In this document: one piece after another, positions 1 to 64,000 of the stretch
How the letters are laid out: each line of letters starts with the position of its first letter
How positions within the stretch are numbered: the stretch's first letter is position 1
From: an uncultured Mycoplasmatota bacterium
GTDB taxonomy: Bacteria > Bacillota_I > Bacilli_A > RF39 > UBA660
Assembly: GCA_947302655.1 (NCBI GenBank)
Contig: CAMYVW010000001.1
Span: 248,001 to 312,000, forward strand
Direction: 5' to 3'
Length of the DNA stretch: 64,000 bases
Program-made: the position numbers and the translations under genes
The notes under the pieces: model-generated
What the model was told of the DNA's origin: nothing
Database searches by the model: none
What the model saw: only the letters and a program-made list of their open reading frames with translations

Positions 1-1
1 T

Positions 2-2260
2 ATTGAGTTTCCTTCAAAACCTAATTATCTTCCAAAATATCCAACTGATAAAGATCCATTTAATCTTTTAACAAGTCTTTGTTTAAAGGGCCTTGAAAAA
101 AGATTTCATGGAGAAATAAAAAGTGAATATAAAGAAAGACTTAATTATGAACTTGATGTAATTAAAAAAATGGGTTTTGTTGATTATTTTCTTATTGTAT
201 ATGACTATGTCTTATATGCTAAAAAAAATAATATTGGTGTTGGACCTGGAAGAGGTAGTGCGGCTGGTTCACTAGTAAGTTACTGCCTTGGAATCACCAA
301 TATTGATCCATTAAAATATAATCTATTATTTGAAAGATTTTTAAATCCTAAAAGAGTGACTATGCCTGATATTGATATCGACTTTGAAGATGAAAAAAGA
401 TATGAAGTTATTAATTATGTAAAAGAAAAATATACTCAAGATAAAGTTGGTTTAATTATAACTTACGGAACATTAGGTTCTAAGCAAGCTTTAAGAGATG
501 TAGCAAGAGTTTTAGAACTTGATGATAGTAAAATAACAAATTTAATGAAACTTATTTCATCAGACAAGAGTTTAAAAGATAATTATACTAAAGAAGTTGA
601 GGAACTCTTAAACTCTGATAAGGATTTAAAACTATGTTATAAAATTGCAAGCAAGATCTATGGACTTAAAAGACACACATCCACTCATGCTGCAGGAGTT
701 GTTATTTCAAGCGAAGATTTAAAAGATATTGTTCCAGTACTTAAAACAGAAAATGAATTAATTGTTGGTTTAACAATGAATGAACTCGAAGAAAATGGTT
801 TACTAAAAATGGATTTTTTAGGCCTTAAAAATATATCAACAATTAAAGAAATTGTTAATAATATTTCTAAAAGAGAAAAAATAGATATTAATAGTATTCC
901 TCTAGATGATAATAAAACATACCGTTTACTTTCAAGCGGAAATACACTTGGAATATTTCAGTTTGAAACAAGTGGAATGCAAAACTTGTTACCAAAATTA
1001 AAACCAACTAATTTTTCAGATTTGATAGCAGCAGTTGCATTATTTAGACCTGGACCTATGGATAATATAGATCTATATATTAAAAACAAACAAAATCCTG
1101 AAAAAATAAAATATCCTCATGAGTCTTTAAAAAACATTTTAAAGGAAACATATGGAATTATTATTTATCAAGAACAAATAATGCAAATTTTAAGTGTAAT
1201 GGCTGATTATGATTATGCCGAAGCAGATAATATAAGAAGAGCCATGAGCAAGAAAAAAGAAGATATTATTCTTAAAGAAAAAGACACTTTTATAAGTAGA
1301 TCAATTAATAAAGGATATACTAAAGAAGTAGCAGAAAATGTTTACAATTTAATCTTAAAATTTGCTAATTATGGATTTAATAAAGCTCATAGTGTATCTT
1401 ATGCTTTAATAGGTTATAAAATGGCTTACTTAAAAGCCAACTATCCTGATATGTTTATTGTTTCGAACTTAAATATATTTGGTAAAGCACAAATTAAATG
1501 TAAAGAGTACTTATCTGAAGCTCAAAAGTTTCATTTAAAGCTTTTTAAACCAATAATAAATAAAAGTACAGATGAATTTATAATTAAAGGAATTAATATA
1601 TTACTTCCTTTTAATCAAATAATTGGAGTATCAGAAGATTTTTCTAGAGCTATTGTTGAAGAAAGAAAAAATGGTGATTTTAAAAGCATCTTTGATTTTG
1701 TAAGAAGAATGCCTGAAAAATATATTAATAAACTTAATTTAGAAAAATTAATTAAAGCAGATATATTTAGAGATTTTTCTTATAATCAAAAAACATATAT
1801 GAATAATATTGATAGTATTTTAAATTTTGCTGAAATAGCAAGAGGATTGGATGAAAAAGAAATTGAAGAACCATACTTAATTATTGAAAAAAATTATGAT
1901 GAAAATGAACTTCGAATTAATGAAAAACTATCATATGGATTTTATGTAAGTAATCATCCTTCATCATCTTACCAACAAAATGTTATTAAGATTGAAAATA
2001 TTAGTAAATATTTTGATAGAAACATAAATATGGTTTTATGTATTGAAGAAATAAGAACTTTTAAAACGAAGAAAAATGAAGATATGGCATCTATCAAAGC
2101 CACTGATGAAACAGGAGAAATAGAACTTGTTATTTTCCCAAGAAATTTTACTTTAATAAATAACTTAATTGAAGGCGATGTTATTTTAGTTAAAGGATCT
2201 GTGGGTAAAAGATTTAATGATTATCAAGTTATTGTTAATAATATATCTAAAAAGAAATAA
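2..2260 (+). CDS. dnaE: DNA polymerase III subunit alpha, DnaE type (5' end truncated by window)
   Basis: Frame 2 is open from the window edge (IEFPSKPNYLPKYPTDKDPFNLL...) into ORF 170..2260; motifs GVGPGRGSAAGSLVSYCLGIT, MPDIDIDFED, FRPGPMDNI. Confidence 0.95.
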   Translation: MEFPSKPNYLPKYPTDKDPFNLLTSLCLKGLEKRFHGEIKSEYKERLNYELDVIKKMGFVDYFLIVYDYVLYAKKNNIGVGPGRGSAAGSLVSYCLGITNIDPLKYNLLFERFLNPKRVTMPDIDIDFEDEKRYEVINYVKEKYTQDKVGLIITYGTLGSKQALRDVARVLELDDSKITNLMKLISSDKSLKDNYTKEVEELLNSDKDLKLCYKIASKIYGLKRHTSTHAAGVVISSEDLKDIVPVLKTENELIVGLTMNELEENGLLKMDFLGLKNISTIKEIVNNISKREKIDINSIPLDDNKTYRLLSSGNTLGIFQFETSGMQNLLPKLKPTNFSDLIAAVALFRPGPMDNIDLYIKNKQNPEKIKYPHESLKNILKETYGIIIYQEQIMQILSVMADYDYAEADNIRRAMSKKKEDIILKEKDTFISRSINKGYTKEVAENVYNLILKFANYGFNKAHSVSYALIGYKMAYLKANYPDMFIVSNLNIFGKAQIKCKEYLSEAQKFHLKLFKPIINKSTDEFIIKGINILLPFNQIIGVSEDFSRAIVEERKNGDFKSIFDFVRRMPEKYINKLNLEKLIKADIFRDFSYNQKTYMNNIDSILNFAEIARGLDEKEIEEPYLIIEKNYDENELRINEKLSYGFYVSNHPSSSYQQNVIKIENISKYFDRNINMVLCIEEIRTFKTKKNEDMASIKATDETGEIELVIFPRNFTLINNLIEGDVILVKGSVGKRFNDYQVIVNNISKKK

Positions 2261-2273
2261 TATGATTTAATTT

Positions 2274-2302
2274 AAAAAAATATACTTTTGTATATTTTTT
2301 TT
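2274..2302 (+). terminator. Rho-independent terminator after dnaE
   Basis: AAAAAATATAC-ttt-GTATATTTTTTTT hairpin with T-tract. Confidence 0.7.
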
Positions 2303-2381
2303 GATTGTAAATTATAATAATTGATAGATTGCAAAGTGCTTTATTATAAGTTATACTTTATACGTAGAATAGGTGATTAGC

Positions 2382-3377
2382 TTGAAAATATTAATGATGG
2401 AGAAAAATGGTTTTACATTAGTCGAGCTTCTTGCTGTTATCGTAATACTTGCCGTAGTTATTTTAATAGCAGTAACAGCAGTAATACCAAGAATGAACAA
2501 TGCCAAGAAGAGTGCTTTTCTTGATGAAGCTTTAATATATCTAAAAGCTGGTAAAGAAGCTTATATCTCAGATGGAACTACAGAATGTTATTCCATAGAT
2601 GATTTAGGAAATTATGTAAAAAATAATAAAAGTGGATACTCTGGTACAGTTTTTGTAAGTGCTGGTAGGGTATTTATTAACTTAACTAATGGTAAGTATT
2701 ATATAAAAGGAAATGGGCTTAGAAATTTAGTTCAAGGCGATGTTGTTGAAACAGAACCAGATGACTTTATACCAACATGTTCTGATACATCTAAAACATA
2801 TAATATTACATATAATCTTGATGGTGGTACCCTTGGCACTGCAAATCCATCAACATATAACTCTAATACTTCAACATTTACTTTAAATAATCCAACTAAA
2901 TCTGGATATCGATTTATTGGTTGGTCTGGTGGTAAAAACCTAAGAGAAAATCAAGTTGCTAACGAAACATCAACAACTAAGTTTACCCATGTTTTTTGGA
3001 TCGAGGCTGATTTAAATCCATCAACAACATATACAGTTTCATTTTATGGAAGAGTTGGAAACTCTTTATATACAAATGAAAAACTATTTAATTATAAAAC
3101 TATAGATATAGTTGAAGGTAGAAACTCTATATTTGCAACTACTAAAGATATATTAGATAGAACTGATATCAACCAGTATAACACTACAAATTCTGGATGG
3201 AGTATTTTTAAAAATTTAAAAGTTGAAGATAGTCCGAATTATTTTGAAGATGTCATGATAGAAGAAGGTAATGTTGCAACTGAATATGAACCATATTTAG
3301 AAAATAATACAAGTGTCGTTATACCTCGTGGTTCATCAGGAAATAGAGTATATACCGCTAATTGGGAAGCAGTATAA
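2382..3377 (+). CDS. Prepilin-like protein, array copy 1 (family A, interrupted InlB/Flg_new-type repeat)
   Basis: NGFTLVELLAVIVILAVVILIAVTAVIPRMNNAKK class III prepilin signal; YNLDGGTLGTANPSTYNSNTSTFTLNNPTKSGYRFIGWS. AGGTGA at 2371 suggests a TTG start at 2382 rather than GTG 2373. Confidence 0.85.
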   Translation: MKILMMEKNGFTLVELLAVIVILAVVILIAVTAVIPRMNNAKKSAFLDEALIYLKAGKEAYISDGTTECYSIDDLGNYVKNNKSGYSGTVFVSAGRVFINLTNGKYYIKGNGLRNLVQGDVVETEPDDFIPTCSDTSKTYNITYNLDGGTLGTANPSTYNSNTSTFTLNNPTKSGYRFIGWSGGKNLRENQVANETSTTKFTHVFWIEADLNPSTTYTVSFYGRVGNSLYTNEKLFNYKTIDIVEGRNSIFATTKDILDRTDINQYNTTNSGWSIFKNLKVEDSPNYFEDVMIEEGNVATEYEPYLENNTSVVIPRGSSGNRVYTANWEAV

Positions 3378-3403
3378 AAACAAAGCATAAAGGAGAATAA
3401 TGT

Positions 3404-4474
3404 ATGGATTATAAAAATAATAAAAAGGGTTTTACCTTAGTAGAACTTTTAGCTGTTATAGTAATCTTGGCAGTAGTAATTTTAATAGCTGTAACAGCAG
3501 TAATACCAAGAATGAATAACGCCAAGAAAAAAGCATTTCTAGATGAAGCTTTAATATACTTAAAAGCGGGTAAAGAAGCATATACTGCAGAGGATACTGA
3601 ATGCTATAATATAAATGAATTTGATAATTATATTAAAAATAATAAAGATAATTATAGTGGAACTTTATTTGTAAACGAAAAAGGCACTACCTTAAATTTA
3701 ACAGACGGAAAATATTATGTTATTACTTCAGGAGACTTGTCTGCACATGATATCAAGGAATCATCACCTAAAAACTTTATTACATCTTGCACAGATACAT
3801 CAAAATCTTTTACAATTTCATACGATTTGAACGGTGGAACACTTTCAGAAGCTAATCCAACTTCATATAATTATAATACCCCTACATTCACATTAAATAA
3901 TCCAACAAAATCTGGTTACAGATTTGTTGGATGGAGTAGTAAAAATCTTTTTAATATGTATGGAAGAGCAGAAGACTCTTTTTCTGAATTTGCTAGCAAT
4001 ACACGTCAATTTGACTTAAATAAATATTATGTAGGTATGGCAACAAATAGCCGTTACAGAAGGGATTATATATCCTCATTATCCATTAGCCATGTATGGA
4101 CTATAGAAACAAAAGCTGCTGGATATGGAGTAGGTTTTCCAATGAGTGTTAAACCTAGCACTACTTACAGAATTGTTAATCCATCTGGTGGAGACATAGG
4201 CGTTGCATACTATGCAGAAAATGGGCAGTACTTGACTTTTATTCAACCACAGTCTACTGATTTTTCATTTACAACTACAAGTACTACTAGAATCGCTAAT
4301 ATTGTTTTAAAGCCTGGAGTTGCAAATACAGGCATTAATTATTATGATATACAAATTGAACAAGGAAGTACATCAACAGATTATCAAGAATATATGGAAC
4401 CAACTATAAGTGCAAAAGTGTATCGTGGATCAGTCGGTAATAAAAAGTTTATAGCTAATTGGGAAGCAATATAA
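3404..4474 (+). CDS. Prepilin-like protein, array copy 2 (family A)
   Basis: GFTLVELLAVIVILAVVILIAVTAVIPRMNNAKKKAF; YDLNGGTLSEANPTSYNYNTPTFTLNNPTKSGYRFVGWS; C-terminal YRGSVGNKKFIANWEAI. Confidence 0.87.
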   Translation: MDYKNNKKGFTLVELLAVIVILAVVILIAVTAVIPRMNNAKKKAFLDEALIYLKAGKEAYTAEDTECYNINEFDNYIKNNKDNYSGTLFVNEKGTTLNLTDGKYYVITSGDLSAHDIKESSPKNFITSCTDTSKSFTISYDLNGGTLSEANPTSYNYNTPTFTLNNPTKSGYRFVGWSSKNLFNMYGRAEDSFSEFASNTRQFDLNKYYVGMATNSRYRRDYISSLSISHVWTIETKAAGYGVGFPMSVKPSTTYRIVNPSGGDIGVAYYAENGQYLTFIQPQSTDFSFTTTSTTRIANIVLKPGVANTGINYYDIQIEQGSTSTDYQEYMEPTISAKVYRGSVGNKKFIANWEAI

Positions 4475-4501
4475 AAAAATGTACATAAGTACATTTTTTT
4501 T
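4475..4501 (+). terminator. Rho-independent terminator after array copy 2
   Basis: AAATGTAC-ataa-GTACATTTTTTTT. Confidence 0.75.
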
Positions 4502-4597
4502 ATTGTAAATTAGTAGACTCACTATAATTGACAAAGATGTAAAATTAAGTTTATACTTTTGTTATGATATAAGACTATATATAAAGGAGAATAATAT

Positions 4598-5671
4598 ATG
4601 GTTCGTAAAAATAATAAAAGTGGATTTACCTTAGTTGAACTTCTAGCTGTTATAGTAATCTTAGCAGTAGTAATTTTAATAGCAGTAACTGCAGTAATAC
4701 CAAGAATGAATAATGCTAAGAGAAAAGCATTCATAGATGAAGCTTTAATATATTTAAAAGCTGGTAAAGAAGCATATACTGCTGAGGATACTGAATGTTT
4801 TAATATAAATGATTTTGATAATTATGTTAAAAATAATAAAGATAATTATAGTGGGACTTTATTTGTCAATGAAAAAGGTGCTACGTTAAATTTAACTGAT
4901 GGAAAGTATTATGTTATAACTTCAGGTGATTTATCAGATTATGATATTAAAGATACGGCTCCTACTAATTTTATTACATCATGCTCTGATACATCAAAAA
5001 CATATACAATTACATATGATTTAGGTGGCGGAACTTTGTCTACTGCAAATCCATCATCATATAATCCTAATACTCCTACATTTACACTAAATAATCCAAC
5101 TAAATCTGGATACAGATTTGTTGGATGGAGTAGTAAAAATTTACTTAATATGTATGGAAGAACAGAAGATTATTTTTCTGATTTTACAAATACAAGTGTT
5201 CGTCAATTTGATTTAAGAAAGTATTATGTTGGGATGACTCCAAATAACTATTCAAGAAATATTAATATAACTACATTATCTACTAGTCATGTATGGACTA
5301 TAGAAACAAAAGCTGCTGGATATGGAATTGGATTTCCAATGAGAGTAAAACCAAATTCTACATATATGGTTGTAAATCCATCTAATGGGGATATAGCAGT
5401 TGGTCTTTATAAAGAAAATGGAGAATATATTAGTTTTACGCAGGCAACATCTGCAGACTTATCATTTTCAACACCTAGTAATGCAGCCATAGCGGATGTA
5501 GTTTTAAGGCCATATCCTGTAAATACAAAGTTTAATTATTATGATATACAAGTTGAAGAAGGAAGTACATCAACTGATTATCAAGAATATATGGAACCAA
5601 CAACAAATGCAAAAGTATATCGTGGATCAGTTGGTAATAAAAAGTTTATAGCTAATTGGGAAGCTATATAA
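4598..5671 (+). CDS. Prepilin-like protein, array copy 3 (family A)
   Basis: Same N-terminus and repeat module as copy 2; TTGACA-18-TATACT promoter-like sequence upstream (~4528-4557). Confidence 0.87.
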   Translation: MVRKNNKSGFTLVELLAVIVILAVVILIAVTAVIPRMNNAKRKAFIDEALIYLKAGKEAYTAEDTECFNINDFDNYVKNNKDNYSGTLFVNEKGATLNLTDGKYYVITSGDLSDYDIKDTAPTNFITSCSDTSKTYTITYDLGGGTLSTANPSSYNPNTPTFTLNNPTKSGYRFVGWSSKNLLNMYGRTEDYFSDFTNTSVRQFDLRKYYVGMTPNNYSRNINITTLSTSHVWTIETKAAGYGIGFPMRVKPNSTYMVVNPSNGDIAVGLYKENGEYISFTQATSADLSFSTPSNAAIADVVLRPYPVNTKFNYYDIQVEEGSTSTDYQEYMEPTTNAKVYRGSVGNKKFIANWEAI

Positions 5672-5698
5672 ATAACTATATCTTAAGGAGAATAATAT

Positions 5699-6730
5699 AT
5701 GGTTCGTAAAAATAATAAAAGTGGATTTACCTTGGTTGAACTTCTAGCAGTTATAGTTATTTTAGCTGTAGTAATTTTAATAGCAGTAACTGCAGTAATA
5801 CCAAGAATGAATAATGCTAAGAGAAAAGCATTCATAGATGAAGCTTTAATATATTTAAAAGCTGGTAAAGAAGCATATACTGCTGAGGATACAGAGTGCT
5901 TTAACATAAATAATTTTGATAGTTATATTAAAAATAGTAAAGATAACTATAGTGGAACTTTATTTGTAAATGAAAAAGGTGCAACATTAAATTTAACTGA
6001 TGGGAAATATTATATAATAACATCAGGAAATCCAGTTGATTATGATGTTGTTGAAACAAAACCAACAAATTTTGTTACATCATGTTCTGACACATCTAAA
6101 ACATTTACAATAGAGTATGATTTAAATGGTGGGACACTTGGAGTAGCAAATCCATCTTCATATAACTTTAATACACCAACAATCGTTTTAAATAATCCAA
6201 CCAAAGCTGGATATAAATTTGTTGGATGGAGTAGTAAAAATATACTTAATTTTCAATCAAATCCTAAATCAGCTAATGGTGTATATTCAGAAGTAAATAA
6301 TAATGAAATATATATAAATGGAACAAATACAAAAAAAGATGCTGCTTATGGTCTTATCAATTCATATACTCCTATAATTATTGAAGACGGTATAAGTTAC
6401 ACTTTATCATCTGATAAAGCAATGCCTAGAGCATATGTGCAGATTAACTATATTAAAACTAGTACAAATACTCAAGCATCATTATCCGTAATTGGAAGTA
6501 ATACATTGACAAGAACATTTACTATGCCATCAGATTATAAAGAGTCAAAATATGCATTTTTAGGAATTAATAGAGAATGTGATGATATTAATTTAAAATT
6601 TCATGTACAGCTTGAAGAAGGTAGTGTAGCAACTGACTTTCAAGAATATATGGAACCAACAGCGAGTGCAAAAATATACCGTGGATCAGTCGGTAATAAA
6701 AAGTTTATAGCTAATTGGGAAGCATTATAA
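5699..6730 (+). CDS. Prepilin-like protein, array copy 4 (family A)
   Basis: Same N-terminus; YDLNGGTLGVANPSSYNFNTPTIVLNNPTKAGYKFVGWS; YRGSVGNKKFIANWEAL. Confidence 0.87.
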   Translation: MVRKNNKSGFTLVELLAVIVILAVVILIAVTAVIPRMNNAKRKAFIDEALIYLKAGKEAYTAEDTECFNINNFDSYIKNSKDNYSGTLFVNEKGATLNLTDGKYYIITSGNPVDYDVVETKPTNFVTSCSDTSKTFTIEYDLNGGTLGVANPSSYNFNTPTIVLNNPTKAGYKFVGWSSKNILNFQSNPKSANGVYSEVNNNEIYINGTNTKKDAAYGLINSYTPIIIEDGISYTLSSDKAMPRAYVQINYIKTSTNTQASLSVIGSNTLTRTFTMPSDYKESKYAFLGINRECDDINLKFHVQLEEGSVATDFQEYMEPTASAKIYRGSVGNKKFIANWEAL

Positions 6731-6757
6731 AAGGAAGTTTAAAGCTTTCTTTTTTTT

Positions 6758-6808
6758 GTCAATGAAAGCTTTGCTTTCGTTGACTAAACTTACTTTTAAA
6801 TGTATACT
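6758..6808 (+). promoter_or_regulatory. Family-B promoter cassette 1: palindrome overlapping the -35
   Basis: GTCAATGAAAGC-ttt-GCTTTCGTTGAC (6758-6784); TTGACT (6780-6785)-17 nt-TATACT (6803-6808). Confidence 0.75.
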
Positions 6809-6848
6809 TTAAATATAATAGGTTAGTATGTATAAAGGGTGCATTAAT

Positions 6849-8885
6849 ATGTTAAAGAAAAGGAAGAAAAATGGTTTTACATTAGTAGAGCTTCTTGCTG
6901 TTATAGTAATTCTTGCTGTTGTAATTCTAATAGCAGTAACTGCAGTAATACCAAGAATGAACAATGCTAAGAAAAAAGCTTTAGTTGATGAAGCTTTAAT
7001 GTATTTAAAAGCAGCTAAGGAATCGATAGTTTTTGATGCTGATCAATCCCCGTCATGTATAAACGTATCTAACCTAAACGAAAAATATATAAAAAAATCA
7101 AGTGATTCATACACTGGCGTTGTTAAAAATGAATACATTAATGGAGAATTGTCACAAACTATAAATTTAACAAACGGAAATTTATATATTGTTGGTACAG
7201 ATAATTTAACATCTAGCGATGTTAAATCAACCATACCAAAAGGATTTGCAGCATCATGTGCAGATTATAATCCTATTTTAGCAGAAAATGCAGATACTAA
7301 TACCCTTGCTTATAAACTTTTAATGAGTGAAGGTGGATCAACACTTGATGATAACTTAAGTGCAATTAATCAAAGAACATCAACAGTAAACTTTAATGCG
7401 ATTGAAACTGATGCATCAAAATCAGGTTTATATAAAGCTGAAGATGATGATGGAGCATCGTTTTATTATAGAGGTGTAGTAAATAATAACTGGGTGGAGT
7501 TTGGTGGATTCTATTGGAGAGTTTTGAGAATTAATGGTGACGGATCAATAAGACTATTTTATTCTGGAACAGCAAACTCAACCCATACAGGAATTGATGC
7601 AACAATTAAAAATGATAAAAATGGTTCAACATCAAGATTTTCTGTATTTAAAGAATATTACACAAGCGTAAAAGATATATCGGGATTAACATCTGATGAT
7701 ATAAGTATAAAATACACTAATGGTGTATTCGGACATACTTATCCTGGTTATATGTATAATCCTAAAAAAACCTTAATGTCATTTCAAACTTTTGAACCAG
7801 ATAATTCTAATAAATTAAATGTCTTTACTTTATATACTGGAATTAATAATACCAAAAATGATTATTACTTTTTTAAAAATTTTGATATGAACACTGATTG
7901 CTTTACTGGAAGTGATACTGATGACTCTGGATCATGCGTTTTAAAATGTAGGAGTCTTGGAGATGACTGTACAGCAAGTAATTGGAATACTCTTGCAACT
8001 ACAGAAGGAAATTACTCAACAACAGCAGCTGGAGTATATCCTGCATCAAATCCAACAAACTATATTTATACTAGTCCTTATAAATATACATGCTGGGGAA
8101 ATGGAACACCTGTAACTAAAAATAATAGCGATGGAACAACAAGTGTTTATATTTCTTGCACTATTGTTTCAGAAATTGTAGGTACAATTAAAAATCAACC
8201 AACTCAAGCTAGGATAAGAGTTCATGGACTTTTTGCTCCAGATTATAAAACTGCAACTGAAGATATCTATGATAGTAATATTAAAACTCAGTTAGAGTAT
8301 TGGTATGAAAATAATATTTATAATAGGAAAGATTCTGAAAATAGTAATGCAAATTATTTGGAAAATTATATAGCAGATGAAATCTTCTGTAACGATAGAG
8401 ATACAGAAGATGATTATCCATTTCCAGCAAATGGTAATCATTTTATGTATAATTCATATAATAGAATAGTAAATTTAAAAAAGCCTACACTTAAATGTAC
8501 TAACATAAATAGGGATGGTTATACCATTGTTTCAGATACAAATAGTATTGTTAGTTCTAAAGGTGCTGGAAATAACCATTCAAAATATCCTATAGGAACA
8601 ATAACTGTTGATGAAGTCGTATTATCTGGGGGAAAATATAATACTGCAAATACATCATCATACATATATATAAATTTTCCATTTTTCACACTTACACCAT
8701 ATAACTTTTATGCAGCTAATCTTAATTCATCACCTTGGTATATTACTGCTACTGGAAGTATAAATGGGACACCTACAACTAGTTCTATTTATATTAGACC
8801 TGTAATAAATTTAAAAGCAAGTGTATTATATGATTCAGGTTCTGGAATAGAAGCTGATCCCTATAAAGTAAAATTATCATCATAA
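6849..8885 (+). CDS. Large prepilin-like protein, array copy 5 (family B)
   Basis: ORF 6828..8885; RBS AAAGGG places the start at MLKKRKKNGFTLVELLAV; WRVLRINGDGSIRLFYSG; C-terminal RPVINLKASVLYDSGSGIEADPYKVKLSS. Confidence 0.87.
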   Translation: MLKKRKKNGFTLVELLAVIVILAVVILIAVTAVIPRMNNAKKKALVDEALMYLKAAKESIVFDADQSPSCINVSNLNEKYIKKSSDSYTGVVKNEYINGELSQTINLTNGNLYIVGTDNLTSSDVKSTIPKGFAASCADYNPILAENADTNTLAYKLLMSEGGSTLDDNLSAINQRTSTVNFNAIETDASKSGLYKAEDDDGASFYYRGVVNNNWVEFGGFYWRVLRINGDGSIRLFYSGTANSTHTGIDATIKNDKNGSTSRFSVFKEYYTSVKDISGLTSDDISIKYTNGVFGHTYPGYMYNPKKTLMSFQTFEPDNSNKLNVFTLYTGINNTKNDYYFFKNFDMNTDCFTGSDTDDSGSCVLKCRSLGDDCTASNWNTLATTEGNYSTTAAGVYPASNPTNYIYTSPYKYTCWGNGTPVTKNNSDGTTSVYISCTIVSEIVGTIKNQPTQARIRVHGLFAPDYKTATEDIYDSNIKTQLEYWYENNIYNRKDSENSNANYLENYIADEIFCNDRDTEDDYPFPANGNHFMYNSYNRIVNLKKPTLKCTNINRDGYTIVSDTNSIVSSKGAGNNHSKYPIGTITVDEVVLSGGKYNTANTSSYIYINFPFFTLTPYNFYAANLNSSPWYITATGSINGTPTTSSIYIRPVINLKASVLYDSGSGIEADPYKVKLSS

Positions 8886-8909
8886 AGAAAGCTTAAAGCT
8901 TTCTTTTTT
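8884..8909 (+). terminator. Terminator after array copy 5
   Basis: AGAAAGC-ttaa-AGCTTTCTTTTTT. Confidence 0.7.
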
Positions 8910-8912
8910 ATT

Positions 8913-8963
8913 GTCAATGAAAGCCTTGCTTTCGTTGACTTAAACTATATTTAAAGGTATACT
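8913..8963 (+). promoter_or_regulatory. Family-B promoter cassette 2
   Basis: Same palindrome 8913-8939; TTGACT 8935-8940, 17-nt spacer, TATACT 8958-8963. Confidence 0.75.
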
Positions 8964-9003
8964 TTAAATATAATAGGTTAGTATGTATAAAGGGTGCATT
9001 AAT

Positions 9004-11046
9004 ATGTTAAAGAAAAGGAACAAAAAGGGATTTACTTTAGTAGAACTTCTAGCTGTTATAGTGATTTTAGCTGTAGTTATATTAATAGCAGTTACAGCAG
9101 TAATACCAAGAATGAATAATGCTAAGAAAAAAGCCTTGGTAGATGAAGCTTTAATGTATTTAAAAGCTGCTAAAGAATCCATAGTTTTTGATGCTGATCA
9201 ATCCCCGTCATGTATAAATGTATCTAACCTAAACGAAAAGTATATTAAAAAATCAAGTGATTCATATACTGGTGTCGTTAAAAACGAATATATTAACGGA
9301 GAATTATCACAAACTATAAATTTAACTAATGGTAGTTTGTATATCGTTGGTACAGATAATTTAACATCAACTGATGTTAAATCAAATATGCCAAAAGGAT
9401 TTGCAACATCATGTGCAGATTATAATCCAATTCTTGCTGAAAATGCTGATACCAATAACATAGCTTATAAACTTTTAATGAGTGAAGGTGGATCCACTCT
9501 TGATGCTAATTTAAATGTAATAAGTCAAAGAACGGCTACAGTTGATTTTAATAACGTTGAAACTAACGCATCAAAATCTGGTTTATATAAAGCCGAAGAT
9601 GATGATGGTGCGTCATTTTACTATAGAGGTGTAGTAAATAATAACTGGTTAGAGTTCGGGGGCTTCTACTGGAGAATAATTAGAATAAATGGTGATGGCT
9701 CTATCAGGATGATTTATTCTGGATTAAAAAGCTCTTCTCATACAGGCGATGAAGCAACAATAAAAAACACTTCTAATACGTATGCATCAGCATTTAAAAT
9801 ATATGATTATTTTTATGTTCAAACCGATGATGTAAGTGGACTTACAAATGATAAGGTTCAAACCCAATATTATAATGGTCGATTTTCTCATGCATATGGT
9901 GGATATATGTTCTATCCTGACTTTACTTTGATGACGTATGATTCATCAACACCTAGTAATAGTCGAAAACTTAATTATTTTTCAGCATATGGAAATATAA
10001 CATCAACTAAAAATGATTACTATTTTTTTAAAAATTTTGACCTTAATACCAACTGCAAAGCTACTGATCCACTAACTGGTGAGGGAGCCTGTACATTAGT
10101 TTGCCGCTCACTTGGTGATGATTGTATTGCAAGTAACTATTATACTCTTGCAACTACCGAAGGCAATTACTCTACGACGGCACCAGGGGTTTATACTGGC
10201 ACATCTTCAAGCAATCCAAATAGATATATTTTTACAAGCCCATATAAATATACTTGTTGGGGTAATTCAACTCCTGTTTTAAAAAATAATAGTGATGGCA
10301 CAACAAGTGTTTATATTTCGTGCCCATTAGTATCTGAAATAATTGGCACTATGGAAAATAAACAAAATCAGGCAGTTGTTAGATATCACGGCTTATTTTC
10401 TAGAGATATTAATTCTGCAACAACTAATGCAGTTGATAGTGATATTAAAAAACAAGTTGATATCTGGTATCAGAATAATATTTATAGTAAAAAAGATAAT
10501 GGTAATATTAATTACTTAGAAGAATATATAACTGATGGAATATTTTGTAATGATAGAACTTCACTTACAAATAATTATCCTTTTAATACATCTGGTGGAG
10601 CTTATGCATTTGGTTCTTATAGTAGAAATTATGTTTCAAAAGAGCCATCACTTAAGTGCCCAAATATAAAACGTGATGGGTTTACTTTATCGAGTTTAAG
10701 TGAAAACATTGTTTCATCTTCTAATAAAGGAAATATGGCACTAAAATATCCTGTTGGTTTAATAACAATGGATGAAATTGCTTTTGCAGGTGGAAAATAT
10801 AATGTGAATAATGAATCATATTATTTATACACTGGTAAAACTTATTTAACAATGACTCCACTATATTTATCTTCCGGAAATACATATACATATGTAGCAG
10901 GAGTTTATGATTCTGGTCAGATTAGTAATTCGATAATAACTAGTAATTATGGTGTACGTCCAGTAATAAATTTAAAATCAAGTGTATTATATGACTCAGG
11001 TTCTGGAACAGAAGCTGATCCATATAAAGTAAAACTAGCATCATAA
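9004..11046 (+). CDS. Large prepilin-like protein, array copy 6 (family B)
   Basis: ORF 8983..11046; MLKKRNKKGFTLVELLAV start after AAAGGG; WRIIRINGDGSIRMIYSG; conserved C-terminus. Confidence 0.87.
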   Translation: MLKKRNKKGFTLVELLAVIVILAVVILIAVTAVIPRMNNAKKKALVDEALMYLKAAKESIVFDADQSPSCINVSNLNEKYIKKSSDSYTGVVKNEYINGELSQTINLTNGSLYIVGTDNLTSTDVKSNMPKGFATSCADYNPILAENADTNNIAYKLLMSEGGSTLDANLNVISQRTATVDFNNVETNASKSGLYKAEDDDGASFYYRGVVNNNWLEFGGFYWRIIRINGDGSIRMIYSGLKSSSHTGDEATIKNTSNTYASAFKIYDYFYVQTDDVSGLTNDKVQTQYYNGRFSHAYGGYMFYPDFTLMTYDSSTPSNSRKLNYFSAYGNITSTKNDYYFFKNFDLNTNCKATDPLTGEGACTLVCRSLGDDCIASNYYTLATTEGNYSTTAPGVYTGTSSSNPNRYIFTSPYKYTCWGNSTPVLKNNSDGTTSVYISCPLVSEIIGTMENKQNQAVVRYHGLFSRDINSATTNAVDSDIKKQVDIWYQNNIYSKKDNGNINYLEEYITDGIFCNDRTSLTNNYPFNTSGGAYAFGSYSRNYVSKEPSLKCPNIKRDGFTLSSLSENIVSSSNKGNMALKYPVGLITMDEIAFAGGKYNVNNESYYLYTGKTYLTMTPLYLSSGNTYTYVAGVYDSGQISNSIITSNYGVRPVINLKSSVLYDSGSGTEADPYKVKLAS

Positions 11047-11071
11047 AGAAAGCGATTAGCTTTCTTTTTTT
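11045..11071 (+). terminator. Terminator after array copy 6
   Basis: AGAAAGC-gatta-GCTTTCTTTTTTT. Confidence 0.7.
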
Positions 11072-11074
11072 ATT

Positions 11075-11125
11075 GTCAATGAAAGCCTTGCTTTCGTTGA
11101 CTAAACTCATATTTAAAGGTATACT
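11075..11125 (+). promoter_or_regulatory. Family-B promoter cassette 3
   Basis: Palindrome 11075-11101; TTGACT 11097-11102, 17-nt spacer, TATACT 11120-11125. Confidence 0.75.
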
Positions 11126-11165
11126 TTAAATATAATAGGTTAGTATGTATAAAGGGTGCATTAAT

Positions 11166-13196
11166 ATGTTAAAGAAAAGGAACAAAAAGGGATTTACTTT
11201 AGTAGAACTTCTAGCTGTTATAGTGATTTTAGCTGTAGTTATATTAATAGCAGTTACAGCAGTAATACCAAGAATGAATAATGCTAAGAAAAAAGCCTTG
11301 GTAGATGAAGCTTTAATGTATTTAAAAGCTGCTAAAGAATCAATAGTGTTCGATGGTGATCAATCACCATCATGTATAAATGTATCTAACCTAAACGAAA
11401 AATATATAAAAAAATCAAGTGATTCATATACTGGTGTCGTTAAAAACGAATATATTAATGGAGAATTATCACAAACTATAAATCTAACAAACGGAAATTT
11501 ATATATTGTTGGTACAGATAATTTAACATCAAGTGATGTTAAATCAACTATACCTAAAGGCTTTGCAGCATCTTGTGGTGACTATAATCCTATTTTGGCT
11601 GAAAATGCAGATACTAACACACTTTCTTATAAACTTTTAATGAGTGAAGGCGCATCCACTATTGATGCTAATTTAAATACAATAAATCAAAGGACTTCAA
11701 CAGTTGATTTTACAGTTGCAGAAGATAATCAATCAAAATCTGGTTTATATAAAGCCGAAGATGATGATGGTGCATCATTTTACTATAGAGGTATAGTAAA
11801 TAATAACTGGGTAGAGTTTGGAGGCTTTTATTGGAGAGTAGTTAGAATAAATGGAAACGGATCAATTCGTTTAATATATTCTGGATTAAAAAACTCAACT
11901 CATACAGGAAATGATGCTGTTATATTAACAAGTAATAATACTTATTTAACACCATATGGTGATACCTCTTCACATACAACCGAAACTAAAGACATATCAG
12001 GTTTAACAAATACAAATATAACTACAACATATTCAAATGGTAGATTTGGTAATACTTATGTCGGATATATGTATAACCCAACTAAAGTGTTATCAACTTA
12101 TCCTAATAAAGAAGTAAGTAGTAGTTCCACTAATAATTTAAATAACTTTATAGGTTTTAAATTGATTAACAATAATAAACAGTATTATTTCTTCAAAGAT
12201 TTTGATGTAAACACTAATTGTAAGCTTGGAAGTAATCAAGATGAATCAGGAACATGCACCCTTGTTTGTCGTGAGCTTGGTGTTGATTGTATTCAAAGTA
12301 ACTATAATACAATGGCAACAACTCAAGGTAATTATTCAACAACAGCTGATGGAGTAACAACTAATCCAATCAATTATGTATTTACTGGAGACTTTAAATA
12401 TACATGTTGGGATTTTAGCACAGAAGTTACAAAAGCAAATAGTGATGGAACAACAAGTGTTTATATGTCATGTCCACTTGTTTCTGAAATAGTTGGTACC
12501 GTAAAAGATAATGCAACAACATCAAAGATAAAATTCCATGGATTATTCTCAGCTAGTCATGAATCATCTATAGAAAATGTTAGAGACAGTAATGCTAAAA
12601 AAGAAGTTGATTTATGGTATCAAAATAATATTCTTAATAAAAATGATGGAAAACAAACTCCAAGTAGTCTTGAACAATATCTATCTGATGAAATATTCTG
12701 TAATGATAGATCACCATTTTCAACTGTATTTCCAATAAATAATACAAGTTCATATGTATATTATCCATATAGAAGAGTATCAAATATATATGCACCAACA
12801 CTTAAATGTAGTAATCTATCAAATGATGGATTTACTTTAAGTGCTAATTCTCAAAGTATTGTAAGTAGCAGTAATAAAGGAAATAATTTATTAAAATATC
12901 CAGTTGGACTTATTACTGTAGATGAATTATCGTATGCTGGAGCAGTTAATAATCTTCAAAATCCAAATATGTATCTTAATGTTAATAAAACGTATTGGAC
13001 TATGTCTCCATTCCATTTTTATTTTAATGGAGTAGCATATGTATCATTTATGTTTAATACAGGTTCAATGGCATATGGTTCAAATACAACTGGTGGTTAT
13101 TCTATTAGACCAGTAATAAATTTAAAAGCAAGCGTCTTATATGATTCAGGTTCTGGAACAGAAGCTGATCCATATAAAGTAAAACTATCATTATAA
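11166..13196 (+). CDS. Large prepilin-like protein, array copy 7 (family B)
   Basis: ORF 11145..13196; same N- and C-termini, WRVVRINGNGSIRLIYSG. Confidence 0.87.
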   Translation: MLKKRNKKGFTLVELLAVIVILAVVILIAVTAVIPRMNNAKKKALVDEALMYLKAAKESIVFDGDQSPSCINVSNLNEKYIKKSSDSYTGVVKNEYINGELSQTINLTNGNLYIVGTDNLTSSDVKSTIPKGFAASCGDYNPILAENADTNTLSYKLLMSEGASTIDANLNTINQRTSTVDFTVAEDNQSKSGLYKAEDDDGASFYYRGIVNNNWVEFGGFYWRVVRINGNGSIRLIYSGLKNSTHTGNDAVILTSNNTYLTPYGDTSSHTTETKDISGLTNTNITTTYSNGRFGNTYVGYMYNPTKVLSTYPNKEVSSSSTNNLNNFIGFKLINNNKQYYFFKDFDVNTNCKLGSNQDESGTCTLVCRELGVDCIQSNYNTMATTQGNYSTTADGVTTNPINYVFTGDFKYTCWDFSTEVTKANSDGTTSVYMSCPLVSEIVGTVKDNATTSKIKFHGLFSASHESSIENVRDSNAKKEVDLWYQNNILNKNDGKQTPSSLEQYLSDEIFCNDRSPFSTVFPINNTSSYVYYPYRRVSNIYAPTLKCSNLSNDGFTLSANSQSIVSSSNKGNNLLKYPVGLITVDELSYAGAVNNLQNPNMYLNVNKTYWTMSPFHFYFNGVAYVSFMFNTGSMAYGSNTTGGYSIRPVINLKASVLYDSGSGTEADPYKVKLSL

Positions 13197-13221
13197 AGAA
13201 AGCGATTAGCTTTCTTTTTTT
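13195..13221 (+). terminator. Terminator after array copy 7
   Basis: AGAAAGC-gatta-GCTTTCTTTTTTT. Confidence 0.7.
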
Positions 13222-13224
13222 ATT

Positions 13225-13275
13225 GTCAATGAAAGCCTTGCTTTCGTTGACTAAACTCATATTTAAAGGTATACT
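13225..13275 (+). promoter_or_regulatory. Family-B promoter cassette 4
   Basis: Palindrome 13225-13251; TTGACT 13247-13252, 17-nt spacer, TATACT 13270-13275. Confidence 0.75.
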
Positions 13276-13315
13276 TTAAATATAATAGGTTAGTATGTAT
13301 AAAGGGTGCATTAAT

Positions 13316-15337
13316 ATGTTAAAGAAAAGGAAGAAAAAGGGCTTTACTTTAGTTGAACTTTTAGCAGTTATCGTAATTTTGGCTGTAGTTATATTGATAG
13401 CTGTAACAGCAGTAATTCCAAGAATGAATAACGCAAAGAAAAAAGCTTTATTAGATGAAGCTTTAATGTATTTAAAAGCAGCTAAAGAATCCATAGTTTT
13501 TGATGGTGATCAATCACCATCATGTATAAACGTATCTAACCTAAATGAAAATTATATTAAAAAATCAAGTGATTCATATACTGGCGTTGTTAAAAATGAA
13601 TATGTTAATGGAGAATTATCACAAACTATAAATTTAACCAATGGTAGTTTATATATTGTTGGTACAGATAATTTAACATCAAGTGATGTTAAATCAACTA
13701 TGCCAAAAGGATTTGCGGCTTCTTGTGGTGATTATAATCCTATTTTAGCTGAAAATGCTGATACAAACACTTTGGCTTATAAACTGCTTATGAGTGAAGG
13801 CGGATCAACTATTGAAGCCAATCTAGAAACTATTAATACAAGAACACAGGGTGTAAATTTTAGTGCAACTGAAGCAAATGCAGGAAATTCAGGTTTGTAT
13901 AAATCTGAAGATGATGACGGTGCATCATTTTTCTACCGTGGTAATGTTAGTAACAACTGGGTAGAATTTGCAGGATTCTACTGGAGAGTAATAAGAATCA
14001 ATGGAGATGGTTCAGTTCGTATGATTTATACTGGACTTAAAAATTCAAACCATACAGGTGCTAATGCAGCAATAAAAACAAGCCCATTTGGTGATGCAAC
14101 AAGCTACACAGTTCAAACACCTGATATAAGTGGACTTACTAGTACGAACAAGACAACAACATACACTAACGGAAGATTTACAAATAGTAATGTTGGTTAT
14201 ATGTATAATCCAGCTAAAATATTATCAGATTATCCAAAATATGAATTAAGCACATCTAAAAACTTATCTCAATTTCCAACATTTACTAACATTGATAACT
14301 CAAAACAATATTATATATTTAAAAATTTTGATTTTGAAAATGACTGCTTTATAGGTAATGGAAATGACGAAGAAGGAGCTTGTACTTTAAAATGTCGTTC
14401 TCTTGGTGATGATTGTATACTTACAAACTGGAACACTCACGCTACTACTGAAGGAAATTATTCAACAACAGCTGCTGGAATTTATCCTACAACAAACCCA
14501 ACACAATATGTATATACAAATGAATATAAATATTCATGCTGGTTAAATGCTACACCTGTAACAGTAAATAATAGTGACGGTACAACAAGTGTTTACATCT
14601 CATGCCCTGTAGTAACAAAAATAATAGGTACTGTTAAAAATCAAACGCAACAAGCAAAAGTTATTTATTATGGTGTTTTCTCACCAGATGAAGCATCAGC
14701 TAACATGAACAATAAAGATAGTAGAATGAAAATAGAACTAGAGAATTGGTACGAATCAAACATATATAATCATACAGACTCATCTTCAAAAAATTTGGAA
14801 GAGTATATAGCAGACGAGATCTTCTGTAATGACAGGACTGCAACAAGAGCTAACCAAGAGTTCCCACTTACAAGACAAAATGCATACTACTTTGATACTA
14901 ACACAAGAGTAAGTCAAACTAATAAAACACCAACTTTAAAATGCCTTAATAAATCACGAGATGCTTTCGCATTAAGCGGTGCATCATCAAGCTTAGTTAA
15001 TCCAAAAAGCTCGGGTAATAATCTGCTTAAATATCCTATAGGATTAATAAGTGTTGATGAAGTAAATATGGCTGGTGCAATGAATGGCTCATCTAATACT
15101 AATACAAGTTTCTACTTACATACTGGATCAAATTTTTGGACTATGTCACCATACCTATTTAACGCTAGTAATGCTTATGCTTATTTATGGTATGTTAGTT
15201 CACAAGGTATTTTATCTGCCTACCACACAACTAGTAATTATGGTGTAAGACCTGTTATAAATTTAAAAGCAAGTGTATTATATGATTCAGGTTCAGGAAC
15301 AGAAGCTGATCCATACACTGTTAAATTAAGTACTTAA
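13316..15337 (+). CDS. Large prepilin-like protein, array copy 8 (family B)
   Basis: ORF 13295..15337; same N- and C-termini, WRVIRINGDGSVRMIYTG. Confidence 0.87.
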   Translation: MLKKRKKKGFTLVELLAVIVILAVVILIAVTAVIPRMNNAKKKALLDEALMYLKAAKESIVFDGDQSPSCINVSNLNENYIKKSSDSYTGVVKNEYVNGELSQTINLTNGSLYIVGTDNLTSSDVKSTMPKGFAASCGDYNPILAENADTNTLAYKLLMSEGGSTIEANLETINTRTQGVNFSATEANAGNSGLYKSEDDDGASFFYRGNVSNNWVEFAGFYWRVIRINGDGSVRMIYTGLKNSNHTGANAAIKTSPFGDATSYTVQTPDISGLTSTNKTTTYTNGRFTNSNVGYMYNPAKILSDYPKYELSTSKNLSQFPTFTNIDNSKQYYIFKNFDFENDCFIGNGNDEEGACTLKCRSLGDDCILTNWNTHATTEGNYSTTAAGIYPTTNPTQYVYTNEYKYSCWLNATPVTVNNSDGTTSVYISCPVVTKIIGTVKNQTQQAKVIYYGVFSPDEASANMNNKDSRMKIELENWYESNIYNHTDSSSKNLEEYIADEIFCNDRTATRANQEFPLTRQNAYYFDTNTRVSQTNKTPTLKCLNKSRDAFALSGASSSLVNPKSSGNNLLKYPIGLISVDEVNMAGAMNGSSNTNTSFYLHTGSNFWTMSPYLFNASNAYAYLWYVSSQGILSAYHTTSNYGVRPVINLKASVLYDSGSGTEADPYTVKLST

Positions 15338-15339
15338 TT

Positions 15340-15372
15340 AAAATCAAATGCTTAACCGCATTTGATTTTTTA
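15340..15372 (+). terminator. Terminator closing the prepilin array
   Basis: AAAATCAAATGC-ttaacc-GCATTTGATTTTTT. Confidence 0.8.
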
Positions 15373-15437
15373 TTATCATTTTATATATTATTTATGATAT
15401 AATAAATCTAGTTTTAAAATGTAGGAGGGTTTAACAA

Positions 15438-18400
15438 ATGAATGATGCAGTATCTCGTTTTTTCAAAAGTATTAACTATAGTCCTACAGTTTTAGAAGAC
15501 TTTAACAGTGTAGAAATAGAAAAGGTTGTTTTAAATAAAAAAAGTGAATCTTTTAATGTTTATTTAAAATTAAAGAATCTAATTAATCCAAAAGATATTA
15601 AAAAACTTTTGTCATGTGCATCAAAAGGAATTAAAGGTGAAAAAAAATGTGTTTTACATTTTAATTATGAAGGAATAACTGATGAAGATATAAATAATTA
15701 TATAACAAATATAATTAATGATCTTGCATTAAAAAGGCCATCATTAATTAGTTTAACGAACACTAATATTGAAAAAGATGGTGAAATAATAATTGTTGAA
15801 GTATCAAGTAAAATAGAAGAAACAGAAATAAATAAAGAAGCAAAAAAAATAACTAATGAACTTATTAGTTTTGGCCTTCCTGAATTAATAATTACAACCA
15901 AGCTTAATGAAAATAAAAGAGAAGAAATAATTGAAGAAATTAATAAAAGTAAGGAAGAAGTAAAACTAAAAGAAGTTAGTGCCCCAGAATCAGACATAAT
16001 ATATGGAAAACATGTAGATGGTGAAGTATCTGAACTTGGCCAGATTATAACTGAAGCTAAAAAGGTTATTATCGAAGCATATGTATTTGGAACTGATTTT
16101 GTAGAAAGACAAGGAAAAAAAGGCCCAATTTATATTATGAATATCAAGATTAGCGATAAAACTAATAGTATTATGGCTAAGCTTTTAAGATTTGATGAAG
16201 AAGAATATAAGTTTATTTCTAAAAGCATTAAAGAAGGTTCATGGTATAGATTTTATGGCGATATTGAAGAAGATACTTATTTAAAAGATATTGTTTTAAA
16301 TATTAAAGGTATTGAAAAAATAAAAAGTAAGGATGAATCTAGAGTAGATAATGCACCTATTAAAAGAGTAGAACTACATGCTCATACAATGATGAGCCAA
16401 ATGGATGGACTAACTAAAGTTGACTTAGGTAAACATACATGTGAACTAGTCTCTAGATGTATTGATATGGGTTATAAAGGTGTTGCAATAACTGACCATA
16501 ATGGTTGCCAAGCATTTCCTATTGCTTACCAAATAATAAGTGGTTACAACAAAAAACAAGAAGACCCATCTAAGAAGTTTAAAGGTTTATACGGAACAGA
16601 GTTAACACTTGTTGATGATACAACATCTATTGTTAAAGATGCAACAGATGAAAGATTAGAAGGAAATACTTTTGTCGTATTTGATACAGAAACTACTGGT
16701 TTTAATGCAGCTGGTGGAGACCAGATGATTGAAATCGGTGCTGTAAAGATTAAAGATGGGGAAATAATTGACCGTTTTGATAAATTCATTAATCCTGGTC
16801 GTCATATACCTGACAATATTACAGCATTAACTGAAATTACTGATGAAATGGTTAAAGATGCCAAAACTGAAGCAGAGGTTACTAAGGAATTTTTAGATTG
16901 GGCTGGTTCATGCCCTATGGTAGCTCATAACGCCAAGTTTGATATATCCTTTGTCCAAATGGCAATGAATAAATATGATTTAGGTCCATTTAATAATACA
17001 GTAATTGATACTTTGGAGTTATCAAGACAATTAGATCAAGGCTTTGCAAGGCATAGTTTGTCAGCTCTTGTTAAAAGATATAATGTCCCATTTGATGAAG
17101 ATGCTCACCACAGAGCAGATTACGATGCAGAGGGTACAGCTTTAGTATTTGATAAAATGCTAAAAAAACTAGTTCAACAAAATATTGAAATTATTTCTGA
17201 GATTGATACAAACCTTGTTCCTAAAGAAGAAATACATAAATTTGGTAGAACCTTTCATTTTAATGCTATTGCATTAAATAGAACAGGTCTTAAAAATTTA
17301 TTTAAAATAATATCTCTTGCTAATACTAAGTACTTTTATAAAACACCAAGAATACCAAGAAGTGTTTTAAATGAACTTAGGGATGGTCTTATTATTGGTT
17401 CTGGGTGCTATGAATCTGAAGTTTTTATTGAAGCAAGAAGTAAAGATTCATCTGATTTAGCAAATATAATTAAGTTTTATGATTATGTTGAAGTGCAACC
17501 ACCAGAAGTATATTCACATTTAATTCAAACAAGTGATTTTAAAGATCAATACGAACTTGAAAATCACATCAGAAAAATAATTGATGAAACAAAGAAAAAT
17601 GGAAAACTAATTGTAGCTACTGGTGATGTTCATCACTTTGATAGAGAAGATAAAATATATCGTGAAATAATTGTTAATCAAAAAGTTCCAGGTGGTGGAA
17701 GACATCCTCTTGCTAAAAAAGAAATTACAAGTATTCCATCACAACACTTTAGAACAACTGAAGAAATGCTTAGTGATTTTGCATTTCTAAATAATGATGC
17801 TTTAATAAATGAAATTGTTATTGAAAACCCTAATAAAGTTTTAGATATGGTTCAAGAAATTGAAGTTATTATCGAAACTCATGGTGTTCCTTTTTCACCA
17901 AGAGTTCGAAGTGATGATGGAGAAAGTTATCTTGATTGTAAAAGAGTAGTTACTGATTTAGTATATGATAAAGCATCAAGTATGTATGGAAGCCCGCTTC
18001 CATACAATATTGAAGAGAGAATTGCTAAAGAGTTATATGGTGATATTGTATATAATTGCTGGCATGAAAAACTTGATAAAATGTATCCTGATAAGTCAAA
18101 TGATGAACTAGAAGCTTTAACATTTGAAAATTTACATAATACTATTTTTGAAGGCTTTGATGAAGTACATAAATTAGTTGAAGAATATGTTATTAATCAT
18201 TGGTTAACTGAAGATGGCGAGCAAACTCATGAAGCTGTTGAAAAGAAGATTAAAAAGAGTCTAGGTGGTATTATTGGTGGAGGATTTGACCCAATATATC
18301 TTATTGCTCAAAGACTTGTTAAACACTCAAATGATGATGGATATATCGTTGGATCTCGTGGCTCAGTTGGTTCATCATTTGTAGCAACTTTAATGGGAAT

Positions 18401-20054
18401 TACAGAAGTTAATCCGCTTCCAGCTCATTATAGATGTTTAAAATGTCAGTGTAGTATTTTTAATGATGATGATGGTATACCTTTTGGTAAAAATTATCCA
18501 TCTGGTTTTGATTTACCTGATAAAGTATGTCCAAACTGTGGGGAACCACTAAAAAAAGATGGACAAGACATGCCATTTGCTACGTTCCTTGGATTTAATG
18601 CTGATAAGGTTCCAGATATAGACCTTAACTTTTCTGATTTAAACCAAGCTTCCGCTCATGAATATACCAAAGTATTATTTGGTGTAGATAATGTATATAG
18701 AGCAGGTACCATTGGTACTGTAGCAGATAAAACAGCTTTTGGTTTTGTTAAAGGATATTTTGAAGATAAAGGAATATTTTCAACAAGAAATATTGAAGTT
18801 GAAAGACTTGCTCTTGGTTGTACAGGTGTTAAAAGAACAACTGGACAACATCCAGGTGGTATAGTTGTTGTTCCTGATTATAAAGAGGTATATGATTTTA
18901 CCCCATATCAATTCCCAGCAGATGATCCAACATCTCCATGGAGAACAACACACTTTGATTACCACTCAATAGAAGAAGATTTATTAAAACTAGATATTTT
19001 AGGTCACTCTGATCCAACGCAGTTAAAATTAATTCAAGATTTATCAAAAACTGATGTTAATGCCGTTCCATTTGATGATAAAGATACAATGAGTATTTTC
19101 TCATCAACAGATGCGCTTGGTGTAACTAATGAAGAGATTATGTGTCCAACAGGTACTCTTGGTATACCAGAGTTTGGTACATCATTTACTATTGGAATGG
19201 TTGATGAAATTAAACCAACACATTTTGCTGAACTTGTTAAAATAGCTGGTTTGTCTCATGGAACAGATGTATGGCTTGGTAATGCTCAAGAATTAATTAA
19301 AAATAATGTTGTTCCATTTACAGAAGTTATAGGTTGTCGTGATGATATTATGGTTTACTTAATATATCATGGTGTAGTTCCTATAAAAGCATTTAAAATA
19401 ATGGAATTTGTTCGTAAAGGAAAAGCTAGTAAAGATCCTGCAACATGGGCTGAACATAAACAAACAATGCTTGATGCAAATATTCCTGATTGGTTTATTA
19501 ATTCTTGTGAAAAAATTAAGTACATGTTCCCTAAAGCACATGCTGCAGCATATGTTATGAGTGCCTTTAGAATTGCTTGGTATAAAGTTCATATGCCTGC
19601 ATATTTTTATGCATCATGGTTCTCAACAAAAGCAACAGCTTTTGAAATAGAAGCCATGATTGGTGGATATAATGCTATTAAAAATAAATTAACTGAAATT
19701 AAAAATAAAGGTTACGATGCAACTAATAAAGAAGTGGGAGCATCAGAATCACTTAATGTTGCTCTTGAAATGGCAGCAAGAAAGATTAAAGTTGCACCAT
19801 TTGATTTATACAAATCTAAAGGTTTAACTTTTGATGTTGAAGATGAAAATACATTAATTCCACCTTTTATAACAATTGATGGACTTGGAGAAACTGTTGC
19901 AATGAATATAGAAAAAGAAGCAAAAAAGGCTCCATTTATTAGTATTGAAGATTTCCAAACTAGATGTAAAGTTTCACAAACATTAATTGATAAAATGACG
20001 GGAATGGGCATATTTAAAGACATGCCAGAATCTTCACAGTTAAGTTTATTTTAA
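15438..20054 (+). CDS. polC: DNA polymerase III PolC-type, with embedded DEDD 3'-5' exonuclease
   Basis: [26 protein letters not shown] exonuclease; [11 protein letters not shown] PHP domain; [31 protein letters not shown]. Confidence 0.97.
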   Translation: [1538 protein letters not shown]

Positions 20055-20081
20055 AAAAGTCGTCTAAAGGCGACTTTTTTT
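20054..20081 (+). terminator. Terminator after polC
   Basis: AAAAAAGTCG-tctaaag-GCGACTTTTTTT. Confidence 0.75.
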
Positions 20082-20190
20082 ATATAACAAAATATTATAT
20101 TAATATAAAAAATAGATATATGATTTATATATAAATTTGTGATATTATACATAAGCAAAGGAAGAATTTTAATTAATAGGAAGTGATAAT

Positions 20191-21027
20191 ATGACATATT
20201 ATTTTCAAAACGAAAAAGAACAACAATTAATGAAGTTTTTAAAAATGTATGAACCTAGTGAAGCAGAATATTTTACAAGATGCTTAGCATCTAGAGATAA
20301 AAGTGATGAATCACCTATTGAAAGGTATTTACGTAATATTCACTACGATTTAGATATAATTTTAATGTCAGACAATATGGTGCGTAAAGATGTGTATGTA
20401 AATGGCGATATAAAGATTATTTTGGATAATATAGCTAACATACAGTACTATAATATATTCTACAAAAATAAACGTATTTACCATAATAGTAAAAAATTTA
20501 CTTTTGATTTAAATAGAATAGTTGATGCATTAACTATAGAAAGTGATCCTAGATGGATTAGAGCATATACACGTGCAAGAAATGAAGCAAAGAAAAATTA
20601 TCATAATGAACTACATATGGAATACACAGCATCAATTGTTAAATATGTTCCAAATGGTTATAATAATGGAGTTTTAAGTTTTGAGTATGAACCCCGTAAT
20701 AATATATCTTTTGAAAATGAAGAAGCTAGACAATATCACATATGGTTAACAAAAATTTTTGGTGAAAAGTTTGCATGTAGTGCTATTGATGTATATCTTG
20801 AAATTCCTAATAGGACTTTAGTATTTGGCCATAGACCTGGAAGAAGCTTTGAAAACGAAATAAGAAGATATGGTAAATGGGCCGAGTATGGAAATGAACT
20901 ACGAAGAGAAATCTTTAAAAAATATATAGAAAACATTGAGCAGAATAAAATTAAAAAAGAAGAGGATAAAGCAAGAGTAAGAAAAAATACTCATCGACCA
21001 ATTGATGATGATGATATATTTTCATAA
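20191..21027 (+). CDS. Hypothetical protein
   Basis: 278-aa ORF preceded by AGGAAGTGATA; no family recognised. Confidence 0.7.
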   Translation: MTYYFQNEKEQQLMKFLKMYEPSEAEYFTRCLASRDKSDESPIERYLRNIHYDLDIILMSDNMVRKDVYVNGDIKIILDNIANIQYYNIFYKNKRIYHNSKKFTFDLNRIVDALTIESDPRWIRAYTRARNEAKKNYHNELHMEYTASIVKYVPNGYNNGVLSFEYEPRNNISFENEEARQYHIWLTKIFGEKFACSAIDVYLEIPNRTLVFGHRPGRSFENEIRRYGKWAEYGNELRREIFKKYIENIEQNKIKKEEDKARVRKNTHRPIDDDDIFS

Positions 21028-21034
21028 TTAATAT

Positions 21035-21066
21035 AAAAAGATTAGTTTTTTAACTAATCTTTTTTA
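21035..21066 (+). terminator. Terminator
   Basis: AAAAAGATTAGTT-ttttA-ACTAATCTTTTTT. Confidence 0.75.
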
Positions 21067-21125
21067 ATTAATAATTACCAATAAATAGCCTATATTATGG
21101 TATAATTATAAATAGGGTGAGGATT

Positions 21126-23666
21126 ATGAAAAAAATAGTCTTAGTAGATGGTAATAACTTATTATTTAGATCTTATTTTGCAACTGCATATACAGGCAAT
21201 ATTATGAAAAACTCTAAAGGTTTTCCAACTAATGCACTATATGGTTTTATTAATATGATTAATAAAATAGTAGAAGAAGAAAAACCAGAATATATGGCTG
21301 TTGCTTTTGATATAGGTACAAACTTTAGAAAACAAAAATATTCTTTTTATAAAGAAGGAAGAAATAAAACTCCTGAAGAATTAATTATGCAAATGCCTAA
21401 AGCAAGAGAAGTACTTGATGCCATGGGCATCAAATACTTTGAACTTGAACCTTATGAAGCTGATGATATTATAGGTACTATTTCTAAAATGACAGAAGAA
21501 GATCCTGATGCTTATACATTAATAGTTTCTTCTGATAAAGATCTACTTCAACTTGTATCAGATGAAACTGAAATGAAACTTTTAAAGCAAAAAGATTATA
21601 TAAGATATAATAGGGAATCTTTTAAAAAAGATTATGGAATAGAACCTATTGGTATTATTGATTTGAAAGGTTTATCAGGTGATCCATCAGATAATATACC
21701 AGGTGTAGCTGGTGTAGGTGATAAAACGGCTTTAAAACTTTTACAAGATTTTGGCTCAGTTGAAGGTATTTATGAACATATTGATGAAATTAAAGGTAAG
21801 TTACAAGAAAAATTAATTAATGATAAAGAATCAGCTTTTCAAAGTAAAGAAATAGCAACTATTTATCGCGATGTCCCTTTAAATACTAATTATGATGAAA
21901 TGAAGTATTTAGGAGCAGATGCTGATAAATTAACAAATTTATATAATGAGTTTGAGTTTTACTCACTTCTTAAAAAAATAGATGTTAAACCAGTAGAAGA
22001 TAATTTCAAATATGAAGTGGTTAATAGTGTAGAAGATATAAAGTTAGAAGATAAAGTATCTATTTATGTTGGTTATGAAACTGAAAATTACTATAGATCT
22101 AAAGTAATTGGTTATGGAATATCTTCTGGTAGTAATAACTATTTTGTAAATGATGAAATCATTAACAAAATAGATTTTAATGGTAAAAAAGTATATACAT
22201 ATGATTATAAAAAACTTTTATCAAGTTTAGATATAAATATTAATGGAGACTTAATGTTAATTGATTATCTAGTTAATCCAATGCATAAAGAAGATTTTGG
22301 TTATCTAATACTTGAAAATGGAGAAAAAATAACTCTTCTTAATGAACTTAAAAAAGCTGATGAAAGTCTTATAATAGAAAATATTGTAAGAAAATCAAGA
22401 TTTATTCTTGGTTACTATGATAAGTTTTATGATAAGTTAAAAGATGAAGAAATGGAAAGCTTATATAACGATATAGAGCTACCATTAGTTAAAGTATTAT
22501 CAAGTATGGAAAAAACTGGAGTTAAAGTTGATAAAGAAGTGCTTGATGATATGAAACTTGATATTAAGGAAAGAATGTCTTTAATAACAAAAAAAATATA
22601 TGAACTTGCTAGTAAAGAATTTAATATAAATAGTCCTAAACAATTAGGTGATGTTTTATTTACTGATTTAAATTTACCTGCACCAAAATCTAATAAAACA
22701 GGTTTTAAAACAGATGTTAAAGTCTTACAAAGACTTGCTGATTATCATCCGATAATAAATTATATTTTAGATTATAGAAACTTAAATAAAATATTAACAA
22801 CATATCTTGAAGGTTTAGAAGATTATATATTTGATGATGGTTTAGTTCATACTATTTATAAACAAACTCTAACAAGAACTGGAAGACTTTCTTCTGTTGA
22901 ACCAAACCTACAAAATATCCCTGTTAGAAATGAAGAAGGTAGAAAGGTAAGAAAAGCTTTTATACCTCAAAATGATTTATTTTTAAGTATTGATTATTCA
23001 CAAATAGAACTAAGAATACTTGCTCACTTATCAGGTGATGAAGAACTTCAAAAAGCCTTTAATAATGATCAAGATATTCATACAAAAGTTGCTGCAGATA
23101 TATTTGATATATCTGAAGAACAAGTAACTAAAAACCAAAGAAGAACTGCTAAAGCAGTTATCTTTGGTATTGTATATGGAATTAGTGGATATGGATTAGG
23201 TGAAAACTTAGAATTAAAACCTAGTGAAGCTAAAAAGTATATTGATAAATATTTGGCTTTATATCCTAAAGTTGATGAATATATGAAACATAATATTAAA
23301 TTTGCATATGAAACAGGTTATGTAAAAACTTTATTCAATAGAAAAAGGATAATAGAAGAGTTAACAAACACTAATTATATGATTCGTCAATCGGGAGAAA
23401 GAATGGCTCTTAATACTCCAATTCAAGGAACGGCATCTGATATTATGAAAATGGCTATGATTAAAGTATATGAAGAAATGCATAAACATAATTTTAAAAG
23501 TAAAATTGTTATGCAAGTTCATGATGAATTAATATTTGATGTATATGAAAATGAATTAGATGACTTAATTAAAGTTGCTAAAGAAGCTATGGAGAATATA
23601 TATAAACTTAGTGTGCCACTAAAGGTAAGTGCTGATACTGGTAAAAACTGGTATGAAGCTAAATAG
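21126..23666 (+). CDS. polA: DNA polymerase I
   Basis: ORF 21117..23666, ATG at 21126 after AGGGTGAGG; LKGLSGDPSDNIPGVAGVGDKTA 5'-nuclease; TGRLSSVEPNLQNIPVRNEEG and VHDELIFDV polymerase motifs. Confidence 0.97.
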   Translation: MKKIVLVDGNNLLFRSYFATAYTGNIMKNSKGFPTNALYGFINMINKIVEEEKPEYMAVAFDIGTNFRKQKYSFYKEGRNKTPEELIMQMPKAREVLDAMGIKYFELEPYEADDIIGTISKMTEEDPDAYTLIVSSDKDLLQLVSDETEMKLLKQKDYIRYNRESFKKDYGIEPIGIIDLKGLSGDPSDNIPGVAGVGDKTALKLLQDFGSVEGIYEHIDEIKGKLQEKLINDKESAFQSKEIATIYRDVPLNTNYDEMKYLGADADKLTNLYNEFEFYSLLKKIDVKPVEDNFKYEVVNSVEDIKLEDKVSIYVGYETENYYRSKVIGYGISSGSNNYFVNDEIINKIDFNGKKVYTYDYKKLLSSLDININGDLMLIDYLVNPMHKEDFGYLILENGEKITLLNELKKADESLIIENIVRKSRFILGYYDKFYDKLKDEEMESLYNDIELPLVKVLSSMEKTGVKVDKEVLDDMKLDIKERMSLITKKIYELASKEFNINSPKQLGDVLFTDLNLPAPKSNKTGFKTDVKVLQRLADYHPIINYILDYRNLNKILTTYLEGLEDYIFDDGLVHTIYKQTLTRTGRLSSVEPNLQNIPVRNEEGRKVRKAFIPQNDLFLSIDYSQIELRILAHLSGDEELQKAFNNDQDIHTKVAADIFDISEEQVTKNQRRTAKAVIFGIVYGISGYGLGENLELKPSEAKKYIDKYLALYPKVDEYMKHNIKFAYETGYVKTLFNRKRIIEELTNTNYMIRQSGERMALNTPIQGTASDIMKMAMIKVYEEMHKHNFKSKIVMQVHDELIFDVYENELDDLIKVAKEAMENIYKLSVPLKVSADTGKNWYEAK

Positions 23667-23674
23667 GAGTACTT

Positions 23675-24583
23675 ATGAAGATAGAGGAAATAATACAAAA
23701 GTATAATTATAGTGATGAATTATCCAATTTCTTAAAAGAAGTTTATCCAAAATTAGTTGATTATTTTGGTGATGAAAATCTTGTATATTCATCACTTAGT
23801 AATACTGAAATAGTTTTATGTAATAATGTCTATAATTGTTTAGATGAACGTAATATGTTAGAAATGGATGATGAAAAAGTTGTAAAAAATGATAATTTGA
23901 AGCAAGCAGCAGGCGCTTACTGCAGTAAACCTCAAATTACATATAATAAACTTGAAAATAAATATTCTTTAGATAAAGTAGATCGTATAATAGCTATTAA
24001 TGCAAATGACTTAATGCATGAATCAACTAAAGCATGCTTGATTCATGAAATATGTCATTTAATTAAATCATATTATAAGGAATATGAAATAAATAATGAT
24101 ACTTTAATTGCACATTCAGGTTTAATTAATACAATTTATCAGTTAAATCAAAATGAGGGTCTAGTCACTAAAAAAGTTACATTTGAAGATGGTGTAGGTC
24201 TTGAAGAAGGACTAAATTCTGTTGCTGAAGAAGAAATAACTTCTAAAGTTATTGGTAAAGAATATAAATCATCAGGTTATGGTGTTGTAAACGCTGTTGC
24301 AAGAAATGTTACGAGTTTTGACGATAATTTAATTAAAGAATTTATTGGAGCACAAACAACACATGATACATCAAAACTAAGTGAAATTCTCGGTCAGAAT
24401 TATCATGAACTTCTTTCTTTTACAGATAATTTATATGAAAAGAACTTAAAACTTATGAGTTTTACTATTTCTCCCGAAGAAAGAAAACAGCTTGAAACTG
24501 AATTAAAGGAATATATTGTTGAAAAATATACACCAATTCATGCAGATTTAAAAAGAACTTTCTCATCTGAAAGGAAATCTTGA
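23675..24583 (+). CDS. Hypothetical protein with HExxH motif (zincin-like)
   Basis: CLIHEICHLIKSYY; 302 aa. Confidence 0.6.
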   Translation: MKIEEIIQKYNYSDELSNFLKEVYPKLVDYFGDENLVYSSLSNTEIVLCNNVYNCLDERNMLEMDDEKVVKNDNLKQAAGAYCSKPQITYNKLENKYSLDKVDRIIAINANDLMHESTKACLIHEICHLIKSYYKEYEINNDTLIAHSGLINTIYQLNQNEGLVTKKVTFEDGVGLEEGLNSVAEEEITSKVIGKEYKSSGYGVVNAVARNVTSFDDNLIKEFIGAQTTHDTSKLSEILGQNYHELLSFTDNLYEKNLKLMSFTISPEERKQLETELKEYIVEKYTPIHADLKRTFSSERKS

Positions 24584-24585
24584 TT

Positions 24586-25404
24586 ATGCCTGAAATGCCA
24601 GAAGTAACAACTGTAAAAAATGTTTTATTAAAAAAATTAAGAGGATATAAAATAAAATCAGTAGATGTCTATTATCCTAAGATAATAGAATCTAATTTAG
24701 ATGAATTTAAAAAATTATCCAATAAAGAATTAAAAGATATAAAACAAATAGGTAAGTGGATGATTTTTGATTTAGGAGATATCTATATGCTTTCTCACTT
24801 AAGAATGGAAGGTAAGTTCTTTATTAAAGAACAAGGTACTAAACCTGGATTTCATGATTTAGTATATTTTCACTTAGATCATAATACTGATTTAATTTAT
24901 AATGATACAAGAAGATTTGGTATTCTTGCTTTAATAGATAAGGATAAATTAAATGAATATCCCGCTATAAAAAAGATGGGTTTAGACCCATACGATAATA
25001 AATTAACAAAAGAATACTTATTTAATAAATATTCTAAATCAAAAAAACATATCAAAACTGTTTTACTTGATCAAACAATATTTGTGGGTTTAGGAAATAT
25101 ATATGCAAATGAAGTATTATTTGCATCAAAAATAAACCCTTACAGACCTGCAAATGAAGTTTCTCTTGACGAATGTCAAAAAATAATTGATAATACAAGA
25201 GACATTTTAAAAAGAGCTACAGAAGCTGGAGGAACTACTATAAGAAGTTATACATCACAACTTGGTGTTAAAGGTAGTTACCAAGACCAGTTAAAAGTTC
25301 ATAATAAAGACAAAGAAAAGTGTAGTATTTGTGGAACAAATATTATATGTGAACAGATAAATGGTAGAAGTGCTTACTTCTGTCCAAAATGTCAGGAAAA
25401 GTAG
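24586..25404 (+). CDS. mutM: Formamidopyrimidine-DNA glycosylase
   Basis: MPEMPEVTTVKNVL (PE N-terminus); GLGNIYANEVLF; C-terminal zinc finger CSICGTNI...CPKCQ; ATG at 24586. Confidence 0.95.
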   Translation: MPEMPEVTTVKNVLLKKLRGYKIKSVDVYYPKIIESNLDEFKKLSNKELKDIKQIGKWMIFDLGDIYMLSHLRMEGKFFIKEQGTKPGFHDLVYFHLDHNTDLIYNDTRRFGILALIDKDKLNEYPAIKKMGLDPYDNKLTKEYLFNKYSKSKKHIKTVLLDQTIFVGLGNIYANEVLFASKINPYRPANEVSLDECQKIIDNTRDILKRATEAGGTTIRSYTSQLGVKGSYQDQLKVHNKDKEKCSICGTNIICEQINGRSAYFCPKCQEK

Positions 25405-25419
25405 TAAGGAGATATAATT

Positions 25420-25971
25420 ATGAGAGTAACAATAAGTTCATCTTCTCGTGATGCAATCGATGATTTATTTAAAGACGAATCAAGAAAAACAGTAGTATAC
25501 CTTGCTGATTTAGGATGCGAACTTAACTGGGGTTCAGGTAAATTCGGTATTATGGGAATTTGCTACGAAGAGTTTGAAAAAAGAAAAAACAAAATACATG
25601 GATATACTACTGAAAAGTATGTATTTGAGTTAGACGATCTTCCAAATGCCGACCATGATATATTTGCAGATACATTTGATCTAAAACAACATATTTTTGA
25701 AGATGGAGATGTTATATTATGTCTTCCAGGTGGTACTGGAACAGTATCTGAATTCTTTTCTTATCTAGAAGAAATAGGAAGTAATGATCAAACTAAAGAG
25801 TTAATAGTTTGTAACTATAATGGATGGTTTAATGCTGTTATTGATTCTATTAATGATTCAATAAGAAATAGATTTAATGATGAGTCCATCTTTAATTATT
25901 TTAAAGTAGTAAATAACTTTGATGAGTTTGTTACTGTATTTGAAGAAATAAAAAATCAGTTTAGTAGATAA
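25420..25971 (+). CDS. LOG/lysine-decarboxylase-like family protein
   Basis: VILCLPGGTGTVSEFFSYLEE matches the PGGxGTxxE motif. Confidence 0.65.
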   Translation: MRVTISSSSRDAIDDLFKDESRKTVVYLADLGCELNWGSGKFGIMGICYEEFEKRKNKIHGYTTEKYVFELDDLPNADHDIFADTFDLKQHIFEDGDVILCLPGGTGTVSEFFSYLEEIGSNDQTKELIVCNYNGWFNAVIDSINDSIRNRFNDESIFNYFKVVNNFDEFVTVFEEIKNQFSR

Positions 25972-25990
25972 TTACTAAACTGATTTTTTT
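25951..25990. terminator. Bidirectional terminator between convergent genes
   Basis: AAAAATCAGTTTAGTA-gataat-TACTAAACTGATTTTTTT; overlaps the 3' end of the upstream CDS. Confidence 0.75.
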
Positions 25991-27092
25991 ATTTCATTAT
26001 TGGTTTATTTCTTGTTTCAAAAGCTAAAGTTCTTGTACTTGTAAGTAGGTCGTATATGTACGATGCTTTTATTTCATATTTAAATACATCACTATTAATA
26101 TCAGGATTAATAGGTAGTATTAAATCATCTCTAATACTACTTAAATATTTCTGACCGTTTTGTGAAAAACCAATAACCTTTGTATAATCAAGTGTATAGG
26201 ATTTCTTTTCTACGTTTAAAAGAATATGAATAAACATTCTTGAAATTTTGTTATATGTATATCTTTTAGATTTAATTAAATAAATTAAATCTTCACGATT
26301 AAAGGCCTTTAAAACTTCTTTTTTAAGTTTGTTTTCGATTCCTTCATCAACAGTTAAAAAGTTTTCAAGATGATTATTGGTAATAATTTCATATCGAAGT
26401 AAATCAAAGAACTTCTTGGGATTTATATCAACAATATAATCATCAGGATTATAAGGAATGTATTTTTCAATGTTTGCATTTTGTTCGATTTTTTCTCTTA
26501 TATTTGATGCACTTACAATATCTTCATCAAGAATAACATCATGATAAGAATTAGTTCTCTTAATAGATTCAAATTCTATTTCAAAATTATTCTTAAGAGC
26601 AGCTTTAATATATGAGATACCAAGTAGATCATTTGGATTAAAATCAAATTCTACATTTAAAGCTTTAGCCATCGCTGTTGGATAGTTAACTCCTTCTTTT
26701 AAGTTTTCCTTAACTCTATCATTAAATTCAGGATCGTAAAGCTGTGTTCTTGCAATTTGATCTAATATAGAAATATTATTAGATTCACTCCCAAATATTA
26801 TTCTATCAACTTTGAAATTATTAAGAAGTTTTACGGACGCTTCAGCAAAGATGTCAGCACTTTGTGTTCCAAATAATACCGGTAGTTCTACAACAATATC
26901 AACACCATAATCAAGTGAGAGTTTTGTTTTATCTTCTTTTGTTAATAGTGATATTTCACCGCGTTCAGAAAAGTATCCGTTAAGCGCCAAAACTATAATT
27001 GATTTAGGATATTTCTTTTTAATTTGATCAATATGATATTTATGCCCATTATGAAAGGGATTATATTCAGCAATGATTCCAATAACATCCAT
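25989..27092 (-). CDS. tmcAL: tRNA(Met) cytidine acetate ligase / YlbM family
   Basis: MDVIGIIAEYNPFHNGHKYHI nucleotidyltransferase motif; VIALNGYFSERGE-type sequence. Confidence 0.92.
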   Translation of the reverse strand: MDVIGIIAEYNPFHNGHKYHIDQIKKKYPKSIIVLALNGYFSERGEISLLTKEDKTKLSLDYGVDIVVELPVLFGTQSADIFAEASVKLLNNFKVDRIIFGSESNNISILDQIARTQLYDPEFNDRVKENLKEGVNYPTAMAKALNVEFDFNPNDLLGISYIKAALKNNFEIEFESIKRTNSYHDVILDEDIVSASNIREKIEQNANIEKYIPYNPDDYIVDINPKKFFDLLRYEIITNNHLENFLTVDEGIENKLKKEVLKAFNREDLIYLIKSKRYTYNKISRMFIHILLNVEKKSYTLDYTKVIGFSQNGQKYLSSIRDDLILPINPDINSDVFKYEIKASYIYDLLTSTRTLAFETRNKPIMK

Positions 27093-27204
27093 TTTATCAA
27101 CCTTCTTTTCTTAATATTAACACTAAAATTGTATATTTTGGAAATTAATTAATAATATGTGTTAAAATTAATATAGATAAATGAAAAAATTATAAGGTGA
27201 TGTT

Positions 27205-28086
27205 ATGACAGATATTATAGTAAATTTATCTTATAACCCTAAAGATATTAAAGATTATGATAGAGCATGTTGTTATCTTTTATCTTTATGTAAAGATAAT
27301 AAAGAATTGAAGGTAATGAATGAACTATTAAATGATGGAAGTTATAATGAAAGAAAACTGTTTTCTGATGATAACTTCAACATGAAAGGGAATTCTTATA
27401 TAGAAGCTAAAAAAAGAATAGGTATGGCAATGCTACTTTTAACTAACCCAGAAACCTTTAATATACTCATGGAAAACAACATAGTTTACTTTCACGGAAC
27501 AAATGCAAACTCACTTCCAGGAATATTAAAAAACGGTCTATGTTCTGCAAGTAAAATTAATAACATGGGGGAAAATGTAAAAACTGGCGAATTATCAACA
27601 AATAAAAATAAGGGAAGAAATTTTATTAGCTTTACAGATGTGCTAGACGATGCAGTAGATTATTCATTTTTTAAACCTAATGAAAAAAATAATATCTTAA
27701 ACCTTGATTTTCCAATTATTTTTGGCACTACAAAAGACTCCTTAGATAAGTATAAACTTTTAAGCATACCATCAGACTTACCAGAAATAGACGTTATTGA
27801 TAGTTTTTCACTAAATGATATAAGAATAATAATGGTTCCATCTGATAAAGTAGATTATGTGTCTAACATGTTAAGTTCAACAACGATTAAAATAATGCCT
27901 ATTGATGTCCTAAAAGATAAAACATTTTGTTATGTTGATTATCGATATGATAATAAAATATACATTTTTCAAGACAAATATGAGGATTTTAAGAAAAAAA
28001 GAAACCTTGAATTAAGTGTAAGTTTAATTAATAACAATTATCAAGAAATTGCTGATTTTGAGCAAAATAACGTATCTAGAAAGTAG
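27205..28086 (+). CDS. Hypothetical protein, possible ADP-ribosyltransferase-like fold
   Basis: IVYFHGTNANSLPGILKNGLCS followed by NFISFTDVLDDAVDYS. Confidence 0.4.
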   Translation: MTDIIVNLSYNPKDIKDYDRACCYLLSLCKDNKELKVMNELLNDGSYNERKLFSDDNFNMKGNSYIEAKKRIGMAMLLLTNPETFNILMENNIVYFHGTNANSLPGILKNGLCSASKINNMGENVKTGELSTNKNKGRNFISFTDVLDDAVDYSFFKPNEKNNILNLDFPIIFGTTKDSLDKYKLLSIPSDLPEIDVIDSFSLNDIRIIMVPSDKVDYVSNMLSSTTIKIMPIDVLKDKTFCYVDYRYDNKIYIFQDKYEDFKKKRNLELSVSLINNNYQEIADFEQNNVSRK

Positions 28087-28123
28087 TAGATACATAAATT
28101 TTAAAAAAATATGAATTATTTCT

Positions 28124-28152
28124 AAAGGGATATTGTAAAATATCCCTTTTTT
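28124..28152 (+). terminator. Terminator
   Basis: AAAGGGATATT-gtaa-AATATCCCTTTTTT. Confidence 0.75.
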
Positions 28153-28201
28153 AATATATTAATATATTTATGTATGTTATAATTTTTATGGTGATAAACA
28201 T

Positions 28202-28684
28202 ATGATTATAGATTTAAATAAACTTAATATAAATGGTTCAATAAATATTGATGAGTTATTAACATATGATATAGAGTGTTATAAAGATACATCAATAAAA
28301 GAACTTAAACCTGTTAAAGTTAGTGGAAGAATATTTTATAATATTTCTGATGAAATTGAACTTGATCTTGATGTTGAAGGGATAATGATTCTAGAAGATA
28401 GTATAACCCTTGAACCCATAGAATATCCATATAGTTTTAATATTAATGAACCCATTACTGAATCAAACGAAGAAATAAAGGATTATTATCAAAATAGTAA
28501 AAATACACTTGATATTATGCCAATTTTATGGCAAAATATTGTATTGGAAGTTCCGATTTCAATTACGAAAGAAAAAGATGCTCATCTTTCAGGTGAAGGT
28601 TGGGAGCTTAATAATGAAGAAGAAAATAATATAGATCCAAGATTAGCTGAACTTAGTAAGCTACTTGACGAAGGGAAGGAGTGA
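28202..28684 (+). CDS. DUF177/YceD (YlbN) family protein
   Basis: Acidic ~160-aa protein directly upstream of rpm[26 protein letters not shown]. Confidence 0.8.
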
Positions 28685-28688
28685 TACC

Positions 28689-28877
28689 ATGGCAGTACCT
28701 TTTAGAAGAACTAGTAAAACTAAAAAGAGAATGCGTCGTACTCATTTAAAGAAAGAAGTAGGTGCTTTAACAACTTGTCCTAAATGTGGAGCTACAGTTA
28801 GACCTCATAGAGCTTGTCCTAAATGTGGATACTACAAGAACGTTAAAGTAGTTAAAGTAGAAAAAGAAGAAAAATAA
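28689..28877 (+). CDS. rpmF: 50S ribosomal protein L32
   Basis: [21 protein letters not shown]...[23 protein letters not shown] at 28689. Confidence 0.97.
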
Positions 28878-28899
28878 TTATCAACAATTAATTATTTAA

Positions 28900-28935
28900 G
28901 AGACTTTACACAATGTGTAAAGTTTCTTTTTTTTT
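28900..28935 (+). terminator. Terminator after rpmF
   Basis: AGACTTTACAC-aat-GTGTAAAGTTTCTTTTTTTTT. Confidence 0.75.
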
Positions 28936-28958
28936 GTAAAGAAATTAACATTTTTGTA

Positions 28959-28987
28959 TAGACAAGCATCATTAATTTTAGTAATAT
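28959..28987 (+). promoter_or_regulatory. mraZ promoter
   Basis: TAGACA (28959-28964), 17-nt spacer, TAATAT (28982-28987). Confidence 0.75.
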
Positions 28988-29022
28988 AGTGGTAGACAGT
29001 GGCACATAGTGGAAGAAAGTGG
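28988..29022 (+). promoter_or_regulatory. Candidate MraZ operator: four AGTGG direct repeats at 10-bp pitch
   Basis: AGTGG at 28988, 28998, 29008 and 29018. Confidence 0.85.
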
Positions 29023-29031
29023 GGGATTTCA

Positions 29032-29466
29032 ATGTTCATGGGTGAGTTTCATCACAATATTGATGAAAAAGGCAGATTAGTTATACCAAACAAGTTCAGA
29101 CTTGAACTTGGTGAACGTTTCATTATTACACGTGGTCTTGAGAAGTGTTTATATGCTTATTCAATTACTGAGTGGAATAATATCGTTGATAAACTAAAGA
29201 AATTACCATTTACAAAGAAAGATGCTCGTACTTTCATCAGAGCTTTCTTTTCAGGAGCTGCTGAGTGTGAATTTGATCGACAAGGTCGAATTAATATTAC
29301 CTCCCCATTGGTTAGTTACGCCGATTTAACGAAGGAATGCGTTGTAATCGGCGCTAACGACCGTTTAGAGATTTGGGGTAAAGCAAATTGGGATAATTTC
29401 TTCACTGAAAATAGTGAGAAGTTGGAAGATATTGCGGAAAACTTATTTAACGAGATGGATATCTAA
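29032..29466 (+). CDS. mraZ: Transcriptional regulator MraZ
   Basis: [26 protein letters not shown] at 29032 (the longer ORF start at 28999 lies inside the AGTGG boxes). Confidence 0.95.
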
Positions 29467-30386
29467 TGCATTATAGTGTTATGTTATCCGAAGCCATTGA
29501 AGGCTTAAATATTAAAGATGAAGGAATCTATGTCGATGCAACTTTAGGATATGCTGGACATAGCTCCGAAATTTTAAAGCGTTTGAAAAGGGGTTTTCTA
29601 TTCGCCTTTGATCAGGATAAGGAAGCAATTAATTATTCTGAGAAAAAATTAAGTGAAATATCTTTAAATTTTAAAATTATTCATTCCAATTTCTGTAACT
29701 TAAAAGAAAAGTTACGTGAGGAGAAAGTAGACAAGGTAGACGGTATTATCTTCGACCTTGGTTTGTCGTCGCCTCAAATTGATGATGCATCACGTGGTTT
29801 TTCGTTCATGAATGAAGCAAAGCTAGATATGAGAATGAACAAGGAAGCTACAAAAAATGCATATGACATCGTAAATAATTATTCAAAGGATGAACTTTCT
29901 AGGATTTTCTACGATTATGGAGAAGAAAAACTAGGAGGGGTAATTGCCCGAAAAATTACTGATTATCGTAAAAATAAATCCATTGAAACAACCACTGAAT
30001 TAGTTGAAGTAATAAAATCAGCAGTTGGAGCAAATTACTTTTTTAAAAATCATCCCGAAAGAGAAATCTTTCAAGCAATAAGAATTGAAGTAAATGATGA
30101 ATTAAAAGTTTTAGAAAAAGTTCTTCCTGATGCTATTGAAATGTTAAATAAGGGCGGAAGAATATCTGTTATAACCTTCCATTCGCTTGAAGATAGGATT
30201 GTTAAAAAAATATTTAAAAAATATAGTGAGGTTGATGAAGTATTTAAAGGAATGCCCGAAGTTCCACTTGAATACCAACCGAAAATCAAATTAATAAATA
30301 AAAAACCACTATTACCAAGTGAAAAGGAGATTAATGAAAACTCACGCAGTAAGAGTGCTAAGTTAAGAATAATAGAAAGGATCTAG
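29466..30386 (+). CDS. rsmH: 16S rRNA (cytosine(1402)-N(4))-methyltransferase
   Basis: [63 protein letters not shown]. Confidence 0.97.
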   Translation: MHYSVMLSEAIEGLNIKDEGIYVDATLGYAGHSSEILKRLKRGFLFAFDQDKEAINYSEKKLSEISLNFKIIHSNFCNLKEKLREEKVDKVDGIIFDLGLSSPQIDDASRGFSFMNEAKLDMRMNKEATKNAYDIVNNYSKDELSRIFYDYGEEKLGGVIARKITDYRKNKSIETTTELVEVIKSAVGANYFFKNHPEREIFQAIRIEVNDELKVLEKVLPDAIEMLNKGGRISVITFHSLEDRIVKKIFKKYSEVDEVFKGMPEVPLEYQPKIKLINKKPLLPSEKEINENSRSKSAKLRIIERI

Positions 30387-30391
30387 TACAT

Positions 30392-30688
30392 ATGGCTAAG
30401 AAAACTGGAAAAAGAATTAAATTTCTTAAAGGTGAAAAATTAATGTATTTACTACTTTTATTTATAATTATTGCTATTCCAGTTGGAAAAGTATGTACTC
30501 AGGCAATTCTTTCAGAAAGTAATATAAAAGTAGAAAAATTAAGAAAAGATATTAATAAACAACAAAAATATAATGAAAGTTTAAATATGAAAATAAGTGA
30601 ACTTGCTTCACTTGAAAATGTTGAATCTATTGCAAACGAATTAGGATTATCTTATAATAATGATAATATTAAGACTGTATCAGAATAA
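30392..30688 (+). CDS. ftsL: FtsL-like cell division protein
   Basis: Short single-TM coiled-coil protein between rsmH and a PBP. Confidence 0.65.
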   Translation: MAKKTGKRIKFLKGEKLMYLLLLFIIIAIPVGKVCTQAILSESNIKVEKLRKDINKQQKYNESLNMKISELASLENVESIANELGLSYNNDNIKTVSE

Positions 30689-30699
30689 GGTGAATTACT

Positions 30700-32805
30700 A
30701 TGAAACAAAAAAGAATAATGTTAAAAAAATTACCAATAGTTAATGTCATTATTCTTTTTTTATTTGCTGCAATAATGCTAAAAGTAATGTATATTTCTTT
30801 AAGTAAAAAGGTTGATGGTATAGATATTAAAAAATTTGCTGATAACAGAAATACTCAAGAAGATACTTTATTTGCTAAAAGGGGAACTATATATGATAAA
30901 AATGGAGAAGTTTTAGCTCAAAGTGTTAATTCATATACCATAATTGCCTATTTATCTGAAAAAAGAACTGAGAATCCTGATAAACCAAGACATGTAGTAG
31001 ATAAAGAATATACAGCTGAGCAGCTATCTGAACACTTAGGTATTGAAAAAGAACAAATATTAAAACAATTAAATAAAGATAAATATCAAGTTGAGTTTGG
31101 TACTAAAGGAAGAAATTTATCTGAATTAAAAAAATCTGAAATAGAAGCCCTAGATTTACCAGGGATAGATTTCATGGTTAGTACTAAAAGATTCTATAAA
31201 ATGGGTAATTTTGCATCATACATTGTTGGTTATGCCAAAGCAGATGAAAAAGGAAATATCTTTGGTGAAATGGGTGTAGAAGAATATTTTAATAATAAAT
31301 TAGAAGGTAAAAATGGTAAAAAAATATACCAAAAAGATTTATATGGATATCAAATTCCAAATACACCATCTATTACTGAAGATCCTATTGATGGAGAAAA
31401 TATTTATCTAACAATTGATAATAATATTCAAATTATTGTTGAAAAAGCAATTAAAAACTTATCTAATGAACATGAACTAGAGTGGATGACATTTTCAGTA
31501 ATGGATGCTAATACTGGTGCAATTGTTGCTAGCGCATCAATTCCATCTTTTAATCCAAATGAATTAAATACAATCGAGTCATACTTAAATCCACTTGTAT
31601 CATATCAATATGAACCTGGTTCAACTATGAAAACATTTTCCTTTTTAGCAGCTATGGAAAATGGGGTTTATCAAGGAGATAAAACATATGATTCAGGTAA
31701 AGTTGTTTTGGATGATGAAGTAACTATTCACGACTCTAATAAAGTTGGTTGGGGAACTATAACATATGATACAGGTTTTGCTTACTCATCAAATGTTGCT
31801 GCAACTAACTTAGGTTTAAAACTTGGTGTTTCTAAATTAAAAACTTTTTATCAAAAAGCTGGTTTTGGTCAAAAAACAGGTATAGAGCTTCCAGGTGAAA
31901 TAAATGGAAAAATAAACTTCCAATATAAAAGTGAACTTGCAAATGCAACCTTTGGTCAAGGTATAACAACAACACCTATTCAAACCCTTCAAGCATATAG
32001 TATCTTTACAAATAATGGAACAATGATTAAACCATATATTGTTGATCATATAACTGATAGTGAAGGAAAAACTATTTATAAAGGTAAAAGAACTGTTGTA
32101 AGAGATGTTGCATCAAGTAAAAATATTAATCACATGAATCAGTTAATGCATAATGTGGTATATAATGGTTTAACTAATTACTGGCAACCTAATAATGTAA
32201 CTATGATAGGAAAAACAGGTACAGCTCAAATAGCAAGTCCAAATGGTGGATATCAACAAGGAAAATATGATGTTATTAAAAGTATAGCTGCAATATTTCC
32301 TGAAGAAAATCCTAAGTATATAATTTATGTTTCAGCTAAGAAATATGTTGGTGGAACAAAAGAGTTTGCTGGTTGTGTTACTAAAGCAGTGGAAGAAATA
32401 GCAAGTTATGCAAATATAAATTATAAAGAAGAAAATACGGTTGTTCCAACAAAAGTAGTTACTGTTCCAAATTATATAAATAAAAATGCATCAGAAGTAT
32501 CTACTAATATAACATCACTTGGTTTAATACCTATTGTTATAGGTGATGGAGATAAAGTTATAAAGCTTAACTTTGATAAAGGTACTAAAATTTTACAAGG
32601 AGAAAAACTAATTGTTTTAACTAATAGTCATAACTATGTAATGCCTGATATTACTGGTTGGTCAAGAACAGATGTTGTCTCTTTATGTAAACTACTTAAT
32701 ATTAAATACAATATTGAAGGTTATGGAACTGTAACTTCATATAGCATTCCTGCTGGTAGTAGTATTAATCAAGAAGATATTTTAAGTGTAAATCTTAATG
32801 TTTAA
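30700..32805 (+). CDS. Class B penicillin-binding protein with C-terminal PASTA-like repeats (PBP2x/SpoVD type)
   Basis: RGTIYDKNGEVLA, EPGSTMKTF (SxxK), SSN, GKTGTAQ; repeats VPNYINKNASEV and MPDITGWSRTDV. Confidence 0.92.
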   Translation: MKQKRIMLKKLPIVNVIILFLFAAIMLKVMYISLSKKVDGIDIKKFADNRNTQEDTLFAKRGTIYDKNGEVLAQSVNSYTIIAYLSEKRTENPDKPRHVVDKEYTAEQLSEHLGIEKEQILKQLNKDKYQVEFGTKGRNLSELKKSEIEALDLPGIDFMVSTKRFYKMGNFASYIVGYAKADEKGNIFGEMGVEEYFNNKLEGKNGKKIYQKDLYGYQIPNTPSITEDPIDGENIYLTIDNNIQIIVEKAIKNLSNEHELEWMTFSVMDANTGAIVASASIPSFNPNELNTIESYLNPLVSYQYEPGSTMKTFSFLAAMENGVYQGDKTYDSGKVVLDDEVTIHDSNKVGWGTITYDTGFAYSSNVAATNLGLKLGVSKLKTFYQKAGFGQKTGIELPGEINGKINFQYKSELANATFGQGITTTPIQTLQAYSIFTNNGTMIKPYIVDHITDSEGKTIYKGKRTVVRDVASSKNINHMNQLMHNVVYNGLTNYWQPNNVTMIGKTGTAQIASPNGGYQQGKYDVIKSIAAIFPEENPKYIIYVSAKKYVGGTKEFAGCVTKAVEEIASYANINYKEENTVVPTKVVTVPNYINKNASEVSTNITSLGLIPIVIGDGDKVIKLNFDKGTKILQGEKLIVLTNSHNYVMPDITGWSRTDVVSLCKLLNIKYNIEGYGTVTSYSIPAGSSINQEDILSVNLNV

Positions 32806-32867
32806 GATAATTGTTATATATTTTATACTGTGTTAATCTATATATAGATAGTAAAGGGTGATAGAGT

Positions 32868-33599
32868 ATGTTTATAGGAGAAAATCCAATTCATATAAAA
32901 GTAGAAAATAAAAATGATATAGCTAAATTAGTATTAATGCCTGGAGATCCTCTAAGAGCTAAATATATAGCAGAAAATTTTTTAGAAGATGCTAAAGAAG
33001 TAACAAGTGTAAGAAATATGCTTGGTTTTACTGGAAAATATAAAGGCGTAGAAGTAACTGTAATGGGTTCTGGTATGGGAATGCCTTCAATGGGAATATA
33101 CTCATTTGAATTATTTCATTTCTTTGATGTTAAAAGAATTATTAGAATAGGTACATGTGGTGTTGTATCACCTGAAGTAAAAGTACCTGAACTTATTCTT
33201 GCAAATAAGATTTTTAGTGAATCAACATATGCTTTTGCATTTAATGGATACACTAAAAATACTGTTGACTGTAATGAAAGACTTAATAGTATTATAAAGA
33301 TGAGTGCTAAAGAACTTGGAATAAAACTTCATGAAGGAGCATTTTTAACAACTGATGTCTTTGGACCATATGTTGATATAGACGCAATCCTTAATCGCGT
33401 TCCTAAAAATATTGATTTATTAGCTGAAGAAATGGAAGGATTTGCATTAATTCATACAGCTAATTACTTTTCAAGAGAAGCAGCTGTCATAGCAACTGCT
33501 GTTGATTCAAAATTCTCTGAAACAGTTCTTAGTATTGAAGAAAGAGAACAATCACTTAACGATATGATTAAATTAGCATTAGAAAGTGTTATAAAATAA
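32868..33599 (+). CDS. deoD: Purine-nucleoside phosphorylase
   Basis: VLMPGDPLRAKYIAENFLEDAKEV; GMGMPSMGIYSFEL; IRIGTCGVV. Confidence 0.95.
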   Translation: MFIGENPIHIKVENKNDIAKLVLMPGDPLRAKYIAENFLEDAKEVTSVRNMLGFTGKYKGVEVTVMGSGMGMPSMGIYSFELFHFFDVKRIIRIGTCGVVSPEVKVPELILANKIFSESTYAFAFNGYTKNTVDCNERLNSIIKMSAKELGIKLHEGAFLTTDVFGPYVDIDAILNRVPKNIDLLAEEMEGFALIHTANYFSREAAVIATAVDSKFSETVLSIEEREQSLNDMIKLALESVIK

Positions 33600-33602
33600 A
33601 AA

Positions 33603-33633
33603 TAAATCGAGGATTTAAATCCTCGATTTTTTT
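33603..33633. terminator. Terminator between convergent deoD and phosphohexomutase genes
   Basis: AAATCGAGGATTTAAATCCTCGATTTTTTT. Confidence 0.75.
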
Positions 33634-35014
33634 AATTATTTTTATAAAAATTAATCAAATATTCTATTTGTTTTTTTAATTTTTCTAAATCTTTAGAGTT
33701 TGAAGCTTCACATCTCATTGTAAGGTTAGGACCTGTGTTACTTGCTCTAACTAAAGCCCATCCATTAGTAAATATTATTTTTACACCATCTATTTCGTTA
33801 GTGTAGAAGTTTTGACTGTGGGCGTATTTTTTAATTTTTTCAATAATTTCAAATTTTTTATCGTCACCAACATTATATTTAATTTCAGGTGTGTTTTCAT
33901 AGTGATTAATACCTTTTAGTAATTTACTTACAGTTTTAGTTTTATCTCGACTTAATATTTCAATTAATCTAAGTGCAGCGTATATACCTGAACCTATGCA
34001 TGCATCACGATCTCTAAAGAATATGTGACCTGAATACTCACCACCGAAAGCTAAGTTTTCTTCTTTTGTTTTAGCTTCTGTATAACTTGCTCCAGTTCGA
34101 TATTCAAGTGGTGTACCGCCTAGTTTAATTATTTCATCGTGAAGTGCTGCAGAACACTTAACATCATATAAGAATGTATTAGAGTATGTTCTATTGATAA
34201 GTTCTCTAATAATAATTATCATATATTTTTCAATAGAAACAATTTCACCTTTTTCACTTACAATTCCAACTCGATCTCCATCGCCATCAAAACCAAATCC
34301 AACATCTGCTTTATATTTTTTAACAGCTTCAATAAGTTGAGTCATATTTTCTGGAACGCTAGGATCTGGATGATGATTTGGAAATGTTCCATCACTAATT
34401 TCATTTATATAAATTGGTTTAATATTTAAAGCATCAAATATTTTTTTAGCAACTACACATGTAGTTCCATTACCTAAATCTAAAACAATTTTAGGTTTAT
34501 TGTTAGCTATCTTAGTGTTATCTATCATATATTTAATATATTTATCAAATATACTTTTATGTAAAAGATGTCCTTGACCAGCCTTAAAATTACCAGCTAT
34601 AAAATAATTTTTAAAGTCTTCAATCATTTCACCTCTAGCATTAGCTATATGGTCGAGTGAAAATTTAAAACCATTTTCATCTTTAGGATTATGACTAGCT
34701 GTAATCATAACACCAAATAAATGTTCTATATATCTTGCGTAGTAGTGCATCGGTGTTGTGATAAGTCCAAAATCAATAACATCACAACCAGTTGATAGAA
34801 TACCTTTAATAAGATGTGCATTTAAACTGTCAGATGATAATCTATTATCATGTGATACAACGCACTGCGTTTCATTACATTTTTCTTGAATATAAGAACC
34901 ATATGCTTGACCTAATTTAAATGCGACATTTTCATTTATTTCATCAGGATACTTACCACGAATATCATAGGCACGAAAAATATTATAATTCACAACTAGA
35001 TCCCTTACTTTCAA
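33632..35014 (-). CDS. Phosphomannomutase/phosphoglucomutase
   Basis: FRAYDIRGKYPDEIN; GVMITASHNPKDENGFK; GFGFDGDGDRVG; GGEYSGHIFF. Confidence 0.93.
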   Translation of the reverse strand: MKVRDLVVNYNIFRAYDIRGKYPDEINENVAFKLGQAYGSYIQEKCNETQCVVSHDNRLSSDSLNAHLIKGILSTGCDVIDFGLITTPMHYYARYIEHLFGVMITASHNPKDENGFKFSLDHIANARGEMIEDFKNYFIAGNFKAGQGHLLHKSIFDKYIKYMIDNTKIANNKPKIVLDLGNGTTCVVAKKIFDALNIKPIYINEISDGTFPNHHPDPSVPENMTQLIEAVKKYKADVGFGFDGDGDRVGIVSEKGEIVSIEKYMIIIIRELINRTYSNTFLYDVKCSAALHDEIIKLGGTPLEYRTGASYTEAKTKEENLAFGGEYSGHIFFRDRDACIGSGIYAALRLIEILSRDKTKTVSKLLKGINHYENTPEIKYNVGDDKKFEIIEKIKKYAHSQNFYTNEIDGVKIIFTNGWALVRASNTGPNLTMRCEASNSKDLEKLKKQIEYLINFYKNN

Positions 35015-35124
35015 ATATAATATATCATATATATGACTATTTTGTGTAGTATTAAATAAAAAAATAAAAAAAATTTTTTACATAGAATTGCTAAAGAATA
35101 TATATTGATTTTTCCCTGGAAATA

Positions 35125-35384
35125 TGGTAATATTCTCTTTAGAAAAAGCGAAGAACAAGAAGAGTATACTTTAAAAGTATCTTTTAGAGAGTTAAGCATT
35201 TTGGTGAAAGTTTAATAAGAAAAATTAAGTAGAAAATCACTTGGGAGCTGGATAGCAGAAAATTATTAGTAAGTTATCCCGGATATTTTTTATCAATCAA
35301 TATTCGTTAGAATGTAATTAAGTATTAATTAAGGATGGTACCGCGTAAACTATGCTCCTTTAGCATAGATTGCGTGGTTTTTTT
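35125..35384 (+). ncRNA. T-box leader of ileS (candidate specifier AUC at 35236-35238)
   Basis: GAAGAACAAGAAGAGTA, GGTGAAAG, ATCACTTGGGAGCTGG, T-box AAGGATGGTACCGCG (35331-35345), terminator ending GCGTGGTTTTTTT. Confidence 0.93.
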
Positions 35385-35404
35385 AAAGAAAGGATTTGGT
35401 TAAC

Positions 35405-38400
35405 ATGTTTAAAGAACTAGATAAAAGAGAGGTACATCTTGTTGAAACTTCTATTTTAGAAGAGTGGAAAAAACAAGATATTTTAAATAAAACCATTTTA
35501 AATAGAACTGGTAAAGATAACTGGGTTTTCTATGATGGACCAGCAACAGCAAATGGTATGCCAGGCTTGCACCATATGGTAGCAAAATTCTTAAAAGACT
35601 CTTTCTGTAAGTATCAAACCATGAAAGGTAAAAGAGTTTTAAGAAAAGTTGGATGGGATACTCATGGACTTCCTGTTGAAGTAAATGTTGAAAAGAAATT
35701 AGGTTTTACAGGAAAAGCTGATATTGAAAAATATGGTATTGAAGCATTCAATAAACTTTGTAAAGAAACAGTTTGGGAAAATGAAACAGCATTTAGAAAA
35801 CTAACTGATGAAATGGGTCAATTCATAGATCTAGATAATAGATATATTACTTATGATAATGACTACATTGAAACAGAATGGTGGATTTTAAAAAAATTCT
35901 TTGATGAAGGATTATTCTATGAAGGCGTAAAAATAATGCCTTGGTGCCCAAGATGTGGTACAGGCCTTGCATCACATGAAGTTGCTCAAGGATATAAAGA
36001 AGTAACTGCTAATACCGTTGTAGTTCCGTTTAAAGCTAAAGATGAAGATGTGTATTTTCTAGTTTGGACAACAACTCCATGGACTTTAATTTCTAACGTT
36101 GCTTTATGCGTTAATCCTGATGAAGAATATGTTAAAGTTGAATCTAAAGGTTATAAATTTATTCTAGCTAAAGCATTAGCTACTTCAGTTCTAGGTGAAG
36201 AATATGAAGTGTTAGATACTTATAAAGGTAAAGATTTAGAATATAAAGAATATGAACAATTAATTCCTAGTTTAGATGTTCAAGGTAAAGCTTTCTTTGT
36301 TACATGTGATAGTTATGTAACAATGTCAGATGGAACAGGAATTGTTCATATAGCACCAGCATTTGGTGAAGACGATGCTAAAGTAGGTAAAAACTACAAA
36401 CTTCCATATGTAAATCCAGTAGGAGAAGATGCTGTTTATACTGAAGGTTTATGGAAAGGTATGAATATCTTTGAAGCTGATTTAGAGGTTGTTAAATATT
36501 TAGCGGAAAATGACAAATTATTTAAAAAACAAAAGATGGTTCACGAATATCCACATTGCTGGAGATGTGATTCACCACTAGTTTATTATTCAAGACCATC
36601 ATATTATTTAGAAGTTACTAAACTTCAAGATAAAATCATAGAAGAAAATAAAAAAGTAAATTGGTATCCATCATTTGTTGGAGAAAAAAGGTTTGGTAAC
36701 TGGCTTGAAAATATGAATGACTGGGCAATATCAAGAAATAGATATTGGGGAACACCACTTCCTTTATGGAGATGCTCTTGTGGTCATATGGAAATGATTG
36801 GTTCAAGAGAAGAACTTGCTGAAAAAGCAATCGAAAAAGTTGATCCAAAAACTATAGACTTACATAGACCATTTGTAGATGATATTCATATTAAATGTCC
36901 AGATTGTGGTAAAGAAATGTCTCGTACCCTAGAGGTAATTGACTGTTGGTTTGATTCTGGTGCTATGCCATTTGCTCAGTATCATTATCCATTTGAAAAT
37001 AAAGAATTATGGGAATCACAATATCCTGCTGACTTTATAGCGGAAGGAATTGATCAAACACGTGGTTGGTTCTATTCATTATTAGTACTAGGAGTTTTTG
37101 TTACAGGCAAAAGTCCATATAAAAATGTTTTAGTAAATGAATTACTTCTTGATAAAAATGGTCAAAAGATGCATAAATCAAAAGGTAATGCTGTTGAACC
37201 GTTTACCATTATGCATAAATATGGAGCTGATACTGTAAGATGGTATTTACCATATGTATCACCAACATGGACTCCAATTAAATTTGATGAAGAAGGTTTA
37301 AAAGAAGTACATTCTAAGTTCTTTAACCCTTTAAAAAATACATATTCATTCTTTGAGATGTATGCTAATACAGATAACATTAATTTAGATGAGTGTACTG
37401 TAGATATAAAGGATAGAGAAGAAATAGATAAATGGTTATTATCAAAATATAATAAATTAGTAAAAGTTGTAACTGATGCCTTTGATAAGTTTGATTTAAA
37501 TATTGTAGTTAAAGAAATAACAAACTTTGTTTCTGAAGATTTATCAAATTGGTATATTAGAAGAAATAGAAATAGATTCTGGTCTTCAGAATTAAATAAT
37601 TCTAAAAAAAGTGTATATATAACTACATATGAAGTATTAACTGGATTATGTGAATTATGTGCACCAGTTATACCATTTACAACAGAAGAAATCTATAAAG
37701 ATTTAACTGGTGAAGAATCAGTTCATTTAGCTGATTATCCAGTTTGTGATGAATCACTAATAGATGAAAAACTAGAAGAAAAAATGGATCTAGTTAGAAA
37801 CTTAATTTCTTTAGGTAGAAATGTGCGTGAAGAAAATAAAGTTAAAGTTCGTCAACCAATTAGTGAAGTTGTACTTGATGGTAAAAATAAACAAATACTT
37901 AATGATTTAGTAGATTTAATTAAAGAAGAATTAAATGTTAAAGAAGTAGTATTTGAAAATGATTTATCTAAATACATGAACTACTTTGTTAAACCAAACT
38001 TTAAAGAAGTAGGTAAAGTATTTGGAAGTAATATTAAAGAGTTTGCATCTAAACTTGAAGGTATTACAACTGATGATATTTTGAAACTGGAAAACGGCGA
38101 ATCCATAACTATGGATGTTGCCGGAACTTCTTATGATGTTAATAAAGATATGGTTGATATTAGAATTTCATCAAAAGAAGGCTTTAATGTTGGATCTGAA
38201 AATAATAATTTTGTTATTTTAAATACAACATTAACAGAAGAATTAATTTTAGAAGGACTTGCTAGAGAATGTGTATCTAAGGTACAACAACTTAGAAAAA
38301 ATAATGATTTTAACATCGTTGATCGCATAAACTTATATTATAGTGGAGATGAAGACTTTAAAAAATGTGTTTCAGAATTTGATAGCTATATTAAAGATGA

Positions 38401-38497
38401 AACTTTATCTTTATTAATTAAAGAAGATGCATCTTTAACTGAATCATTTGATTTAAATGGTCATGATGTTAAATTAAAAGTTGAGAAAGTAGGTTAA
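35405..38497 (+). CDS. ileS: Isoleucyl-tRNA synthetase
   Basis: YDGPATANGMPGLHHMVAK; KMHKSKGNAVEP (KMSKS-type); ORF 35396..38497. Confidence 0.97.
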   Translation: MFKELDKREVHLVETSILEEWKKQDILNKTILNRTGKDNWVFYDGPATANGMPGLHHMVAKFLKDSFCKYQTMKGKRVLRKVGWDTHGLPVEVNVEKKLGFTGKADIEKYGIEAFNKLCKETVWENETAFRKLTDEMGQFIDLDNRYITYDNDYIETEWWILKKFFDEGLFYEGVKIMPWCPRCGTGLASHEVAQGYKEVTANTVVVPFKAKDEDVYFLVWTTTPWTLISNVALCVNPDEEYVKVESKGYKFILAKALATSVLGEEYEVLDTYKGKDLEYKEYEQLIPSLDVQGKAFFVTCDSYVTMSDGTGIVHIAPAFGEDDAKVGKNYKLPYVNPVGEDAVYTEGLWKGMNIFEADLEVVKYLAENDKLFKKQKMVHEYPHCWRCDSPLVYYSRPSYYLEVTKLQDKIIEENKKVNWYPSFVGEKRFGNWLENMNDWAISRNRYWGTPLPLWRCSCGHMEMIGSREELAEKAIEKVDPKTIDLHRPFVDDIHIKCPDCGKEMSRTLEVIDCWFDSGAMPFAQYHYPFENKELWESQYPADFIAEGIDQTRGWFYSLLVLGVFVTGKSPYKNVLVNELLLDKNGQKMHKSKGNAVEPFTIMHKYGADTVRWYLPYVSPTWTPIKFDEEGLKEVHSKFFNPLKNTYSFFEMYANTDNINLDECTVDIKDREEIDKWLLSKYNKLVKVVTDAFDKFDLNIVVKEITNFVSEDLSNWYIRRNRNRFWSSELNNSKKSVYITTYEVLTGLCELCAPVIPFTTEEIYKDLTGEESVHLADYPVCDESLIDEKLEEKMDLVRNLISLGRNVREENKVKVRQPISEVVLDGKNKQILNDLVDLIKEELNVKEVVFENDLSKYMNYFVKPNFKEVGKVFGSNIKEFASKLEGITTDDILKLENGESITMDVAGTSYDVNKDMVDIRISSKEGFNVGSENNNFVILNTTLTEELILEGLARECVSKVQQLRKNNDFNIVDRINLYYSGDEDFKKCVSEFDSYIKDETLSLLIKEDASLTESFDLNGHDVKLKVEKVG

Positions 38498-38498
38498 T

Positions 38499-38921
38499 AT
38501 GGAAGCTTGGATTTACTGGCTTATAATAATGCTTATACTTTCATTTGTCGAAATAATTACCATAAATTTAGTTACAATATGGTTTGTTGCTAGTGCTGGT
38601 ATAGCATTACTTGTATCGCTAGTTACAGATAGTTATTATATTCAGTTTTTAGTATTTGGTATTTGTGGTTTATTAATAATGGTTTTAACAAGACCACTTC
38701 TTAAAAAACTAATAAAAAAAGATAAAACGAAAACAAACTTAGATAGAGTAATTGGTATGACTGGAATATGTACTGAAGAAATATCAAAAAATAAAGTTGG
38801 TGAAGTAAAAGTCGATGGTAAAAGATGGAGTGCTATTTCACCAGTTAAAATTAAAGTTGGTGATGAAGTACTTATCACTGACATCGACGGCGTAAAGCTT
38901 AAAGTTAAGAAGGGAGAGTAG
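38499..38921 (+). CDS. NfeD-like membrane protein
   Basis: TM helices and OB-like C-terminus GMTGICTEEISKNKVGEVKVDGKRWSAIS; adjacent to an SPFH gene. Confidence 0.85.
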   Translation: MEAWIYWLIIMLILSFVEIITINLVTIWFVASAGIALLVSLVTDSYYIQFLVFGICGLLIMVLTRPLLKKLIKKDKTKTNLDRVIGMTGICTEEISKNKVGEVKVDGKRWSAISPVKIKVGDEVLITDIDGVKLKVKKGE

Positions 38922-38927
38922 ATTTTT

Positions 38928-39818
38928 ATGCCAGTAGTAATTACACTTTTAGTTATTGCTTTAGCATTAATAATTCCTAATATTAAAATCGTTCCTCAGG
39001 CTAGAGCATATGTTATTGAAAGACTAGGTTCTTATCATGATACTTGGTCTAATGGACTACATATTAAAATGCCATTTATTGATAGAGTATCAAATAAAGT
39101 TACATTAAAAGAAATAGTTAAAGATTTTGCACCACAACCAGTTATCACAAAAGATAATGTTACAATGCAAATTGATACAGTTGTTTATTTCCAAATAACT
39201 GATCCAAAACTATATACTTATGGAGTTGAATATCCAATTAGTGCAATTGAAAACTTAACAGCAACTACACTAAGAAATATTATTGGTGATCTAGAACTAG
39301 ACCAAACACTTACATCAAGAGATACAATTAACACTCAAATGCGTTCTATTTTGGATGAAGCAACGGATCCATGGGGAATTAAAGTTAACCGTGTAGAAGT
39401 TAAAAATATTATTCCACCAAGAGATATTCAAGAAGCTATGGAAAAACAAATGCGTGCTGAACGTGAAAGAAGAGAAAAAATTCTTCAAGCAGAAGGTGAA
39501 AAGAAATCATCTATTCTTATTGCTGAAGGTGAAAAAGAATCTGCTATTTTAAGAGCAGAAGCTCAAAAAGAATCACAAATTAAAATTGCTGAAGGTGAAG
39601 CAGAAGCTCTTCTTAAAATTAAAGAAGCAGAAGCTAAGGGTATTAAACTTTTAAAAGATGCTAAAGCTGATGCTGCTGTTCTTGCTTTAAAAAGTTATGA
39701 TACTATGAGCAAGATGGCTGATGGACAAGCAACAAAACTTATTATTCCATCAGATTTAAAAGGCATAGCAACTTTAGGAACAACTCTTGCTGAAGTTTTA
39801 GAAAAGAAAGAAAAATAG
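38928..39818 (+). CDS. SPFH/Band 7 domain (stomatin/QmcA-like) protein
   Basis: VPQARAYVIERLGSYHDTWSNGLHIKMPFIDRV; TLRNIIGDLELDQTLTSRDTIN. Confidence 0.92.
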   Translation: MPVVITLLVIALALIIPNIKIVPQARAYVIERLGSYHDTWSNGLHIKMPFIDRVSNKVTLKEIVKDFAPQPVITKDNVTMQIDTVVYFQITDPKLYTYGVEYPISAIENLTATTLRNIIGDLELDQTLTSRDTINTQMRSILDEATDPWGIKVNRVEVKNIIPPRDIQEAMEKQMRAERERREKILQAEGEKKSSILIAEGEKESAILRAEAQKESQIKIAEGEAEALLKIKEAEAKGIKLLKDAKADAAVLALKSYDTMSKMADGQATKLIIPSDLKGIATLGTTLAEVLEKKEK

Positions 39819-39925
39819 TCGAAAGACTATTTTTTTATTTGTCAATACCTCTGAAACATATTTTATTATTGCTTTACATATAATTTTATGGTAGTATTTT
39901 AATAGTTAAAAATAGTAAAAGGTGG

Positions 39926-40657
39926 TTGATAAAGATGATGGATTTTATTGATAATTTAGCAAACAATGATATATTTTTAACTTCATTAATTATTGTATTA
40001 GTAATATTAGTTATAACATTCTTTCTTGTTTTATTTTTAGGAGGAAAGAAAAACAAACCTAAAAATAATATAAAAGAAAATAAAACTGATGATATTTTTC
40101 CAACAGTTGAAGGCAATGATGTTGATTTTAATCATGAAGAATATGTTCAAGAAGCAACAAATGAATTTGAGCTTACTCCAGTTCAAGATGTTAAAGAAGT
40201 TCTATCAGAAGTTCAATTAGATAAAATTGAAGAATCTCCTGCATATCAAGTAGAGAATAATTCATTTAATGAAGAACCAGAAATGAGGAACTTTAGTTTT
40301 GATGAATTATCAAAAATGATATCTGATGAATTAGATAATATCGATAAAAAAGAAGAAGAGACTTCTGAAAATAATGAAACAATTAATAATGATGAACAAG
40401 ATTCATTTATAAATACATTTAAACAAGTTGAAACAGAACCTATTTCTGTTGAAGCAGAACCTGAACTTAATAGTACTACTTCATTTGATTCACTAATGAT
40501 TAATAAAGTCGTTGAGCCAGAAAAAAATGAAGATATTGTTCTTCCGAAACTTAAAGATGAAGAAACTACTTCAAATGAACCTATAATTAAAGATGAAGAA
40601 GTTCCTCTTTATGCTAGGTTTAATCACGAATCATTCGATTTAAAAGATAAAGATTAA
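39926..40657 (+). CDS. Hypothetical membrane-anchored acidic protein
   Basis: N-terminal TM helix then E/N/D-rich low-complexity tail; better start likely ATG at or after 39935. Confidence 0.6.
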   Translation: MIKMMDFIDNLANNDIFLTSLIIVLVILVITFFLVLFLGGKKNKPKNNIKENKTDDIFPTVEGNDVDFNHEEYVQEATNEFELTPVQDVKEVLSEVQLDKIEESPAYQVENNSFNEEPEMRNFSFDELSKMISDELDNIDKKEEETSENNETINNDEQDSFINTFKQVETEPISVEAEPELNSTTSFDSLMINKVVEPEKNEDIVLPKLKDEETTSNEPIIKDEEVPLYARFNHESFDLKDKD

Positions 40658-40718
40658 TTGTCAAGTCACCTTGCATTAATCTTTTTTTTAATGTTATAAT
40701 TTATAAAGGTGAATAGTA

Positions 40719-42632
40719 ATGGCAAAAGAAGCTAAATATGATGAGTCATCAATAAAAATTCTTGAAGGTTTAGAAGCTGTTAGAAAAAGACCTGGTATGT
40801 ATATTGGGTCTACTGATAAAAGAGGACTTCATCATTTAGTATGGGAAATTGTAGATAATTCTATTGATGAAATAATAAATGGATACGGTAATACCGTTAA
40901 AATATTAATGAGAAAAGATGGATCTATTACAGTTGCAGATAATGGCCGTGGTGTTCCAACTGGAAAACATGAATCAGGTAAATCAACTCCTGAAGTAATT
41001 TATACAGTACTTCATGCCGGTGGTAAATTTGAGGAAGGAAACTATAAAGTTTCTGGAGGCCTTCATGGTGTTGGTGGATCTGTTGTTAATGCTTTATCTA
41101 AAAAAATGGATGTAACTATTTATCGTGATGGTAAAATAGCTAATATTAGATTTATTGATGGTGGTAAAGTTGAAAGCCCACTTAAATATATTGGAGAAAC
41201 AAAAAAAACTGGTACAGTTGTAACATTCTTACCAGATTATGATATCTTTAAAAACTGCGATTTTTCATTTACAACTATATGTGAAAGAATGCAAGAAAGT
41301 GCATTTCTTTTGTCTGGTTTAATTGTAGAAATAGCAGATGAAAAAACAGGTAGAGAAGCTAAATTCCATTATGAAAATGGCCTTATTAATTTTGTTGAAT
41401 ACATTAATGAAAATAAAAAAGCCTTACACAAAGTAATTAATTTTAGTGGTCAAAAAGAAGGAATCGAAGTAGAAATTGCGATGCAATACTCTGATTCTTA
41501 CTCAGAAAATATTTTGTCATTTGTTAATAATGTTAAAACAATTGATGGTGGTAGCCATGAAGTCGGTTTTAAAACTGGTATAACTAAAGCATTTAATGAT
41601 TATGCAAAAGCTAATAATTTAATTAAAACTAAAGATGGTTCATTTGATGGAGCTGATGTAAGAGAAGGTTTATCAGCAATTGTAAATTTAAGAATACCTG
41701 AAAATTTATTACAATTTGAAGGTCAAACTAAAGGTAAACTTGGTACACCAGAAGCAAGAAGTATAACTGAATCAATTACTTATGACAATTTAAAATTCTT
41801 CTTAGAGGAAAATAAAGAAATAGCTTTAACAATTATTGAAAAAGCTAGTAAGAGTAAACTTGCAAGAGAAGCAGCAAGAAAAGCAAGAGAAGCAGCTAGA
41901 GCTGGAAAAGGAAAAGATAAAAAAGAAAAGATTTTATCCGGTAAACTTGCTAAAGCTACAGGCAAAGATAGTAAAATAAATGAACTATTCTTAGTTGAGG
42001 GAGATTCAGCAGGTGGTTCTGCTAAAACTGGTAGAAACAGAGAAACTCAAGCAATACTACCACTTCGTGGTAAAGTTTTAAACTGTGAAAAAGCATCTTC
42101 AAATGATATAAATTCAAATGAAGAATTAAATACACTTACTTATGCAATAGGAGCTGGTATTGGACCTGATTTTGATCCAAAAGATAGTAATTATGGAAAA
42201 GTAATAATCATGACCGATGCCGATGATGATGGAGCTCACATTCAAATATTACTTTTAACATTCTTCTATAGATTTATGAGACCACTCATTGAAGAAGGCA
42301 TGCTATATATAGCAAATCCTCCTTTATATGCTCTAGACTTTGGTAAATCTAAAGAATATGTTGCAACAGATGAAGAACTTGAAGAAAAGAAAAAAACTGT
42401 TAAAGGTTCTTATAAAGTTCAAAGATTTAAAGGTCTAGGTGAAATGGATGCTGATGAACTATATGAAACAACTATGAATCCATTAACGAGAAGTTTAATA
42501 AAAGTATCTATTACTGATGCAGCCCTTGCAGAAAAAAGAGTATCTGTTTTAATGGGTGATAAAGTAGAACCTAGAAAAGAATGGATTGAAGAGAATGTTG
42601 ACTTCTCTTTAGAAGACGATTTTAGGAGGTAA
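40719..42632 (+). CDS. parE: DNA topoisomerase IV subunit B
   Basis: GLEAVRKRPGMYIGSTDKRGLHHLVWEIVDNSIDE; LVEGDSAGGSAKTGRNRETQAILPLRGKVLN; paired with parC. Confidence 0.94.
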   Translation: MAKEAKYDESSIKILEGLEAVRKRPGMYIGSTDKRGLHHLVWEIVDNSIDEIINGYGNTVKILMRKDGSITVADNGRGVPTGKHESGKSTPEVIYTVLHAGGKFEEGNYKVSGGLHGVGGSVVNALSKKMDVTIYRDGKIANIRFIDGGKVESPLKYIGETKKTGTVVTFLPDYDIFKNCDFSFTTICERMQESAFLLSGLIVEIADEKTGREAKFHYENGLINFVEYINENKKALHKVINFSGQKEGIEVEIAMQYSDSYSENILSFVNNVKTIDGGSHEVGFKTGITKAFNDYAKANNLIKTKDGSFDGADVREGLSAIVNLRIPENLLQFEGQTKGKLGTPEARSITESITYDNLKFFLEENKEIALTIIEKASKSKLAREAARKAREAARAGKGKDKKEKILSGKLAKATGKDSKINELFLVEGDSAGGSAKTGRNRETQAILPLRGKVLNCEKASSNDINSNEELNTLTYAIGAGIGPDFDPKDSNYGKVIIMTDADDDGAHIQILLLTFFYRFMRPLIEEGMLYIANPPLYALDFGKSKEYVATDEELEEKKKTVKGSYKVQRFKGLGEMDADELYETTMNPLTRSLIKVSITDAALAEKRVSVLMGDKVEPRKEWIEENVDFSLEDDFRR

Positions 42633-42638
42633 TTATAT

Positions 42639-45176
42639 ATGGCAAATAAAGTAGAACAAAATATTATTGAAAAAATATATGATTATACTCTTGAAGATAT
42701 AATGGGTGATAGATTTGGTAGATATTCTAAATCTATCATTCAAGATAGAGCATTACCAGATGTAAGAGATGGTTTAAAGCCAGTTCAAAGACGTATTTTA
42801 TATACAATGTGGGAAGATAAAAATACTTTTGATAAGCCATACAGAAAATGTGCAAAAGCAGTTGGTGATGTTATGGGTAAATATCACCCACATGGTGATT
42901 CATCAATATATGGTGCAATGATAAACATGTCTCAAAGATGGAAAATGAGAGAAATGTTTATTGATATACATGGTAATAATGGATCTATAGATGGTGATGG
43001 ACCTGCTGCATATCGTTATACTGAAACAAGACTTACAAAACTTGCTGGTGTTATGCTTAAATATATTGAACGTGATTCAGTAGAAATGGCACTTAATTAT
43101 TCAGATGATTATCTAGAACCTACTGTACTTCCAGCAAACTTTCCAAACCTTTTAGTTAATGGTTCTCAAGGTATATCTGCAGGCTACGCAACTAATATAC
43201 CTCCTCATAATATAACTGAAGTAATTGATGCATCAATTCACAGAATTGATAATCCCACTTGTAGACTTGATACCATACTTAATATAGTTAAAGGGCCGGA
43301 TTTTCCAACTGGTGGAGTAATTGAAGGAAAAGATGGTTTAAGACAAGCTTATGAAACAGGTAAAGGTAAAGTAGTTGTTAAAGCTAAAACAGAAATAGTT
43401 AAGGATAAAAAAGGTCATAGAATTATTATTCATGAAATACCTTATGATGTTTTAAAAGAACCTCTAAGAAAGAAAATAGAAGATATTAAAATAGATAAAA
43501 AAGTTGAAGGCATAGTTGATGTTAGAGATGAATCTGACAAAGAAAATATGGCTAAACTTGTTATTGAACTTAAAAAAGATGCTAATGCAGAACTTATTTT
43601 AAATTATCTATTTAAAAATACAGATTTACAAATTAACTATAACTTTAATATGGTTGCTATTTGTGATAGAAGACCTAAACAATTAGGACTTCTAGAAATA
43701 CTAGATGCTTTTATAGCTCATCAAAAAGAAGTTATTTTGAGAAGAACTAGATATGATCTTAAAAAAGCTGAAGAAAGACTACATATAGTTGAAGGTTTCT
43801 TAAAAGCTGTAGATATTTTAGATGAAGTAATTAAATTAATTCGTGCATCTAAAAATAGAGCAGACTGTATTGAAAATTTAGTTAAAGAATTTAAATTTAC
43901 TGAAGTTCAAGCAACAGCTATTGTTGATATGAGACTTTATAAGTTATCTAATACTGATGTTAACTTACTTTTAGAAGAACAAGGAAACCTTCAAAAAATG
44001 ATAGAGTTCTTAAATAGTATTTTAAATAACGAATCTATTTTAAAAACACAAATGAAAAAAGAACTTAATGAAATCAAAAAAGAATATGGTAACGATCGAA
44101 GAACAGAAATTAGGGATGAAATATCTGAAATTAAAATAGATATGAAAGATATGATTCCTAAAGAAAATACTATTGTAGTTGTTACTAAAGAAGGTTACAT
44201 AAAAAGAGTTTCGCCTAAATCATATACTGATGAAGAAGAAACAGTTATGAAGCCTGGTGACTATGTAATAGGTTTATATGATACAACAACGCTTAATAAC
44301 ATAATGGTATTTACTAATTTAGGTAGATATTGCTTTATACCAGTACATTTAATTCCTGAATGTAAGTGGAAAGAATTAGGTAAACATATTAATAATGTTT
44401 GTATGTTATCACCTGATGAAAAAGTTATTTCATCAGTTATATATGATAATGATAACTCTATACTTGTTCTTGCAACTAAACAAGGAATGGTTAAAAAAGT
44501 ACTTTATAAAGACTTTGTTGTATCAAGATATTCTAAACCACTTACTGCAATGAAGTTAAAAGATGATAAAGATGAACTTGTATCAGCATTTAAAACAAAT
44601 AATGATTCAAATGTTATTATGGTATCTAAAAATGGATATTATGTTAAATACAGTTTAGATGAAGTACCTGTAATAGGTCCTAAAGGATCAGGTGTTAAAG
44701 GTATTAATTTAAAAGATGATGAACTGGTATCTTTATCTGTAATTAAAGATAATGATGAATACTTAAATATAGCAACTAATAATAAAACAGCTAAAAGAAT
44801 TAAGTTAAGTGATCTATATATGATGAGCAGAGCTAAAAAAGGTCTTCTATTAATGAAGAAAGTTAAAACTCAAGATTATCATGTTATAGATGCATTTACA
44901 TCTGAATCAAGAGATGACATATGCATAAAATCAGATAGTGAAATAAGAATGATTAAAAATAGTGATATAGCCATAATGGATACCCAGTCAACTGGATCAT
45001 CTATATCTAAATATATGGTTGATAAAGTATACATTAAAGCTAATATCATAAAGCAAAAAGATATAGTTATTAATGATTCTGAAGAAGATGACGTAATTAT
45101 TTCTTCTGAACCAGTAATGAAAGAAGAAGTAAAAGAATTTACTTTAGATGATTTTATTGATGATTTTAAAATCTAG
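42639..45176 (+). CDS. parC: DNA topoisomerase IV subunit A
   Basis: ALPDVRDGLKPVQRRILYTM; GKYHPHGDSSIYGAMI; AAYRYTETRL. Confidence 0.95.
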   Translation: MANKVEQNIIEKIYDYTLEDIMGDRFGRYSKSIIQDRALPDVRDGLKPVQRRILYTMWEDKNTFDKPYRKCAKAVGDVMGKYHPHGDSSIYGAMINMSQRWKMREMFIDIHGNNGSIDGDGPAAYRYTETRLTKLAGVMLKYIERDSVEMALNYSDDYLEPTVLPANFPNLLVNGSQGISAGYATNIPPHNITEVIDASIHRIDNPTCRLDTILNIVKGPDFPTGGVIEGKDGLRQAYETGKGKVVVKAKTEIVKDKKGHRIIIHEIPYDVLKEPLRKKIEDIKIDKKVEGIVDVRDESDKENMAKLVIELKKDANAELILNYLFKNTDLQINYNFNMVAICDRRPKQLGLLEILDAFIAHQKEVILRRTRYDLKKAEERLHIVEGFLKAVDILDEVIKLIRASKNRADCIENLVKEFKFTEVQATAIVDMRLYKLSNTDVNLLLEEQGNLQKMIEFLNSILNNESILKTQMKKELNEIKKEYGNDRRTEIRDEISEIKIDMKDMIPKENTIVVVTKEGYIKRVSPKSYTDEEETVMKPGDYVIGLYDTTTLNNIMVFTNLGRYCFIPVHLIPECKWKELGKHINNVCMLSPDEKVISSVIYDNDNSILVLATKQGMVKKVLYKDFVVSRYSKPLTAMKLKDDKDELVSAFKTNNDSNVIMVSKNGYYVKYSLDEVPVIGPKGSGVKGINLKDDELVSLSVIKDNDEYLNIATNNKTAKRIKLSDLYMMSRAKKGLLLMKKVKTQDYHVIDAFTSESRDDICIKSDSEIRMIKNSDIAIMDTQSTGSSISKYMVDKVYIKANIIKQKDIVINDSEEDDVIISSEPVMKEEVKEFTLDDFIDDFKI

Positions 45177-45181
45177 TCTTA

Positions 45182-45223
45182 AAAATCACTTTATTAAATA
45201 ATATTTAATAAGGTGATTTTTTT
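45182..45223 (+). terminator. 17-bp hairpin with T-tract after parC, overlapping the next gene's SD
   Basis: AAAATCACTTTATTAAA-taata-TTTAATAAGGTGATTTTTTT immediately before ATG 45224. Confidence 0.7.
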
Positions 45224-45574
45224 ATGGATAAAAAAGAAGATTTTAAGAATTTTGTTAAGAGTAATCCTAAGTTAGTAAGTTATATTAAAAATAATGATAA
45301 TAGTGTACAAAAGTTATATGAAGTATATGATTTATATGGAGAAGATGACAAGGTATGGGATGAATACTTAAAAGAAGATAACAGAGGTCTTAATTTGAAT
45401 AATATTACAGATATTGTTAAAAATATAGATATGAACTCTATTAAAGGTCATATTGATACGGCTCAAAAAGCTTTAAGTATAGTTCAGGAATTAACTGGCA
45501 AAGTAGGTGACGGTGTAAAAGCTATTAAAAAACCATTGGCACCTAAACCAATTGATAAATTCTTTGAGGATTAA
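45224..45574 (+). CDS. YlbD-like (putative spore coat) protein
   Basis: FKNFVKSNPKLVSYIKNNDNSVQKLYEVYDLYGEDDKVWDEY; followed by a YlbE-like ORF. Confidence 0.65.
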   Translation: MDKKEDFKNFVKSNPKLVSYIKNNDNSVQKLYEVYDLYGEDDKVWDEYLKEDNRGLNLNNITDIVKNIDMNSIKGHIDTAQKALSIVQELTGKVGDGVKAIKKPLAPKPIDKFFED

Positions 45575-45579
45575 TAATT

Positions 45580-45801
45580 ATGGATGGAGAAATTATAAAA
45601 CATTTATTTGAAAAGAAAGAATATTATGAATACTTAAAAGAAAATAGTGAATGGATAAAAATATTAAAAAGGAATAAATATCGATATAAAGATTTTCTTA
45701 ATTTTGTGAAAAAGAAATATAAATTAAGAACACAAGATAAAATAAATAATGCTTTAAATAAAGCTAGTATGTTAAGCGAAGTGTTAAGTAATATTAAATA
45801 A
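45580..45801 (+). CDS. YlbE-like protein
   Basis: HLFEKKEYYEYLKENSEWIKILKRNKYRYKDF; adjacent to YlbD-like gene. Confidence 0.6.
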   Translation: MDGEIIKHLFEKKEYYEYLKENSEWIKILKRNKYRYKDFLNFVKKKYKLRTQDKINNALNKASMLSEVLSNIK

Positions 45802-45873
45802 TAATAAATATGATTGATTTATATTTTTTTCCAAGGTATAATGAGGTTATAAAATAGGAAGAGGGAGAAGAGA

Positions 45874-46332
45874 TTGAAAAATAATAAGAAAGGTTTTACA
45901 TTAGTAGAACTACTTGCAGTTATCGTAATCTTAGCCGTTGTTATCTTAATCGCTGTTACAGCAGTTATTCCAAGAATGAGAAATGCTAAAAAGAGTGCAT
46001 TCAAGGATGAAGCTCTTGCATTCGTAAAAGCTGCTGAAGAAGCTTATGTATCTACTCAAATGGAAAGTTCAACTGGAACTGGTACTACTTGTTTCACTGT
46101 TGCAACGTTAACTGATGCTAATAATGGTTACATCGAACTAAAAGGTGGTAAGTCATACGCTGGTAAAATAGTTCTTAACTCAACAGGTGTAGTTACTGGA
46201 GTTTACCTAGAAGATTCAACAAATAGCTATGTAATAACAAACGCTAGTTATAATTCAAACAAAACTTTAACTGTACTTGCTAGTGGCGATACTGGATATG
46301 TAGCATTAACATCTGCACAAAAAGCTTGCTAG
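45874..46332 (+). CDS. Short type IV pilin-like protein 1
   Basis: KKGFTLVELLAVIVILAVVILIAVTAVIPRMRNAKKSAF; TTG start at 45874 preceded by GAGGGAGAAGAG. Confidence 0.87.
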   Translation: MKNNKKGFTLVELLAVIVILAVVILIAVTAVIPRMRNAKKSAFKDEALAFVKAAEEAYVSTQMESSTGTGTTCFTVATLTDANNGYIELKGGKSYAGKIVLNSTGVVTGVYLEDSTNSYVITNASYNSNKTLTVLASGDTGYVALTSAQKAC

Positions 46333-46371
46333 TTAATATTAGTTTACAGAAATAAGAAGGAGAATATTCAA

Positions 46372-46791
46372 ATGAAAAATAATAAAAAAGGTTTTACATT
46401 AGTTGAATTACTTGCAGTTATCGTAATCTTAGCTGTTGTAATTTTAATCGCTGTTACTGCTGTTGTTCCAAGAATGAATAATGCAAAAATGAATGCTTTT
46501 GCTGATGAAGCATTAGCTTATATTAAAGCTGCACAAGAATATGCAGTTGCTCAACAAGCAGATGGATCTGCTGCACCTACTTGTATTTTAATAAGTAGTT
46601 TAAATGGTACTTATATTGACAAAAAAGGTGAAACTTATACAGGTGTTGTAGAAAATGATTCTGGAACATGGAAAATTTATATTAAAGGTACTAAATACAT
46701 GATAAATGGTAAATCATCACCATTTACTGTATCTGGAAATAATCCATCAGTTGTTGCTGCTGGTACTTTAAGTAAAACATCTTGTAGTTAA
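46372..46791 (+). CDS. Short type IV pilin-like protein 2
   Basis: MKNNKKGFTLVELLAVIVILAVVILIAVTAVVPRMNNAK; RBS AAGGAG. Confidence 0.88.
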   Translation: MKNNKKGFTLVELLAVIVILAVVILIAVTAVVPRMNNAKMNAFADEALAYIKAAQEYAVAQQADGSAAPTCILISSLNGTYIDKKGETYTGVVENDSGTWKIYIKGTKYMINGKSSPFTVSGNNPSVVAAGTLSKTSCS

Positions 46792-46804
46792 TAGATAGTA
46801 AATA

Positions 46805-46832
46805 AAGAATGCACATTGTGCATTCTTTTTTT
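46805..46832 (+). terminator. Terminator after short pilins
   Basis: AAGAATGCACATTGTGCATTCTTTTTTT. Confidence 0.8.
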
Positions 46833-46865
46833 ATTGATATGATATAATGTTTATAGGTGGTAAAA

Positions 46866-47738
46866 ATGATTATAGGATCTCATGTATCTTTTGGTGAAGA
46901 ACAACTTTTTGGTTCATTAAAAGAAGCTATTAGTTATAATGCAAATGCTTTAATGTTTTATACTGGAGCACCTCAAAATACTATTAGAAAACCAATAAAT
47001 AAGGATTATTTTGATAAAGCTATTGCTTTAGCTAAATCAAATAATATAGAGTTTAAAAATATTGTTTGTCATGCTCCATATATTATTAATTTAGCAAATA
47101 GAAAAGAACCTGAAAAATGGGATTTTAGTATTAACTTTTTGATTCAAGAGTTAAATAGATGTTTAGAACTAGGTGTAGATAAAATAGTAGTTCATCCAGG
47201 TTCTAGCGTAGGTATTACTCAAGAAGAAGGTATTAATAATATAATTGATGCCTTAAATATAATCTTAAATAAAACCAAAGATGTTAATATTTTAATTGAA
47301 ACTATGGCTGGAAAAGGAAATGAATGTGGAAGAAACATTGATCAAGTTGCTAATATAGTTAATACTATAAATAGTGATAGACTTTGTGTATGTGTTGATA
47401 CATGCCACATTAATGATGCTGGTTATGATGTAAATAGTTTTGATAAATATTTAGATGAGTTTGATCAAAAAATAGGAATAGATAAAATAAAATGTATTCA
47501 TATAAATGATAGTAAGAATGAATTAGGATCTCATAAAGATAGACATGAAAATATAGGTTTTGGAACAATAGGTTTTGATGCTTTATATAATGTTTTAATA
47601 AATAAAAGATTAGAAAATATTCCTAAAATATTAGAAACTCCATATATAGAAATAGATGCAAAAACAAAAAAACCTCCATATAAGGAGGAAATTGAGATGT
47701 TAAAAGAAGGAGTATTTAACCCTAATTTATTTAAATAA
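46866..47738 (+). CDS. nfo: Endonuclease IV
   Basis: IGSHVSF; VVHPGSSVG; VCVDTCHINDAGYD; HINDSKNELGSHKDRHENIGFG; ATG at 46866. Confidence 0.95.
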   Translation: MIIGSHVSFGEEQLFGSLKEAISYNANALMFYTGAPQNTIRKPINKDYFDKAIALAKSNNIEFKNIVCHAPYIINLANRKEPEKWDFSINFLIQELNRCLELGVDKIVVHPGSSVGITQEEGINNIIDALNIILNKTKDVNILIETMAGKGNECGRNIDQVANIVNTINSDRLCVCVDTCHINDAGYDVNSFDKYLDEFDQKIGIDKIKCIHINDSKNELGSHKDRHENIGFGTIGFDALYNVLINKRLENIPKILETPYIEIDAKTKKPPYKEEIEMLKEGVFNPNLFK

Positions 47739-47991
47739 ACATACGATACTTTGAATAATACTCTTTAAATAATTCATTTATTTTAATAAAGTTTTCTTCA
47801 CTATATTTATCTTTATAACGATTTAAATTTAGTATATTGGGATTAGATAATATCTTATCCCAATTTTTTTTAATAAAATCATAAGTAAATGTTAATTCAT
47901 CTTCACTTAAAGAAATGTTTTTCTTTAAAGCAAATGAATTAACATCTTCTTTAGTTATTTTATTCATATATCTTTCTATAAGACTATACAT
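47731..47991 (-). CDS. DUF2624 (YqfT)-like protein
   Basis: NKITKEDVNSFALKKNISLSEDELTFTYDFIKKNWDKIL; adjacent to nfo as in Bacillus. Confidence 0.6.
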   Translation of the reverse strand: MYSLIERYMNKITKEDVNSFALKKNISLSEDELTFTYDFIKKNWDKILSNPNILNLNRYKDKYSEENFIKINELFKEYYSKYRMFI

Positions 47992-48043
47992 ATTTCTTCA
48001 CCTAATATATAGTATGAATAATTAGATTTTATGAATACTAATA

Positions 48044-49948
48044 ATGGTGATTATTATAAAAAGAATAATCTTATATTTATTGATAATATTTATAATAATA
48101 TCTTTTCGTATTATATATATAAATAATAAATCTACTTATAAAATAAAATTAAAGCGATTAGATAATAAATATACATATTCTTTATCTGCTCCAAGAGGAA
48201 GAATTCTTGATATAAAAGGAAAAGTAATTGTAGATAACATTAAAAAAAGAGTAATTATTTATAATAAACTTGATAATCCTAATATAAATAATGAATTAAT
48301 AATAGCTAAAAAGTTAAGTAAATATTTAACAGATGATTTTAATATAACAAAAAAAGAAATATCAAATTATATTTTTGATAAAGAAAACAACTTAAAAAAA
48401 TATATATCAGAAGATGATTATAAAAAATATAAAAACTCTATTATAAATTACCAAGAAGCAAGAAATATTGCACTCAATAATATAAAGAATAATTATAATA
48501 ATAGCTTATCTTTAGAAGAATTAAAAATAGCAAAAATATATAATTTAATGAATAAGGATTATTACTATGATAAAAAAATAATATATCAAGACCTAGATGA
48601 TAAAACATATTTTAAAATTATGGATGAAAATATACCAGGTATATCAGGCGAATATATTTATGAAAGGTATTATCCTTATGGTGATCTTTTAAAAAGTATC
48701 TTAGGTAAAGTAGGTAAGATAGATAGAGAAAATAAAGAAGAATTCTTAAGTAAAGGTTATATGCTTTCTGATTTAGTTGGTCTTAGCTATCTTGAAAAAG
48801 AATATGAAGATATATTAAAGGGATCTAAAGGAAAATATAAACTTAATAAAGATGGAACATATACTAAAGTATTAGATGAAAAAATAGGTAATGATATTTA
48901 TCTTAATATTGATATGGATATTGAAGAAAAATTATATGAAATAATGAAAAAACATATTTATGAAACCAAGGGAAAGTTTAATACAGAGTTTTATAATAAA
49001 ACTTATGTTTTAGTTGGAACTCCAGATGGAAAAATTAAAGCTGTTTTAGGTCTTAGAATAAATAATGATAATTCATTTACTGATATAACTAATGATACTA
49101 TCACTTCTTCCTTTGTTGTTGGATCAGTTGTTAAAGCAGCATCAAATACTGTTGCGTACCATGAAAATGTCATAGTGCCTGGTAAAAAAATAAATGATTC
49201 ATGTGTTAAATTATATTTAAATACTATCAAATGTTCTTTTTCAAGACTTGGATATATCGATGATATATCTGCTCTTGAAAAATCATCTAATTATTATCAG
49301 TTTATTAATGCTATTAAAGTTATGGGTTATAACTATAAATATAATATGAAAATAAATGCAACTAGTGAAGATTTTGATAAATATAGAAATATATTTAAAG
49401 AGTATGGTTTAGGATCTAAAACTAATATTGATTTACCAAATGAAAAGGAAGGTATTAAAGGAAATATAGTAGCTCCTGATTTACTCTTAAATTTATCAAT
49501 AGGTCAGTATGATGCATATACTCCAGTTCAACTTTTATCATATGCAAATACTTTAGCAAGTAATGGTAAAAGATATAATTTATCATTACTTAGTAATGAT
49601 AATAATATAATAGATACTGTAGAAATAAGTGATGATAATATGAAGCGTATTCACGAAGGGCTTCATAAAGTAGTAACAAGTGGAACTGGTAAAGGCTATA
49701 TATATAATAATGATGGAGCAGGAAAAACAGGAACAAGTGAAACTTTATATGATAAAGATAATGATGGAATTTATGAAACAAATTCAACATCTACAGCTTT
49801 CATTGGATTTGCTCCATATATAAATCCAAAGTATACATTTGCTATAATTAGTCCCAATATTTCATCAAATATTAAAAAAGGAATATATAAAGTGCCAATA
49901 AACCGTTATATTATGCGTGATTTAACCAATTTTTTATTTGAAAAATAA
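48044..49948 (+). CDS. Class B penicillin-binding protein (PBP2/MrdA-like)
   Basis: APRGRILDIKGKVIVDN; VGSVVKAAS (SxxK); AGKTGTSE. Confidence 0.88.
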   Translation: MVIIIKRIILYLLIIFIIISFRIIYINNKSTYKIKLKRLDNKYTYSLSAPRGRILDIKGKVIVDNIKKRVIIYNKLDNPNINNELIIAKKLSKYLTDDFNITKKEISNYIFDKENNLKKYISEDDYKKYKNSIINYQEARNIALNNIKNNYNNSLSLEELKIAKIYNLMNKDYYYDKKIIYQDLDDKTYFKIMDENIPGISGEYIYERYYPYGDLLKSILGKVGKIDRENKEEFLSKGYMLSDLVGLSYLEKEYEDILKGSKGKYKLNKDGTYTKVLDEKIGNDIYLNIDMDIEEKLYEIMKKHIYETKGKFNTEFYNKTYVLVGTPDGKIKAVLGLRINNDNSFTDITNDTITSSFVVGSVVKAASNTVAYHENVIVPGKKINDSCVKLYLNTIKCSFSRLGYIDDISALEKSSNYYQFINAIKVMGYNYKYNMKINATSEDFDKYRNIFKEYGLGSKTNIDLPNEKEGIKGNIVAPDLLLNLSIGQYDAYTPVQLLSYANTLASNGKRYNLSLLSNDNNIIDTVEISDDNMKRIHEGLHKVVTSGTGKGYIYNNDGAGKTGTSETLYDKDNDGIYETNSTSTAFIGFAPYINPKYTFAIISPNISSNIKKGIYKVPINRYIMRDLTNFLFEK

Positions 49949-49996
49949 TATTTCTTTGATATAATACATGTGGACCTAAAAAAGGAGGTTATTTAC

Positions 49997-50161
49997 ATGG
50001 CTAAAAATGAAAATCGTGTTTACGTTACTATGAAATGTACAGAATGCGGAAATCAATTACGTCCTACAGTTAAAAATAAAAAGAATACTACTGATAGATT
50101 AGAAATTAAGAAGTATTGCCCTAAATGTCGTAAGACTGTAACTGTTAAAGAAGCTAAATAA
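49997..50161 (+). CDS. rpmG: 50S ribosomal protein L33
   Basis: VYVTMKCTECGNQLRPTVKNKKNTTDRLEIKKYCPKCRKTVTVKEAK; ATG 49997 after AAAGGAGG. Confidence 0.93.
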   Translation: MAKNENRVYVTMKCTECGNQLRPTVKNKKNTTDRLEIKKYCPKCRKTVTVKEAK

Positions 50162-50184
50162 TTTATAGTAAGGAGTTAGTAAAT

Positions 50185-50745
50185 ATGAATATTAATATAA
50201 ATGATATCAAAAATGGTATGACAATTATCATGGATGGTAACTTATCACAAATTGTTGAGTTCCAACATGTTAAACCTGGTAAAGGACCTGCTTTTGTTCG
50301 TATCAAACTTAAAAATTTAAGAACCGGTGCTATTGTTGAAGATACATATAACACTAACCTTAAAGTAGAAAAAGCACATATAGATAAAATGCCAATGCAA
50401 TATTTATACCAAGATGGTAATAAATATGTATTTATGAATTCTCAAACATATGATCAAATTGAAATACCTGAAGAAAAACTTGAAAACGAAAAGAAATTCT
50501 TAAAAGAAGGTATGGAAATTACTATTGATTTTTACGAAGGAGAAATTATTGGTATAACACTTCCAGAAAAGATTGAATTTGAAGTTGTTGAAACTGAACC
50601 TGCAGTTAAAGGTAACACTACAAATAATGCCATGAAAGATGCTACAATTGAAACTGGATTTGTTGTTAAAGTACCTTTATTTATTAATCAAGGAGAAAAA
50701 ATTATCATCTCAACTAAAGATGGTAAATACTCATCTAGAGCTTAA
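50185..50745 (+). CDS. efp: Elongation factor P
   Basis: QIVEFQHVKPGKGPAFVRIKLKNLRTGAIVEDTYN. Confidence 0.96.
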   Translation: MNININDIKNGMTIIMDGNLSQIVEFQHVKPGKGPAFVRIKLKNLRTGAIVEDTYNTNLKVEKAHIDKMPMQYLYQDGNKYVFMNSQTYDQIEIPEEKLENEKKFLKEGMEITIDFYEGEIIGITLPEKIEFEVVETEPAVKGNTTNNAMKDATIETGFVVKVPLFINQGEKIIISTKDGKYSSRA

Positions 50746-50777
50746 AATAATTGATTTTATAATCAATTATTTTTTTA
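50746..50777 (+). terminator. Terminator after efp
   Basis: AAAATAATTGATT-ttat-AATCAATTATTTTTTT. Confidence 0.75.
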
Positions 50778-50807
50778 TTGAATATATTTAGAATTATTTG
50801 ATATAAT
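50778..50807 (+). promoter_or_regulatory. Promoter of candidate antitoxin RNA
   Basis: TTGAAT-18-TATAAT with extended -10 (TGaTATAAT). Confidence 0.65.
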
Positions 50808-50813
50808 TAATAT

Positions 50814-50888
50814 GTAAGTGTTACCTATATTAGGTGACGCCTACTACTTAAAGAACGCCACACTCATATGAGCTGTGGTCTTTTTATA
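50814..50888 (+). ncRNA. Candidate small antisense (antitoxin) RNA
   Basis: Follows a consensus promoter; 5' hairpin GTTACCT-atatt-AGGTGAC; ends at CCACA-ctcatatgagc-TGTGGTCTTTTT terminator; antisense to the 3' end of the minus-strand small ORF. Confidence 0.55.
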
Positions 50889-50952
50889 TTAATTCTAAAA
50901 TAACTAGTATCAATAGAATTTCAATGATAAGGGAACTTATATCCTTTCTCAT
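50884..50952 (-). CDS. Candidate 22-aa hydrophobic type I toxin peptide
   Basis: Minus strand ATG AGA AAG GAT ATA AGT TCC CTT ATC ATT GAA ATT CTA TTG ATA CTA GTT ATT TTA GAA TTA ATA TAA = MRKDISSLIIEILLILVILELI; strong SD AAAGGAGATGGAGTC. Confidence 0.6.
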   Translation of the reverse strand: MRKDISSLIIEILLILVILELI

Positions 50953-51054
50953 GACTCCATCTCCTTTCAACCAAAACCCCCTGGTTAATCAGTACTACTG
51001 ATCTTGTTTAATTAAAAAATGAAGTAGACCCACCAATATAGGTAACAAAAGGTT

Positions 51055-51082
51055 ATTATATATATTGATTAATATATTTCAA
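51055..51082 (-). promoter_or_regulatory. Promoter of the small toxin-like mRNA
   Basis: Minus strand TTGAAA (51082-51077), 16-nt spacer, TATAAT (51060-51055). Confidence 0.6.
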
Positions 51083-51185
51083 TAACATCGACAAAACTTG
51101 TCAAAACTTCTTATTATTAGTCATATTAGACTTTAAATCAGAATAAATTGTGATATAATAATATCTATAGAATGGAAGTGGAAGT

Positions 51186-52577
51186 ATGGCAAAAAAAGCA
51201 GAACAAAATGTAGAAGAAGTTGTTTCTGAAGTAAAAGAAGAAAAAGTTGTTTCTGAAACAGCCAAATCAAAGAAAAATAGTAAAACTGCACTTAAAGTAG
51301 TAATTATTACATTAATTGTTGCTCTAGTTGCAGTAGGAGGATTCTTTGCTTATCGTATGTTTATGAGTAAAGATCCAGTAAAAGTTACATCTAGTGCTAT
51401 TAGAGGATTAAAAGATAGTCTTGCTGATGCAAAAGATGATAATAGCGAAATAGCTAAAATATTAGAAAGTGATGATGCTTTTGAAATTAAAAGCAAAATC
51501 AAATTAGATTTACCAGATAGTATTGGAGATGATTATCTAGTAAATTTCTTAGCACAAGCTGATGAAGAAAATGAATCATTCAAGTTTGATATTAAAGCTA
51601 AAGAAGGATCAAGTACTATTCTTGATATTAGTGCATTAATAGATGCTGCTAAAGTATATTTTAAATTTAATGATACAATGGATAACTACTACTATACAAA
51701 AGTAGAAGATACTATTGATTCAATTGATATGGATAAACTACCAGTATTACCTGATTATGATTTTGAAAATATCATTGATTACTTAGCAGATGCAGTTGAT
51801 GGAACTTTATCTAAAAAAGATTTCGAAAAAGAAAAAGAAGAAATAACAATCAAAGATAAAGATTACAAAGTTACTAAATATACTGCAGAAATTGATGAAG
51901 TTAAATTAAAAGGAATTGCTGATAAATTCTTAGATAAAGTACTAAAAGATAAAAAATTAATTAAAGTTATTGCACAGATGACTGATGCTGATGAATCAGA
52001 CATTAAAGATGCAATTAAAGAAGTTCAAGATGTAGATGCTGATGAACTTGGTGAAATAAGTCTTGATTACTCTGTATATGTAACATCAAGTGGAAAAGCT
52101 ATAGGTTATGGCTTTGGTTTCGAAGGTGCAGAAGTAATTATAGCTGATTATAACGATGTTCTTTCTTTCCAAATCATTGCTCAAGGAATGAGAGCTGCAA
52201 TCGAAGCAGAAAAGAAAAGTGATGATCACTATGTAATTACTTTAGATGCAATGGGAATGATTACTGGAGAACTTGATATTAAAACTGATCTTGAAACTGT
52301 AGAGAAAAACGAAGAATATAAATACACTTTAGATGCAAATTTATCACTAAGTGTTTATGGTCAAAAAGAAACTAAGGGCTCTTTAAAAGCTGAAACAACT
52401 ATTAAAAAGATTGATAAAGTTGATACAAGTGCAAAACTTGGAGCTAAATCAATTGATAGTTTAAATGAAGTAGAACAATATGATTTTGCTAGAAAAGTTC
52501 AATCTTCTTCATCATATAAATTTATTTATAGTTTTATTGAAGGACTTGAATCTACTACTTCAGCATTTGATCTATAA
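51186..52577 (+). CDS. Hypothetical membrane-anchored protein
   Basis: Charged N-terminus, TM TALKVVIITLIVALVAVGGFFAYRMFM, large extracytoplasmic D/K-rich domain. Confidence 0.7.
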   Translation: MAKKAEQNVEEVVSEVKEEKVVSETAKSKKNSKTALKVVIITLIVALVAVGGFFAYRMFMSKDPVKVTSSAIRGLKDSLADAKDDNSEIAKILESDDAFEIKSKIKLDLPDSIGDDYLVNFLAQADEENESFKFDIKAKEGSSTILDISALIDAAKVYFKFNDTMDNYYYTKVEDTIDSIDMDKLPVLPDYDFENIIDYLADAVDGTLSKKDFEKEKEEITIKDKDYKVTKYTAEIDEVKLKGIADKFLDKVLKDKKLIKVIAQMTDADESDIKDAIKEVQDVDADELGEISLDYSVYVTSSGKAIGYGFGFEGAEVIIADYNDVLSFQIIAQGMRAAIEAEKKSDDHYVITLDAMGMITGELDIKTDLETVEKNEEYKYTLDANLSLSVYGQKETKGSLKAETTIKKIDKVDTSAKLGAKSIDSLNEVEQYDFARKVQSSSSYKFIYSFIEGLESTTSAFDL

Positions 52578-52586
52578 TAAAAATTA

Positions 52587-52614
52587 AAAGCTATTTTCAA
52601 AATAGCTTTTTTAT
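52587..52614 (+). terminator. Terminator
   Basis: AAAAGCTATTTT-c-AAAATAGCTTTTTTATTT. Confidence 0.75.
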
Positions 52615-52680
52615 TTGACTTTAAATAATATAGATAATATAATATCAAACTATAAATTGATTTTTTAAAGGAGTTTATAT

Positions 52681-53403
52681 ATGAAGTTAGATGATTTAAT
52701 CAAGTATAAAGAAGAATTAGAAAATGAAGCAAAATATGTAGGAATTATAGATAATTATACTGGTCAGGCTTATGAATATGATGAACCTATTTCAAAATTT
52801 GATGATTCCGAATACACGGTATCAGAGATAGCAAACAAATGTGAAACAGATAGAGTAATTAAAGAATGTGAACAGCTATTAAAGACATCAACAGAATTAC
52901 TAGTAAATTATGGTATTCCTTTTGATAGAATAACGTTATCTACAAATCCAGGATTATTTTGTAAAAAAGCAGCTTATGAAGATTATGCGAGTGATGAACA
53001 TACAATATTTAAAAATGGAGTTAAAAAACATTTATATGGAAATATAATAAACAAATATATACCAGTTATTTTTCGCTTAGATTTAAACATAGTATTTGTA
53101 CCTAGCGAATATGTTGGTGGGAAAATCTTAGTATCAATTAATGATTATATTTGTGATCACAAATCAGATGAATGTGGCTTATACATTGAAGATTTTCGTA
53201 GATCTTGCAATGTTCATGGAATCATTGACATTGATGAGTTTGCTAAAAAATTAACTAAACTTGGATATGAATTTATTGATGGACTTGAAGCAATAGATGT
53301 AAATGCTCAGAATTATTTAACAAACTATTTTGAATCTGTTGATGATGATTGTGATTTCCCACTTTGGGTCTCTGCAGATTTTACAAGAAAAAGAACTAAA
53401 TAA
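52681..53403 (+). CDS. Hypothetical protein
   Basis: 240-aa ORF with AAGGAG RBS upstream; no family recognised. Confidence 0.65.
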   Translation: MKLDDLIKYKEELENEAKYVGIIDNYTGQAYEYDEPISKFDDSEYTVSEIANKCETDRVIKECEQLLKTSTELLVNYGIPFDRITLSTNPGLFCKKAAYEDYASDEHTIFKNGVKKHLYGNIINKYIPVIFRLDLNIVFVPSEYVGGKILVSINDYICDHKSDECGLYIEDFRRSCNVHGIIDIDEFAKKLTKLGYEFIDGLEAIDVNAQNYLTNYFESVDDDCDFPLWVSADFTRKRTK

Positions 53404-53404
53404 C

Positions 53405-53437
53405 AAAAAAAGAACCTTTTAACTAGGTTCTTTTTTA
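53405..53437 (+). terminator. Terminator
   Basis: AAAAAAAGAACCTttt-aactAGGTTCTTTTTT. Confidence 0.75.
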
Positions 53438-53450
53438 GTGCATAAAAAAA

Positions 53451-53527
53451 TGGTGTCCCCGGAGTGATTCGAACACTCGACCGTACGCTTAGAAGGCGTA
53501 TGCTCTATCCAGCTGAGCTACGGAGAC
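53451..53527 (-). tRNA. tRNA-Arg (anticodon TCT), CCA encoded
   Basis: Minus strand GTCTCCGTAGCTCAGCTGGATAGAGCATACGCCTTCTAAGCGTACGGTCGAGTGTTCGAATCACTCCGGGGACACCA; 7-nt anticodon loop CT-TCT-AA. Confidence 0.95.
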
Positions 53528-53541
53528 ATCAACTACTAATG

Positions 53542-53570
53542 ATTATATAACAAGTATAAGATTTTATCAA
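53542..53570 (-). promoter_or_regulatory. tRNA-Arg promoter
   Basis: Minus strand TTGATA (53570-53565), 17-nt spacer, TATAAT (53547-53542). Confidence 0.75.
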
Positions 53571-53605
53571 GATTTTTTGTATCGAGCATACGCCTTAAAG
53601 AAAAA

Positions 53606-53636
53606 ATAATAAAACTAATTAATAGTTTTATTATTT
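53606..53636 (-). terminator. Terminator of the gerM-like gene
   Basis: AATAATAAAACTATTAATTAGTTTTATTATTTTTT on the minus strand. Confidence 0.65.
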
Positions 53637-54526
53637 ATTCTTACTGTGTCAACATTATACGTATCTTTAACAGAGTATGTTATTCCATACATAACTTCTT
53701 CATCAATTTCATTAAATCCATTAAATATTAAATTATTAAATTCAAGATTAATTTCATTTTCTAAAATTTCATAATTTTTAAGTTCAGTTCCTGCAATAAT
53801 ATATGTTGATAAATTATCATCAATATAATCTTTACCAGATAGTTCATTAATAATAACTTCTATTTTTTCTTTTTCACTATTAACTGTAAAAGTAATAGGA
53901 ATATAATAATTTGTATCATTATAGCTATTAATAAAGTAAGCTGTAACACTTTTTGTATCTTTAAAACTATTAATCATAGATTTATGATTAATACCTATAT
54001 CTCTTGTTAATACTTCAGGTAATACTTTGTTTATATTTGGTATTCTTATTAATGGCTCGCCATTAATAAGAATTTTAACTCTATTAATACCATCTATTTC
54101 AGTTAAAGTATATACAATAGATTCGATAATTTTTTCTTCATGTCCTTCATTATTTTTAAATAAATTATCATTAAAATCTATTGTAATAAGATCATTTTCT
54201 ATTTTTAAGCCATTTAGAGTTGTGCTATTTGATATATAAGATGTAAAACCCAGAGGTAAGTATTTGTTCTTATTAGAACCATTAATTAAAGCTTCAATTA
54301 ATTCTTTAGCAATATTTTCTTTACTTTCTTTATTGATATTAATATATGTTCTTGAAACATAATTATTTTTATCAATTAAATATATAGCTGAAGTTTTTGC
54401 TTTTTTATATATTGTTTTAGTAGGTACTTTAATTTCATTTTTAGGAAAGATATATATACTTACTAAAACAATTATAAGTGCAAAAGATGCCACAATAATT
54501 CTTCTAAATGATCCTTTTTTTAACAT
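53615..54526 (-). CDS. GerM-like protein with two GerMN domains
   Basis: N-terminal TM; paired domains ENIAKELIEALINGSNKNKYLPLGFTSYISNSTTLNGLKIENDLITIDFN...VYTLTEIDGINRVKILING and EKIEVIINELSG...YGITYSVKDTYNVDTVRIN. Confidence 0.82.
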   Translation of the reverse strand: MLKKGSFRRIIVASFALIIVLVSIYIFPKNEIKVPTKTIYKKAKTSAIYLIDKNNYVSRTYININKESKENIAKELIEALINGSNKNKYLPLGFTSYISNSTTLNGLKIENDLITIDFNDNLFKNNEGHEEKIIESIVYTLTEIDGINRVKILINGEPLIRIPNINKVLPEVLTRDIGINHKSMINSFKDTKSVTAYFINSYNDTNYYIPITFTVNSEKEKIEVIINELSGKDYIDDNLSTYIIAGTELKNYEILENEINLEFNNLIFNGFNEIDEEVMYGITYSVKDTYNVDTVRINNKTIN

Positions 54527-54585
54527 GTTTTCACCTATAAAAATAATATGAAATATATAAAAAAATATAACTATTTTATTTATAG

Positions 54586-54792
54586 TTATATTTTTACTTC
54601 ACCAATTTTAATAAGTTCAACTAAAGCTTGACTTCTTCCTTTAGAACCTAGTTTTTGTATTGTATTAGAAATATGATTTCTAACAGTTTTTTCACTAATA
54701 CCTAATTCTTTTGATATTTCTTTAGTGTTTTTATTTTTAACTAAAAGATTAAAGATTTCTTGTTCTCTTTTAGTTAGTATATGATTTTTCAT
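54586..54792 (-). CDS. GerE-like LuxR-type HTH regulator
   Basis: LTKREQEIFNLLVKNKNTKEISKELGISEKTVRNHISNTIQKLGSKGRSQALVELIKIGEV; stand-alone 68-aa HTH. Confidence 0.82.
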   Translation of the reverse strand: MKNHILTKREQEIFNLLVKNKNTKEISKELGISEKTVRNHISNTIQKLGSKGRSQALVELIKIGEVKI

Positions 54793-54864
54793 ACCTAGTT
54801 TCCTTTCATTTTATATATCCACTTACTTTTATAATATGAAAGAAAAAAAGGGTTGTGTAGGTTA

Positions 54865-55356
54865 CTAACCTTCAAACTTAACTGTAATATATTTATTTTC
54901 TTTAAATTTTTCTTGTACACTTTTTATAATTTTATTAGCGATCTCATTATTATGAACATCACTTGATATGGTTATACTAATTTGATTATCTCTTATTTTA
55001 ATAAAACTATCATAATCAAATTCTTTCTTTATTAACCTTGATAATTCTTCTTCTTTCGTTTTATAACTTGAAATCACCTCAAGTTCATCATAAGCATTAT
55101 TCTTTTCTTCTAAAGTTGCCTCATCATCAAGAAGTATATTTTGTAGTTCATCAATTTTTCCCATGGTAGATTCATCATCAGCAACTTTTAAAACGCTTAT
55201 ATTATTATCATCTGAAGAACTATTAGCTACATATGAGGAGCTGGATTGATATTTACCCATAGTTAAACTAGTTTGATCAGTTGAAAAATAGTAGATTCCT
55301 AAAACAATAATAAGTGAAAAAAGTGTAATAAACCATAAGCTTTGTTTATTTATCAT
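54865..55356 (-). CDS. SpoIIIAH-like protein
   Basis: MINKQSLWFITLFSLIIVLGIYYFS N-terminal TM; beside gerE/gerM; ORF 54865..55374 with a likely start at MINKQ. Confidence 0.75.
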   Translation of the reverse strand: MINKQSLWFITLFSLIIVLGIYYFSTDQTSLTMGKYQSSSSYVANSSSDDNNISVLKVADDESTMGKIDELQNILLDDEATLEEKNNAYDELEVISSYKTKEEELSRLIKKEFDYDSFIKIRDNQISITISSDVHNNEIANKIIKSVQEKFKENKYITVKFEG

Positions 55357-55482
55357 ATAATCCTCCTTTATCATGATAATATATATGATTAATTGCGATA
55401 AATATGATTTATTTAAATAGACTTATTGTTTTATTAAGTATATTTTGATATATTTTATATATGTATAAGGAAGGCTAAAAAA

Positions 55483-56652
55483 ATGAAAAACAAACTTATT
55501 ATAACTTTATTTATTGTTATTTTATATTCAGTATTTTTCTTCGTGCCTATAAAAGAATTGTTAATAAGAAGAGGCACTATAAATTATTATAGATCTGATA
55601 ACTGGGAACTAGTTAGTAAATCTAACGATAAAATCTATGATAAAATCATGACTTTAGAAGCATTTATTAAAAATAGATACAATAATTATTTTCCTTTTTA
55701 TAATAAAATAAATAATTTATATTATAGCTCTATAATTAATGTAGATAAATTATATTTAAACGATATATATCTAAAAGATAATGCAGATAATGAAAGAATT
55801 TTTTATAGTGATGAAAATAATTTTTATTATGTTCTAAATAAATACTCTAAAAAAGAATTAGAGGACAGATTAGATAAAGAAGCATCATTTTATAATGAAA
55901 TAAATGATAAATATCCAAGTGTTAATTTAGCTTTATATATTCCACTTAGATATGAATCATTTAAGTTTAATAATATAAATTCGAATTATGATTTAGTTAA
56001 TGAGTTTATAAAAAAATTAAATTCAAATATTAAATATGACTTCTATAGTGTTAATAATTTAGAAGAATATAGTAAGTATTACTATAAAACAGATCACCAC
56101 TATAATTCAAACGGAGCCGAAATAGCATATAAAGATATTTTAAATATGTTTAATATTGATAACAAATTAGAAATATCTCATAAAGATGTTTATGAACCAT
56201 ATTATGGTTCTATGGCAAAAAGTACTTTACTTAAAAAAGTAAGTGATAAATTAACAGCTATAGATATTTCTAATAGTTTAGAAGTTAATATAGATGATGT
56301 TAATTTTAAACCACTTGAAAAGAAAGATAGAAAAGATCCTTTTTATGATTATTATGTTGGTTATTTTAATGGTATGTATGATGAAATCATTTATAAAAAT
56401 AATTCATCATTTAATAGAAATCTATTAATTATAGGTGATTCTTATTCATGGCAGGTAGATTACTTACTTGCAACAAACTTTGATAAAACTTTTGTTATAA
56501 ATACTAAATATGGTAAGTGGATAGATAATGATTTAGTATTAAAAGATTATATTAAAGAAAATAATATAACTCATATATTATTCTTTAGAGAAGCAAAAAA
56601 CCTAATATTTGATGCTGATAATTTAAAAGTAGATAAGAAGGTGATTAGGTAA
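55483..56652 (+). CDS. AlgX/DHHW-type SGNH-like acetylation-associated protein
   Basis: TDHHYNSNGAEIAYKDIL; LLIIGDSYSWQVDYLL; directly followed by an MBOAT gene. Confidence 0.75.
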   Translation: MKNKLIITLFIVILYSVFFFVPIKELLIRRGTINYYRSDNWELVSKSNDKIYDKIMTLEAFIKNRYNNYFPFYNKINNLYYSSIINVDKLYLNDIYLKDNADNERIFYSDENNFYYVLNKYSKKELEDRLDKEASFYNEINDKYPSVNLALYIPLRYESFKFNNINSNYDLVNEFIKKLNSNIKYDFYSVNNLEEYSKYYYKTDHHYNSNGAEIAYKDILNMFNIDNKLEISHKDVYEPYYGSMAKSTLLKKVSDKLTAIDISNSLEVNIDDVNFKPLEKKDRKDPFYDYYVGYFNGMYDEIIYKNNSSFNRNLLIIGDSYSWQVDYLLATNFDKTFVINTKYGKWIDNDLVLKDYIKENNITHILFFREAKNLIFDADNLKVDKKVIR

Positions 56653-58004
56653 TGGTATTCTCATCAGTTATATTCTTATTTGCATTTTTACCACTATTCT
56701 TATTTTGTTATTTTGTACCTAAAAATATCAAAGTAAAGAATGTAGTACTTTTATTATTTTCTCTAGCATTTTATGCTTGGGGAGAACCATATTATTTTTT
56801 CTTAATGCTTTTTATGATAATTGTTAATTACAAATTAACAATTAAGATGGAAGAAAAGGAAAGTAAGAAAATATTTATTTTTTTGGTAATATTTAATTTG
56901 CTTTCTTTATTTTCATTTAAATATTTAAACTTTTGTATATCTAATTTAAATAATGTATTTAATTTAAGTATTAAAAGCTTAAATTTATCTTTACCTATAG
57001 GTATTTCATTTTATACATTTCAAGTATTATCATATGTTATTGATGTCTATAATAAAAAGGTAAAAGCACAAAAAAGTTTTATTAATCTTGCTTGTTATGT
57101 AAGTGCTTTTCCTCAGCTTATAGCAGGACCTATAGTAAGATACACTGATATTGAAAAGGAAATTACTAATAGAAAAACTACATCAGATGACTTTGCTGAC
57201 GGAATTAGAAGATTTATTACTGGTTTATCAAAGAAAGTATTAATTGCTAACAATGTATCATATGTATGTGATTCTATCTTTGCTCTAGGTGCACCAACTG
57301 TTGGTTTTATTGGTATACTAATAGCAATAGTATCATATACAATGCAAATCTATTTTGATTTTTCAGGATATTCTGATATGGCAATAGGCCTTGGAAGAAT
57401 GTGTGGTTTCCATTATAATGAAAACTTTAATCATCCATATATTTCTAAATCAGTTACAGAGTTTTGGAGAAGATGGCACATATCACTATCGTCATTTTTT
57501 AAAGACTATGTTTATATTCCCCTTGGAGGAAATAGGAAAGGTACATTTAAACACATTAGAAATATTTTAATTGTATGGGCTTTAACTGGACTATGGCATG
57601 GTGATTCATGGAACTTTATTTTATGGGGATTATATTATGGAGTTATTTTAATAATAGAGAAGTATTTATTTAAAAAAAGAAAAATATCATCACATATCTA
57701 TACAATGGTTATTGTTATGATTGGCTGGCTTATTTTTAGACAAACAAATATGAGTGACTTAATTACTTCATTTAAAGGTTTATTTGGCTGTTATGGTTTA
57801 GGAAGTATAAGAAGTTTATATTATCTAGGGATATTTTCATCAAGATATATTATTGCTTTTATCTTTGCTATTATCTTATCAACAAATTTAATAAAATTTA
57901 AAGATAGTATTAGTAAGGATGTACTTTTAATTATATTATTTATAATTTCAATAATATTTGTTGTTGTAAGTAGTTATAATCCCTTTATTTATTTTAGATT
58001 TTAA
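56652..58004 (+). CDS. MBOAT family O-acyltransferase (AlgI-like)
   Basis: FSGYSDMAIGLGRMCGFHYNENFNHPYISKSVTEFWRRWHISLSSFFKDYVYIPLGGNRKG; TGLWHGDSWNFILWG. Confidence 0.94.
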   Translation: MVFSSVIFLFAFLPLFLFCYFVPKNIKVKNVVLLLFSLAFYAWGEPYYFFLMLFMIIVNYKLTIKMEEKESKKIFIFLVIFNLLSLFSFKYLNFCISNLNNVFNLSIKSLNLSLPIGISFYTFQVLSYVIDVYNKKVKAQKSFINLACYVSAFPQLIAGPIVRYTDIEKEITNRKTTSDDFADGIRRFITGLSKKVLIANNVSYVCDSIFALGAPTVGFIGILIAIVSYTMQIYFDFSGYSDMAIGLGRMCGFHYNENFNHPYISKSVTEFWRRWHISLSSFFKDYVYIPLGGNRKGTFKHIRNILIVWALTGLWHGDSWNFILWGLYYGVILIIEKYLFKKRKISSHIYTMVIVMIGWLIFRQTNMSDLITSFKGLFGCYGLGSIRSLYYLGIFSSRYIIAFIFAIILSTNLIKFKDSISKDVLLIILFIISIIFVVVSSYNPFIYFRF

Positions 58005-58028
58005 AAGGAAGCTTTGCTTCCTTTTTTA
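58005..58028 (+). terminator. Terminator after MBOAT gene
   Basis: AAAAGGAAGC-ttt-GCTTCCTTTTTT. Confidence 0.8.
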
Positions 58029-58106
58029 ATTTTCTAAAAAAATTTGAAAATAAAAAAGGAAATGAAGAATTTTTCGGAAAAGTATATTAGTGAAGGGAGA
58101 ATAATA

Positions 58107-60155
58107 ATGCATAAGAAAGTTTTCGTAGTAAAACAGCATGACATCACTGACTGTGCACCAGCATGTTTATTGTCAATTATTAGCTTTTATGGTGGATACG
58201 TTCCTATTGAGATTATTAGACTTAAATGTGAAACTAATCATAACGGAACCTCTGCTTACAATTTAATTGAAGCCGCAAGAGAACTTAATTTTAAAGCTGA
58301 AGCTTTAAGGTGTAAGAGTTATCAGGATTTAATTGAAAAGAATAGTTATCCATGTATAGTTCATCTAAAACTAAAAAACAATCTTAATCACTTCGCAGTC
58401 TTATACTTTATATGTGATAAATATGCAATTTTAATGGATCCTGCAGTTGGTAAGGTTAAGATGAGCATTAATGAGTTTAAAGATATATTTACTAATGTCA
58501 CTATATTATTACAACCTCAATCAACCTTAATCAAATTTGAAAAACCAAATACAATTAAACAAGTAATATCCTCATTTTATCTTACCAATAAAAAAATAAC
58601 TCTAAAATTACTATTATTAAGTTTTTTCTTAGTATTAGTTTCCTTATCAATTAGTTATTTTATTAAATGTGGTTCTCTTGCATTATCAGGGGATTATGGT
58701 TTGCCTATATTATTCTATATCATGTTTATTTTTTTTATTGCATACATATTAAAAAATGTAATCGACTATAAAAAGAATGAATTAATAATATATGCCAATA
58801 AAAACATCAGCGCTGATTTATACGAAAAGTTTTCCCATCAATTATTTATTCTTCCTTTAAATTTTATTAAATCGAAAACTAGTGGTGAAATAATTAGCCG
58901 TTTTAGTGAGCTTTCACAAATAAACAAAATGATTCCTGAAATTATTGTAACTATAAGTTTAGATTTAATAATGGCATTATGGGCACTTATATTTTCTTGC
59001 TTTATTTCGACATATTTATCATTATTAAGTGTTGTTTTAATGCTTATATATTTTATTATATCTTTTGCATTTAAAAATCCGACATTGCAAAAAATTAATA
59101 AAAATATCACATTATCAAGTGAATTTAATACATGCATTATTGATAATGTAAATTCAATTATTAGCACTAAATATACTAATAATGAAGAAAATATGGAAAA
59201 AAGATTAGAAAGAAGTGGAACCAGTTATCTACTTAATAATATGAACCTTGAGACATTTTTTAACAAATTAAATGCTTTAAAAAACGTTTTATATGATCTT
59301 GGAAGATGGTTAATATTATCAATTGGTTTATATTTATGTTTTAAAAGAAAATTAAATGTAATTGATCTATTTACTTTTGAAATAATTATTAACTATTTCT
59401 TTGAATCAATTAAAGATATGGTAGGTATGCTGCCAAGCATCTGCTACTTTAAAACATCGTTATTTAAATTAAATGAGTTTTCAATAATAAAAGAGGAGAA
59501 TAATGAAGCATTTAATTTTAAAAATGGTGATATTAAAGTAGAAAATTTATCATTTTCTTATGACAATAATAATTTTATATTAAAAGATATTAATATTTTT
59601 ATTAAGGAAAATGAAAAGATCTTACTTCAAGGTTGTTCAGGTTCTGGTAAAAGTACTTTCTGTCAGATTTTAAGTAAACAACTAAACTATAAAGAGGGAA
59701 GTGTAACCATAGGAGGCGTAGATATTAATGATATTAAATCTAATGATTTTCGAAAAAATATTACCTATATAGGTCAGAAAGATTCATTAATTGTTGATAC
59801 TATTTTAAAAAATATAATTTATGAAAGGAATATTAATGATAAAAATCTTGAAGATATATGTAAAATTTGTGAGATTGATAAAATAATAAAAAACAAGATT
59901 AATCGTTATAATGAGATTGTTAATGAATCTTCGATAAATATATCAGGTGGTGAAAAACAAAGAATAATTTTGGCAAGAGGACTTATTAATCCTGGCCAAA
60001 TCATAATACTTGATGAGGCGTTAAGTGAAGTTAATAAAGATATGGAAGAAAGAATAATAAATAAAGTATTTAAATATTTTAAAGATAGAACAATAATCTA
60101 TGTTTCACACAAAGACTATAAAAATATTTTTAAGAAAAGGATATTAATTAGTTAA
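58107..60155 (+). CDS. Peptidase-containing ABC transporter (C39 domain, double-glycine peptide exporter)
   Basis: VKQHDITDCAPACLLSIISFYGG (catalytic Cys), NHFAVLYFI (His), LMDPAVGK (Asp); Walker A GCSGSGKST, ISGGEKQRIILARGL; ATG 58107 after GAAGGGAG. Confidence 0.93.
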   Translation: MHKKVFVVKQHDITDCAPACLLSIISFYGGYVPIEIIRLKCETNHNGTSAYNLIEAARELNFKAEALRCKSYQDLIEKNSYPCIVHLKLKNNLNHFAVLYFICDKYAILMDPAVGKVKMSINEFKDIFTNVTILLQPQSTLIKFEKPNTIKQVISSFYLTNKKITLKLLLLSFFLVLVSLSISYFIKCGSLALSGDYGLPILFYIMFIFFIAYILKNVIDYKKNELIIYANKNISADLYEKFSHQLFILPLNFIKSKTSGEIISRFSELSQINKMIPEIIVTISLDLIMALWALIFSCFISTYLSLLSVVLMLIYFIISFAFKNPTLQKINKNITLSSEFNTCIIDNVNSIISTKYTNNEENMEKRLERSGTSYLLNNMNLETFFNKLNALKNVLYDLGRWLILSIGLYLCFKRKLNVIDLFTFEIIINYFFESIKDMVGMLPSICYFKTSLFKLNEFSIIKEENNEAFNFKNGDIKVENLSFSYDNNNFILKDINIFIKENEKILLQGCSGSGKSTFCQILSKQLNYKEGSVTIGGVDINDIKSNDFRKNITYIGQKDSLIVDTILKNIIYERNINDKNLEDICKICEIDKIIKNKINRYNEIVNESSINISGGEKQRIILARGLINPGQIIILDEALSEVNKDMEERIINKVFKYFKDRTIIYVSHKDYKNIFKKRILIS

Positions 60156-60156
60156 A

Positions 60157-60537
60157 GTGATTGAAAACTATTTTGAATTAAAGTTTTATAAACATAAAAA
60201 TAATAAATATTTATTTTATATTCTGACTTTATTAATAACTTTCTTAGTTTTTCTATCTCGAATAAAAATCAACAAATATGTTAATTTCAAACTACTTAAA
60301 ATAAATAACATTTACTATATTAAGTGTGAAAATCATTGTAGTACTATCATGAATAGAAATACTATACAATTTGATAATCACAATTTAAAATACAAGTTTA
60401 AAAGTAAGATGGATAATCTATATGAAATTAATATATTAGATAAAAATGAAATTAATAATAACGCTGATATTAAAATCCCATTAAAAAAACAAAGTGTACA
60501 TAATGCACTATTTAATATTTTTAAGAGAAAGGAGTAA
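60157..60537 (+). CDS. Small membrane protein in bacteriocin-like locus (accessory or immunity candidate)
   Basis: 126 aa, single TM YLFYILTLLITFLVFLSRI, between exporter and precursor peptides; GTG start. Confidence 0.6.
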   Translation: MIENYFELKFYKHKNNKYLFYILTLLITFLVFLSRIKINKYVNFKLLKINNIYYIKCENHCSTIMNRNTIQFDNHNLKYKFKSKMDNLYEINILDKNEINNNADIKIPLKKQSVHNALFNIFKRKE

Positions 60538-60689
60538 TGAAATTGGAAATATTAAAACAAGAAGAATTAAAAAATGTTATGGGAGGAGGTATCACTTTTA
60601 AGTTTATTATGGGACTAATAACTGCAGGGACATTCATTGTTGGGTTAGTTGATGGTTTCCTAAGACCTTTAAAGTGTAGAAACTACTAG
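60537..60689 (+). CDS. Double-glycine leader precursor peptide 1 (50 aa)
   Basis: MKLEILKQEELKNVMGGG/ITFKFIMGLITAGTFIVGLVDGFLRPLKCRNY; overlaps upstream stop by 1 nt. Alternative TTG start 60543 has better AGGAG spacing. Confidence 0.78.
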   Translation: MKLEILKQEELKNVMGGGITFKFIMGLITAGTFIVGLVDGFLRPLKCRNY

Positions 60690-60690
60690 T

Positions 60691-60846
60691 ATGAAACAAA
60701 ATGAATTAAAAAACATCTATGGTGGATCATTTAATTTTACAACAACATTCTTTAATTCAATATCAAGATATATAACTACAGTTAAAAGTGTAGCTGAATC
60801 TATTGGTAGCTCAATTAGAAGAATATTTAGTAAAAGATATTGCTAG
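60691..60846 (+). CDS. Double-glycine leader precursor peptide 2 (51 aa)
   Basis: MKQNELKNIYGG/SFNFTTTFFNSISRYITTVKSVAESIGSSIRRIFSKRYC; starts 1 nt after the preceding stop. Confidence 0.75.
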   Translation: MKQNELKNIYGGSFNFTTTFFNSISRYITTVKSVAESIGSSIRRIFSKRYC

Positions 60847-60850
60847 ATAG

Positions 60851-60884
60851 TAAAAGTTGATACAAATATGTATCAACTTTTTTA
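60851..60884 (+). terminator. Terminator closing the bacteriocin-like operon
   Basis: AAAAGTTGATAC-aaatat-GTATCAACTTTTTT. Confidence 0.85.
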
Positions 60885-60919
60885 AGTTAGACAAATATAT
60901 TTTCGTATATGTATAACTT

Positions 60920-61229
60920 CATTTTCCGCAACTGCTAATCAGGGAACTCTAAGGCAAAATAGTTGTTATTAAGTTGGATCTGTTTGTACATGTTCATTTC
61001 ATATAAGCAACGTAAACTCAACAAATTTTGCTGCATGATCTGAAAAACAAACTTTAAAATAACTGATCAATATAAACCTGCATATTCAGTATATTTTCCT
61101 TATAGTTATGTTGGAAACGGAGTTTCAAATAGCCACTATGAGTACCTTACAATAAATGGTAAAGTTATACTTCAAAACTCTAACGGTGATATTACAGATA
61201 TATTAATGAATGTAACGTGGTTCATTTAA
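60920..61229 (+). pseudogene. Decayed coding fragment resembling the C-terminus of a phage/tail-type structural protein
   Basis: FKITDQYKPAYSVYFPYSYVGNGVSNSHYEYLTINGKVILQNSNGDITDILMNVTWFI* preceded, after a frameshift, by QGTLRQNSCY*VGSVCTCSFHISNVNSTNFAA*SEKQ. Confidence 0.4.
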
Positions 61230-61335
61230 AAATACAGTAGAGTTATTTTTCCCCTTTAATCCTTTAAAAACTACTTGTATAATCATAACTTATTTGCTAT
61301 AATAACCAGTAGTTGAAGTCGAAGGGAGGGAAATC

Positions 61336-61530
61336 ATGACTAAGGTCGTTGTTCAAAATGGTAACATTGATGGAGCTTTAAAGAAATTTAAGGCAAAAGT
61401 TGCAAGAAGCGGTGTCCCTTCAGAACTTAAAAAAAGAAAACATTATGAAAAACCAGGGGTTAAAAGAAGAGAAGCTAAAAAAGAAATGATTAGAAACTCT
61501 CGTAAAGCTAGCCGTAATAAAGGATTTTAA
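61336..61530 (+). CDS. rpsU: 30S ribosomal protein S21
   Basis: VVVQNGNIDGALKKFKAKVARSGVPSELKKRKHYEKPGVKRREAKKE; RBS AAGGGAGGG. Confidence 0.96.
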   Translation: MTKVVVQNGNIDGALKKFKAKVARSGVPSELKKRKHYEKPGVKRREAKKEMIRNSRKASRNKGF

Positions 61531-61559
61531 TAAACACTTTTAAAAAGTGTTTTTTTATT
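61530..61559 (+). terminator. Terminator after rpsU
   Basis: AAACACTTTTTAAAAGTGTTT-type hairpin with T-tract. Confidence 0.7.
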
Positions 61560-61598
61560 TTCTTAAATATTCCTGCATATAATTTATAAGGTGAAATT

Positions 61599-61844
61599 AT
61601 GAAAGCAATTGATAGATTAAAATATGGGTTTCGCAGTAAAGAATATTTTATATCTATATATCCTGATCATATCTATGTAATAAATTATAAAGATATCATT
61701 GATTTTACAGCTAATAATATCATACTTGAATTTAATGATTTTAAACTTAAAATTAAGGGATTAGATTTTAAAATAATTAGAAAAAACAATTGTGAAATTG
61801 ATATTTTAGGTTTTTTTAATTCAATGGAGATAATTAATGGGTAA
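61599..61844 (+). CDS. YqfC-like sporulation protein
   Basis: YPDHIYVINYKDIIDFTANNIILEFNDFKLKIKGLDFKI; overlaps the yqfD-like gene. Confidence 0.8.
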   Translation: MKAIDRLKYGFRSKEYFISIYPDHIYVINYKDIIDFTANNIILEFNDFKLKIKGLDFKIIRKNNCEIDILGFFNSMEIING

Positions 61845-62952
61845 TATATTAATAAAATGTCATAAAAAAAATGAGTCATATATTTTAAAGAAAATTATTA
61901 AAAATGATATTAATATTATCAATTCTAAGTATACTAAAGAATATATCTATTATTTGATTTCAGAAAATGATTATGAAAAATTGCTAAAAATTGATTATAA
62001 AAAAATAATTGATATTGAAAAACATATTGGGATTAAAGAAATAAAAAATGCTTTTGTAAGAAATATGGAAAAAATACTAATATCGTTAGGGATTGTTATT
62101 TTAGTTTTTTTATCTAAACTATATATTTTTAAAGTAAATGTTTACGTTAATGATTTAAATTTAAAAAAAATCATCACTTACACATTAATGGATGAAGGTA
62201 TTAAGGATAATTCTTTAGTTAAATCGTTTAATGATATTAATAAAATAAAAAATAGAATTTTAAAAAAATATAATGATGAAATAGAATGGCTTGAAATATC
62301 TAAAAATGGATATGAATATGATGTAAGAATAATAAAAAGAGAGAAAAGCGTAAAGAAAAATGAAAGTGAAAAATGTAATTATGTAGCTTCAAAATCTGGA
62401 ACTATTAAAACTATTATGGCAAGAAAAGGAGTTTTGCTTGTTCAGGAGAATAACTTTGTTAATAAGGGAGATATTTTAATAAGTGGTGATATTGTTTACA
62501 ATGAAGAATTGAAAACAACGGTATGTGCACAAGGATTAATAACAGGTGAAGTTTGGTATAAAGTAAATGTCTCATACCCACTAAAAAAAATTAAATATTA
62601 TAAAAAAAAGACAAGCTTTTATAACATGAATTTTAATTTTCTAAATAGAAAGTACAAATTATTTAAGGATAGGTATGATAATAGTAGAAAAATAATATCA
62701 ATTGGTAGTAATAATATAGGCTTAGTTATAACTAATTCATTTAAAAAATATAAAAAAGTTATTAATTATAGTGAAGAAGAAGCATTAAAAAAATCTATTG
62801 ATTTAGCTAAGAAGAAAGTATTATTAAAAGCAAATAAAAATTCTCATATTTTAAGTGAAAATATTTTGAAGAAAGATATAAAAAATGGTAAAATAAATGT
62901 GGAAGTTCTAATTACAGTAGAAGAAGAACTTGGGGTTGTAGAAAACTACTAG
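61837..62952 (+). CDS. YqfD-like sporulation protein
   Basis: Central TM; KCNYVASKSGTIKTIMARKGVLLVQENNFVNKGDILISGDI. Confidence 0.85.
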   Translation: MGNILIKCHKKNESYILKKIIKNDINIINSKYTKEYIYYLISENDYEKLLKIDYKKIIDIEKHIGIKEIKNAFVRNMEKILISLGIVILVFLSKLYIFKVNVYVNDLNLKKIITYTLMDEGIKDNSLVKSFNDINKIKNRILKKYNDEIEWLEISKNGYEYDVRIIKREKSVKKNESEKCNYVASKSGTIKTIMARKGVLLVQENNFVNKGDILISGDIVYNEELKTTVCAQGLITGEVWYKVNVSYPLKKIKYYKKKTSFYNMNFNFLNRKYKLFKDRYDNSRKIISIGSNNIGLVITNSFKKYKKVINYSEEEALKKSIDLAKKKVLLKANKNSHILSENILKKDIKNGKINVEVLITVEEELGVVENY

Positions 62953-62967
62953 AAAAAGGTGATATGA

Positions 62968-63579
62968 ATGGTTCTAGATTTATTTGCCAAAACACTTAAT
63001 AGTGTATGGCCAATGATAGCAATTTTCTTATGTGTTTTAATAACAAGCAGAATTGCTTATTTAATTCTTCATCATAAGAAAGTAACAGTATATAAAGAAA
63101 TATTTGCACTTATATTTATCATATATATGCTTTTATTATTTGAACTATTAACTGCAACTGATACAAATACTTTTCATGGTATTAACTTAAAACCATTTGC
63201 AGAAATATCAAGATATAAATTTGGATCTAGATTATTTAATATTAATGTTTTTGGAAACATATTAATATTTATTCCATTCGGAACATTTATTGCATCTTAT
63301 ATTAATTCAAAGAAAGCATTCCCGGTTTTTGCTGTTGCACTTTTAACTAGTACTGTTGTTGAACTGGTACAACTTAAAATAGGTAGAAGCTTTGATATTG
63401 ATGATATTTTATTAAATGTTATTGGTTCCATATTAGGATACTTACTTTATAAATTATTAAAATCTATCAAAAGAAGATTACCAAGATTTTTCAGAAGTGA
63501 TCTTTTCATGAATTTATTTAGTATAATAGCATTTATTATCATCATTTACTGGCTTTCTCTTAGAATAGGAATAATATAA
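62968..63579 (+). CDS. VanZ-like family membrane protein
   Basis: NVFGNILIFIPFGTFIASYI; VVELVQLKIGRSFDIDDILLNVIGSILGYLLY. Confidence 0.88.
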   Translation: MVLDLFAKTLNSVWPMIAIFLCVLITSRIAYLILHHKKVTVYKEIFALIFIIYMLLLFELLTATDTNTFHGINLKPFAEISRYKFGSRLFNINVFGNILIFIPFGTFIASYINSKKAFPVFAVALLTSTVVELVQLKIGRSFDIDDILLNVIGSILGYLLYKLLKSIKRRLPRFFRSDLFMNLFSIIAFIIIIYWLSLRIGII

Positions 63580-63580
63580 T

Positions 63581-64000
63581 ATGAATAAAATTACAATTGA
63601 TAATGAATATGGATATAAAAAATATCGATACTTAAAAAAAGTTTTAAACGCTGCATTAAAACATGAGAAAATTGATAATGCTGTATTTTCCATAATATTT
63701 GTTGATAACGAGACTATTAAGGATATAAATAGGGATTATCGAAATATTGATAAAGTCACAGATGTTATATCATTTGCGTTTGAAGATAATGGTAAACTGG
63801 TGTATAATAATGTTCGATTGCTTGGAGAAATATACATATGTATTCCAAGGATGATAGAACAAGCAAAAGAATATGGTCATAGTGAAAAAAGAGAATTATC
63901 TTTTCTAGCAGTTCATGGACTTTTACATTTGCTAGGTTATGACCATATGAAAAAAGAAGATGAAAAAGTAATGTTTGCTTTACAGGAGTTGATTTTAGAT
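63581..64000 (+). CDS. ybeY: Endoribonuclease YbeY (3' end truncated by window)
   Basis: Open from ATG 63581 to the edge; RNIDKVTDVISFAF, LLGEIYI, FLAVHGLLHLLGYDHMKKEDE. Confidence 0.94.
   Translation, partial: MNKITIDNEYGYKKYRYLKKVLNAALKHEKIDNAVFSIIFVDNETIKDINRDYRNIDKVTDVISFAFEDNGKLVYNNVRLLGEIYICIPRMIEQAKEYGHSEKRELSFLAVHGLLHLLGYDHMKKEDEKVMFALQELILD

Follow-up and report, generated by a model that had tools for sequence, protein, structure and literature searches.

A Family-Wide Two-Peptide Exporter Operon With a Putative Sigma-H-Type Promoter in Reduced-Genome Bacilli

Introduction

An operon encoding a C39 peptidase-containing ABC exporter and two small double-glycine (GG) peptide precursors is present in about 95% of a family of reduced-genome Bacilli, across about 150 genera. 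We explain it best, holding belief and doubt in about equal measure, as a chromosomal, vertically inherited two-peptide system that is coupled to competence or stationary phase and works like the fratricide peptides CibAB. Of all its features, a putative promoter of the sigma-H/competence type, which the initial annotation of this DNA had missed, accounts for the system best. Two-peptide bacteriocins are usually seen as patchy, fast-changing, strain-level weapons. With the present pair, the link between competence and killing becomes testable outside streptococci. Its fixation in so many genera of gut bacteria with very small genomes, and its connection to genes for DNA uptake and sporulation, imply a basic function. 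For this uncultured lineage the analysis yields two core-peptide families, a candidate decoy immunity protein and a regulon. Our literature search on RF39 bacteriocins found no relevant report.

Organization of the Operon

The window is the whole stretch of 64,000 nucleotides that was analyzed (G000:C1:248001-312000). It belongs to a genome (G000) of 1.04 Mb that is 94% complete; the closest relatives with names are MAGs labeled ‘Bacilli bacterium’ from the rumen and omasum of water buffalo. Genome size and gene content suggest that the lineage is the uncultured order RF39. The initial annotation had proposed one operon of exporter, small membrane protein, two GG precursors and a strong terminator, and every part was found in its place on the forward strand. 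The terminator of the preceding gene (58003..58025; 10-bp stem and T-run, dG -11.5, z -2.7) sets the operon apart from that gene. It is followed by the putative sigma-H-type promoter and a ribosome-binding site (58055..58101; AAAGGAAAT-N10-TCGGAAAAGTATATTAGTGAAGGGAG) and by the exporter gene (58107..60155), in which the annotated C39 domain was confirmed (Peptidase_C39, PF03412, 1.8e-31) together with the ABC membrane and ATPase domains (Pfam PF00664 and PF00005). The gene for the accessory membrane protein (60157..60537) begins with GTG, and the precursors of peptide 1 (60543..60689; MEILKQEELKNVMGG / GITFKFIMGLITAGTFIVGLVDGFLRPLKCRNY) and peptide 2 (60691..60846; MKQNELKNIYGG / SFNFTTTFFNSISRYITTVKSVAESIGSSIRRIFSKRYC) come next. 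The operon ends at a rho-independent terminator (60852..60881), a 13-bp hairpin followed by a T-run with a dG of -13.8 kcal/mol and a z of -4.4. No Rfam family was found at 57900-61600, and a structured RNA is thus not supported in this region.

Two details of peptide 1 had to be revised. The open reading frame holds, but the TTG at 60543 is a more probable start than the ATG at 60537: the TTG is kept in two genus members and lies 8 nt from AGGAG, whereas the ATG lies only 2 nt from it. The GG leader also holds, but from the pattern E(-8)L(-7)..V(-4).G(-2)G(-1) cleavage is predicted after the first GG, which would give a core GITFKFIMG... that is one residue longer than annotated.

Distribution and Inheritance

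We took 101 family loci, and the 90 in which 1.2 kb or more of sequence follow the exporter form the set for pair counts. Separate, adjacent peptide genes occur in 87 of these 90, in the same order behind an orthologous exporter, so the two small open reading frames are not chance. Of the remaining three, G004 has the two peptides fused, and in the other two genomes an insertion splits the pair, with peptide 1 broken after GxxDG and peptide 2 displaced. Peptide 1 was recognisable in 89/90 relatives, and wherever each peptide gene occurs just once (86 loci), that of peptide 1 always comes first. An alignment search recovered peptide 2, usually in single copy, from 359 of 385 genomes of the order (290 of the 306 of high quality). 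In a class-wide sample it was present in 26/28 family genomes, and the 190 genomes outside the family gave one weak, leader-only match. A C39 exporter was matched in 273 of 291 sampled family genomes, nearly always once each, and is the sole C39 match in the window genome. Four of the five genus genomes have an orthologue, which is interrupted in G004; the fragmentary G003 gave generic ABC matches only. The initial annotation had named lack of conservation in exporter-carrying relatives as evidence against its own reading, and such relatives do conserve the pair. In many genera the operon lies between SpoIIIAH and rpsU-yqeY-yabP-yqfD, a conserved position that indicates an ancestral trait passed on vertically. 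A mobile origin was considered and rejected, as tblastn gave no match in plasmids (window peptide 2) or phages (peptide 2 of a relative).

Some loci depart from the common layout. One (L103, G049) has two peptide pairs in tandem, and two others (L075 and L076) have a third GG peptide that lacks the RPLKC tail. In G004 (L040:7832-10187) the exporter has a frameshift in its C39 domain, and a peptide 1 without the RPLKC tail is fused in frame to peptide 2 (90 aa), which is either decay or an assembly error. Peptide 1 of G129 is split after GIIDG, and its 3' end lies with peptide 2 about 37 kb away, adjoining a large serine recombinase (L233, exporter end +53 to +320; L335:2260-3900). It is broken at the same place in G019, where a phage terminase gene lies downstream (L206, L337). 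The peptide 1 gene looks like a prophage attachment site; in Listeria, comK is such a site.

Mature Peptides and Selection

The mature peptides are hydrophobic and cationic helices of 32-39 residues with the patterns GxxDGxxRPLKCN (peptide 1) and (S)AxxxNAxxRxxxxxLxxGRxxGSxIRRxxSxxxC (peptide 2). AlphaFold predicted peptide 2 as a single long helix with moderate confidence (pLDDT 74). The GxxxG motif previously noticed in peptide 1 (GLVDG) is a family-wide trait, present in 96% of the peptide 1 cores of 94 relatives and in 99% of their peptide 2 cores; peptide 2 of the window has the GxxxG-like AxxxG (AESIG) where relatives have GxxxG. The single cysteine near each C-terminus, likewise noticed before, is kept in 99% (peptide 1) and 98% (peptide 2) of relatives. 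Compared with the nearest species, the window has 19 synonymous and 5 non-synonymous changes in the core of peptide 1 and 11 and 9 in that of peptide 2, and this synonymous excess means that the peptide genes are under purifying selection. Both cores are as conserved as the exporter and evolve no faster (mean identity.377,.371 and.343, respectively), whereas the accessory protein is far more variable (.196). Distances of the two peptides co-vary after exporter distance, an imperfect control for phylogeny, has been removed (partial r.33; permutation maximum.16). For single residues, the co-variation signal of the pair was noisy, with end-gap columns prevailing, and it was left out.

Searches of Pfam, NCBIfam and PDB sequences with both window peptides gave leader-level matches only. 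The GG-leader families suggested by the initial annotation were thus found, weakly, at the leaders (lactococcin G-beta and cerein 7B families) but not at the mature cores, which without leaders match no described family. Some peptide 1 sequences of relatives score higher than the window precursors against curated bacteriocin families. Judged by their sequences, the cores appear to constitute two new core-peptide families.

A Promoter Element Shared With Competence and Sporulation Genes

When the operon DNA was searched against the window genome, its 5' end matched at two additional places. The element AAGGAAAT-N10-TCGGAAANGTAT occurs there exactly three times, before the operon, comEA and a RhuM/Fic gene; comEA is followed by comEC, and ComEC is present. 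G001 and G002 have two copies each, and a reversed-pattern control of the element gave no matches. All four genus members checked carry the element before comEA, exactly (G000 and G002) or in a near-identical version (G001 and G004). In distant genera it takes the form AAGGAAAT-N12-TCGAATAA, which in G029 precedes both the exporter and comEA-comEC. It also precedes comK (PF06338, 2.5e-46) in G079 and spoIIAA-sigF in G052, and close variants stand before the exporters of G052, G055 and G079. Relative to 403 control genes, the motif is enriched before exporters (p 1e-10 and 4e-13). AAGGAAW is found 53-68 nt before the exporter in 48/100 loci, and about half have no clear box.

The sigma-H consensus of B. 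subtilis is RNAGGAWWW-N11/12-RNNGAATWW. Sites of the G029 and G052 type fit it perfectly, and the relatives resemble the B. subtilis sigma-H regulon in the -35 AGGAAAT, the spacing and the -10 GAATAA, whereas the window genus has the -10 variant CGGAAA instead of GAAT. In Bacillus, sigH sits between rlmB and nusG, and a SigH-like factor is encoded at this place here, with a score below the NCBI equivalog cut-off. We know of no two-peptide exporter operon under such sigma-H control in B. subtilis. The spoIIA operon, whose spoIIAA-sigF counterpart in G052 carries the element, is sigma-H-dependent in B. subtilis (PMC9931155). From these sequence resemblances the operon promoter is putatively of the sigma-H type. 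The off-consensus -10 of the window, the missing box before half of the exporters and the SigH score below cut-off count against our explanation.

Further genes have similar upstream sites. In G029 we counted nine near-identical sigma-H-like sites (L315-L322). Apart from the exporter and comEA, the genes behind them look, on visual inspection, like FtsK/SpoIIIE, a TasA/camelysin-like protein and transposase- or nuclease-like open reading frames. The RhuM/Fic gene of G000 (Virulence_RhuM and Fic domain) has a similar, element-bearing counterpart in G001 (L037:2319-3300, L306, L308), and through the shared element it may belong to a competence regulon.

Accessory Protein and Candidate Immunity Protein

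The exporter likely cleaves the GG leaders and exports the peptides, given its domains. Its neighbor, the accessory protein, is predicted to consist of one TM helix and a small beta-barrel domain (AlphaFold2 pLDDT 90.8). It is present in 62/90 relatives and missing in about 30%. Accessory proteins from 11 of 30 loci match the mycoplasma MAG1140 family NF045999 (best 8.6e-8), of which, by sequence, the protein is a distant homologue. Mycoplasmas thus offer a related arrangement, as Mbov_0121 (NF045998) is a C39 ABC exporter and MAG1140 a homologous TM/beta-barrel protein, whereas the window proteins stay below both equivalog cut-offs (277 vs 500 bits and 13 vs 35 bits, respectively). The best Foldseek matches of the fold were weak (ATP-synthase barrels, E 0.04, TM 0.44), so that an HlyD-type origin is only a guess. 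The protein is probably an export accessory and possibly an immunity protein.

A dedicated immunity gene was not found in the window operon, which holds no further open reading frame. In 24/90 loci an open reading frame that we call P3 overlaps or abuts the peptide 2 stop. In the encoded protein, a copy of the C-terminal half of peptide 2 (LGRxxGTxIR...) comes after a TM segment. P3 candidates, which had been preselected by a GxxG-type regular expression, clearly outscore shuffled sequences under the peptide 2 model but not under the peptide 1 model, and two were recovered independently by whole-genome scans. On the exporter tree P3 requires 5 changes compared with 18 when shuffled, and thus had few origins. 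P3 is possibly an immunity protein that mimics the C-terminus of peptide 2; the window has none. That the window lacks an immunity gene, and that 25/90 relatives have neither accessory protein nor P3, counts against our explanation.

Comparison With Known Two-Peptide Systems

The initial annotation had assigned the operon to the class IIb two-peptide bacteriocins. Its anatomy fits, with GG leaders, a C39 exporter, a hydrophobic and a cationic peptide, GxxxG-type motifs and a single operon, but the label itself is too strong. In this class, full antimicrobial activity requires both peptides. The class is defined by a dedicated transporter, an accessory protein and an immunity protein in the cluster (PMC6957408). 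The operon has two adjacent, different GG-leader precursors, GxxxG-type motifs in both, and a dedicated transporter with an accessory protein of presumed export function. A dedicated immunity protein is lacking in the window operon, and the cores match no bacteriocin family. In addition, the system is near-universal, vertically inherited and conserved, unlike patchy, diversifying bacteriocins. The closest members, lactococcin G and enterocin 1071 (NF038034, NF038035) and lactobin A/cerein 7B (TIGR03949), share GG leaders, C39 exporter, accessory protein, GxxxG-type motifs and paired adjacent genes with it, whereas the window precursors fall below every curated cut-off of these families.

The best functional parallel seems to be fratricide by CibAB, a competence-induced two-peptide bacteriocin of Streptococcus pneumoniae (PMC5295010). 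In CibAB(C), too, two small peptides are made from an alternative-sigma competence promoter alongside DNA-uptake genes (PMC5295010). The promoter that the operon shares with late competence genes (comEA-comEC in G000, G001, G002, G004 and G029, comK in G079) corresponds to this. In contrast to CibAB(C), the present system is a core trait throughout a family of Bacilli unrelated to S. pneumoniae. Its operon includes an exporter of its own, each of the two peptides has a C-terminal cysteine, and no evident immunity gene is present in the window.

Possible Function and Alternative Explanations

According to our explanation, the C39 exporter would remove both GG leaders and export both peptides. 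Peptide 1 would form a hydrophobic helix with a GxxDGxxRPLKC end, and peptide 2 a cationic amphipathic helix with GRxxGSxIRR...C. The two helices might pair via their GxxxG-type faces, with the C-terminal cysteines perhaps locking the contact, and the pair would then enter the target membrane like class IIb bacteriocins. The operon would be read from the sigma-H-type promoter along with comEA-comEC and, in relatives, comK and spoIIAA-sigF, and such a common promoter suggests that the pair is released at entry into competence or stationary phase. The most likely targets would be non-competent siblings or close kin, which would be permeabilised and their DNA freed. In one branch, P3 might bind peptide 1 and so protect the producer. 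The full combination, a core-genome pair coupled to sigma-H and competence, held together by disulfide or GxxxG contacts, with mimicry immunity by P3 occupying peptide 1 in one branch, is a tentative proposal with a modest chance of being correct. If it holds, fratricide would be ancestral to an entire lineage and not a weapon of single strains.

Bacteriocins normally diversify and these cores do not, which counts against our explanation. The same conservation, with near-universal, single-copy occurrence and the absence of an immunity gene in the window, favors the main rival, namely that the pair is not a toxin but a conserved competence or sporulation pheromone released by a ComAB-like C39 transporter. 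The promoter in common with com genes would fit this, and ComC is likewise processed and exported by ComAB (PMC5295010). Nevertheless, we consider a pheromone unlikely, because always-paired helices of this length with GxxxG differ from the short ComC pheromones, no kinase/regulator pair was recognised in the operon, and pheromones also usually diversify. An ordinary narrow-spectrum class IIb bacteriocin against other species, with a promoter likeness that reflects mere stationary-phase expression, would account for the operon anatomy, the GxxxG-type motifs and the weak leader-level matches. The family-wide, single-copy and vertical distribution, the conserved cores and the lack of an immunity gene make it improbable, as does the restriction of the element to two or three copies per genus genome while comEA has it in 4/4.

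If the pair instead acted non-lytically on the producer itself, forming a channel or scaffold in its membrane that serves DNA uptake or sporulation, no immunity would be needed, and the conservation, the co-regulation with comEA-comEC and spoIIA and the adjoining sporulation genes agree with such a role. We regard it as very unlikely, since we know of no precedent for exporting such components by way of a GG leader and P3 resembles an immunity or decoy protein. That the small open reading frames are untranslated or decaying remnants, as the frameshifted exporter and fused, tail-less peptide 1 of G004 might suggest, has a next to negligible chance in view of the synonymous excess and the family-wide conservation; for the window, the synonymous excess of the cores rules it out.

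Genomic Neighborhood

Upstream of the exporter, at 55483-58004, the window encodes an AlgX-like protein and an MBOAT O-acyltransferase, a pair found only in G000 and G002 among the 101 loci and probably a recent insertion next to SpoIIIAH. Between the operon terminator and rpsU (60890-61240) lies an apparently decayed coding sequence (...YVGNGVSNSHYEYLTINGKVILQNSNGDITDILMNVTWFI). Around the operon (53600-64000), this genome of about 1 Mb keeps SpoIIIAH, YabP, YqfD and several sporulation-type sigma factors, and their retention suggests that the organism may still form spores.
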